This document shows positions 1-64,000 of a stretch of 64,000 bases of DNA, one piece after another. Numbering within the stretch: position 1 is the first letter of the stretch; each line of letters starts with the position of its first letter. Position numbers and translations under genes: made by a program. A model generated the notes under the pieces. That model did not search any database. It was not told the origin of the DNA and was given only the letters and a program-made list of their open reading frames with translations. Source of the DNA: Daphnia pulex (lineage: Eukaryota; Arthropoda; Branchiopoda; Diplostraca; Daphniidae); the NCBI RefSeq assembly GCF_021134715.1, contig NC_060019.1, positions 10,120,001 through 10,184,000 of the forward strand. The letters are read 5' to 3'.

Positions 1-1010
1 CAAGAAGACATATTCCACTTTTTCCTGTCATCAAAAATGTTGAGAATGATTGAAGCGAAAAAAAAAAAAGGAGTGAGGGAGAGACATCCATTGGAGAGGG
101 GTCGGCTTTTCATCTTGCGGATGAATGATGACTATAGGAGAACTTCCGACCGAGGTGGAAGTAGAAGATAAAAGCGGTTAGAAAGACACGCCGTATCGAT
201 CCAAAGAATTCCCAACCCAACCAGCTGCTGGCCGTGTGGTACTTTCTATCGATTCGCCATTCCATATTCGATTATTTTAAATAAAATAAGGACACGACAG
301 ATCAAGTGACATTTCCACGGGGAGATTCTCGGGACTGTAGCCAGCAGTTCTTCCGCACGCTTGGAAATAAAGCTAGGGACGTCAAATGCGATGAGGAGTC
401 CACCAGCTCGGCGTACTAGGAAACAAAGTCGTCGGTGCTACTGCTTCGCCACTTGATTTTTTAGGACGCTACAAGTAGTCGAAGGGTAATGTTTTCGTGA
501 CTGGATCGATAAAGAACCAACAGGTTGGCCTAATCGATCATCAAACGGCCTAAACTTTTGACATTCATCACGTGGAGTGTGTCGCAGAGATAGTACACAA
601 GCGTTGCAATCAGCTCACATATCCTGGCATTTGAAGCTGATGAAAGAAGTTTCTTTCACGGACAAAGTTTATGTGCTTAAGTGCAAGTTAATGGGGCGAA
701 CACTCTGGTGCGGCGCTATCAAGGAAGAAGAAGAAAACAAAAATCAATAACTCGATCGGTTAAGAGTCAATCTATCGGCAGTTTGGAGCTAACTCGATTC
801 TGCTGGCGTGACTTAACGACCCATCTACTATATCGCTGGGGAATGTTTCTTTCTTTTTCCTTCATCTTTTTTTAAGGAAGCAAAACGAGAGAAGAATGCC
901 GAAACAAGGCCAAAAAGGAGGCGTCGCCGGGAAGATCAATTTGAAGCCCAACATCTTTACACGCAGCCAAGTGAGAAACTCGAGTGTAGAACAAGGACGA
1001 CTGTACTTAC
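1..1010 (-). other. Intron 2 of the calcium channel gene (no exon found)
   Basis: This stretch follows the donor site of coding exon 2 of the calcium channel gene (GTAAGTAC on the minus strand, starting at 1010). The next expected coding segment is the end of segment IS1 and segment IS2. I searched this stretch for it and did not find it, so the intron seems to continue past the left edge. No convincing independent ORF or RNA gene is seen here. Confidence 0.6.
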
Positions 1011-1535
1011 CAAATAAGCATTGGTAATGTTAGAGTCCCCGTTGGGGTACGGCGTGTAGACGGCCAAGGCAACGCAGTTGGCGAAGATGGTCAACAAGAT
1101 CAAATACTCGAACGGTGTGCACAACGAACAATGGGTTAAGGATAATATCATCACAGTTATAAAAGAACTAATTGAATCTAAAAGAAAAAACAACTAAGCT
1201 ATTCGAGCTCGAAGGTAACGAGCTCGTTATTAATAATCAAAAGGATATTTCCACTCGACGACGCTGATGCAGAGCTTTCGCAGAGGATTCGTGAGCGAGA
1301 GGCAAAGGAGAGCTCGTTGCGGTCGTTCCGGAGGAGGTTTTCCTCTTCGACTCATGGCCTTTCTTTTGGCAGCAGCTGCGGCAGCGGCAGCAGCGGCTTC
1401 GGCTTCTGCCAGAGTTTTGGCCGGTCCGGCAGTAGCTGATGGTGCCGTCGCCTGTGCGGCAACGCCTGCGGCCGCGGGAGTTCCAGGTACAACCGGAGTC
1501 TCCGGAGACACGGCCAACCCGTTTTGACTTTCCAT
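1011..1535 (-). CDS. Ca-alpha1D: Voltage-gated L-type calcium channel alpha-1 subunit (Cav1), N-terminal part, truncated by window edge
   Basis: Pore-forming subunit of an L-type (Cav1) plasma-membrane calcium channel. Two coding exons are visible: 1249-1535 and 1011-1116. The protein starts with a Met (1533-1535) preceded by an in-frame TAG, then an Ala/Pro-rich cytoplasmic tail with a run of ten alanines. It continues with the basic motif [14 protein letters not shown] and the segment [14 protein letters not shown], joined to [19 protein letters not shown], which is the start of transmembrane segment IS1. It ends in the extracellular loop [15 protein letters not shown]. These motifs are typical of Cav1 channels of arthropods and vertebrates. 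The remaining domains I-IV lie left of the window. The two exons are joined by a U12-type AT-AC intron, annotated separately. Upstream noncoding exons are likely, because a good acceptor (TTTGCAG) sits about 15 nt before the ATG. Confidence 0.9.
1117..1248 (-). other. U12-type AT-AC intron in the calcium channel gene
   Basis: The exon boundary can only be joined in frame (codons for Lys-Pro-Phe-Glu-Tyr) if the intron begins with ATATCCTTTT at 1248 and ends with GCAC at 1117. The donor matches the minor-spliceosome AT-AC consensus exactly. A perfect U12 branch-site core, TCCTTAAC (minus strand, 1142-1135), lies about 19 nt before the acceptor. Length is 132 nt. Voltage-gated sodium and calcium channel genes are known hosts of conserved AT-AC introns, which fits. 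Confidence 0.9.
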
Positions 1536-3161
1536 GATGATCTATGGCTCTGCAAAGTGCAACACGTCAAGAAATTAAACAAATAGTAGGCTAGTTGGTT
1601 CAAACAACTCACAACTCAGACGGAATATGTAGCCAATTAATAATTCATCGGTTCACTCAGTGTGTGTGTGCCGTTGTGACTGAGTACACACCGCACGCTC
1701 CAGCCCAAAAGAGGATCGATATTCCATTACTTAACAGATATATACGTAGACAGCTTTCCCAGCTCATGTATAGATACCATTGTAATCCAACACGGAAATT
1801 CAGAAGGGAGGGGGGGGGGAATTCATTTCACGTTGGGTAACCTTTTGTATACAGCAAACCAGGTTGACATTGTAGGCTCACCAGATTGCTCCGGTTTACG
1901 GTGAGAAGTTCAATCCAAACCAAATTAGACCCAAAACATAATAAACGACCAAAAAGTTAAAGATTTCAAGTATCGATCAATGCTCATCGTATTTAGCAGA
2001 CTCCTACGTACTGAAGCAAGTCACGTCCTCGGCGAGATGAATTGTGTGAAAAAGAAGAAGAAAGAAAAAACGATATTGTATCCGCCATACCACTGCCATC
2101 CTTATTTTTACGAGACGAACGCATCGCAAAGAAACGTTATTGACGCTAGTCACGCCTGCCTTCAACGGTTGACGACTTGTTCGATTCCTTACCCCGCCCT
2201 TCTCTCTCCCTCCCAACCCTCCGGAAAGGGAAAAGCTTCTTCTAAGAGAGTTAAACACGATCAAATAAAATTTGACTGATGGCAACGTTTTGATGGAGTG
2301 CAGAGTTCTAAACTCTTCACTCGTGTTTCCCCAGAGAAGCAAGACTTTATTTGCTTAGATAAGACTTTTCCTCGTTGGCATTTCTTTTATTTCGTTCTTT
2401 CTTCCTTTTGAAAAGAGGACAACAGGAATGAGACACACGATAAGGATCGATGAACGAGTTAATGAAGCTGCAACAAAGGCAGTACACAACGTGGTGAAGA
2501 GGGATTCTTTTCTGCACTGAATTAAATGAAAAACGAGTCTGAGCAAAAGAAGAGAATCCTAATCAAAGGTTTGGCGATCTAAAAACACGCCGAGCATTGT
2601 GAACAACACTTGGCCGTACGATTTTGGCGGAAAACCGGTTTATCTTGGCTATAATTAACACACAGGAGAGGAGTGAGCCAATTTGGCTAAAACAACGAAT
2701 ACTAACCTATATGTAGATATAAGATGGTCTTTGAAGTCTGCGGGACATTCTTGTAATAACACTGGAGGATCGTGGGTTGAATGTTCAGATATTCAAGCAC
2801 ATTGTGTATTGTTTAGGAACTATAGACTTTCACGCCCGCGCGAGAGCCCGCCAACCATTCGACTAGCAGGATTCACTCGGGGTGGGGAATAAGCTGCTGA
2901 ACACCATGCTGGTCAAGTAAAACCAGATGGCCATGACAAACATTTTTCTGTTCAAATTTTTTTTTAATAGTTAGACCTTATAATTTAAGTGATGAATTTT
3001 TTGGTATTTGAAATGACGAAATTTTGAATAGTTCATCATAACGAAAAAAAAGAACCGAAATTGACTAGTTGCGTCCACAAGCCAAAGGGTGTTGCTAAAC
3101 CACAGTCTTTGCTTCGTCCGTAGTGTTTCCAGAAATAAAAATTAAAAATAACAAGTTAAAG
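1536..3161. other. Divergent intergenic region: calcium channel 5' UTR side and DCP1 promoter side
   Basis: The channel gene (minus) and DCP1 (plus) diverge from this 1.6-kb stretch. It should hold the 5' UTR and promoter of at least one channel isoform and the short upstream region of DCP1. Short ORFs occur on both strands but show no recognisable domain or splice-supported continuation. A G-rich run lies near 1808-1820. No other structured element was recognised. Confidence 0.4.
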
Positions 3162-5346
3162 ATGGCCGATGCGGACACTCGTTCTCACAGCGTTAATCTG
3201 GGTGCCTTGAAAAGGGTAGACCCCTACGCAGTGGAAATTGTTGAAACCGGAACTCAAGTTGCTATTTATAAATTCAATTCTCAATCCAACGAATGGGTAA
3301 GATGGGTTTTCTTTGTCACCACTTGCTGTCACACTGGCTATGCGGTTACGCAGTTAGAACATAAAACACCGGTAGGCTTATGCCTACAATATCGTTCATT
3401 GATAGATAACACTTTACCTTTTTCTATAGGAAAAAACCGATGTCGAAGGCACCTTATTCCTCTATGCAAGGTTAGTTCCTTCTGTTGTGCTGCTGTGACA
3501 AGTTCTTCCCGTTGTCACAACAATCCTTTCAGTTGTTCCGAACCTTGTACACACTTGTCTTCTTGATACTTGAATCATAGATGAGTATTAATCCTTTCAA
3601 ACTCAAATTCTTTTACAACTATTCACTTGGTTTCACTTTTCCGATGTACATTGGGATCCTTGGACATTTCTTGGATTGAGCAATCAAGTTGGGAAGCCAA
3701 TTTCTCGGCATCCAAACTTTATCATCTCTTGACTTCAAAGTTCCTTAGACATTTTCCTGCAACTCACTTGAATTCTCTATTTTATACATAACCTCACAGC
3801 TGGCTGTAAAGTAGCCAGTCAAAGGAAATGTGGAACTGAAGATGTGGCAGTTTGTGCTTTTCCCCAGCCCTAATAGTCCCAGATGCTTTTCATTCTATTT
3901 TTAACCTGGGACTAGTTTGCTCTTATTCTTGCATGGCTACGCTATCTGTTGCTCACTCTTGATAATTCTTTTTAGGTCAGGGGACCCAAGGCATGGCTTT
4001 GTTGTCATGAATCGCCTAAGCACGGAAAATCTCGTGGAACCAATCACTAGAGACTTGGAGATCCAACTTCAAGCCCCATTCCTCTTGTACAAGAATGCCA
4101 AATGTATGCTTCATTTCTGTCAATTTAATGGGAGTTAAAATAATTTTTATTTGCGATCTTTACAGTATCCATCACAGGAGTGTGGTTTTATGAGGAATCG
4201 GAGTGCACTCGAATAGCTCAAAAGTTGGAAGCATTAGTTAAAGGAGAAACTCAGCGACGTCGGCCTAATGTCGCTCAAGAAAAATCGAATGTTGATATCA
4301 TGTCCTTGCTTACCAAAGCAGGTCAAGAGTATGAACAGGTTGGTTTGCATTGTGTACATTTGAAAAAATAATTGGCCGAAATAGTACTATCTTTCTCTGT
4401 TTAGAATGGAAAGCCGTCAGTTCCAGTGTCCACGTCCAGCAGTGTTGATGTAGTCCGCCCGACCGCCCTGCGTCCGACGTCTAATGGCGGTACCTCCCAA
4501 TCTACCACGCTCAGTGTTGCTGATTTGTTTGGAATGGAGCCGATCCATCAATCCACGCCAATGCCTCTGCATCATTGTGGATCTCTTTTTGAAAGGCTTA
4601 TGTCAGCTGGGACGCCTACAGGTGTCCCTCCTCCACCACTTCCGAATGCGGAATTGCACACAGCACAGAGTTTGGAGCGTGAATTGCGAGGGAAAGAAAA
4701 GGTGGGGGAACTTAAAACAGTACAAAGGAAAATAAGTGTTTATAAATCCTTCCAATTTATAGCCAAAGGCCACAAATGGAACTGGAGAACATCCCTTGCC
4801 TCATTCGTCACCCATGCATTCGAATCCTAATGGTAAACCTAGTGGATTGTCGAATAATCCGGTGGTTCTTACTCATCCTCAGATAACCCAAGTCATGCAG
4901 GTAGAAATCAATCACGTAAATTTTGTTATTTTCGATTGATGGCTTATTTGACGTGACTACAGAAAAGCACGACCGGCACCCCTCCTCGTCATACTGGATT
5001 ACAGTCAGTGGCTCTGATGTCTCCTATGATGTTTACATCGGCGTCTGTAACCAGTGAACAGTCGGTGGAAGCAGCTCGCGTACAGACACCAGTCCAGCGT
5101 CCAGCTTTTCCATCTCGAGAGGAACCACATAATTCTTACCTAGTAGATAATGAGATCACGCCGTTAACTAAAGCTCAGCTTATGCAAGCTTTCAACTATC
5201 TCCTCAAAGTATGTGACTGATTATTACAATAAATGCTACAGAATTTCTAATGTATTATTTCTAAACAGAATGATCCGAATTTCATCACCCAGCTTCACGA
5301 CGCCTATGTTCAGTCGTTGAAACAGAGTTTGAAAACCGGTCATTGA
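3162..5346 (+). CDS. DCP1: mRNA-decapping enzyme subunit 1 (DCP1)
   Basis: Activator of the DCP2 decapping enzyme in 5'-3' mRNA decay, acting in cytoplasmic P-bodies. Eight exons join in frame: 3162-3296, 3430-3470, 3976-4103, 4166-4338, 4405-4701, 4763-4900, 4963-5208, 5269-5346, giving 411 residues. Residues about 1-125 form the EVH1-like domain, with NLGALKRVDPYAVEIVETG near the start, then RSGDPRHGFVVMNRLSTENL and SITGVWFYEESECTRIAQKL. A Ser/Thr/Pro-rich linker follows. The C-terminal LTKAQLMQAFNYLLKNDPNF and IxQLHxxY-type helix match the DCP1 trimerisation domain. The length is shorter than vertebrate DCP1A/B but fits the family. The ATG chosen is the first in frame and gives the conserved N-terminus. 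Confidence 0.95.
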
Positions 5347-6665
5347 TACACAGAGGAATATACCACCAGAAAATTGGCGCGAAAGTCCACGCGCATTTGC
5401 GTGTCTACCGTATACTAAACATAGAACCAACAAAATTTGTGTTCCTGAACCTCATCTCCAAGCCACCTCAATTATCTCTCCACCTCCTCTCTTTCCACCT
5501 CGAAAGGGCTGTGATCTTCTTTTTACGGACAAACATGACGTTGCTTTGATCGAGCGCCGTAAGTGTGCGACGCAGATAACTGTCAATACACAGAAATGCT
5601 CCAAACTGCAATATGGAGTAGTTATCAACCATTTGTAGTGGATTATTTAAAATTATTTTAGTTTTTAACTCGAATCTTCTTACCCGGCACATTATAATGC
5701 AACTTTCTTTAGACAGTCGGAGAAAATTTTTTCACTGTTGACATCTGAAAGCCTTTAATTTTTACCAGCTTGTTATACTTAGGAACATCAGTTTGGTCTC
5801 ATTCAATCAGCTATTGACAATGTAGAATGTCCTCCCTTGTAACTTCCCTTTGTATTGTTAGTTGTCGCCTGACAATAGAGATTTGCTTTTGAATCCCATT
5901 AAAAATTGTTGATAATATTTAAAAAAAAACGTAGATTTCTTTCAAGAGAGGGAGATTTTTTTATTTTGTGAACATATTCCTTGTAGTTTTAGGCTTTCAA
6001 TAATAAAGTTTAAAATAAAACACCTAACGTAACCAAAGTTACGTGTTACTTACCAAAGTTACTTACTTAACCAAACCTAACTAACAAATTAGTTGGGCGC
6101 GAACGGTTCGCGCAATTTAGAGTGCCGCGCGTGCTGGGCTGCTGGCACACTTCGCGTAAATTATGGACTGACCAACATTGATGATCTGTAAGAAAAATGT
6201 GGCAGCAAAATATTGGTTTATTAACTGAATCTGAATGATATCTATTTAAATTAATTTGTTGGATTTTGGGTGGAGCGTGGAGGTGGACCGCTATCAGAGC
6301 TCTGCTAAAGCGGCGTTGCACATCGGCTGAAAAGCCTCTAAACTTATCCTTCCTATCGTGGAGTCAAGTTACTGGAAAAAATAGGCTTTTAACCTCAAAC
6401 TAATTACAAGCATACGGCCATGTTACAAGTTCAAATTTTTCTCTTGGAAAAATTGTTCGTTTCTAAAGTTTCTTTTAAATTTATTTGTTTGACAACATTG
6501 TAAGGATTGATCGTCTGCTACCTCACCGAATACTGATTCAAATCCCGCGATTTTTTTTTACTGTAAACTTTAGTTTAAACATTAAAAAGAAAAAATAATT
6601 CATCTTCAATGCTGCTCATGTAGATGTAATGTTTTAGTTTTTTTCTAACAAAATACAGTTGGAAA
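5347..6665. other. DCP1 3' region and DDX20 promoter region
   Basis: Presumed 3' UTR of DCP1 followed by the upstream region of DDX20 on the same strand. An AATAAA hexamer at 6002-6007 is a possible DCP1 poly(A) signal, though it is far from the stop codon. A short repeated motif, ACCAAAGTTAC, occurs around 6031-6062. No ORF with a recognisable domain is present. Confidence 0.4.
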
Positions 6666-8701
6666 ATGGAAGGCGATTTTGAGAGAAAGACACGGGTAAA
6701 AAGTGCGCACTCGTTTGATTCCAAGCAGAGAACTGAAGATGTTAAAACTCAAGAAGAACTTACTTTTTCAGACATGCACATTTCTAGACAAGTTTTAGAA
6801 GGTTTGTAATGCATTTGCATTAAATCAGTAATACTTATAAATAATTTCAATTCTGGTTCAAGGTCTTACCAAAGCTGGATATCTCAAACCTTCACCCATA
6901 CAACTGGAAGCTATTCCAATTGGGAAATGTGGAATTGGTAGTCAACTTTAATTTTCAATCAAAGAATTGAAGTCCTCATTGTTCTTTTTGTTAGATATGG
7001 TTATTCAGTCAAAATCTGGAACAGGGAAAACTCTTGTTTTTGGTATTGTAATGCTGGAATCTATTGATCTTGAAATCAGTACTGTACAGGGATTGATACT
7101 TGCTCCAACCAGAGAGATTGCTTTCCAGAATGCACATGTTATTTACACTATAGGTTCAGAACTTCCAGGTATTTTTTTTCGTAAATTCGTTGTTTAAAGT
7201 ATTTAAAATGTGTTTTGTCATTTTAGGCCTAAACGTCCAGGTCTTTATTGGAGGTCTTCCTGTTGATACTGACCTGTCCAAATGCAAATCATGCCACATT
7301 GCTGTTGGAACTCCAGGACGTGTAAAACAATTAATAGAAAAAGGTGCACTGAAGACGAAAACCATCAGGCTCTTTATTTTGGATGAAGCCGATAAATTAA
7401 TGGAGGATAGCTTCGCTGATGATGTCATGTAATAACTGTGCTTAATTTATCCAGAATTTAAAAAAAAATCGAAATTTACTATTTCAGGTGGATTTTTTCT
7501 CAGATGCAGCTTACTAAACAAGTTTTGGCAGTCAGTGCCACGTATCCTGAAGTGTTGGCAAACCTGGTTTCTCGATATATGCAAAAGCCGTCGTTTGTGC
7601 GTTTGGGTCATCATCAACCTACTTTATTGGGCGTTAAACAATTTGTCTTTCGTGTTGCTTATCACCCAATGGCACAGCAGCAAGCCAAAAACAAGTTTGA
7701 GATTTTGTTAAAAATGCTCAAGGTTATCGAGTTCGGTCAATGCATGATATTTACAAACCTACAAACGAGGTGCCAATTTGGTCAAAACAGACAAAGTATT
7801 CACATTAAAATTGATTTGATTTTTTTTTTATTGCAGAGCCGAAAGCTTGGCTGCTCAATTATCAAGCAATGGTCACGCAGCCTTATCGATTTCGGGAAGT
7901 CAAACTCAGACGAAACGTTTGCAGACACTTCTGAAGCTACGTCAATATCAGTGTAAAATTCTAGTTGCGACCGATTTGGTATTTGCCTTTTTGTTTTGTT
8001 TTATTCTGTATAATTATGCATAGCTTGATTTGGTTTTTTAAATGTAGGCGGCTCGTGGAATTGACGCTGAGCACATCGATTTAGTCATTCACATGGATGT
8101 GCCTCGGGACGCAGCCACATACCTGCATCGAGTGGGTCGAGCTGGAAGGTTTGGAGCGGCCGCCTTGACGTGTACTATCGCATGTGAGGGCAATGAATTG
8201 ACTGAATTGCGATCCATCATCACAAAAACAAGAGCCTCCGTCCGAATCTTGGCGTGTGACCATTTGGCACCTAAAGATCACGACTCGAGCCAACCTGAGA
8301 CTCTGCTGACGATTCAGGCCCTTGACTCTCTTTGGCTTACTTTACCAGAGCTGGAGGGCACTGGTCTTGAGGGGGAAGGTATGGCTGACAGTCTTCTCAG
8401 TAATATTGAACACGATTTCCAGCCCGGTCTGCAAGATAGTACTAGAGCACTATTACCGCAAGGGAACAAGCGCAAAAATAAACCCCGAGCGAAAACTGTT
8501 CTTAAAACAAACGATACTGAAGATGAGCTGGAACAAGCTGTGACTCACCTAAATATCGCTGTGAAAGAAGAGCAACCCACGAGACCGACGCAACAGGAAT
8601 GGAGCGATTGGTATCAGTACTGGATGTCATACATGAGACGGAATAAGGCGTTGATTGAACAGCAAGAATATTTGAGATTAATGTGCAGTGACATTAGATA
8701 A
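6666..8701 (+). CDS. DDX20: DEAD-box RNA helicase DDX20 / Gemin3
   Basis: ATP-dependent RNA helicase of the SMN-Gemin complex, which assembles Sm cores of spliceosomal snRNPs. Seven exons join in frame: 6666-6801, 6863-6937, 6995-7168, 7227-7428, 7488-7769, 7837-7978, 8048-8701; 554 residues. Helicase motifs appear in order: Q-motif region ([14 protein letters not shown]), motif I SKSGTGKT (about 76-83), Ia PTREIA, GG, Ib TPGR, II DEAD (about 178-181), [26 protein letters not shown] (about 364-371). The C-terminal tail is short compared with vertebrate DDX20, but it ends with a Trp/Tyr-rich [20 protein letters not shown] stretch that resembles the Gemin3 C-terminus. This tail and the overall motif wording favour DDX20 over other DEAD helicases. 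Confidence 0.92.
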
Positions 8702-11271
8702 ATTTTGGCATGGTGAATCTATGCAGAGATTTGTTTTTTGTTTTGTCTTCAGCTTTTAAAACTCCGCAATATTTTGGTAATAAAATGTATTGCCTGAGTC
8801 GTCAAGTCCGTTTTTATCGAAATTTTTGAAGGCAAGGTCACCGACTCCATTTTTTTTCCGCGTAGTGTCGCAATAATAGTTTTGTTTTTCTTTTCTTTTT
8901 AGAGTTCTCCGTCGCGCATTTTAACATTCGCCGACTCGCTTGGAATCCCAAATTTCCCTCTTGTTTTGCGATATACCGTCTGTGTGGCCTTAAACTCCAG
9001 CTTTTTCTTCACATATTCTTTGTGTTGAATTTGGCTGTAAGCCTGTAACCACGAAGACCACAGTGGTTTTCCGCCAGCTGAATTCCGTGCCGAAGAAACT
9101 CTGAAGGGGGGTATGAACGATGAGCAGCATCCGGATTCGTCATTTGCGTGCTTTACCAAATTCATCGGCTTACGAATTATGCGGTCGCTGACGTTTAGTT
9201 TCGGTAGACGTCATTTGCCCGATCAAGCAGAAACATCACTGGTGGGCGTGGATTTCAGGAGGCGGGGGCGACGAAGAAAAGGAGGCCTTGCCATTTCACC
9301 CGCTGTCTTTAATAAAGCTGCACAACTAGTTGGATCGCCTAGACGGAATATACGGAAGTAAAGGTAAGCACACACCATTTTTCGTTCGAGTTCAATCATC
9401 ACAATCCGATAAATCATTTCGTTCTATTTTAGTCGGGGGAAATTTTTGTTTTTATTGTTGTCCCCGATTCGTAATCCAGCTTTGTCTTGTTGCGTGTCTA
9501 AAAACGATCCACGGGCGTGTACGCAAACTGGTTGGTTACTCATCGTAAAATCTTTGATATCTCGAGGGGGATTTAAACAACCTGCTGATGTTATCAATAA
9601 GAATTTAGTGGATAATAATGTCACTGCTGAAATAGATGGGCATTCAACGGACATTCGAACCGTTTGAAATTCACGATTTATTAATTGGGTTATATTGAAT
9701 TAATCCTCAGTTCCCTTTCAACTCCAACGATACCCAGTTCGTTTTCTAAACAAGTTATGGGCGTGAATGTAATTTTTTTTTCAAGAATGCAAACACACAA
9801 CAAATTTGAAAAAAAAATCATTTCTGAGAAATTGTTATTCAAAATTCAGTAGGTAATAATGTCCATGGCTGTTATTGCTCAGTCGCTTACGTTTGCTAGT
9901 GGAATATAGCTTTTGGCGGAAATTTTCCAGGGAAACTACATAGTCCGATTGCGTCATTTGGGCACGGCAAATAGAAGAATTCCGTCGGAATCGACATCAT
10001 TCGACTTACTCGAAGCGACCGTTACTTTTTCGCTGCGTTATAGGCGCTTGTCTGCAATGCAATCATAAATGTATGGGCGTCTAAATCACGAGGGTATTTT
10101 CCATTTTGCTTTTCTCTGGCGATCTGATTATTTCGGATCACGACGACCATTATAAAAATGTATTTTCTACCTGTCGACTGTTTTTCTCTTTTTCCCTTTT
10201 CTTAAATAACGACCTTGAGTCCTTGAAAAATAGACAAAAAAGCTACAAAATAACGCCAAGAGGAAAAGCGTGTAAATGTCATTATTCTCTCTCTTCCTCT
10301 TTTTTTTCTTTCATCTTGTTCTTTTTTTATTTTCCAGGACCCTTCCCACCGACAGTTTTGTAGTTTGCACGCAAAGGCACACTTCGCACCGAGGAGTTGG
10401 CACCGACGCACATACCCATCGAACATACACCCAAAAGTGAGGCACCGATTTCCTTTTTATGCAGTATAATCGTTTTGATGGAGTGGCCGTGTGAGACACG
10501 TTGAAATGATGATGGTGAGGTGATCCGCGATGAATTTTTATTGCGGTGATATCAGCGCGTGGAAAAGTTTTGTTTCAAACAGTGTGGCAGCTCGTTGATA
10601 AGCGTGACAGACATGGACGGACCCTATTGCTTGACCCCCCCCTCGACCACCCGCGTTCACTTTTCGTGTTTTAGACTTTTTCCACGCGCACTTAACTAAA
10701 AGATTGCGATTCCTTGTTACCGTATCTATTGCTGAGAAGACCATGACCAGTCGCTTTAACGGCATTTGAGGCTATTCAGCCATGCAGAATAGAGGTCCCG
10801 ATGTTGGCTTTTATGAATAACGACCTGATGACATCGCAAATTTATTTTAATTGTCTGATCTTCTCGTGTACTCCTCCTTCGGTACAAAACAAGGAGGAAA
10901 CTTCTTTAAGAGTGCGTTCATATCCGGGTCCTCTCCCATATCGTGAATATATATTGCGCCGACCGAGAAGAGAACGTAGAGAGAAAAAGCGAGAAAGAGA
11001 GAGAGCTTCATTAATTCAATAGTACCACCAGAACCATCAACGCGCACTTCCACCAACAACACAAGCGAAAGAGCGTAAACTCTTACGCCTTGCGATAGGC
11101 AAAAAGGGGCTGGCCCTGTGTGCGGTGCAGCTATTTAAGCGGTGCTCGCCTGTCTTCTTCCCGGCCACTTGATTTGCGGCGTGCTATTCATCTCAACCGT
11201 TTAAGTTTTGTTTGTTCAATTGTTATTTGCTATATCGTTTGTTTGCAATCTCAGGTGAACAATTCTATACA
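8702..11271. other. DDX20 3' region and Swim upstream region, with possible noncoding 5' exon(s)
   Basis: No protein domain was recognised in this 2.5-kb stretch. On the plus strand a good donor (AAAG|GTAAGC at 9363/9364) ends an open segment rich in Arg codons. A good acceptor (CAATCTCAG, ending at 11254) lies 17 nt before the Swim ATG. These two could border a 5' UTR intron of Swim with a distal promoter. A proximal alternative is a TATTTAAG element near 11132. A minus-strand ORF of 88 codons (8899-9165) has no recognised similarity. Pyrimidine-rich runs are common around 10180-10340. Confidence 0.35.
8779..8784 (+). terminator. Poly(A) signal of DDX20
   Basis: AATAAA lies 78 nt after the DDX20 stop codon and is followed by a T/G-rich stretch, as expected for a cleavage and polyadenylation site. 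Confidence 0.6.
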
Positions 11272-13360
11272 ATGGAGCTGGTGTGGAGATGCTCCATATT
11301 CTTGATTTTGTTGACGGCCGGAGCGCTAGCCCAGTTTGAAGATATAGCAGGGGATTACTGCGGAGGGCGTATTCAACGTTGCTGTGATGGCCGAATCGAT
11401 TCGTGTGCGATCCCGATTTTAGGCACTCTTTGCTATTGCGATCAGTTTTGCAACCGTACAGACTCTAGTGATTGCTGCCCTGATTATTGGAACGTCTGTC
11501 TTGGCATCAAACCACCTTCACCACTCATCCAGCAACACGGTACAAGTTTATTCCATTTATTTTCTGGTGAGAACGTTCAATCAACTTTGGTCGACTTTTC
11601 TATTAGGATGCTATCATGAAGGTCAGACCTACCCTTATGGCCACACGGTGCAAATCAATTGCAACAAGTGGTGAGTATATATCTAGTGTTTATTATGCAT
11701 TGCGTTGGAACAGAACACTGCCGCATTTGAATTTGTAATGCGCGGCAGGCGATGGAGATGATCTCATTAACACGCCTCCCCGTCGTGCCGTTCAAGATGG
11801 ATCTCGTTTTACTGAATTATTGATGAAACAAAATTTTTTTTTTCTTTCTAATAACGCTGTTATTTTCTGGGATTGATTGTGAATAGCGAGTGCCTCCGCT
11901 CACTATCAGATTCGAGCCGAACTGAATTTCTCTGTGAGGCGGACGCTTGTCTTGTGGAGCCAGAAGCTATTCAAGCAATCAACGGGAATTCGGCACAATT
12001 CGGTTGGACGGCTGGCAATCATTCCGATTTTTGGGGTCGCAAGCTGGAAGATGGGCTTGTGTATCGTCTTGGTACACTCGAGCCCGAGAAATTTGTAAAG
12101 AGAAAATTCGAATTTTTTTACTAGCTCCACGCACGCGGGTGTGTCATTACATTTTGATGGATGTCTTTTGCAGGTGCTAGCCATGTATCCCATCAAACAA
12201 AAGTACGACCGGAACACTCTTCCCATGAGTTTTGATGGGCGAATCGAGTGGCGCGACACCCTGCAAGACGTACGCGACCAAGGATGGTATGAATTCAACT
12301 GCTCAATCATTCCTAAGTGTTTCTATGCACGCTATACAAACTCTTGACATTTCAGGTGTGGAGCGTCATGGGCTTTTTCCACAGCCGCCGTAGCTGCGGA
12401 TCGCCTTGCTATACAGTCTCGTGGACATGAAGTCTATCCGCTTTCCATGCAAAACCTACTAGCGTGCAATAACCGAGGTCAACAAGGCTGTAACGGCGGA
12501 CATCTTGACCGCGCCTGGAATTACATGAGACGTTTTGGGTATTTATGCGATAACTGACCTGTTTGATTTACAAATGAGTTTAATAGTCTCGTGCTATAAT
12601 TGCAGGGTTGTAAACGAAGAATGTTATCCATACATCAGTGGCCGTACCGGTCAGGTGGAGAAGTGCAAAGTCCCGCGTCGAGGAAATTTGGCGACTATGA
12701 AATGCCAACTAGTCAACGCCGCTGTAAGAAAATCCGACAGATCTGATAAGCCGCCACGTAAAGGTCTGTTCCGTTCACCTCCGGCTTACCGTATCGCCCC
12801 ATTCGAAGATGATATCATGGTAAAGTCAATATAATAAAGTTATTATTCCTTACATTGCGCTTATTAAAGTTGTAAATCACTAAAATTATTTTTTTATTTC
12901 CCTCTTGAAAAGAACGAAATTCTTCAACACGGACCTGTTCAAGGTAGTGCATACTTAATCCCACAATCCGTCACTATTAATCGCATAATCAAAGCAATCT
13001 GTTAATATTTTTATAGCTACAATGAGAGTTCATCCTGATTTCTTCCTTTACCGCGGTGGTGTTTACCGCTATTCCGGTACCAACAGTCAGCAACGTTCTG
13101 GTTATCATTCTGTTCGCATTGTAGGTTGGGGAGTAGATTCGTCTAAGCGAAATCCCACCAAATATTGGGTTAGTATAAAAAAAACTGTATTTATCTTTAT
13201 TGGTTTAAATTCACACTCTTTTTTCCAGTTGGTGGCCAATTCATGGGGACGTCTGTGGGGCGAAGATGGTTATTTCCGTATCGTTCGTGGTGAAAACGAA
13301 AGCGACATTGAAAAATTCGTTTTGGCCGCTTGGGCAGATCAAGAAGACGAAGAACAATAA
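11272..13360 (+). CDS. Swim: Secreted papain-like protein of the TINAG/TINAGL family (Swim orthologue), catalytically inactive
   Basis: Secreted extracellular matrix protein; the Drosophila orthologue Swim binds lipid-modified Wingless and helps its spread. Nine exons join in frame: 11272-11539, 11607-11670, 11887-12094, 12174-12286, 12356-12538, 12606-12819, 12913-12943, 13017-13168, 13229-13360; 454 residues. A signal peptide ([18 protein letters not shown]) is followed by a Cys-rich somatomedin-B-like domain (about 28-80, with [13 protein letters not shown] and [13 protein letters not shown]). A C1A peptidase domain covers about 205-445. The active-site region reads [20 protein letters not shown], so the catalytic Cys is replaced by Ser. 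The His ([11 protein letters not shown]) and Asn ([15 protein letters not shown]) positions remain. Loss of the Cys is typical of this family. The exact start is supported by the signal peptide. Confidence 0.93.
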
Positions 13361-13662
13361 TTAAGAATAAGCTAGAGAAAGATTGTTTTCAGTTATTAAG
13401 TTTTTGGAAGCGAATTTTTGTTCATTTTCTATGCATCTCTGGTGCTGTGTTCATTACTTGGTAATTCTAGTTTTTTTTTTTTTCTGAACAATTTTTGATT
13501 TTCGGTTTCGATACCATATTCACACTTGCCTTGTCGCTTATAAATAACAAATCGTTCAAATAACTATTACCAAATTATTAATTTTATTCTTTATTGTTTT
13601 AAGAAGGGAAATTGGTTTAAGAGAAAATTGACAGCAAAATTGGAAACACTTCATAATTTGTT
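13361..13662. other. Convergent 3' intergenic spacer between Swim and Nup107
   Basis: Only about 300 nt separate the two stop codons. The stretch is AT-rich with T runs. On the minus strand an AATAAA (TTTATT near 13583) could serve Nup107. No gene is present. Confidence 0.5.
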
Positions 13663-16655
13663 TTAAGGGGTCTCACCAATATCCAGCAATCTGACGTAAG
13701 ATTGGCGCAAATGTTTGGTCAGCTGAGCCAGTTGTTCAGCAGAGCAAACCTTATAAAGGGATTGTTGTTCACTAGCAATGACATTGGCCAGTTCAAGGCA
13801 TTGGCTGTAACGATGGGTGCTCGTCAAGACATTACAAAGTAGCAGGGCTGCGTGTGGGATGCAAGTTTGTCGCAACAACTGTTGTTGCTGTTGTCGGGGA
13901 GAATTTTCCTCCTCGAAGGACATGCTATCAACCATCCAGCCTCCGTCAGGAAAAAGTAGGACGTTATACAGTTTGTCAATAGCTGATTGCGTGAGGGAAT
14001 CGACGGCTGCCTGCCAGCGTTGAATTTCAACTTGATGTTGCTTAAGATGCTGTTCTTTGAGTAAGTTTTCAGTGAATGATAGTTGAGAACTGGCTCCTCC
14101 TCGCTGTTGTTGAACGGTAGCTTCTGTTTTCTTGGGCTTGGAGTGATGGAAACGTGTGAACCATTCTTGAAAGGCGTCTAGTGCATCAATGTAAGTCTGG
14201 ATGCAAAGGTATTCACGGACAGCAGCCTCGACTTCAGTGGGCAAATCCGTCAATCCAGTTCGTGATTCCCATAGTTCGGTCAATATGGCGACTGTGTCGG
14301 GTGGAGTCAACTGGAACGTCAGCTTCACAGCTTCAATCTGACGACGGAGAAGGTATCCCCGCATGAGAGTGTTGGCTTGGATAAGCAATTGACTTCGCAT
14401 TGACGGATCCATTAACAACCAGCTCAGTGAACGTATCCGGCGTTCATCTTCTGCCGTGGTCGCTACCTAAAAGTATTAAACAATTATGAGTACGCTATGC
14501 ACGAATGCAGATCGAAATCTATATTAATCACCTGTAGAGAAGCATCAGTGACGTGTTGGACCATTCCGCCCTGGTCGCAAAGTTTGATTACAACTTGTTT
14601 GGCGATAGCGTTGACATCAAGTCCGACATCCTGGGCCAAAGATAGGAGGCGCCTTCGCTCCTCGTCGTCACAGGATTCTTCCTGTTCCTCTACCATAACG
14701 AGGCATTGAGCATACAGGCGAATTTGATCTTCTGGCAAAGGCAATTGTCCAACATAGACAGCCGCCAAATCAGTTCGTCCAAGATTGACAAGTTGTAGAA
14801 CGTAAGCTTCCAGGATGGATCCGATGGAATCGTCACATGAGCCACGACCGATGCGCCGGAAGAACAGAGCAAGATGGGACATTAGCCGGATCATGTGAGG
14901 GCGTAGGTGAACGCTCCAGCTGTCACCTTGTTTCAGCCAAGACGACATTTCTTCAAGTAATCCGTCAACATCATCCATAATAAGGTAGCGCTGTATGATC
15001 CTGCATTTCAAAATTTGCTTTGGTAAATTTCGCATTAGACAAATTAAAGAATTAGTCACCTATATTGGTCACGGCCTTGGGCGATCAAAGTCTTATCTCT
15101 GGAGGCAGCTAAAGTTGAGAAAATGGACTCGACGGTCAACTGTTGATTCCAATATTCGTCTGGTAGAATTTGAAGTTGCCGTTTATAATTGACACAGCGA
15201 CGAAGTTCCTTCTCGACACAGTGGTCGATCATGGCACGCAGATGAGCCCACAGTTGATCTTCCCAGGAACGACAGGCAGGTAAAAGGGCTTTCAAATGTC
15301 CACAAAGAAGAGCAAAGATTGCGCGCTCTTCCTCCGACAACTGCACATTTTCGCACTCTTTCCAAGTCATCGTCTTCCATATGTCACGATAAGGATTTCC
15401 AGATGGCGACTCTACAGTTGAGATAAATATTTTTATCGAATCCATTGGTTTCTACAAATCTGGAAATTACCTTTCGTGTTGGCTACATCCGTGCGAGATT
15501 TCATGTTGGGATCATGAAACAGTTTCCATCCTTCCAAAATTGCAGCCCGAAATGGTTGACCTGCTCGGAAACAGAGCTGCTGGGCTTCATCCAGCTGTCC
15601 ACAACGGAGTCGAGCAAATACAGAACGAAGCAAACGCATTTCATCTTCTTTGTCAAGTGGGTGAAGACGTCTGTTTTGTTCTCGGTTAGGAGCATCGGGA
15701 TCCATTTGAGTAACCATATTTTGCTCGACGTTATCTGTACTAAGCCCTCGTTTTTTACTGACCAAAGAATGAAGAGTATTTTCCCAGCCGGCAACCGCAT
15801 CTCCGTAAAACTCCACCTAATTAGAGTATAATATATTATTTAATAAAAGAAAATTTTAATTACATTAAAAAATACCTGGCTGTAATGGGAATCGTGATAG
15901 ACATCAGCCGCTCGTTGTTCCAGCCAATCGACTACGAGCTGAGCCTGTCTGATTATGGCATTTTTGTCATAGAGTTGTTTTACCAAGTCATCTTCACTTG
16001 TAACATCATCCAATCCACTCCAGATTTCATCAGACTCCATTTCACTGTCATGAAATTCAGAGTTTAAACGATCTTGGTAGAGAGATGCAACCAATCTCCA
16101 TGTGTCACGCTCAAGTCTCAGTTCTTGCTCCAATTCTTGTGCTTGTGATAGTTTGTTGTGTCCACGAGGGGCCATTTGAATCAATTTTCGCAAAGCAGAT
16201 ACTTGTTCTCCACATTCTGACTCATATTCTGCACACTGATTAAACACTTGATGTTCTGCCCCATATGACTGAAATGTTTTGAGGAATCTCTCAAATAGTT
16301 CTAAGACATTTTCTACTCCTGGAACTTCTTCTTCTAGAAGGATGCTCATGAGTTCTTCATTTCGTTTCTTTCGTGATACATTGCTCACTGTTAAGTCTGC
16401 TCTTGTCGAATCCAGATTTTTCCTTTGTAAACCAGCACCAATTCTCGTAAATGTAGGATCACTTTCGAAAATAGTGTGGCTAAGATCATCAGACATAAAA
16501 GACATTGTATTATGTCGGTTAGGAGAAGGGAGGCAACTGGCCCCCAACATGTCTGATGTCTTTTCGAGTGAGTGCTTTATTCTTCGACCAGGAAGATTTA
16601 GTTTGCCAGTAACAGTTGAGTTAGAACCGGCAATAATTGGAGATTGAAACTCCAT
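13663..16655 (-). CDS. Nup107: Nuclear pore complex protein Nup107
   Basis: Scaffold nucleoporin of the Nup107-160 Y-complex in the nuclear pore, also acting at kinetochores. Five exons on the minus strand join in frame: 15876-16655, 15471-15816, 15060-15411, 14532-15000, 13663-14466; 916 residues, close to vertebrate Nup107. The N-terminal ~100 residues are Ser-rich and probably disordered, then an all-helical Nup84/Nup107 domain follows. Recognised segments are NVLELFERFLKTFQSYGAEH, MDPDAPNREQNRRLHPLDKE, QPFRAAILEGWKLFHDPN, and the C-terminal LLMDPSMRSQLLIQANTLMR and VREYLCIQTYIDALDAFQEW. The start was set at the ATG giving MEFQSP; upstream codons in frame have no ATG. The gene is divergent from BCCIP. 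Confidence 0.95.
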
Positions 16656-17021
16656 TGTGCTTATTTTAAAAAGATACAATAAAATTCACTGTCTTATAAA
16701 GAAGAAGTTTGAAGGTTTGAAGTTTTCCGTTTTTCGTTTTATTGTAACGTAGCAGACTAAGTAAAAGGGCGTTGCAATTCACGTTCAAAGTTTTATTCAT
16801 TAAAATAATTATAATTAATTGAAATTGAAATAGTAATGATTTGATTTTTATAATTGTTATAATATTTAATACAATTTTATTCTATTTTTTAACTCAATTT
16901 TTAAGATTTTATTTCAAACAATTTGAATGTTCACTTCACTTCCTTCCTACCCCTTCCTAGCAGACAAACTTAAGTTTGTTTTTGACTTTTTGACACGTGT
17001 GAAAAATTGTCTTTAAAAATC
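16656..17021. promoter_or_regulatory. Compact bidirectional promoter region between Nup107 and BCCIP
   Basis: Only 366 nt separate the two start codons, so both 5' UTRs and promoters must lie here. The middle part is strongly AT-rich. No TATA box at a clear distance from either start was identified. An E-box-like CACGTG occurs at 16994-16999 close to the BCCIP start. Confidence 0.55.
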
Positions 17022-18162
17022 ATGGCGAATTTCAATACTAAACGGCCTATGGAAGAAGATAGCAGCGATTCTTCAGAGGAAGAAGAAGAAGAAAATGATT
17101 CTCAAGATGAAGAAATGGGTGAAGATGAGCAACTTGGAGAGAACGACCGAGAGATTCAAGTCGACTTTGAAGGTCAATCACCAATCGCTGAAGATTTTCA
17201 CGGTATCAAGAGTCTAATGCATCAGCTTTTCCTAAAGGCTCATATTAATTTAAGTGGTCTGACGGAACTCATCATTCAGCAAAACTACATTGGAAGTATA
17301 TTACAGGTAATAAAATCTTGTGAAGATGTAATTTGTGTACTTTACTAAAGATATCTACTTCTTCAGCAATGTGTGGATAATGATGAACCTGATAGTGATG
17401 ATGAAGGAAATTCTCTTGATGAAGTTTTTGGAATTACTTCTGTAATTAACTTGACACATCACAAGGTGAGATAAAATTTTGAATTTGTGTTACACAAATT
17501 ACAATTAACCCAATTTTTTTTGTTATTTACTTTTCCTAGGATGTGGAATGTATTAAAGAAGTAAAAAAGTACCTGTTGGAAAAAACACAGAAGAAACTGA
17601 GTGGATTGTTTGATGATCCATCTAACCAGATAGGACTTATATTCAATGAAAGGTTCATAAACATACCACCTCAAGTTTCTGTTCCCCTACTGGAAAATCT
17701 ATGGTATACAAGACTTAATTTGAATTATATCCCAAGTTTAAATGTAAAATTTTGTTAATAGTAAGGAGATTGATGAAGCAAAAAAATCTGGAAAGCCTTT
17801 TGACTTTACACACTTCATTTTAATTTCCAAACTTCATGAATCTACAAGAAAAGATCCTGAATCAAGGAAAAAAAAAGTCAAAGGAGGAGCCACCATATTA
17901 TGGGTTAATGCAGAAGAAGAACCAATTTCAGAGGTATTCATCTATTAATTCCACGCCTAAGTAGAGTAGGTTGTAATAAAATTTCGTCAAATAGATGGGT
18001 GAAATATTAGGAGAATATTCTGTACGAAGCGAGTCAGATGCAGCAGTTTCCGGGACATGGGACGAAGATGACGAACAATTCGATCCGAAAAGAAGGATAG
18101 TCCTTATTACCGCAAAGCAGCTGCCTGAGGTGTTGATTAAAATTAAAGAATTCCTCGAATGA
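17022..18162 (+). CDS. BCCIP: BCCIP (BRCA2 and CDKN1A-interacting protein) homologue
   Basis: Nuclear protein of the BCCIP/Bcp1 family, linked to BRCA2-dependent repair, p21 binding and ribosome biogenesis. Five exons join in frame: 17022-17306, 17367-17465, 17540-17703, 17762-17933, 17995-18162; 295 residues. The N-terminus is highly acidic (DSSDSSEEEEEENDSQDEE). The conserved domain contains IQVDFEGQSPIAEDFHGIKS, LIIQQNYIGSILQQC, FGITSVINLTHHKDV, FNERFINIPPQVSVPLLENL and FDFTHFILISKLHES, all in the order expected for the family. The last codons overlap a poly(A) hexamer (AATAAA 18162-18167), so the 3' UTR may be extremely short. It converges on FMC1 only about 100 nt away. Confidence 0.93.
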
Positions 18163-18167
18163 ATAAA
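18162..18167 (+). terminator. AATAAA overlapping the BCCIP stop codon
   Basis: The hexamer begins at the last base of the TGA stop (18160-18162). The next 80 nt on the plus strand show no better signal before the convergent FMC1 gene. Confidence 0.5.
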
Positions 18168-18265
18168 ATTCATGTTTTCTGTTTGTTTTAGTTATTATTA
18201 CCAATAACTTAAAAAATCTATTAATTGCATTTATTATTCCTTTCAACTACATCGGTATACACAAT

Positions 18266-18636
18266 CTATTTGGGATCATGGGGTAATTTGAATCCAACCA
18301 TGTCAGCCGTGCTACGCACTGTGCGTTCACCTGAAAGAGAAAAAAGGATTGATATTTTGTATACAACTTCGTTTTGAATAACTGTGTCAAACCTTGGCCG
18401 TGAAATTCTTGTATCAGCGATGCAGCCTTTCTTGAACTTTTCAAATAGCAAAGGTACGTATCAGCCATGTATTTACTTTCTTGTTGGGCTTTGCATGTTT
18501 GCTCAGCAGTGACCTGATTTCGGCGAAAATTCTTTGAGATAAATTGATATGCTGGCGATTCCCAGAGAGAATTATGACTATGGTTGGTTAGTCGGAGCTC
18601 GCGAATCAATTCTCTGAGCAAAGTTTTGGCGCTCAT
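18266..18636 (-). CDS. FMC1: FMC1, mitochondrial ATP synthase (F1) assembly factor
   Basis: Small mitochondrial matrix protein of the LYR-like FMC1 family, needed for assembly or stability of the F1 part of ATP synthase. Two exons on the minus strand: 18393-18636 and 18266-18330; 102 residues, close to the 113 of human FMC1. Recognised motifs: LLRELIRELRL at the start, AYQFISKNFRRNQVTAEQTC, TYLCYLKSSRKAASLIQEFH, and GERTVRSTADMVGFKLPHDP at the end. The start ATG (18634-18636) overlaps the SRRD stop codon as ATGA on the same strand. Either both proteins come from one dicistronic mRNA, or FMC1 has its own promoter inside SRRD. Confidence 0.93.
18633..18636 (-). other. ATGA overlap: SRRD stop codon and FMC1 start codon
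   Basis: On the minus strand the bases ATGA contain both the FMC1 ATG (18636-18634) and the SRRD TGA (18635-18633). The two reading frames differ by one, as in translationally coupled cistrons. FMC1 homology begins within five residues of this Met, so a further upstream start is not needed. Confidence 0.9.
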
Positions 18637-19575
18637 TTTTCACTAATTAGCTCAGTCTCAGCAGCAGGGTATGTAGGTTCAGGCGATTCCCAAAACGATG
18701 AATGAACACTGTAGATTAGTTCGCTGGGGAAATGGTGGAGACTAAGATCGTTGAAAATGTCGGGAAACCGGAAGTTGTTGGGCACAGCTAGTTCCTCGAC
18801 GATTTCTATAGATCGATGAAGATAATGATAGCTCTTCAAGAAACGATCGGGAGTGTCGAGTCGAATTTTTTCGAAACTGTTGGCGTAAAGAATACAATTT
18901 TCTAGGTGACAAGGACTCCAATTGGTGTAAAGGAGGTTATTGCTGAGTTCTTTAGGACAATGGGGGAAAATGAAAAATGAGCTTGATGACAAAACTGCCT
19001 TTCTTTTTCCTTCACAATTTGTTGCTGCCAACTTCAGTTTCAAGTGACTGATGATGTCTTTTTCAATTGAACTGAAAACAGGATCAAAAACTTCGATTGG
19101 GCATAACAAATGTTCGCCTAAAAGAAGCAGTAATCCAAGCTGATGTTGGGCTGTTTTGCAAGTAGATATCCGTCCAAGCCCAAGACAGATAATTTGTGTT
19201 ATAGGTTTTTTTCTTTTTTCTATTATTTCTGTAAGAAGCGTTAGGAAGCTTTTGTAAAATATGGACAACTCAACTTCTGCTTTAGCTTTTGAAATACTCC
19301 TACATTACAAAGAGGCCAGGAATTAAACACTATAAACAGAAAATTAATATTGCAGGAAAATTACTTTAAACAGGTATCCAATGCAATGGGTTCAAAGACA
19401 GGTGACACTGAAAGAGGATCACTATTTACCAAGCGCTTTGCCTTTGCAGATTTCTTTTTTGAGACAGTCACAAAACCATCAGAATCTGATTTAAAAAAAT
19501 TTAGGATGAAATTACACTTAAAAATATTGGGCAGTTAGCTTACCCAGTAGTCTTACCAGTTGTAGAATTTGCCAT
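18633..19575 (-). CDS. SRRD: SRR1-like protein (SRRD homologue)
   Basis: SRR1-domain protein; the family is linked to circadian input and to haem biosynthesis regulation, but biochemistry is poorly known. Three exons on the minus strand join in frame: 19557-19575, 19365-19485, 18633-19299; 268 residues. The basic N-terminus (VTVSKKKSAKAKR) is followed by the SRR1 signature ITQIICLGLGRISTCKTAQH, then LGEHLLCPIEVFDPVFSSIE and the conserved FIFPHCPKELSNNLLYTNW. Exon 1 is only 19 nt; the donor choice is fixed by phase. The stop codon is shared with the start of FMC1. Confidence 0.9.
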
Positions 19576-20023
19576 TTATTTTACTGAACAACAAAGCAGA
19601 CGAAACTTTCTTGCCTCGGCGAGTTTACAAACGAGCGCCAGCTGGCGGCAAAATGCAAAATGCATAATAATGCAAGATCACAAATTCAAAAGCTAAATCC
19701 AAAATCCGCTTATGCTCATTAAATAGGAAGCAGGGTTAAATGTCATCTTTTCAAAGCAATATTAACATATTTGAAAATTATAAAAATTATAAACAGGAAC
19801 AAATAGTTAAAAAATTTATGGTTTTAAAAATAATATGTTTAAAAACAATGAAGAAAGACATTGAATTTCGACCTTTATTCCCTTCTGACTCCTGTGCTGC
19901 AAAAAATAACAGTGAATTAGATCACAGTTTGTGGAATGAAAAGCAGACCAAATTGGTACACAATCATTTCTTTATTGAAGTAAACAAAATGGATCTCAAA
20001 ATAGTTTACATACAAGTACAAGC
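19576..20023. other. Spacer between SRRD start and LRR gene 3' end
   Basis: Both flanking genes are on the minus strand. The part next to SRRD should hold its promoter and 5' UTR; the part next to 20023 should hold the 3' UTR of the LRR gene. A 10-nt palindrome GCCAGCTGGC lies at about 19636-19645. The plus-strand ORF across 19740-20129 is AT-rich and unsupported. Confidence 0.45.
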
Positions 20024-21996
20024 TTACATCAGACACCAATGCAGAGTAAGTGAAGGTCGTAATCCTTCACGATGTTTGGCAGTCAGTGCCTCTGTAAAGT
20101 TGACAAAGAGTTGCCAACTATCGGGCTGATCGTACCCATTCTCGATCATATCGATTGGAGTTGAAAGACAAAATGTGCGAAGGTTTGTCTTTGATGCCAG
20201 TAACTCAACGATTGAAACCAACGAGGTTAAAGACAATTCGTGCCAGGACAAATCCAGCAAAGAGAGCGCTGACAACGGACCGAGCGTGGTTCGACTCAAC
20301 ACCGTTAACTGCGATTCAACAAACTCATTCGAACTCAAATCGAGGATTCGAAGGTTACTACTGTTTCCAAGATTATTGATCAAAGGTAGAATTTGTTCCC
20401 ACTGCAAGCCCAGCTCATTGGCAGCTAAACTAAGGGATCGCATTGTCTTCCGATGAGCTGATTCTCCGAGATAGCCAAGATCTTCGTCGTTGAGGCAGCA
20501 AGAAGACAAATCGAGCAACTCGAGTCCGCGTTGAAGTGGAGTCAGGAGGTCAGCCAAGCATCCAGCCAATCGATTATGTGCCAGACTGAGTCGTTCTAAC
20601 CGAGGTAACTGGCTCAAGGCAACGGCCATTAATTCAACAGCTTGCGGGTGATCGGTAAGATCGAAAGCACAGCTACCCAAATCTAGGCAACGAACTGAAG
20701 TAAAATGACCCATGTGTGATGCCAAAGTCAGAGCACTGCGACGCTCACAAATCTCAATAAATTTGAGACCAATAAAGTGTTCCGGTAGTTGATCCATCAA
20801 CGCCTCGAGTTTGCGCTCTTCATGCAAGTTTACTTCCAGAAAGCGGACTGTGACGGTAACTGGACTAGGTGAAGGAGCAAATTCATCCTAAGAAAAACAA
20901 ATAATTAACTGCACTGGATTTTAAAATAACAAATTATTACGTAGCGTTGGTGAATCCAACTCAAAATGTCACTTGATTTCTCTGAAATGGATGCGTCTAT
21001 AGTGATGTTAAAAAATGGCATATCCGTCAGATGGCTAAAATCCAGCGCATTTCCATTCCATACACCAATTTCCGGTGGAGTCTTTTCCCCTTGCCAATAA
21101 GCATCATCGTACTTGTTGCCGGTTGAACCCACTGACGGAGGAGTAGCTGACATAACTGGTGTCTCCTCGTCCCACGTTGAAATCTCAAACGTGGATTCAC
21201 AAGTACCCGTAGCCCCATCAACAGCAGCTGCGCCGGAATTGTTCTCCACTTCCGGTTGCCAATAACCGATTACATCATTCGCTTCCCAAGTGTTGGATGA
21301 TCGTCTGGTTGCTGATGCCACTGAATTTTTCTGTTTCATGGCCAATTTCTTGCAACTTCGCATTTTCTTATGCAACCCGGCTAGGATACAGACATCAAGG
21401 ATCTTTGTTATTCTTCTTCCTAGTCGACGAAATTCATCCTCCCACATGAAGCTGCGAATCTCTTGAGAAGTATCCAGTGTCAGATCCAGCACTCGTAGAG
21501 GGCTTACTTGACCTTCATTCTCCAAGGTTCTTTTGACAACAACAAAAAATCCATCCAAGACATGCTTGAAAACCTTTCGAAACAGTTGTCTTTCAGTATC
21601 CCCACCTTCTTTTTCTGGATCCTCGAAATCATCTGATTCAAGAAAAGCTAGCCAACACTGAGAGCAGGTGACATGGATTATTTGAGAAAGCTGAAAGGTT
21701 TCAAACGGCCAGTAGGCAACCAATGAGCGTAGGGCACACCACTGTTTGGATGCAAACAGTAAACAGGCCACATCAACATACAGCACAGGTGGGATAAAGT
21801 TATCTTGCAGTATCTTTGGAATTTCATGATATTTGTTTATCTGCTTCAGGTACTTGAAAAGTGACTGGATAGCCAGCTCCTTTAACGGTGAAATACTAGA
21901 GGTGCAATTACTGCATTTTTTTTCTTTTCCCTTTACGTGGACTGCCCACTCGGACCAAAGGGGAAGTTTGAAAGGAGTATTACTAGTTGCTTCCAT
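20024..21996 (-). CDS. Leucine-rich repeat protein of the LRRC14/PRAME-like family
   Basis: Two exons on the minus strand: 20941-21996 and 20024-20887; 639 residues. The N-terminal part contains PPVLYVDVACLLFASKQWCA followed by LRSLVAYWPFETFQL, which matches the conserved start of LRRC14/PRAME proteins (leucine-rich, then HTWPF). The C-terminal half carries LRR units such as LERLSLAHNRLAG, LELLDLSSCCLNDEDLGYLG, MRSLSLAANELG, LRILDLSSNEF and LSLLDLSWHELSL. Vertebrate LRRC14 modulates NF-kB signalling and some PRAME-family members act with Cullin-2 ligases; whether this protein does either is unknown. The region in between (about 210-330) is Ser/Thr/Glu-rich and lineage-specific. A CxxC (CSNC) sits near residue 28-31. 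Confidence 0.8.
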
Positions 21997-24900
21997 TCTT
22001 ATCTAAATATTAAAAAAAAAAATAATTATGTGATTAGACCAACATTTTTTCTCATACAAAAAAATATACTTTCTAAACACTGTCACTATCTTCCATCATT
22101 CAGACTTGATCAAATGTTTGGTTGAGTTGTCTATTTCACTAGTGGAAGTCAAATCAAGACAAACAATAGAGAACGAAATTTTAGATGCAAGTTCACAACG
22201 GGTTTGTATCTGACAAGTGTGTCGATTTGTGTTTACCTTACAGAAATGAGAAAAAGGAAAATTCGCCTGCTTTGGACTGTTTCGTTGTTGATATCCCTTT
22301 CTTCCACAGATGTCGTTCGTTGTGCATGTAGAAAAATATAAATTTGTTAACAGATATGTAATGTGAACTTTATTAATCGCATTTTAAATGATTTATTTGT
22401 GGGATTAACTCAATTTAAAAAAGGTATTTCAGTTGGAAAAAGTTCACCCGACGAATGAGCCCGCGTAATTCAAATCGTTACAGCAAAACAGTACCGATCA
22501 AGCCAAACGGAGGGGGGAAGCGTCCATTTATAATATGTAAAACTCAGAAATTGTGATTAGTAGAAATTAGAAGGTTTTGAAAATTAATTTCTCCTTACCA
22601 AAGTCGAAAATATCATTAGTTTGTCGATGGTACGGTTGAAAAAACAATTTGCCTGCTCGGACGGCTGCTGCCTGCTAGTGACATAAGAATTTCTCTATCT
22701 ACCCCAGATGTCGTTGTAATAAAAAAAAATCAATTTTCGTTCAAACTGAATAATAATGCAACTTTTTTTCCGATTATTGTCAATTACTACACGAGGAAAT
22801 CGTTCGAATTTAATAATCTACATGCCTGAATTTCATTATTCTACTGGATAATGATAAATTAGGATTAAATGTCGATCCTTTCCTGATTTGGAAGGGTCCA
22901 TGACGATCGATAATGTCATGATAATTGTCAGCACTGAGCTTCCCAACAATCTGGATCAGGAATCTCATCCGGCGCTCTCTGCTTAAATGCCCTCCAAAAA
23001 CGGTTACAATATGATTGACGTTTGTCAATCATATTTTCCAAGTAACGTATATACGATCATACGCATACGCCGCTCCCGCCATGAAGTCGATCGATCGATC
23101 GGGGTGGGTAGCTCATGAAGTCATGTGACACAGCGTGATTTCTTCTATTCTTCTTTTGTTCCGTTCACCTGTTGACTTAACTGTGGATGATGCTGAAGCT
23201 GTTTCCATTTGGAAGCATCTTGGTCGTCTCAGATTTATTCACTAATGAGAATTTCATCAAAATAATAGAAAACTTCCCAATTGATTCGCCGTTGTTGTTG
23301 CTGGAGCAGATTCAATTTCCGCCTTTTCATAATAGAACGGAACGAAGACCTTTCGATGCCAACTAGACGAAAGCCTCTCTCAAATGAGGCGAAGGTGCTT
23401 TAGTCTTTATTCCTCTTTGTCCCCTACTGCCTGACGCCGAAGAAGATGTCTGCCATTTTTAAAAAGTCCAATTTTTCCCCAAATATTTCTATTTAAAGGA
23501 ACTCCTTTTTTTTTACTGTCTGCTTCTATTTACTTATTCCAATCGATCTTATACACGCTGAATATAAATCATTGACAACAAAAAATATTGACAGTTTTAT
23601 TTTATTTCTAGGATGTTTCTCCCTTTTTTTTGTGTAATCTTACAAATACACCGAGTCGCTTCAAACAGATTTGATTTCTGCTTGGCGGGTGGATCATATA
23701 TATATATATGCAATCCTCCGCTTCCCACACCGACTCGTCGTGTGGTGTGTATATATGTATCGATCGGGCGTGATGTGTGTGTAACATCGACCCGGTTTCG
23801 GTTGCGTTGGTGGCGGTCAAATGCGTCTATGATTCCATCAACCATCATCACACGGATCGGCTGTCCACTGAAAGAAAAGAACCATATGATGTACGTAACA
23901 TACAGGATCAAGTGGCATTCAATTGAGAGAAAACTAAGAACTAGAGTTTCAGAGAAAAGAAAGACCAATATTACAAACTGGAGATTGGCACATGGGGGTG
24001 TGTTGGAGAGCCCTTATTTTTTGTTTTCAAAACAATTTGAAACTGCAGCCGATATTCAACGACGCCTTTTTAAAAATTTCACTTGTATTCCGATCGATTT
24101 TTTTCCCACGAGTATGTATGTGTGTGTATATACCTATAGCCTGAGCCCTTACGAGTGTGTGCCATACAGAGGCGCCCCTCATTGGAAACGCTTCGTCAAA
24201 CAAATCAACACAACGTAACACACAGCCATCGGGTTTCCAGCAGCTTGATGTTGTCCACGCTCTGTAAAAATAAGAAGAAATCCTTATTTTGACGCCAGCT
24301 GTTTTATAAAATGTCTTAATTCTTCTCGGAAGCAAACAGCAATTTCAACAAGGAAATTTTCGTAAAATAAAAAAAAACGTCGCGAGGGATACTCTGCGCC
24401 GTGATCGATTCGGAGCAGCTGTCAAATTGCGTTCGACGCGATAGGTGGCAGCACAGTCGATTGAGATTGGGGTGGAAGAAGAAGAAGGTTTCGCAGTCGT
24501 TGTCGTTTAGACTGTAGAGCTCGCAGCTCGCCCCCAATGGCGAGTTTGACCGTCATATCCGCGCTTGATGGCGCCAGGCAGTACACGAACGATTTAGTCC
24601 GTCGGGGCGGGACGACGTGACAGTGGGGAAACAGTGCCATGTCGTGAAACATTAACTTGTGGGTTTTCGTAGAAAACGGAACAGACTACTATACTACTGC
24701 TGCCTACACGAGACAACACACATCATGGCTGTGGTGGTTCCCAGTTGAGAGGGACACCACCGTGAAGACGACAACAACGAGACCGTGGAACAAGCAAAAA
24801 CCCAGACTCCATTACCTCCCCCTCTCTCTACTAACACATCCTTCATCGTTCGCACAACAACAATGTGTGCTGTGTCTCCTGAAAACGTGAAGAAAATGTG

Positions 24901-25070
24901 AACGTCGAAATTTTTACCTACTATTCAAGACGAACAAATCCATATCTTGTCATCGCTAGTCCATCTCTTGTGTTGTTGGTGTGTGTGTGCGTGTGTGTCT
25001 TATTAATTGTGTGCAACAAATTCGGTTATCCATCAGCTACCGGGAGCTACCAGGCAGGAAGTGAAACAAG
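21997..25070. other. Divergent intergenic region between the LRR gene and the NACHT-WD gene
   Basis: This 3.1-kb stretch separates two divergent genes and should contain both promoters and the 5' UTR of the NACHT-WD gene. It contains a short (AT)n run near 23697-23708, a GATC-rich run (23091-23102), a perfect hairpin at 23008-23035, and GT-rich microsatellites near 24980-25001. ORFs on both strands around 23600-24220 are not supported by any recognised domain. Confidence 0.45.
23008..23035. repeat. Perfect 12-bp stem hairpin with 4-nt loop
   Basis: AATATGATTGAC (23008-23019), loop GTTT, then GTCAATCATATT (23024-23035). The arms are exactly complementary. It could be a dimeric factor-binding site or a small MITE remnant; nothing in the sequence decides. 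Confidence 0.6.
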
Positions 25071-28000
25071 ATGGGCAATCTCTGCTCAAACAACGGCGAT
25101 CACGACGGCAACGGCTCCAATTCAGAGAGGTATTCCTATTTAACGTGAAATGCTCGTGAAGCAACACATCTGGTCGAATGCGAGAGAGCCAACCTCTCCT
25201 TTTTCCAACTGAATGTTTATCGGAATTCAAATGTCTAATAATAAACGGGACGCGTGACGTAGTCGTTGGCCCGGGTTCCTCTTTGCAACTGTGCAAAGGA
25301 AATGTTAAAAAAATACGAGAAGAAGAAAAAAAGAATTGATGCTTCATTTTGTTTTTTTGTTTTTTTTTTCAAATGTTTCAAATAAAAATATGATGCAGTT
25401 CGCCATGTTGCCGTGGTCGCAAAAGTCGAAAGTCGTCGAAAGCTCACAGCGGCGACGACGAGATCAAACAGGAGCCACCTATCATCGGTAACGGCAGTAA
25501 CAAATCAGAATCAACTAACGTCTCTCAACAACGACAGCGTCCGCAACTCGATTCACGAGAGGAGTCGTCGATGGCATCGGGTAAATGTGATTTTCTTCTC
25601 CTTTTTTTTTAATGATCTGCACACAAGTCTTTTTTAATGATTCGATAACTTTATTCTCCTTAAAAAATCGTGTTGACTTATCGATCGCTCTGATAGTCTT
25701 CCCCTACACGATCCGGTTGCCAAACTCTTAAACGATTAATCATTCCAATAAGGGCAGAGAGCTGCTAACTTGATGATGGATTAATTGATTTTTGTTTTGT
25801 TTTTTATTTTAAAAGTGGATTCCGAAGGGATGGCTTCGGCCGCAACCCACCACCAACAGCTGACCGTTTCGATTAGTAACACATCAGCCGTCCAGCAGCA
25901 GCAGCAGCAGCCGAAGGTTGCCGGAAGCAACCCGAATCAGCAAGCATTAGCAGCATTAGCGGGTTCACCTACTTCGACTAGTAACGGTGCTAACTGCGAT
26001 CCGGACGTGGTGCGCCAGTTGCCGGAAGTCATTCGCCATGTGCTGCACGGTTGTGTTGGCACTGGGAGCGGGTACGGCACGGCCGAACGAGGAGCTCACC
26101 TGACAGTTTACGTCACGTCAGCCGACCCTACCGGTATTACTCGGCGGCGAATTTTTCCCTTTTTCGGCCCCCTTCTCTCCTTTTGATTAGATAACCCTAC
26201 ATTAAATAATAATGATGTGATTGCGTGTTTCTGCAGCATCCAGCACGACGGCACTGTTAGATGCCATCAACAGCAGCGGAGTTCATGCCGAAATCAAAGC
26301 ATTGGCCACTTCGCGCGGAGCATCTTTACAAATTTTGTGCGATCCTTGGGGCCCGTCGTCACCAGCGGCCACTACGACAACATCAACAGCGTTGATGTCC
26401 TCATCAAGTGACGACCGGATCGGTCGCATCTCCTTGTCCAATCTGAACCGTACGCCAAAAAGAGATAAACTTTTTTTGATCCTTATAGTATAAGTCTATA
26501 CTTGGGGCTTTATTCTTCTTTGATTGATTGTACAATAGTAAATAGAGCATGCTAAAGAAATGGGATGCCACTTAAACGATCCATATAGTGTAGCTCCTCC
26601 CCTCTCTCTCGCGCTAGTCGGTTACTATGGTTACCATTGACGCACGCACTCTCCTCTCTTTCCCACCCTTCATATTCACCACGATCCCGGTGTGTGTGTG
26701 TGTGTCCATGCCTAACTGTAGACGCCTTGTACACTGGGAGAGCAGAGTACTGTTTCGCTTTTTTTTTTCTTCCTTTCTTTCCTGTACGCTCAATTATTCG
26801 GAACATATTGATCTATCACGACGATGACGCCAGGTCTGATGGAGACGTCGAACGTCATCCCCGTCCTGGTGTTTGGCGACACGCTGGGCCGCACCTGCGA
26901 TTTGCCGCTGAGCATCGAAGCGCAAGACTTCCAGACGGCACTCCATCAAGCGCCAGATGCGGAAGATCGGAAACTTGTCGAACAATGGTATCACTCGGAT
27001 CAACTGGCACAGCCACCTTGTTACCGGCTCCAATCTTCTCCAACTATGGTATGCGGCCCTAAAACGTTCAGAATTTGTCATCAAACATAAACCCATTCAA
27101 ACTCTCGGTCGATAGTCGGAGGAGGTACAGCAACGGCTACTGGAATTCTTCATCACCGTCTTCAGTCAGGAACTGAGTGACGCCTACCTGAATACTCTGT
27201 TTGAACAGGTAAATTCCTTTACTGGACAATAATTCACTTGGGTGGATTAATTTAGTCGCGCACTCGATCTAAAACGATTTTCTCGAAAACAAACAGGAAG
27301 TGCACAATTCCGTGTGCATGAGTCAAGAATTGGCGCGACGTTGTATCTGGATCCAAGAAACGACCATTAGCAGCCCAAACACGTCCGGTTCCGTTCACTC
27401 CGAGTCGTCCATTACGGAGAGGGAGAATCGGCGACGGGTCAATGCTGTTCAGAAAATCCTCAAGGTCTGTCGAGTGAAATATATACTACTACTAGCAAAT
27501 GGTGTGTGCCGGACGCTAACTGAATCATCAATCGCTTATTCATCGACTGCAGACGCTACTCCAGGAAAAACACGTCATCAAAAGTCAGGCGGAACCATTT
27601 TCCGCTGTCACTGGTCAACTCTCTGCAACGCTGCACTCGATCGTCGAAGAGGTACTCGACGAAGCCGAAGCCAAAGATGTCCTGTCACGCTCCTCATTAT
27701 CCAGATCCTTTCTCGAGGAGATCAACCAGCACCTCACCTTTTGTCAGAGGGCAGCTTCTTGCAGTGTCAACAGAGAATCGGCTCTTATGGTCGTCAAAAG
27801 GTACAAGTTCAAAGGAAACGCTCGAGATCAATCAATCAATCGTCGTTCTATATTTAGGTATTTGACGGGGAATGAACAACATCCGCTGATTATTTACGGT
27901 GCTGAAGGTAGCGGCAAGACATGTCTATTAGCTAGGGCCGCCCAGCAGTGTCACAGCTGGCAACAACCCGACCCCGAATGCACTTTAGAAATGGGTGTCG

Positions 28001-31000
28001 TACTCCGCTTTATTCGCCTAACACCCGAATCCAGTTCAGTCCTCACCATTCTTCATAGCATCACCAAGCAGGTGTCGCTTCTCACCACTGGTCGCCTTCC
28101 TCGAAATCCCCATGTAAGGAAATAAGCCCATTTTTATTGCACCGCCTTACATGATTGATTAATGACACTTGTGTTGTACGATTTATCTAGACGCTGTCGG
28201 ATTACCAATCAACGCTCCATAGACTGTTGGGCGATGAGCGGTCTTCGAGGAAGCGCATTACTTTCATTATAGACGGAGTTGATCATTTGGAGGATTTCGA
28301 CACTGTCTTCGATTTACTCAGTTCTTGGTTATCGGTCCAGTTGCCTCCCACCATCAAAGTATTGCTGACTCTGAGAACTGGCCACCAACTCGAAAGATTG
28401 CGTGGTCAGCTACCCGAGAGTGCTTTCTATCAGGTATAGTCATTCAATTACAGATTAAGTAGACTCGTCAATACTGATGTGCTATGTCTTTCAGCTCGAA
28501 GAGCTTTCTTCTAGTGAAGCACACAACTTGTTTGACGCCTGTCTCTTACAACACACTCATCGCTCCCACAGCGATCATTTGACCGCTATGGCTGCCCAGA
28601 TTAATCAATCCCATCGACCTTTAACTGTCAAGGTATTCGCCATTTCCATTAGTAGTGGTGGATTATGTAGACTTAACCGAGGAATCCTTTCAGATTTTGT
28701 CGTGGCAAGCGGGATTGGCTGAAGAGTTTCGCGGGAATATTAGCGGCGAAATATTGCCATGTTCGACCAACGTTATACCTAATCTCACTGCTGCTGTTCA
28801 CGAACTAACTGGCCGGAATCAAGTGGCAATGATGATTGCTCTGTTGACTTCATCCCGCTACGGCATATGTGACTACGAAATGGAGCAGCTGTGCCGTCTT
28901 CATCTGTGTGAAAGTGATAACAGCAGCTGGCCAACTCTGGCTCACTTACTGGTCCCTTTCCTTCAACGCGTTGTTGTGGGTGGACTCGGATTGTTGTCGT
29001 GGCGGGATGCAACCCTCCGGGAGCAAATGACAAACACATTTCTAGTCGACCGAAATGAAGCAGTCGTCGTCCATCGAAAAATGCTGGACTACTTCTGGAC
29101 CATTTGGCAAGAGTCGAGAACTTTACTAGAAAGCCGCAATTGGACCGATTTGGCCACTCCTTTATCGGCCATTACTAACCTGCGGTATTTTTATATTTTT
29201 ATTTTCTTTCTATATTCGGTGTTTAATTGTTTCATTATCTGTGATTGGAATTTGAATTTATCCAGTTTGACGAGACGAGCTCTGGACGAAATTCCGTATC
29301 ATTTGTCCCGGCTGGATTTTTCAGAGACTCAAGTCCGGTGGATTGAAATCTGGTCGGATCCTGGGTGGCTGTTGACCAAACTAGCCACTTCTGGCGTCAC
29401 GCAAGTGATGGAGGATTTGACTTTAACACCGGAATCTTGCCGACCGGAACATTTCCAACAGTGGATGTCACTTCTCGCACCGGCCATCGACTACGACTAC
29501 CGGCAAGTGACCAGTCAACTGATTGGCCGAGGAGCTCCACAAACAGGAATTTTCGAGAAATTGTGTCGCAATCCTCTAGTAGCTTCTCTTCTCCCCAGCC
29601 AGGATTTAGCTCCATCGGATTCTTCGGAAAAAGACATTTGTATTAGTGCTATTTATCGTCTGAACAGCGGTGAAAGACATCATGCGGCTGCTCTATCGGC
29701 CGTCCGGGACGAATTGAGTCTCTGGAATTTTAAAACCGGTCAATGCGATAAAGGTAAGAACTCTTGTCAAACAAACGGAGTACGCGATAGAGTTATTAAA
29801 GACGACCTATTTTTGTATTTGTATCCACAGTGCTTGGAAACCTGCAGCACCAGCCTTTGAAAGTCGCCCCGCTGGCCAACGACCGTTGTGTCGTATTGTG
29901 CGGGCGTGAACTGTGTGTTTATGACATGAATACTGGCGAAGAAGTGCTCAAGCTCAAAGGTTTGTTTATTCTTCGATCGATTTGTCTGTTTGTTTTTGCC
30001 TTGTACTACATAAAAAGAAAAATTTTAATTTATTTTAGGAATGATGAACCAAAAACTGCCATTGTTTGGCCTTCACGGCGATTCTCACGTGGTATGCATT
30101 CATCTGATGATTTTTTATCGGCTCATGCTAATTATTATCAATTTAGGTGTCACTCTCACGTAATCGGATGTATGTCAACCTAATCAGCCTGGAAAACGGC
30201 GATTGTGTTACAACGTTTAAAGTGGGCGAGGATCGATTCCTCAATTCGCTCCTAGTTTCAGACAATGGCCGACTCTTGGTCTGCGGTGACGAGTCCAAAC
30301 GGCCCTGTTCACTACTTGTCTGGGACTTGCAGGCTAAAAAGCTCATCTATGATTTGAAAATGAATCACCATGAATTTATCACCCGATTGAGTGCAATCAC
30401 CGGAGATGGGACCTACGTGGCCTGTGTTTGCAAAGTACTTTTTTTTAGCCAACAACAATGCAATAGGAACCGATTTCTTCATGCTTTCTCGTTTCTTTTT
30501 TAGGAACTAGAGACGAGCGATCCGAATTTCATCGTGGTTTACGACTTGCAAAGTGGCACGCTCTTTAAGAAATGGAAAGCAGGAGCAAACACAGTAGCCG
30601 TCAGTATTGCCTGCCAAAACAGTTGCGTCGTGACAAGTTTGCAGGACGCTCGAATTCTTGTTTGGGATCTCGTGACAGGTTTGTTTGCCTTTTGTCTTTT
30701 TGAAATTGCAAATATTTATTTATTTACTTTGGGTAAACAGGCAATTGCCGCTGGAGTCTATTGGGCCATTCAGCCTCTGTAGACACACTCAACCTTGACG
30801 CCGAGGGTTCTTATTTACTCAGTTGGGACTCTGAGGACAATGACCGGTCTCTAAGGCTCTGGAACCTCTCCAATGGTATCTAGGAATTGTAGTCAAGTGG
30901 TTTTAAGGATTACATTATTATTTCTTTATAATTAGGGCAAGATGTGGCCACGTTCACACCTGATCAACGTACAACGGCCGCCCACGTATCTGCTGACGGG

Positions 31001-31075
31001 CAAGTTGTGCTGGTAGCTCTAGCCGGTCGCTCTGATCTTGTCCAGTTGAAACTGTCTCAAACTCCGCTGTCGTAG
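25071..31075 (+). CDS. NACHT and WD-repeat protein (NWD1/NWD2-like) with acylation-type N-terminus
   Basis: STAND-type P-loop NTPase with a C-terminal beta-propeller. Nineteen exons join in frame from 25071 to 31075 (last exon 30936-31075), 1343 residues. It starts MGNLCS, a pattern for N-myristoylation plus palmitoylation, followed by SPCCRGRKSRKSSK, a Cys-Cys and polybasic stretch. A Gln-rich run (QQQQQQ) lies in exon 3. A conserved region before NACHT includes SNVIPVLVFGD. The NACHT domain has Walker A YGAEGSGKTCLL (about 511-522) and Walker B ITFIIDGVDHL (about 607-617). A helical region follows, with TGRNQVAMMIALLTSSRYGI. WD-like repeats cover about 1040-1343 (VLCGRELCVYDMNTGEEVLK, LLVWDLQAKKLIYDL, ILVWDLVTGNCRWSLLGHSA, LRLWNLSNGQDVATF). 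Function is not known from sequence; the domain order matches NWD proteins. Confidence 0.85.
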
Positions 31076-32073
31076 AAAACCACGCCCATCAAAATAGGTC
31101 TCCAAAAAATAGAAGTTAACCCTCCGTAAAAAAAACCAAAAAACAAAAAAAAAAAGTCCATCGTGTCGTATGTCAGTGTGTCAATTCTGTGTATCGAAAA
31201 TTCCAATCTTCTTGAGTTATTCTCATTGATTGGATGTGTTAAGTCATCCCACCCAAACCCATCCTTGTTCGTATCGGGAACCAACCTTGGTATTATCTAC
31301 ACTTTTCTTTTTCACTTCGCTTGTGCATTTTTCGAGCTCGTAGAAATATTTTTCAGCGCTGCTATGCAATTGCAATATATCATCATCCATTCGACTCGGG
31401 AGTGCTCCAGCGGAGTGAAAAATATTTTCACCCTTCTGTCTATTCTCTCATTCTATATCCTTCTCTATTGTCTCTGGCCCACGTCGTCGTGTATGTGCAG
31501 CGAGTGTGTTCCCTCCTATTCAACCTCCTTGATTTCCCAATGACAAGTCGTTCCAGATTGATCATCCAACGAGTCAACCATGTTTATTTTTTTTTCTCTT
31601 TCTTTTCTCATCTTTTTAAAACATTACGCACAAAAAATCAGCTAATGTTTCATCTATTTTATTTTCCCTTATAGAATTCTTGACCCAAATTCTCGTCGAA
31701 TTTGTTGTTTGGTATATACATAACTCGCGGTCGCTAACGATTCTAAAAATGTTCTGTTTGTCAAAGCCGCTAAAATGGCCGTGTATGTAAATATTCTTGA
31801 ATTGATCGTATTTATCTGTAATAAACCGATAACGTTTTAACGAACACCACATCATTTTTCCCACGCTTTGCATTTACTTTGTGAGTTTTTCCCGCCAATT
31901 TTCGAAAGTGACCGCCTGGTGGCGTAACCACTTGATGCAACGTTAGTCTTTTGTTTTCAAGATATTGAATCTCGATGCTTGTCCACTGACGGCTGGAGTC
32001 TTCTTAAGCAGTGAAGAAAGAAATTTGTTTTTATTCTATTTTAAAAACTCAACGCTAAAGAATTTAATTAGAA
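31076..32073. other. NACHT-WD gene 3' region and DEK upstream region
   Basis: Both flanking genes are on the plus strand. A candidate poly(A) signal AATAAA for the NACHT-WD gene lies at 31820-31825, about 745 nt after its stop. DEK 5' UTR and promoter must lie between there and 32073. ORFs of about 100 codons occur but are T-rich and unsupported. Confidence 0.45.
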
Positions 32074-34409
32074 ATGTCAGACAAGGAAGGTGTCGAAGAA
32101 AAGGTACAGTTTTTGATCAGAACAAATTATGTTTTACTATCTACTTCTCAAGTTACTGTGAAATGACCTTTTTCCCGCCAAACCGTTTTCCTAAGCATGG
32201 TCTTTTTCTCAACGATTTGTTTCTTTCAATAGGAAGTGACAACTGAAGATGTTGTTAATGAAGAAAATACAATTAAAGGACAAAAAAGAAAGAGACCTGT
32301 CGCTAAGGCAACTCCATCCAAGAAAAAGTTGAAGTCTGAAGAACCACCTGTATCTGAAGAAAATGACAAAACTGAAACAGAAGAAGGTAATCTAGAGCAG
32401 TAGTTTTAAATTGTGCTTGATTTTCATGATGTTTGATCAATTTATAGATGAAGAGATGCCATTGGGACTTCTGGATCGTTCACCAGAAATGACTGGAACC
32501 AGAATTCGCAAACAGGTGGAGAGACTTACCATCAACACCCCCGCTGCATCAGAAAAACCTGATCGCAAAAAATATGAACAAATCCCAGGAAGAGGAGTGA
32601 AGCTGGGTACATCCCCAAGAATTGCATCACAATTAATGGTATTATTACTAATTGGATGTCGACATTTAAAATTTCCATAACCATCTCATAATTTTTTTTT
32701 CACATGTCTAATTTAGACTTTTAAGCACACTAAGATGACTCTTCTTCATAGACTACTATTCAAAAGACCTGGAACTGCTTATGAAATTAAACGGAATGTT
32801 AGAGAGTTCTCAGGGTTCCCTTTTGAGAAAAAAGATAAAGAATTTGAGTCCAGGAAGCACATGCTGGAAAAGTAATAAATACTTATATATATAATTATAT
32901 ATATATTGTACTGTTATAATTACAAATGTATTATTCTAGGAATAACTTGGTTGACCTGAAGGACATCTGTCAAATTCTATGCCTGGAAAAGGGCGGCACC
33001 AAAGAGGCTATCATTGAGCGGATACTAGAATTTTGCCTGTGCCCTAATCCGAGCAGTAAACCGACCCCTAAGAAAACCAAAAAGAAAACTAAAGAAAGCA
33101 AGAAAAAGGTCAAAGCCAAAAGCGACGACGAAAAAGCTGCACGAAGCAGTCCCAAGAAGAACATTACCTCAAATGAAACTGTCGAGGACGATTCGAGCAG
33201 CTCAGACGAAGAAGCGGAAGGCGAATCGGAATCTGAAAAGGAATCACCTGAGCCAACTCCAGTAAAAAAAGGCACCAAGAAACCTGCGGCTCCCAAACCT
33301 GTTAAAGAATCCGCAACACTGAAATCGAATAAAAAAGTTCCTGCTTCAAAAGCAAATAAAGAAGCGTCCGAAAACAAATCCCAAAAGGAAACCGACGACG
33401 ATTCGAGCAGCTCAGACGAAGAAGCGGAAGGCGAATCATCTGAAAAGGAATCACCTGAGCCAACTCCAGTAAAGAAAGGCACCAAGAAGACTGTTGCACC
33501 CAAACCTGTTAAAGAAGCCGCAACACCGAAAGCAAATAAAAAAGTTCCTGCGGCAAAAACAAAGAAAGAAGCATCGGAAACCAAATCCAAAAAGAAAACC
33601 GAGGACGATTCGAGTAGTTCGGACGACGAAGCGGAAAAAGAATTATCTGAAAAGGAATCACCTGAAAAAGAATCACCGGAATCGACTCCAGTAAAGAAAG
33701 TTACCAAAAAGACTGCGGCACCCAAAGCTGTTAAAGAAGCTGCAACACCGAAAGTGAATAAAAAAGCTCCTGCTGCAAAAGCAACCAAAGCAGCATCGGA
33801 AACCAAATCCAAAAAGAAAACACCTAAAAAGTCTCCCAAGAAAGCTGAAATCAAAGTTAAGTTACCCCCTGTGAATAAGGCCAAAAAGAAGGCACCGGCT
33901 GTGATGTCTGACTCGGAGGGAGAAGAAGATAAGAATTCTGCAGACACATCAGCGGACAAGAGCATCGAAAATGAAAAGTCAGCAGAAGAATCATCTCCTA
34001 AGAAATCAGCAAAAGAAACATCTCCATCTCCTGAAAAATCAGCAGGAGAATCATCTCCACCTTCTAGAAAATCCTCCGACAAAGATGAAGATCAAACTGA
34101 AGTGTCGCAAGCCCCGGCAAAAAGTCCGAAATCTAAATCTGAACCGACAGTAAAAATAACTATTATCCATTTTCGAGTCCATTAAACTATTATCTTATTC
34201 ATTTTTAGAACGACGAGCTGGCAAACACTATCAAGCAAATCATTAATGATGCTAACTTAGAAGACATGACTATGAAAAACTTGTGTCGTCAAGTGTACAA
34301 TAAATTCCCAGAATATGAACTGGAGAAAACGAGGAAAGAGTTCATCCGGTCGAAAGCTAAGGAGGTAATAATGTCATTGTTGTGCAATAGTTCCGTTTTA
34401 AATTTTTAA
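32074..34409 (+). CDS. DEK: DEK chromatin protein
   Basis: Abundant chromatin-associated DNA-binding protein, implicated in chromatin architecture and histone handling. Six exons join in frame: 32074-32103, 32233-32386, 32448-32638, 32717-32871, 32940-34149, 34209-34409; 646 residues. The SAP/pseudo-SAP region is clear: GRGVKLGTSPRIASQL, MTLLHRLLFKRPGTAYEIKR, REFSGFPFEKKDKEF, and NNLVDLKDICQILCLEKGGT with KEAIIERILEFCLCP. A long Lys/Ser/Glu/Pro region encoded by one exon contains tandem repeats, annotated separately. The DEK-C domain ends the protein: IINDANLEDMTMKNLCRQVY and EFIRSKAKE. The last codons after KAKE read into what could also be a donor (GAG|GTAATA), so a final extra exon cannot be excluded. 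The protein is much longer than human DEK (375) because of the repeat region. Confidence 0.9.
33180..33830 (+). repeat. Tandem ~210-bp coding repeats inside DEK
   Basis: Three imperfect units of roughly 68-72 codons, each with an acidic casein-kinase-like cluster (DDSSSSDEEAE), then KESPEPTPVKKxTKK, then APKxVKExAT and a Lys/Ala-rich spacer ending in KTKKE or similar. The units differ by short in-frame changes, including an extra EKESPEK in the third. On the opposite strand this composition leaves a long open frame (32970-34082) that is an artefact. Confidence 0.85.
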
Positions 34410-34915
34410 ATGGTTTGCAGATTCTTGGCAGTGAATAAGGGCGCTTCAAAAATACTTCATTTATAAAGAAACAAGCTGTCATTTTATACGAGTATATTTT
34501 CGAAGTGAGTAAAGAATAATTTCTTAATGTTTTTAGTTTGTTCTCTCCACTTTCTTGAAGCACGGTGGTGCATATTGATAATACAATTTGAACTGGAGAC
34601 AAGTTTTTTTTAACGTTGTATTTGTGCCGATGAATCGTGTAGATCGAGACTCATCGATTAGTCATTTTACTAATTACCATTGAAAGGCCGGTAAGTGTTG
34701 AAAAGGCACACATGTTTTTTTTTTCTTAACTATAAACCTAGGGGGAGGGGTGGACGGGATATAAACGCACGCATTGACCGATGTGGTTTGCGAACATTCA
34801 GGCAAAAAGAAGACAAATTGTTTTTTTTTATACACTTTCATTTTTTAAAAATAAGGACTCAAAAGGGAACGTTTTCATTTTCATATATGGATATTTGTGA
34901 ACTTAAATCATAATG
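34410..34915. other. Convergent spacer between DEK and Par-6
   Basis: AT-rich 3' flanks of two convergent genes. No ORF with a recognisable domain. T runs near 34600 and 34716, and an AAAATAAGG stretch near 34846, could belong to transcript ends. Confidence 0.5.
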
Positions 34916-36287
34916 TTATAAGTGAAGGATGCCATCATCTTTCGCGTGGCTGGTCCTATCGCTGCCGCTGCTAGCACTGGTCTGCATAGTAAGATCCTTT
35001 ATCTCATCTAAGTCGTCGGTTTCGTCTTCTTCATGGTCCTCGTCAGAATGAGAGTGAACCATTGACGCGATGGTCGAATACGACGTCATCGTGTCATTGT
35101 GTGAGGTTCTTGACAGCGTCAAAACACCTCGTTGATTGGCCGGTTTGACGGTGATGATCAAGTTTGCACTATTAGCCACCATCATGTCGGTTACTTGATC
35201 TAGTGATTTTCCGGCGACTTCAATACCGTTCACTTCCAGCACTTCGTCATTGACCGCCAAGAGACCAGTAGATTCGGCCAATCCGCCAGGAACCAATCTG
35301 TCAAAAATCACGGTCTGTCAATCACAACATAATAAAGATATATATAGATATAAAGTATAATCATACCTTGATATAAAAATTCCGGGGACTTTTTCTAGGC
35401 CATTAGGTGTGACACGTACCGAGGTACCGTCTCGAATATAAAATCCAAGAGGTCTTTCAGATCCATGTTTGAGCAGCCTAACTCGACGGCAGGAATCGGG
35501 CACTACATCTACATCAATAATAGCTGAAACCTGTTTTAACAGTGAATAATTCAGTTTAATGCCCAACCAAGCATGAAGCAAGATGCAACAACAAGAAAGG
35601 AGACTAGGAAACAACAACTGGAGACATAACGCCAACAACTAAGATTACGCAAGTTCAAGCAAGAAAACAAGGCGTTTAAGCTAATTACAAATCTACTTAA
35701 TTAATGAAAATAAACAGATGGAATAATCAAACCAACTTGTCGAAATTCCTTTGGATACGATATGCTAATGTGTGGCCTAGTTTTGGGTGTTCCTAATATT
35801 GATGATATTAAATTCTTTTTAGAAGCATAGTGTTGATGTAATTCATCATCCTGTGATTCTCCTCTTCTCTGTATGTGGATTCTCAACAAAGGACGTGCTG
35901 CCTGCAAAGCTCTAGCAAAGTTGTCATCATTGTTGATGGGCAATAAATCCCCATCATTGGGGTCTGTATGATGAATGAGACAAATTACAAATCAGTCTTT
36001 GAATAAGTAGTATATGATGAAATTACAAACCTGTATAACTTATATAGAATGGTTCAATTTGTAAGCCATGTAGTTGTTCAAGCAACTTTCTGAAATCTTC
36101 ATACTTTGGTAATACTTTTTTGTTTAGACTGAATCTTCTAAATTCAGCCACAAACTAGAATTAAAAGAATTTTAATATGAATAATCTTTGGTCATGACAG
36201 AAAATGAAACTTTACTTTGCTTTTCACTTCCACAAAGTTTGAGTTTGTTCTTGGTGGAGACATCTGAAGTTTCACTAGCTTTGACAT
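34916..36287 (-). CDS. par-6: Cell polarity protein Par-6
   Basis: Adaptor of the Par-3/Par-6/aPKC apical polarity complex. Five exons on the minus strand join in frame: 36216-36287, 36031-36154, 35737-35963, 35367-35530, 34916-35297; 322 residues. PB1 domain (about 20-105): [16 protein letters not shown] and [17 protein letters not shown], with the aPKC-binding acidic loop. Semi-CRIB (about 118-135): [23 protein letters not shown] (about 140-240): [60 protein letters not shown]. The C-terminus is acidic and ends in GILHL, like fly Par-6. The start was set at the ATG giving MSKLVKLQ; the frame stays open upstream to the acceptor, so an additional 5' coding exon is possible. Confidence 0.93.
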
Positions 36288-37211
36288 CTGCGTTTGGGCC
36301 AAATTTAACAGTGAATAAGTATCCTATGTAGAAAACAAACAAAACGTTTCAATAGATTCATAGTTCTTTATGAATATCCACGCCCCAGTAAGCATCCGGT
36401 TACACCTCCAACACCGACAATTGCGTGAAATCATCGGTTGTTCACATTCTATATCCACTACAAGATGGAAAGGGATCTTGAGAATTCCGATTACCTGGAT
36501 CGTCACTGATGGAATGGAGAAAAACGATTTAACTCATTTGAATGTTATAAAATGAATGAGCAATTTTCACGTTTCCTTGGTAGGCACCATACAATGAAAA
36601 TTGACAGACATGACAGTTATTGAGGACGGTTACGAATTGGTGCAGCCCTCTAGAGGATAGAATGGAAAAATCTCGAATTTTACTGTTTTCATAAATTATA
36701 AGTTAAATATTTTTATTTTAAAGGTATTTTAAAATAGGAAAGTGAATGGATGAAATTCTCATTCTATAAGTGCTAAGTGGTTTTGATATTTTATTAGTTT
36801 ACTAGTATATTGCAACAAGTTGGCAACATTTAAATGTATGTAAGCGGGAAATCGTCTGCTACAGCTTCTTGTTCAAGTTTTTCAGCGTGATGAAGGTTAA
36901 CCTAACTTGGTAGACATTAGACAACTAGAACTAAAGATACCAAATAGACATATTTCAATAATTCGATTACAATTTCTTTTGCATAAAAGTGGGAATTATT
37001 CTTTACTCGATTACATTCGTAACCAAAATTGACCCTCAACCAGTTTAGAGTTTACAATGATAGTTCCATACACTTTTGTGAACTCCCTTCAAATTGTGTT
37101 AAACGTATGAAATCTTGAAAAGCTACGTGGAATCCTACGTGGACAGCGAAGTGAGAAAAATTCACTAGCTACATTGTACTTGTATCAGGATTTAAGAGAT
37201 TTTCTAGCCAG
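36288..37211. promoter_or_regulatory. Divergent promoter region between Par-6 and BLM
   Basis: Two start codons point away from each other over 924 nt. An acceptor (TTTCTACATAG) just upstream of the Par-6 ATG shows that Par-6 has at least one 5' UTR exon in this stretch. No TATA box was recognised with confidence. No other gene is visible. Confidence 0.5.
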
Positions 37212-42358
<5,147 letters not shown>

Positions 42359-43200
42359 TAATTCAACTAAAATATTTATTGCTCAATTTTTTCTTGTTTT
42401 TTTTTTCTTTTAATTGTAATATATATTTTTTTCTCAATTGTCATTTATAATTTTTTTTTCCAATTACAAGAAGGTAGGTTTCTTAATAAACTCGTGGAGG
42501 TCCTATGTCTCGACGATTGCACATTGATGACAATAAATAATAACTAGGTTATTAAATATTTTTTAGTGTACAGGTTCCTCTTGAATGATTAATTGGTAAT
42601 TCTGAAGCAGTTGATTTTGTTAATTGAAAAGTGAATATCCAACTCTCATTTCAAGTTAATACTGCGCCACTATTCAGCCGACAGCTCAGCGATTGACTGA
42701 CGTGTTGTCATTCAGCAATACTGCTCACTTGCGTCTTGCGTGCCGTCCTTTCGTCGCTCCGATTCATGGGGAAGTTGAGCCAGCGACGCGGACAGCTGCC
42801 AGCATCATTGGACTAATTGTATAGTTGTATTGTTCTACCCCAGCTCTTAACACAGCACAGAGTTTTACTCTTCAGATTGTTCGGCTGTTTGCGATATGTG
42901 ATGATTTTTATTTTTCGTTTATTTAATTTTTAAATTATTGTTTTTCTAATATTATTTTGAATTTTGAACAAACAAGCCGCCCATGCCTTCCGCCATTGAA
43001 TGAGACACCTAGTAGTAGAATCTAGAATTACTTACTGCTTTATGGAAAATACTAAATACGGGCGTCATATGCTTCATTCTCGTCAAGTCGCCACTCGTCA
43101 GCGGTTAGGCCAGGTTAGGCTACCGAGAACCGACGCCATTTGTCCAGAAACGTGCTGCAGCTGCTGCTTCATGACTGTGTTTTTCGCTTTTACATTTTAA
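42359..43200. other. BLM 3' region and upstream region of the accessory block
   Basis: AATAAA at 42485-42490 is a likely BLM poly(A) signal. From about 42660 to 42880 the base composition becomes less AT-rich and more mixed, as in a promoter or 5' exon, and could start the plus-strand noncoding unit that follows. No protein domain is recognised. Confidence 0.4.
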
Positions 43201-46200
43201 AATGATGAGGTATTTCCGCGTCATTCGACCAAGCTAAATAGAAAGTGAGCAATTCTAAAGAAAGTAAGTGAATCGTGAGAGTTTTGACTTATCGAAAGGT
43301 CCATTTTCTAATCTACTTACATTTATTTTGTGAAAGCATGTCGAAGTTCTTCTTGCCTTTCTCCACATGATCGCTGCTGCAGCTGCTATGTCATGAAGAT
43401 GCTTCTTTGAGAGCTCATATGACATATTGCAAGACAAAAAAATGTGATGAAAAGTGGAAATCTGAAAAGGTAATAATGTACATGTAAGTTAATCATTAGC
43501 ATTTTGTTCTTGATGTCGGAGAAAAGTGACATCTCATTTCATGCTTCTAAATAAGATAGCTTTTGTGGAAAGTTCTTGTAAAAAGTTGTAAATTTTTTTA
43601 AATGCAATAACGGAACAGAAATTCACTTCATTCTTTAAAACTTTTTGGTCTTTGGTAATCTTCTATGTTAGTGTACATTTGAAGTAAATCATTGCAACTA
43701 CTAAGTGTTTGAATCATTTATTTTACAGTTGTAAGCTAAAGTTAAACATCACTTGCATGTATTTTTGCTTTTTCTTTGCAAATCCCTATTATTATCAATA
43801 TTCTTTTCTTTTTCCATCAGAAAATAACAAATGTTATAAGTGCATTAATGTTTTTTTGCTTTTTAGGATTCCATGTTCAGTTTGGTGTTGCTGCCCTTTT
43901 CCAGTTGAGAGATGCACTTAAATGGAGCTTGTGCAGACTTGCAGTTATTAAACATCATACTTCAATGTGTTCTAATGCATATGCAGTGCCTTAAATGTAG
44001 CACTGGACCAAATTGTTTCAGGACGTTGCCTGACGGCCGTTGATTTTGTAGATGTCTTCACTTGCTGCCTGAACTGGCTGTACGCCTCATGCCAAAGCAA
44101 AAGTAATTATGTTGATTAATTCTTAGAAGACTGAAGATTTAGCTAATTGATGGGCAGAAAGTAGATCTTTACTGGAATTTCGTCATTTACAAGACTGGAA
44201 TTTATAGTAAAGTTGATTGAACATGCTTTAACTTAGTTGAGTTTCCAATTGTATGAATGGGTTTGTTTTTATAATTTTAAAAACCTAGACAGTTGTGTAA
44301 TTTTTTAAATATTATACTAAAAGATTTTTAATGAGTTTGCATTGCAGAATTTAAATATCTGCTGTTGCAAATGTTTTGTCACCTGAGATATGTTCTACAA
44401 TTATTATTTTTTTGGATTAACAGCTTTCGGTGGAGTCTGAACTAATTCATTGCTATCCTACTGCATATGGTGTTTTGTTGCAGCCAGCAGGGGAAAGGCG
44501 TGACCAATTAAAGTTGAGCTACTGCATGCTGTCGATGCTGTCTGTGGTACCGTTGTTATTGTTACTGTTACACCAAGTTTGAATGTTGATAATGTTGATT
44601 GTTACTGGCTTGTAATATTTGTTTCTATTTGTCATTTGTGTCTCCGACTATGCAGTATAGATTGAAGTAAGCGAGAACTGCTAGAAGAAAAAGCTGTCTG
44701 CGCCCAAAAAATAACATCTTTCTGTGTCAACATGGTTGAGTAATGAGTAAGCAACAGGTTTTCTTATGTAAGAATCATAAGAAATGAATTATATTCATTT
44801 GTTGTTTTCATTTATATCAAATTTTAAAATTACATTATGTACGAAAGAAATTCACATGAAATACAAAATGAAAAACAAAATTACATTATAATTCAATAAA
44901 CTGACCGTCCGGTTCAAATTGTAGTCAATCAAGGCGGGGGAGACACTGCCTTGATTGACTGGACCAGGAAGATTACCCGGCCGTGATTAAGAGAAACCGG
45001 AAAAAGAGCGAAGAGTTGAGGAACAGTTTTTACGAGAGCGATTAATCACAGTGGCCTTCCGGCTTAGACTCATGACCCTCCTAAAGTTTTCATCGGATCA
45101 TGCGTCTTGCAAGTCCCCGTTCGATCAGCGAACTCCCTTCCTCCTGGTTGTCGAAGCGAGTGAGTGACCACCGGCGGGTGTTGGTTAGTGGTTAGTTAGG
45201 GAAACGGTGCCACAGAAAAGAAGGGAGCCTAGATATGCGCTTGTGATTTATCTACATATCTATACAAATTATCAGTCTTCAGTTCCAGCAATATCTCTTC
45301 AGTTTCCAAACAACTCTAACATTGGTGAGGGATTACCCTGAAAAGAGAGAATACTTAGATATAATTTTCAAACCATATTGTAGTGACACCAAGCAATACC
45401 TCAATGTCACATTGTCCTAAATTAGAACTAAGTGGCAGTCACCACAAGCTCTTAAGTTGCAGCATTATTTTGCTGCTGTCTGCAAAAGAGAAGGCAGCAA
45501 AGAATTGGATCTGGGGAAGGCATCAATATCTTGAAGATTTACTATGATTTGACGATGAGGGAAGTTAACCTGAAATATTATTATAAACATTAAATGACAG
45601 TAGAAACTATTTAGCTTTGGAAGACATCTTACATTATTGGATTGACCCATTTGATATCTATTGTCACAAGCACCTAGGTCACACAAAAACGTCAGCTAAA
45701 ATTTCTGAAAACATCAAGTCAAGAATGCAACAAGAACCATTAGCTAAATGTTGTGTTATCTATTTATTAAAAACGGTTCAACTTACCTCAAAATCTAAAT
45801 CTGTTTTCAATTTTTGAAGTAAATTATTATGTGTATTGTGTAATTTAGGAGCAGAAAAAGTTTTCCAAGAGAATTCCATTCTATCGTAGGGCATTTAGCC
45901 CAGACAAAGCTGTCACATTCCTATGCTGCTCTCTAATCATCAATGGCCATCGAAAGAAGAAAAGAAAGATTTATCACAGGTAAGGCTCAGTGCAGAATGA
46001 CAGGACTAAAGCTAAAAGGGTGATACTTAGAGGTAGCAGAAGACGATATTTCGTCAACAATCTGGAATCACTAACAGAAGAGACACAATAGTGAATGTCA
46101 TGCCCCTCATTGTAGAAGCATTATCACCTTAAGGATTTCGTCTGTTTGATGTGTAAAGCTGCGGTAGTGGCTTTTTCATTTTTGGGTGAAGACGACTAGA

Positions 46201-46481
46201 CGAGATACAAATTTGAAGAGGAGAATACTACGTGAGTACACAAAGCCTTTGTTTGTTAGTTCTTTCAATTGAGCATTGAGTGTCAACGAGCTAGAGCGGA
46301 CATTTTTTTCATGTTACTTACTGTTAAACGTTTCTTTTTCTGGCGCTAGACGGCATAGCCTTTGATCATTTTTTACCTGTCAGAATCAGTATAGTTACGC
46401 TTACTTTGCACATCTCTAAAAAAATTTCTCGATTCTACTTCAAGAAAATTTTTTGTGATAACAGTCAGTTTCTGTTTCGAC

Positions 46482-46871
46482 AACAAAGCTCACTTGTTAG
46501 ATTTTTAATAATGTGTTTTTTTTTTCTACTTCCGGTTTTCTGTTTTCAGTTAGTAGTTCAGTAAATATTCATCCGAGGTACAAAAGAACCACATATTCGT
46601 GATCCTCGTCAAATTTGTGGTAAAGTTCATGTTTTATTTTTTACGAAAGCGTACTTCCGGTTTTTAGAATTTTCCTGAACTATAGTTCAGGAAAATTCTC
46701 GATTTTGGCCAAAATTTGGATTTCGTTTAAATCACACCTAATCGACCCCAAATTTCACGTAGATCACGAATATTTAGTTTATTTTGACGACAGCTCAATT
46801 GTTAAGGAGCTATCGCTTACTTCCGGTATACTTCCGGAAAATTTGCATAAAACTAGCAAGTGAGCTTTGTT
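46482..46871. mobile_element. Nested 390-bp element with 19-bp inverted ends (MITE-like)
   Basis: Left end AACAAAGCTCACTTGTTAG (46482-46500) pairs with right end CTAGCAAGTGAGCTTTGTT (46853-46871) with one mismatch. The interior has several copies of ACTTCCGG and a 34-nt perfect palindrome. It contains no ORF. The structure fits a miniature inverted-repeat transposable element sitting inside the larger segment. Confidence 0.6.
46666..46699. repeat. 34-nt perfect palindrome
   Basis: AGAATTTTCCTGAACTA is followed directly by its exact reverse complement with no spacer. It lies near the centre of the 390-bp nested element. Confidence 0.9.
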
Positions 46872-48699
46872 CTCTGTAGAATTCTAAACACTCCTTGCTA
46901 ATTTAAGCAAACATAAATGGTCTTTTTGATTACTTTTATAACTTTTTTGACTATCTAAGGCAGGTCCTTAAGATAGTGAGTTTTGGACGTGTCAAATAGA
47001 TGGCGTGAAAGAATGTTGTTTGTTGTGTCAGATATTATGGGCTTATGGCGGCTCGTTGTCAAAAGTTCAGCTACAGCTATTTTCTTCAAAAATTAGCAAT
47101 GAATGCGTTGGTAAATTGACTAGATTTCGTGTGCAATTTGTTTGGCATGTGTTCTTTACCGTTTATGTGTTTAATAACATCATCATTTCTCATCCTTTTC
47201 AGGAGAAAATGTGAAAGGTGCATGAAGCCTGTACTGTCAACTATTGTGTTCAAAATCCTGGTATCCTATTGAATATGTCATCCAAATGACAGAGTGGTAA
47301 CAACCAATGCTAGCTTTATAGTACAGTATTGCTGGAACATATATTCTTCTCATCTTTTATTAGGATTTTCATCACTATTATCAGCTGAATCATTCTATGG
47401 GACTTTGCCAGATCACCAACCCCACGCATGGACCAATCTCTCATTCCATCTTCTAGAGAACCTTGGATAACCGATTGGTGCTTTAGTGTGTAAGTTTACT
47501 TGTCATGTCACTGAACTTATTTTGTTGCAGTCTTATATGCATTTAAAGTATTGTTCTGCACTTACATCTATCTAATGTTTTAAGTTTAATTATTCTTTTA
47601 GATCATAGAAGCATCATCAACTTTATTTTTTATTTACAGGTTCTAAGTTTTCTAATGCAACCTGACAGATTTTATGAGAAGTCATGTCCATTGAACAAAA
47701 AAGACAATTACTATACAGTCAAGGTAACCCGTTGGCTGCTGCCCTTGAATATCCCCTTTTACTTCATGAAAGTGTAAACAGGCCATCTTGATTTGAGGTA
47801 TTGCTTTCTGTCGCTAAAATTTTATTTAAAATAACTGTCCTAATAAATGTTCATTCTGTCTACAGAGTAACTCCTTCGCTACTTATCATGGACTTCATCC
47901 ATTGGTGAAAACCAATGACAACCAGGAGGAAAAGAGTGTGCTGGTCGAACGGGGAACTTGCAAGCTAAGCCGGAAGCCTACTATATGATTAATCGTTCTC
48001 GTAATAACTGTTCCTCAACTCTTCGCTCTTTTTCCGGTTTCTCCTTCCAATCCCTGTCTGCAGTCAATTATGGCAGTTTCCCCCTGTCTTGATTGACTCC
48101 ATGTGCGAGTTTTTAAAGCAATTTATCTCCCAAATAACACAAAAGAAGTTGGTTAGGTTTGTTTTATTTGGGTATAAATTGTTTTAAAACTTGTACTAAT
48201 AATCAAATGTCTTGTACCGGACGCTCTGTTTATTAAATTTTTGATAAATTTGGGAAATTTTACTTAATCAAATTATATTTAATTTAATAACAAATAATTT
48301 AATCAAATTTATATTTTATTCAATTAAAATTAATTTTATTTAATAAAATTTTTTTTAAATTTTATTTGTAAATTTTTTTTTAAATTTTATTTGAATTTAT
48401 ATAAATTTTGATTTCGAATTTGAACGTTTAATTGTATATTTAACGAGTTTTATACATGATTTGCTGAAACAGCAATTAAGTTTACAAAATTAAACAAGTA
48501 ATTTCAGTTTTAGGTTTCAAGTATGAAGTAAATAATTGAAACATTGCTTTAAGACAACGAAGACAACCGCACAAAGTACTTTCACCAACATAATCTGCAA
48601 CATACCACATTGATAACCAAAATATCAAATAGTTTGAATTATAAACTACACAGATGAAAACAAATAAGACAAAATATTTTAGTAGACAAACAAAATTGC

Positions 48700-50260
48700 A
48701 CTGGAAAACCAACTGTAGGATAACATCAGCATCAGCTACTTCAAAAATTTCAGCAGATACAGCATAACAACAGCTTGAACAGAAACCAGACAGCAAAACC
48801 ACCTTCCATTTCCACCAACTCCTGTGAGAAAAAAAAAAAAACAGATATCATAGTTGGCAGTTGTATCAATTATGACTGATTATTAGTTTCCAATAAAATT
48901 ACACACTTCCCGTGTTACAATAATTAACTCATAAAATACCATTTCAGAAGTTATCTTGCATCTATGCTCCAAGTCTCCCTGCAACATTTCTGGAAAACAC
49001 CGGCTTCATGAAATACATGCAGCAGATTGACATTTAATTTAACACTGTCACCAAGTCCTGTTGGGATAAAAGCATAATCATTAACTAGATGTAAAAACAA
49101 TGTAAGACAAGAAAGAAAACAATCATGTCACAAAATTAAAATTTAGATGAAATGCAAGAGCAGAAGCAAAATCTTTAGCGAGTCGGAAGACAAGATTGCA
49201 TAAAAAGTTATTAGAAAGGGTATTTTGGTTTTAGTTTCATCAAAAGAAACTTACAAGTCAGCTCAGATTGATCAAGCAGGCTACTATCTTTTCACGAAAA
49301 CTCTCCCCCCCTACAATATTTTGATCAGACTTCATGAATCTTCCCCAATTACAGCCGATAATCATAAACAAACTACCTTTTCAAATGTCTTTGTTGCTGT
49401 TACACTGCAAGTAACACTACCCCTCTTCAGGATGACACCAGCAATGTAGACTACTTCCAGAAGCTTCAGCTAAATTTGACTTGAACTCGCTTTCACCAGC
49501 TGGCTGCAACAAAATCACCTGCATGACAGCAATGAAGTACAGCCTTTGCCATGTCCTGAACATGGCGTGGAACACCTGAACATAATTTAGAAAATCAATT
49601 GCATTATTGCAGGGATATTTATACAATTTAAGTATCTGAATGGGATATACCTACAATCAACCCACACAGGTAACAATGGACAACATTTCAGCCAAATGGA
49701 CTGCAGTTGAAGCCAAAGTGGTCAGATTATTAGGTAAGTACTATATCTATACACACAGATCGATAGATACTTTCCAATTGTTAACTCGAGTGGATGTCTG
49801 CAAAAGCCAGGTGCATTACTAAACTAGAAAACAAAACATTTTATAAGTTACAAATGTAAAAAATAATTTCTACAAAAACTTTCTTAATTGGAAACATGAA
49901 ATAATATGTGACAAAGCTTTATAAACAAAGGTACTAACCTACTGGAATTAGCTAACAAGTCCTTAATTACCTTAACAGATTCCCTCCTTTCAACACATTT
50001 GTCTTGCAACATAATAGGACCCTCACATGGCACAAGACCGTCTTCATGGCACGGCAGCGACCACACTGTGGAGAAAAGGAAATCACCTGCTTTAACAAAT
50101 AGATTGAAATAGATTAGCAAATGGGCTTTTCAAACACTCCAAACTCTCACGATTCACTTACTTGCTTTAAATTGGTTCACTATCGGTGCAGCTTAGACGA
50201 ATGACGAGAAAATAACTCATCTTTTGACGAAACATGCAACATACAGCAAGAGACGACATT
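48700..50260 (-). ncRNA. Candidate spliced noncoding transcript unit, minus-strand copy 1
   Basis: Read on the minus strand, this region repeats the order of blocks seen at 43.2-44.5 kb. The block around 50162-50215 ends CAA|GTAAGTGAATCG. The block about 49971-50067 lies between TTCTCCACAG and AAG|GTAATT. Another ends ATGCAG|GTGATT near 49520. CCAGCTGGTGAAAG follows TTGTTGCAG near 49505. A further exon-like block starts after ACAG near 49060 (GACTTGGTGACAG). The last begins after TTCTCACAG near 48822. Shared splice sites with diverged sequence suggest an ancient duplicate. No conserved protein frame is seen. Confidence 0.35.
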
Positions 50261-50299
50261 TTGGGAAGGCAGGTCGCATGATCAAATTGAATTGCCAAA

Positions 50300-53160
50300 T
50301 ATAAATTGAAGGAACTGTCAATGTTACCTAATATTTCACATAGCACAGAATTTCATTGGTAAATTGTAAAGTATGAATTAGAATAGTAAATTGTCAGGTA
50401 AGAAAGTAACTCACAATGACTGAGGTGAACGCTATCCAAGAACGTCTCGGAAGGAAAGACAAGCAAGCCATGCTTCTTTAAATTTCTATCAAAGTACAGT
50501 TTCATGCTACCAAAAAAATTGTTCTAGCTCATTCCTTTGACTTATCATTCTCAACATTTGCCCATCATCACCCCAAAGGAAAACATAACCTCTACAATGT
50601 CAAGAACAGAAAATTCAAAACTAATTCGAAAAAATGTGTAGGTTCAGTTACGTAAAACCACAACTTAGGATTTCACTAAGAATTACACCAAAGGTAAATA
50701 AAGGAATTTACTCTCTAGTCTTCAATCATCGACACTGAAAGCGCGCTTCTAAGGATTATACTTACATTATTACTCTTTATCAAGTACTTGGTTTCTGCAC
50801 AATAGACAATAGTCAAGCTCAGACGAGATCAGATGATTTGCCCAAGTGGAATTTACCTTTGGACAAGAATAGCTACTTCACAATTGAAATGATTCCTAGG
50901 GGAAGCATGAGAAGATTAATATAACAGCAATCCATCATCTTTCTTCAAGAGGCTTCAGCACCATTTGTTTGACTGATTCTTTACCTAAAATATTTGGACA
51001 TGTCAAAGACAAACTAGCTCTAATCTTCAAGAAAACATTTCTGTACATACCTCATGTCCAATGAAGTTGAAGACCGTAAGCAAAGTGAATGTAGATTCAC
51101 CAACACCAGAGACAATAGCAGCTTATTCCGAGTCAAGCACTCCTTTCACCATCTTCACATTGAGCAGCAAACACCATCAGTCACCAGCTTGAATTAATCT
51201 ACCTTTCAAAAGTTACGGAAAAAGATTGTTTAAGCTTTTGAATTCAGTAGAAAACAATTATTTTGAACAAAATATTGGACAGTAAGCTGCATGGCCCTTG
51301 CACATTTCCTCCTGAAGTGGATGAGAAACATTAAAATTAGCCAACACAAACAGAATAGAAAAAAAAACTTACTTCAAAGTTAAAGTACTTCTCCATGTAA
51401 CAAAACATCCCAACATGCAGTGAAAGTCTTCAGAAATTGTAGAGCACTCCACAACAACACATGGAGTTGACAAGTATATATTGTAAGCTTTCAGACCTGT
51501 AAATTCACCACACAAAACAATAATATTGAAGAACTCAAGCAGTTGATATGGCTTAACAAGTTGGGAAAAATACCCCACAGTAGCAATCATATCCCTTCTC
51601 CTACACCCACTCAGCAAGATATGATGCGCTGTCAAAACAAAATCGCAATGAATATATAATTCCAACAAAAAGGCTTTACAATGTCAACAACAGAAAATTC
51701 AAAACTAATTTGAAAAAAAAAGGTATAGATTCAATCACGTAAAACCACATCTTAAAATTTAATGAAGAATTACACCACAATTAAACAAATGAATTTACTC
51801 TCTAGTCTAGTGTAGTTGAAGCAAAATGAAAATGGATGAAAATGTGATGAAATATCCCATACAGAATATATTGAATTAGACTTGTTTTAATTTGGAAAAC
51901 ATAAAAAATAGTTACCATTCCATTCAAGTTTCTACTTTCTAGTACGAGACGACATTTCTGCATACGGACAGCACTTTCAGGACACATGGTCAGACGACTC
52001 ACTGGGAGTGGGACTAAAATTGTAGACAAAATAACCTTCAGATTCACAGACGACTAGAGAATGCATCTAATTCACATTACACAATAGCATTCACAGGTGA
52101 CAACCAAAAAGAAATAGGCAAATACCTTTGATCTTCACGATGCAAAACTTTTAAGTTCGCTGACATGCTAAAACGCAGACCGTGCAGCGTCCCAGTTCGA
52201 CAGTCTGCACCTGAATGCCTTGACATATGTACTGACTGCAACACCCAACACCAAACCCCTCTGGTGGACGAATTTTAACCCCACCTTTTGACAAAATTCT
52301 AACCCCAACCCATGCCCCAACCTTTTGAACAAAAAATTTTAACCCTACCTTATAACAAAAATCAACAACTTGTAATCGTAATATTTATAAAACGTAGAAA
52401 AAAAATTTACCACCTTCGTTTCATTGGCTATTACTTCAAAACGTCGCCATAAGGAAATTCCAACCCCAAAAACTGCCCCAAGCCCCCAACCTTGAGAAAA
52501 TTTCTAACCCAACCTTTTGAAGAAAAAAAAAAACTTAACAAACATCAAAAACCACTGCTTATCATAGATACAAGACCAAAAAGTTGATAAAATGTAAAAA
52601 AAAAAAAAAACTAACCACCACCCTACTACTTCAAAACGTCGCCATAAGGATTATCAGATCACTTACATATGAGTTACTTCTGCAGGTTGGCGATATTGGA
52701 CGATGTGGTTCACTGACATGACAAGTGAACTTATACATGAATAAACCACCGATCAGTTATCCTAGGTTCTCCAGAAGATGGAATGAGAGATGAATCCTTA
52801 TAAAGGATGAAAATAATAAGTTTCAGCAATTACTTTAATAAATCTAATTTTGGTTGTTACCTGTATTATTTTGATGGCACATTCAGTAGAATAGAATGAT
52901 TTTGAACTAAAGTGGACAGTAGGCTGCACAACTCTTAATTTTTTCCTGCTGAAAGTAAAAGAAACAAAGATTATCAAACATTTACACAGAATTTTAGAAA
53001 AAATGCATGTGACGAAACATCCCAACATGCAATTAACCTGGTATCATTTAGGAAATAGAGAAATAAAAGAGAACTTGGGAAAATGTTCACCAAACTATCA
53101 TTCAATTCATTAAACTAAAGAACACTTTGATACCTTAGAACTAACATGGGTCATAGCAGA
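50300..53160 (-). ncRNA. Candidate spliced noncoding units, minus-strand copies 2 and 3 (partial)
   Basis: Minus-strand blocks with splice-like borders recur. A GAGGAAATGTGCAAGG block after CCACTTCAG (about 51240-51315) resembles a block at about 52860-52950 and the plus-strand block at 47205-47290. A block with CATGTTGGGATGTTT occurs at about 51400 and 53020. Direct duplicates of about 140 nt occur at 50588-50730 and 51674-51815. The block at 52715-52800 matches 47430-47525 in inverse. The stretch looks like two or three partial copies of the same multi-exon unit. Coding potential is not apparent. Confidence 0.3.
52262..52655. repeat. Imperfect tandem duplication of a ~195-bp AC-rich cassette
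   Basis: Two units rich in AACCCCAACC and CCTTTTGA. Each ends with the same 24 nt (52432-52455 and 52627-52650; it contains TCAAAACGTCGCCATAAGGA). Spacing between the identical parts is 195 bp. Both also hold long A runs. Confidence 0.7.
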
Positions 53161-53329
53161 GCTCCATCGGAAATCGGTAGACGAGTTGGAGATGTTTCCG
53201 TTATTCTACAGCGCGAACAAAACTTCACCGGTTGTCAGTTGCATTTTCTGATTTGGGCTGATAGTTCATCTATGTGATCTGAATGATTCTTATTCCATAT
53301 GCTCGGACTCGGATGATCTATTTGTGATT

Positions 53330-53877
53330 TATAGCTGGCCACTCTTCAACACAACTTAATTGTATTCGATCACTCGTTTCCAATATCTGCGTACCTCCAG
53401 GGAATGGAACGTCGTTTTCTCCGCCGCCTTCTTTCTTCAACAAATAATTGTGCTGTCCGTGAACTGTTAATCCTGTAGGCTTAACTAAGTTAGAAGAGGT
53501 CAACTGCCTGCGGTTGTTTGGTGTCAGCTCAAAATGTCATCTTCTCTTCTGTGTCGATAGTCAGCGCTGAAGGTTGGTCGATATCTATTTCTCTTATCTT
53601 GTCGCGATTATTGACGTCGTATACGGCACCAATAGATTTGGGACGGCAAGTTGGTGGAGACGGACCTCCAACCAGGATACCAACAGAAATATGACTACCG
53701 ATTCTGGTAGCGTTGATCGCATTTAACCTAGAGCAACTCCAAAAGAGAACTCGTGTTGGATTGGCCACAACAACTGAAGCCTGGGTCCTGTTATCTAGCG
53801 CACGACGAATTGTTTGTGAACTCACGTATATCCAGTAGAAGTGCTGCACCACCGGGTCGAACTCAATACCACGAACC
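53330..53877 (-). pseudogene. Decayed fragment of an LRP5/6 (arrow)-type receptor, beta-propeller part
   Basis: The minus strand encodes pieces of a YWTD beta-propeller: GIEFDPVVQHFYWIYVSSQ, RVLFWSCSRLNAINATRIG, SVGILVGGPSPP, then in another frame SNLVKPTGLTVHGQHNY. This order resembles the fourth propeller of LRP5/LRP6/arrow, Wnt co-receptors. It starts at a splice acceptor-like TTGTTTCAAG (about 53878). Decay signs are: loss of the segment between two blades, a one-codon loss in the ATRIDG motif, a TGA (53529-53531) where a Trp is expected after EEKMTF, and a frameshift before SNLVKP. No other receptor domains were found nearby, so it is a partial duplicate. Confidence 0.7.
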
Positions 53878-53957
53878 TTGAAACAATAAAGATGAGCGTT
53901 ACAAGAAAAATTCGTATTTGAAACAACAGATACCACAAGGTAGATACACGATGGCAA

Positions 53958-55500
53958 TGCCTTCTCTTCATTTCTTCTTCCTGTGTCGCACCGTTTTCAC
54001 ATCGAAAATATCGATTTAGAGATAAGTCACAAGCAGGTCGGGAGTGGTCCGGCGCAATTCCCTATGGGAAAAAAGAACTTCGTTATCCGGATTAGGAGAA
54101 TTGGGGGCAGACTGAAAAACACAAAATAAAAACCAAATATTTCATAACACCCTGAGCCACATCCGTTGTACGGTTAGGGACAACTTCCGGATAGAGTTCT
54201 AACCGGTTGTGCGACCATGGCTTAATGGTTATGACAACCTTTCAAACCCCTCCACATATTCGTTGATGTCCCATATGTCTATGTTATGTCCCTCAATATT
54301 ACCTATGGCCGTCTGTAAAAAAATAACTCATATACATAATAATGCATATACTAACCTCCTCCTACTAACCTAACGAACTCTCACTCCGACATCTACTAAC
54401 ACTAATGCACCGCAGCATTTAAAAGAGAAAAAAAAAACTTCAGAAAAACAATGAAGGGGAAGCCAGATCAATTACCTATCGCAAGACGTTTGGCGAAGAA
54501 AATTGAGAGGGGAAAAATCACAGGAAATACGAAAGTGTCACCTTTAGCTGTCGGCTCTTTCCCGTAGTACTGTTGACTGCAAAATATTAACGATGAATAA
54601 AACGTTTGAAGTCCTTTTCCCACTTGGCGTCTAGTGGCGGAAGTAGTGCGGTGACAAGGGCAGCAAATGGAGTCGACGCAACCGGCCAAACAAATAATTA
54701 GCAAAAAAACAGAAAGGGCGAATAAGCTCGTGATCCGAAGATTAATCGGCAGCAGCTGCTGAACTGGAGATCATTTCCATGGAAGGCCACTGTTGCTGTT
54801 CCCGACTGTCGCTCATGCTTCACAATTACTGTCAAGAGAATCAAATTGAAGATGACTAAATGCGGTCAATCAGCTGACGGGGAAAGACAGTTTGTTCCCA
54901 GTTGGAGTTGTTCTCAGTCGAGAGACTGGATTGCCATTATCGCAAACTTGAAAATACGAATTTGTTCCTTTACATCCTACAGGAGTCGATTTTGGTGTCG
55001 ATGGTAGGACGTACTACTTCACTTGTTTATCAAAGGTGCCCCAATGGCGCTGTTAAATGCGAACTGAATGAGAAGAAAGGTAAAACTTATTGATTAGTTT
55101 TGGTTCTATTAAATTATATGTCTGCTCTTACTTAAAGAGAAGAGTTTATCCACTTCTAATTTTCCTGGTGAAATCTTTTGTTAGCTGTGGAACTGATGCA
55201 ACTTGTTGTACTGGAAGGATGGATGCACTGGCGACGAAAGTCTTGATCAACAATTTATCAGTTAAAACCTGTCGAATGAATAACGAACTAATTAGACAAA
55301 TCCGAAACAAAAAGTTAACATATAAAATTTACACAAGTTTCTTTGGGGATGGCCAGAGGTAGATTGCGCTTGCCATTTGATATACTCTAGGTAGATGTGG
55401 CATATGGCCAGCCAACTGCTGAATTTTCCAAACAAATCTATCAGGGGAACTGAGTTCAGCTTAACCAATTTGATGGGTGAAACATTGTCTAGTTTCCAGA
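53958..55500. other. Stretch without a supported gene
   Basis: Contains short ORFs on both strands. One on the minus strand (about 54468-54740) begins with a hydrophobic, signal-peptide-like segment followed by Cys pairs, but no homologue is recognised and the frame upstream is broken. Repeated small units such as CTAACCTCCTCC and CTAACC occur near 54350-54370. It may hold further remnants of the receptor copy next to it. Confidence 0.3.
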
Positions 55501-55539
55501 GTTAGGATCAAATGAGCCAAATACATGCATTTATTGCCA

Positions 55540-56280
55540 AGGCATTATCGAAAGCAAGCAGGCACTGCACATGTGAAATGTTACTCCCAGGCCTCTGGAC
55601 GACGTGGTGGACACTGGACAGAATGGTTTCAAAATCTTGAGCTTCAAAATTCATCTACACATAAAAAATGACACAAAACACTTCCAAGGTTACTACACGA
55701 GAAATGGAATTTAATTGAATCTATAACACCACTGAGAAAGTAGCAAACACTCAACATGAACCATCCAGATCCAACTGGAAGAAGACATGACAAAGTCTAA
55801 AACTCTGAATCCCAGATTCCCAGCAAACAACCCAGCTAACATCAAAACCCCTATCAAAGGATAATAGCGTACCTTCGTCTAAGAAGCAAGCTCAGGCGAT
55901 CTGGCCTACTAGAGAACTGTTAAGTTCCATATTTTAACAGGTGCCTGCAAACAACATCATAAATGCCATGATCCAAATTTGTATAATGTTAATCAACAAA
56001 TTCAAATTTAAAAACATTGTACATGTTAAATGTTATTCAGCTTCTGGGATCTGGATGTGGTGGACAGCATGGTTACAAAATCTGCTAGCATTAAGTTTCA
56101 TCTACACATACAAAATGGCATTTAAACTTTCGGGATAACTTCACGCAAAAAAAAAACAAATTAATTGCGTTCACAATCGTCAACTAATCCCAAATAGAAA
56201 TACATCGGCCAATAAACCCAGCTAACAGAAAACCCAACGAGGAAAAATGGCGGCTTACTCACCTACGCTTCAAAGAACAG
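55540..56280. repeat. Imperfect tandem duplication of ~450 bp
   Basis: The segment around 55565-55675 (ATGTGAAATGTTACTCC, GTGGTGGACACTGGACAG, TTCATCTACACATA) recurs at about 56020-56125 with the same order of motifs. The flanking CCAGCTAACA motif recurs at about 55830 and 56217. Divergence is substantial. No ORF is shared. Confidence 0.55.
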
Positions 56281-56925
56281 ACTGACTCACTAACAGACAT
56301 GGCCTAGCAATGTCCATTCCTTCTGAGTTGCTGACAGAAAAACCAAGAAGAAGAAGGTAGGGCTAAAGGGCTAGCCGCCTAGCCTAAGCCCCAAAATTGA
56401 ATACAAATCTGGCCGCCAGATGTCCTCAGTGTCCAAGCATTAACCATTGTCATTATAGCCGATGTAAACATAACCATTGTCAATTTTGTCATACGATATA
56501 TAAAATGGATATAGTAACCTCAGACATCAGAGCTGATGATATACCATGATGAATTGATTGATACTCTGGTAACATAACAATGAGATAGTATATAGCCACA
56601 TACAACTATAGCTCTGAACACAGTACTAACAAAATAGTAACTTGTTACTACCTCTCTGCTTCCGGTAAGCAAACCTGGGCAGTAGGGGGTTTCGTCTAAA
56701 TAAACATGATAAGAATGAACATTGTCTGTTTCTAAAATGTCCTTTATATTTCGAGAATAACAAGCATGTTTTTTATTTGTTGATTTGTTCTTCATCTGAA
56801 AACAAATAAGATAATGCATTGAAAGCCGAATTTGGTTACAATAAATGGATAGTAGGCCTTTAAATGGATAGGGAAACGATATAAAAGGAGAACCTTGACC
56901 AAAACTTTAGTTCATACAATTGTAG

Positions 56926-57812
56926 CTAGTCGTCAAAGATGAACTGAACACCAGGAGAGGAAGAGACGAAGGGAAACCTTCCAAACTGGGAAAATCGGTT
57001 GAACGATTGCTGGGGAAATCTTGAGAATTGGAAAGCCGATTCACGTTGTGGAGGACAAGTACAAGTCGAAGCCGACTGAACGAATCTTGGCTTCATTCTC
57101 GTCGGGCGAAGGGGCGTTCTGACAAAGGAAGTCGACGGATTAAAAATGGAAGATTGAGAGACAAGACGGGCAGCGTTTTGTCCATTCACGAACGGGAAAG
57201 AGCTCAAGCGATCAGCCGAAATAATAGCCAAATCATCGAGATCATCAAGATCGTCTAGGTCATCAATTTCTCTGCTATCGTCGCTGACGAAGATAATGTC
57301 ACCAGTGGCTTGTCCAGAGGTGGAGACAGATCCTACATTGGATGGCCTCATCGGGAATCGGTTAACAGGAATGGTATTTTGTTTAGCTTGGAAATTAACT
57401 TGTCTTCCAGACAAATCTGTGGTGATAATTTGGAAATCGTCATCGTCTAAATTAAAAAAAAAAAAAATGGAATGGGTGAAACGTTCACTTCGAAATAAAA
57501 AGAATTTACCAAAATCAACCAGCTTTCCATTGGCATCCAAGACATTGACTCGACGTTTTCTTACAACAGGATTCTGGCCGATTTGGTTTCCCAAAGTAGA
57601 AGTAGAGGATCTTTTCATAATTCCATCCGAGTAGTTTCTTACGGACGTCTCGGAGTTGCTGGATTGGGGTCCTGCCATGGCACAGGCCACGGCGGCGGCA
57701 AAAATCTTTTGCAATTGAAAGAAAAATAATAATTTTGTTTTCGAGTGTTGTCAAATTATAACTTAAATTTAAACGGATATGAAAATGTAAGTCTTACCAC
57801 TGCGAACTTCAT
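56926..57812 (-). CDS. Small secreted protein, tandem paralogue A (unknown function)
   Basis: Three exons on the minus strand: 57798-57812, 57510-57705, 56926-57446; 243 residues. MKFAV joins IFAAAVACAMAGPQ, a signal peptide. A variable Ser/Thr-rich part contains KRSS and VVRKRRVNV, possible dibasic cleavage sites. A LDANGKLVDF motif follows, then an acidic DDDD stretch, a repeat IDDLDDLDDLDDLAI, and a Phe/Arg-rich tail (FSRFPQQSFNRFSQFGRFPF) containing one CTC Cys pair, ending IFDD. No known domain is recognised. It may be a secreted structural or immune-type protein restricted to the lineage, but nothing proves this. A TATA box lies 79 nt before the ATG. The paralogue B is 2.2 kb upstream in the same orientation. 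Confidence 0.8.
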
Positions 57813-57890
57813 AGTAAACGAAAAGGATGCTGAAGAATTTCAACTCAACAGTCAGAAGACGAATGATGATGTATCAACCAAATACTGTTC

Positions 57891-57899
57891 CCTTTTATA
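57891..57899 (-). promoter_or_regulatory. TATA box of secreted gene A
   Basis: TATAAAAGG on the minus strand, 79 nt upstream of the start codon. It is preceded and followed by sequence similar to the promoter of paralogue B. Confidence 0.75.
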
Positions 57900-59158
57900 C
57901 AACAGATCGATACAGGAACCGACTCTAAAACCAACATGATCACGTGCTGACCTGTCCAACCAACTTTTACTCTCGCATAGTATCAATGTCCCCCAAATCT
58001 GGTCACTATAGTATAAAGCGGTATTGAGACATCGCCCACTTTATAAGAGGAAAAAAAAGTATGCTGGTGGAATATAGGCTAGCAAAAACAAGTTGTGATA
58101 ACCAAAAATGTAAAGTGATATATCCTGCCATTTCTTTGTTTCGATTGCATATGCTGGCCTCATTCCCACCACTTTGCTCAGTTTGTCGCACTGCCGCCAT
58201 TTCATAATTCATCTTTCAAGCCAACAAAAATAACTTTCGGCACGAAATCAATTTGCCGTTTTACTTTGTCACAACCAGCACCTTTCGAATAAGATTGATG
58301 GTTGACGATAGTGTTGGAACTAGTTCCGACTTTTTACCTGTTCAAGTTCAAAAATAATTGATACTACGAAATTTCTGGTGTTTTTGGAACTGTATCACAT
58401 ATAACGTAACATATTCACCAAGTTCTAGTTATGTTCTATACCCTCCCATTATATCATTGTATCATGTAAAGAGACACAAAAGCTTAACAAATCCACAGGT
58501 TTCACACTAATTTCTTATTTTCAACAACGTTAAAATGTGGCATTATAATTCCTAATTATACCACATTTTTTTACGATGACTTATCCGATACGCATTAAAT
58601 GTTAAAAAATATGTAAAAGAATAAATAAATGAAATAGAATAATAAATAAATAAAAGTTCCCACTTTGACACATGACCTCAGCAATTAACCCCTTCGGTTC
58701 ATCAATAATAAAAGCAAATCCATGCAGAATCAAAGTACGTATAAGCAAGTTAGAAAACTACTTTTAAAACCATGCATCAACGATTATTTTTTTTAGTAGG
58801 GATATCCCAACAATAATTATTATCGCACATCACTAAAAGAAAATCTTTATGCTTTTAAAGCATTATTACTTCAATGTGAAGCTTTAGCGTTGATGTTTCA
58901 TAGGTTGCTCAACATCAGCAATGAATCATGGCAAAAATTTTCTTTACAGATTATTATATTGTCATACGAACACTCCGGTTTACTACAGTACAAACATTTC
59001 TTTGAAATTTGAGAGAATATCAAACAAGTTATTTGTTTCCGTCTGCAAGCCATGAAATCTAAACGGGTAAGAGAACGCAAAGGGTGCAAAATTTGATAAT
59101 GGATAGGGAAACCATAAAAGAAAAACCTCAACCCAAAATCTAGAACATAAAGTTTAGA
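57900..59158. other. Spacer between the two secreted-protein genes
   Basis: AT-rich. Contains a hairpin at about 58532-58569 and, next to 59158, a 3' flank (ATGGATAGGGAAACC) that resembles the 3' flank of gene A, showing that the duplicated unit extends past the stop codon. No other gene is supported. Confidence 0.5.
58532..58569. repeat. Imperfect hairpin in AT-rich spacer
   Basis: AAAATGTGG at the left pairs with CCACATTTT at the right, and the inner TATAATT pairs with AATTATA, with a small bulge and a short loop. It could be a MITE remnant or a transcript-end hairpin. Confidence 0.5.
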
Positions 59159-60037
59159 TCAGTCGTCAAAGACGAACTGGACACCAGGAAAAGAAGAGAC
59201 GAAGGGAAACCTTCCAAACTGGGAAAATCGGTTGAACGATTGTTGGGGAAATCTTGAGAATTGGAAAGCCGATTCACGTTGTGGAGGACAAGTACAAGTC
59301 GAAGCCGACTGAACGAATCTTGGCTTCATTCTCGTCGGGCGAAGGGGCGTTCTGACAAAGGAAGTCGACGGATTAAAAATGGAAGATTGAGAGACAAGAC
59401 GGGCAGCGTTTTGTCCATTCACGAACGGAAAAGAGCTCAAGCGATTAGGCGAAATTATAGCCAAATCATCGAGATCATCAAGATCGTCTAGGTCATCAAT
59501 TTCTCTGCTATCGTCGCTGACGAAGATTATGTCACCAGTGGCTTGTCCAGAGGTGGAGACAGATCCTACATTGGATTGCCTCACTGGGACGCGGTTAACC
59601 ACATTTTGTTTAGGTTGGAAACTAACTTGTCGTCCAGACAAATCCGCGGTTACTATCTGTAAATCGTCGTCGTCTGAAACAAAAACTTACTAAGTAAAAG
59701 TGGTTGACTTGAAAATGATAAAGAATATTTTACCAAGATCAACTAGTTTGCCATTAGCGTCTATGAGACTAACTGGTCGTCTCCTAACAATCTGCTTGGC
59801 ATTTTGGTTTACCATAGAGGAAGCAGGGGATCGTTTCACGACTCCATCTGCGTCATCGCTGACTGAGGATGCGGAATTGGAAGTGGCAGATTGGCCTGCG
59901 CTTGTGGTTGGCGGCGCGGCCATAGCGCATGCCACAGCGATGGCAAAAATCTTTCAGAAATTAACAATATGTAAACATTAAATTTCTTAGAAATGAAAAA
60001 CCGAATAGGTTTAAGACTTTACCACTGCAAATTTCAT
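59159..60037 (-). CDS. Small secreted protein, tandem paralogue B (unknown function)
   Basis: Three exons on the minus strand: 60023-60037, 59734-59950, 59159-59673; 248 residues. The same architecture as paralogue A: signal peptide MKFAV-IFAIAVACAMAAPP, Ser-rich variable part with KRSP and IVRRRPVSL, IDANGKLVDL, acidic DDDD, the DDLDDLDDLDDL repeat, and the Phe/Arg-rich tail with one CTC pair. Exon and intron positions and phases match gene A exactly. Exon 2 is strongly diverged from A while most of exon 3 is almost identical (about four changes in ~135 residues). Function is unknown. Confidence 0.8.
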
Positions 60038-60140
60038 TGTAGACGAATGAGATTTCCAAGAAAGCTTCAGAAGAACTTGTATGTCTAAGCAACTGAACGG
60101 TCAAAAGACGATTGGTGATGAATCTTTCAAATTCGGGCCC

Positions 60141-60149
60141 CTTTTTATA
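60141..60149 (-). promoter_or_regulatory. TATA box of secreted gene B
   Basis: TATAAAAAG on the minus strand, about 104 nt before the start codon and followed by a G-rich stretch, matching the position class of the TATA box of paralogue A. Confidence 0.7.
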
Positions 60150-63100
60150 CTGCGGAACGACACAGGACGCGACTGGGAACCAATAAACATGTTGACCTGT
60201 CCAGCCAACTTTTACTCTCTCACCGTATCAGTGTTCCTCCAGACCAGTCAATATGAAGCGGAATTGAGATATCACATTATAAAAAACGGAGGTGGAAAAA
60301 AATATACTGGTCGAAAACTTTCTGCAGTTTCTTTCCATCAAATGACCTCATTTCCAACCCTTTTTTCTGTATGTCACCAGAGTTATTTTGTTACTCGCCA
60401 CAATAATGGCTATCAATAGGAAATCAATTTGCCTTTTAATTTTCTTTCAAATGCCACCAGCGCACTAGGTGTGGAAGATTGATGGTGAAACGTAGACGAA
60501 AACCAGTTTTGCTGTTTCTCCTACTGAATGTTATACCGTAGGAAAACAATGGATGAGAAACCACGAATTTTCACTAACCACTTACAATTAATCAACTTAG
60601 ACTGAATTGTACCATCTTTGTATCAATTACAAAGAGAAAAAGTCGCCATAAAACATAAATAATTCTTAAAACGTGCGCTATGATTGCACTATTAAAGTTT
60701 ATGAGTATGCTATGCATGGCTATCGGATTTCAATTAAGTAAGGACTCAAAAGACGTGTAAACGCAAAGCCAGAATTAAAGTTAAACGGGTCATGGGGGTT
60801 GTATGATGTAACACGACTTTCTCCCGCGTCTGATCAAATAATAACAAAAAATTCTGTTATTTTCCTTTAACAGAAACAGTGACCTATAACTTCAATCAGA
60901 TGGAACAAATGCGGGTTTAGTGCCTTGTCGGCCCCCATATTGAGGTAGGAAGTTTCCGCAAATTACAATTTTTTTTCTCATCAATCCACACTGGTGTTCT
61001 TAAGCTCATTTCAACAGTGAACTATAGCTTTCACTTATCACCTCAAAAGAGATAAAATACATTCCACCTTTTCATCATAGAAAGTGTTGGTGGGAACAAA
61101 ATGATGGGACAAAAAACGAGTCACCCACATTGCTATTATTCTTCCGTTCGTGGAATTCATAGCTTGATGACTGAGGGCATTGCGTCACGTCACATCCGAG
61201 CACTACAGAAAAAGAACACGTCAGAAGTTCCTACCTTGGGGTGATAAGGTACAGCGCAGTAGACGAAATTTAAATGGAAGTGGATGAAGGACAAGTCGTC
61301 GCATTTCCCTTCACGGCTCAGTGTCGATATGTATTGTCCCCTGTTAATAACAGCGAAAATGACTTCTCAATGTCGTTTTTAGTTGTCTGATCAATGAGTA
61401 AAATATTACCGTTGTAAAGATAGTTCCGAATTCGTTTAACTTTCCGTAATAACAAGCTTGGAAATTTCAGATGAGCGTTCTAGCTTACCGTTCCTGAAAC
61501 AGAAATTGTTCTGAATTAAAAAAAATGTCTTTTCTTAATGAGAAATGGTATCCATTAGCCGAACAGTCAGTATTTTTATTATAATTTTTTTTTATAACCT
61601 GAGGATCTGATGTAAATGCGGCAATTTTATGGTGAAAGGGGCCATCACGAATTCGCACGGGAGTCCTGTAGAGAAGAATTCATCACGCAATGTCGTTTTC
61701 ATTCAACTGCCAGTCTAAGGAAATTAGAAATCAGATACGCAATAAGTGGCGGAGTACCTACGCGTCTTGATGAAAGTAATGTAGGGCACAACTAGTGCAA
61801 TGAAGGAAAGGACGATTATCATACCCTGGCTTTATTTTAAATGTGGAACATTGCACTGGCGATGAATTTATGGACAAGGTTTTGAACTTTTCTTTTTATG
61901 CATTTGTTAATTACTTTAAAACGTCCGTCAAAATAACAAATGTTAGTGCACATGCTATGATTCACAATGCTAATAAAAATAATGTAACTTGCACCCATCA
62001 CAAAAAACAAAATATAAGTAAAAAGTTTTTAAAGGTTAATTTGCTTAGATAAAAATCTGATCATTAAAAAAAAATCAGTAGTAGCAACATGGATTGGTAG
62101 TCTCAATGAACTGACCATAGCTACTTAAAACTGAAACCCAATATCTTAAACTATCTTGTGACATCAAGAATGGAATAGGAGATCCAAGTATTGTTCATAC
62201 GAAACAAACAATAATAAAACGAGAAAAGCCAAGAAAAAAAACAATCGTCGTCCGCTAGATGCCTACACCAACACGAAAACACGTAATAACATTGCATTAG
62301 TGTCACAGTAACCCACCCAGTCAAGAAAACAACGCTTGCGGGAGTTTGAGTCGATGGGAGGGGTCTCTGATGGGGCGCCAGTAGAGAAGCAAACGCGAAC
62401 CACGGCAGTTGTGGGTGCGTGTCTGTTTAGCCAATTTTCGTTTGTTTTGTGTTCCAACGAGTGTGAGCGACCTAACCGAGCGTTCAGCGCCACTCCCGCA
62501 AGCGCAAGGCAATACCGTTCGTTCATCCCCACCTCATTCCGCACCCGTTTTCAGGAAACAACTCAACCTGCTTCAATACAAAATACATTTGTCTTATGCG
62601 GGAGCTAGTCGGTGATACATTTCAGTGGTTTTTCCGCACTTTACACGAATTACATTAAAGGTGTTGAGACGTGTGCGTTGCGTGCGCGCGCGCTGCATTT
62701 AAACTCAGCGGGAGGGCCCCCCCATCTCTCCCCCTCGATGGAAGATATTCTTAGAGGAGAAACCTTCAAGACAATAACAAAAGAAATGAAAGGCCTCAAG
62801 TCATCCAGCATCAACAATATCCACGACTTCCTCCAAGGCGAGTCTAATTGCTATTTCTTTGTTCATTTGCTAAATAATTAAAGTAGACGGTATTTGTTGT
62901 TTTGAGGAAAATATTTCGATTGTAAGCGATCTGTGGCTTAACTCTGTTATTTAAAGAAAGTCATGTGAAATAAAAGGACATGGAATAGATGGAAAAATCC
63001 AATTACGTTTACCGTTGGTGTCCACTATAAAAGTTCGTCCAAAAGGTCTCTCGTTTCAATGTCCTCGTTAGGTTTAGAACAGTTGGAATTTACGTATTCT

Positions 63101-64000
63101 CCACCGATAACAAATAACGCGGAAATAATAATGTTGCATTCTAACCGCAAAATGTTCCCAATGCTGGCCGCTGACGTTGTGTGGCAAGAATAAAGATTTT
63201 TCGATTGCATCGATAAGAAAAGGGTTGAGAATTTTTACGTTTTTTGTAAGTTGTAACTGCACTAGTTCGTGCCAATATATCTCGTTAAACCGCAGACCTA
63301 ATCTACCCACCGCATCCCAACAGGAAGGTTTAATTTCATTTGCTTGTCATCAATGCGTGATGTTCCCATTTTTACGGAATAAAGAAAGAACTGATTTTAT
63401 TTCAGCTATGTTGGTTGCTTCATAATAGGTTTTTCTGTCAACCATCAAATTTCGAAATTCAAAACCAGAAATTCTGATAAGCTATTTAAAATAAAAAACC
63501 TTTGCTTATTCCCGAGAAATAGTCACGTTCGCTGCGCCCGTAATGACGTCACTGACCTTGCTAGAACGATAAATCGGCCTTCGAGTATAACTTACAACAA
63601 CGCACGGAACGCAGCGTAAAGGGCTTGCCAACGTAAAAATGATTCATAAGCAAATATACAAAAAAAAACAGAGAGTCGATGCGAAACAATAGGTTCTTAC
63701 CTTGCCCATTCTTCAGCTCCCAGGTGTGAGAGTAACTCCCTTCGACACTAATGGCCAAGGCATTCTTCATTCTCTGCCGATCCTAAACACATCCGCTATT
63801 TCCTCTTCCAAATTAATGGAAGCCAACACTATGGAATTCTTCAATCGCCTAGGAATCCGTTTCTGTTGAAAGGAAATACAAGAAATATTAAAAGGGCGGA
63901 AATACGGTCTTAATGTTAGCAAAACGCCCTACTTCCTTGAAGGTGGACGCCCTTCTTTGGCCCAAAGCGGATATTATTACCACGATGTTATCTGTCAAAA
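60150..64000. other. Region without an assigned gene; weak exon candidates
   Basis: On the minus strand a hydrophobic segment (MIIVLSFIALVVPYITFIKTR, about 61763-61827) has an acceptor before it and a GT donor after it. A further open block at about 61234-61343 ends AAG|GTAGGAAC. I could not join these blocks in a consistent frame. At 62640-62760 the sequence is unusually GC/CpG-rich with a TTTAAA element, like a core promoter, followed on the plus strand by ATG at 62741 (MEDILRGETFKTITKEM). Near 63695-63770 a minus-strand ATG opens MKNALAISVEGSYSHTWELK and ends at a good donor (AAG|GTAAGA). None is recognised. Confidence 0.25.

Follow-up and report, generated by a model that had tools for sequence, protein, structure and literature searches.

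A putative dicistronic SRRD-FMC1 mRNA in Daphnia pulex with a first open reading frame nearly free of internal AUG codons

SRRD and FMC1 are neighboring genes of Daphnia pulex in which the stop codon of the first overlaps the start codon of the second. We think it rather likely that they are expressed from one dicistronic SRRD-FMC1 mRNA and that the second open reading frame (ORF) is reached mainly via leaky scanning. A single promoter upstream of SRRD would produce one spliced mRNA, with its 3' end defined by the AATAAA at 18235. The SRRD AUG would be the start for most ribosomes. Some ribosomes would bypass it, given a weak context (T at -3) and a leader that is probably very short. After scanning ~800 nt that are nearly AUG-free, these ribosomes would initiate at FMC1, whose AUG is preceded by A at -3. 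They would meet two out-of-frame AUGs en route, each opening an ORF of only a few codons (3 and 6), and scanning could resume afterwards.

The gene structures, the overlap, the AUG depletion, the start contexts and the poly(A) layout are all seen in the sequence. From these features we infer the single mRNA, its transcription start site, the mechanism of translation and selection against AUG. Coordinates refer to the window, the whole 64-kb stretch of DNA that was analyzed (Table 1).

Table 1. Positions of SRRD, FMC1, associated sequence elements and neighboring genes in the window.
Feature	Coordinates	Strand	Basis or remark
SRRD (ORF1)	18633..19575; coding exons 19575-19557, 19485-19365, 19299-18633	minus	268 aa; spliced translation
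FMC1 (ORF2)	18266..18636; coding exons 18636-18393, 18330-18266	minus	102 aa; spliced translation
ATGA, FMC1 start and SRRD stop with two bases in common	18633..18636	minus	sequence
SRRD introns	19556-19486 and 19364-19300	minus	GT-AG; splice sites inferred from sequence
FMC1 intron (single)	18392-18331	minus	GT-AG; splice sites inferred from sequence
AUG-poor corridor between start codons, 800 spliced nt, ATGs at 19479 and 19104	18637..19572	minus	ATG count
TCAGT, initiator-like, just upstream of SRRD ATG	19583..19587	minus	motif scan
Two TCAGT, initiator-like (19075, 19051), candidate internal start sites	19047..19075	minus	motif scan
AATAAA, probable shared poly(A) signal	18230..18235	minus	motif scan
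Nup84/Nup107-family gene	up to ~16685	minus	Pfam match in 3/3 scanned segments of four
BCCIP-family gene	~17021-18162	plus	Pfam match in 3/3 scanned segments
Leucine-rich-repeat ORF upstream of SRRD	20024-20887	minus	Pfam scan
Further ORF upstream of SRRD, without match	20905-22002	minus	Pfam scan

Gene structures and their surroundings

The first-pass annotation described SRRD and FMC1 as two unrelated conserved proteins encoded on one strand, and we found both ORFs, on the minus strand, each matching a Pfam family. SRRD exon 3 matched SRR1 (PF07985) with an E value of 4.7e-38 and 131.2 bits (curated cut-off 24). The spliced FMC1 protein matched Complex1_LYR_2 (PF13233) with an E value of 1e-6 and 29.8 bits (curated cut-off 22.3). 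Because both exceed the curated cut-offs, chance ORFs are ruled out for SRRD and for FMC1. Pfam places the second protein in the LYR family only; among LYR proteins, we take it to be FMC1 from its C-terminal region. FMC1 is an assembly factor of ATP synthase. Two papers (PMC12455975, PMC10219947) describe SRR1 proteins as having no known biochemical function, and therefore we claim no functional link between SRRD and FMC1.

The two-base overlap of stop and start was confirmed: the SRRD TGA lies at 18635-18633 and the FMC1 ATG at 18636-18634, in a reading frame different from that of SRRD. We considered a frame error and rejected it, as both frames are intact in the assembly sequence. With the predicted exons, there is no space for a separate FMC1 5' UTR outside the SRRD coding sequence, as the first-pass annotation had stated, unless the leader is spliced. 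An 11-mer, TGGGAATCGCC, is present twice on the minus strand, 128 nt apart, at 18692-18682 (the SRRD end, FWESP) and at 18564-18554 (FMC1, LWESP), which may be chance.

We searched the genome (133,188,837 bases, 13 contigs) for further copies. A protein search with FMC1 found its two exons at the present locus and at no other place, and an SRR1 family search found the present SRRD locus only. An exon-by-exon search with the LYR_2 family, which missed FMC1 itself at a threshold of E 1e-3, found one other LYR gene, with a PF13233 exon at 1498-1803 (plus strand) of locus L004, elsewhere on contig C3. This exon looks like part of an LYRM5/ETFRF1-type protein, and on that likeness the gene was rejected as a second FMC1 copy. 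PDB sequence searches found no relative, and an Rfam scan of 18000-20200 gave nothing at the gathering score. No relative was found of SRRD exon 3 or FMC1 in a viral contig collection, or of SRRD exon 3 in a prokaryote contig collection; these collections, being viral and prokaryotic, are uninformative here.

The gene arrangement around SRRD-FMC1 is compact. Between 19300 and 18100, the motif scan found a single minus-strand AATAAA, which begins at 18235, 31 nt beyond the end of the FMC1 stop codon. There was no ATTAAA in the same interval and strand, and neither hexamer lies between the SRRD and FMC1 stops. Because the sole AATAAA follows the FMC1 stop, the SRRD mRNA probably includes FMC1. 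Weaker hexamers are present between both stop codons (AGTAAA at 18477, AATACA at 18473 and AATAGA at 18270), and an earlier poly(A) site at one of these may end the SRRD mRNA before the FMC1 stop. The BCCIP gene, with an AATAAA at plus-strand 18162, is convergent with FMC1; their stop codons are ~100 nt apart and their AATAAA signals ~70 nt apart (18162-18235).

AUG content of SRRD

We found that ATG is scarce between the two start codons. The 800-nt corridor contains 2 ATGs, compared to 12.5 expected from composition (observed/expected 0.16, Poisson P 3.4e-4). The spliced SRRD coding sequence has four: its own start, those at 19479 and 19104, and the FMC1 start. The ATG at 19479 opens a 3-codon ORF (MVL, stop) and that at 19104 a 6-codon ORF (MPNRSF, stop). 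Dinucleotide bias fails to explain the scarcity because the first-order Markov expectation for the coding sequence is 12.0. CTG (16) and TTG (24) are not scarce in it. Past its start, FMC1 has a normal ATG density (4 in 306 nt; 4.7 expected), and ten coding stretches of neighboring genes have observed/expected ratios of 0.64-1.76. A 2x2 test of SRRD versus FMC1 ATG density gave P 0.052.

A new observation is that SRRD has no methionine but its first. The initiator is followed by 267 residues with zero Met, an absence with P 0.002 at the Met frequency of the neighbors (31/1362, six coding stretches) and P 0.017 at the pooled 1.5% Met of 51 long ORFs. These 51 were the ORFs with 150 or more codons across 264 kb (the 64-kb window plus 20 stretches), and SRRD exon 3 had the lowest ATG observed/expected ratio among them (0.10). 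Three others were also Met-free, one with a simple repeat by eye, and none of the three had a Pfam match at E 0.01. Of 3675 overlapping 800-nt segments of similar GC, 11 hold two or fewer ATGs.

It is possible, though doubtful, that SRRD was purged of every internal Met as a scanning corridor to FMC1. FMC1 dose would then be inverse to SRRD initiation, and translation of one housekeeping gene would limit how the protein of another can evolve.

Several results weaken the case for selection against AUG. Shuffling synonymous codons with the protein fixed gave a mean of 4.66 ATGs versus the 4 observed (P 0.46), indicating no extra avoidance at synonymous sites. Shuffling the codon order of SRRD gave a mean of 9.5 (P 0.013). 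Because of these two results, we attribute the depletion to residue choice and residue order, not codon choice, and constraint on the SRR1 family may be the cause of the low AUG content. GTA is also scarce in the SRRD coding sequence (3 versus 12.7 from composition and 5.9 from the Markov model). Of 301 overlapping 223-codon segments from 19 other ORFs, 31 (in 6 ORFs) lacked Met, and 17 (from 5 ORFs) both lacked Met and held no more than 2 ATGs, ten of these coming from one Lys/Glu/Ser-rich ORF. AUG-poor coding stretches of this kind are therefore uncommon, rather than unique.

Two plus-strand ORFs were also noted. One (32920-34182, 421 codons, Lys/Glu/Ser-rich) has 6 ATGs versus 16.5, perhaps from biased composition; it has a weak SAP-domain match, below the cut-off, and is presumably DEK-like. 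In the other (38144-39568, 475 codons), 11 of 26 segments of 223 codons are Met-free, with out-of-frame ATGs present.

The low AUG content could instead be chance or an SRR1 family property, with FMC1 reached otherwise, e.g., by an IRES. The synonymous shuffle is in keeping with this explanation, as is the presence of AUG-poor stretches in five of the 19 long ORFs compared, but the composition-based P value and the rank of SRRD exon 3 below all 50 other long ORFs argue against it, and we consider it the least probable of those weighed here.

The depletion differs by part. ATG is absent from the 440 nt adjoining FMC1 (6.2 expected, P 0.002), and the first 360 nt of SRRD contain 2 (6.3 expected), which is marginal (P 0.049). 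Because the 5' part is marginal, an internal promoter near 19075, an option already raised in the first-pass annotation, has to be considered. The FMC1 promoter would be inside SRRD exon 3, the last ~400 nt of SRRD would be the FMC1 5' UTR, and a longer SRRD mRNA would mostly translate SRRD. A role as 5' UTR explains the lack of ATG from 19075 to the FMC1 start, and TCAGT is found at 19075 and 19051. There is also precedent in Drosophila: at 69 of 159 dicistronic loci, one of the genes is on both monocistronic and dicistronic transcripts (PMC4528330). However, short motifs such as TCAGT recur by chance, a TATA box was not found anywhere from 20050 to 18300, and neither TCAGT site in SRRD exon 3 has a DPE match at the expected spacing. 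An internal promoter also leaves the Met-free 5' part of SRRD (marginal as it is) and the weak SRRD start unexplained. We regard this, the main alternative, as unlikely.

Start contexts and routes to the FMC1 start codon

At positions -3 and +4, the SRRD start carries T and G, respectively, and the FMC1 start carries A at both. The SRRD start is the weaker at -3, the yardstick being the general rule of a purine at -3 and not a Daphnia consensus. No ATG begins from 19664 to 19576. The putative transcription start comes from TCAGT only; if the motif at 19587-19583 marks it, this suggests an SRRD leader of ~10 nt. Short leaders have been tied to leaky scanning (PMC11892635, citing Kozak 1991).

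The poly(A) layout, the AUG-depleted ORF1 and the weak-then-strong start contexts support the dicistronic mRNA proposed in the first-pass annotation. Of the two routes to FMC1 offered there, leaky scanning is a better fit than termination-reinitiation. The FMC1 intron begins 240 nt past the SRRD stop. An intron downstream of a stop codon can invite nonsense-mediated decay (NMD), and NMD invited in this way could count against a dicistronic mRNA.

In coupled termination-reinitiation, ribosomes ending SRRD at the ATGA (18636-18633) would step back and restart at FMC1. The stop/start overlap is of the type expected, and TGGGA is present at 18692, 56 nt upstream of the FMC1 ATG; UGGGA is a reinitiation motif. 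Coupled reinitiation is reported for some human mRNAs, as are aspartate runs in these cases (PMC3923131), and the SRRD C-terminus lacks such runs. The five bases of TGGGA are frequent by chance, and the RNA structure at the junction is ordinary (z -0.62; 48 of 200 shuffles fold as well). This mechanism also requires no AUG-poor ORF1, and we judge it quite improbable.

FMC1 would also receive a short leader, with most of SRRD skipped, if transcripts from the SRRD promoter were alternatively spliced to an exon 3 acceptor or if a leader were trans-spliced. Exon 3 holds nine acceptor-like AGs (at least 10 pyrimidines among the 14 preceding bases), including those at 19118, 19072 and 18724, but such AGs are common by chance, and a leader retaining the SRRD AUG would still require its bypass. 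This alternative seems to us slightly less probable still than coupled reinitiation.

If leaky scanning on a dicistronic mRNA is correct, SRRD-FMC1 would be a crustacean two-protein mRNA with a long first ORF nearly cleared of AUGs, and that ORF makes it a clean, testable example. This reading would also predict that FMC1 expression shapes the residue content of SRRD, and a comparison among Daphnia species could check this. The locus also suggests a genome-only screen for dicistronic genes, based on same-strand ORFs with near-zero spacing and a Met-free first ORF. Loci of this kind may be overlooked or wrongly split when an annotation pipeline allows each mRNA a single ORF.

Comparison with known systems

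Our literature search found no paper on SRRD with FMC1 or on a dicistronic SRR1-like/FMC1 gene. Nothing on SRRD-FMC1 was among the matches listed for Daphnia dicistrons, operons and trans-splicing or for arthropod and crustacean leaky scanning. SRRD-FMC1 is a new gene pair; there are precedents for the mechanism, and fly genomes are already known to contain such arrangements. FlyBase listed 159 dicistronic pairs in Drosophila, some of which appear to meet the requirements for scanning and most of which do not (PMC4528330). SRRD-FMC1 would belong to the minority that do. Given these 159 pairs, plus stoned, Snapin and Sloth1/2, calling the constraint on the junction unusual for an animal genome was overstated.

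Coupled termination-reinitiation, in some human mRNAs (PMC3923131) and, according to the work cited there, in caliciviruses and influenza B, resembles SRRD-FMC1 in the overlap of stop and start. It differs in that the SRRD-FMC1 junction is without unusual structure or aspartate runs, and in that an AUG-poor ORF1 is no part of the mechanism. lemmingA provides a contrast, with three more in-frame AUGs in its ORF1 and a second ORF that was not efficiently translated (PMC3372440).

Reporter work on the Drosophila dicistronic loci stoned (stnA/stnB) and Snapin pointed to a dependence of ORF2 on leaky scanning (Wall 2005, cited by PMC11892635, PMC3372440 and PMC4528330). As in SRRD-FMC1, ORF1 in both is poor in internal AUGs and has a start off consensus (PMC11892635). 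The genes are different, and the mechanism there was tested with reporters, whereas ours is read from sequence. Leaky scanning is also supported by reporters for Drosophila Sloth1/Sloth2 (PMC9681215). This pair likewise has a near-zero gap between ORFs (5 nt), a non-optimal followed by an optimal start context, and a role in mitochondrial complex assembly (PMC9681215). Unlike SRRD and FMC1, Sloth1 and Sloth2 are two paralogous small peptides, and ORF1 is 79 aa, compared to 268 aa for SRRD.

The bicistrons of the green algae Chlamydomonas and Auxenochlorella share a weak ORF1 start, a short 5' UTR (predicted in the case of SRRD-FMC1) and AUG depletion before ORF2 (PMC11892635). Apart from being algal, they differ in degree, with a median observed/expected ratio before ORF2 of 0.49 and 0.48, compared to 0.16 here by a similar, not identical, measure. 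In these algae, restoring one Met codon to ORF1 led to far less ORF2 activity (PMC11892635).
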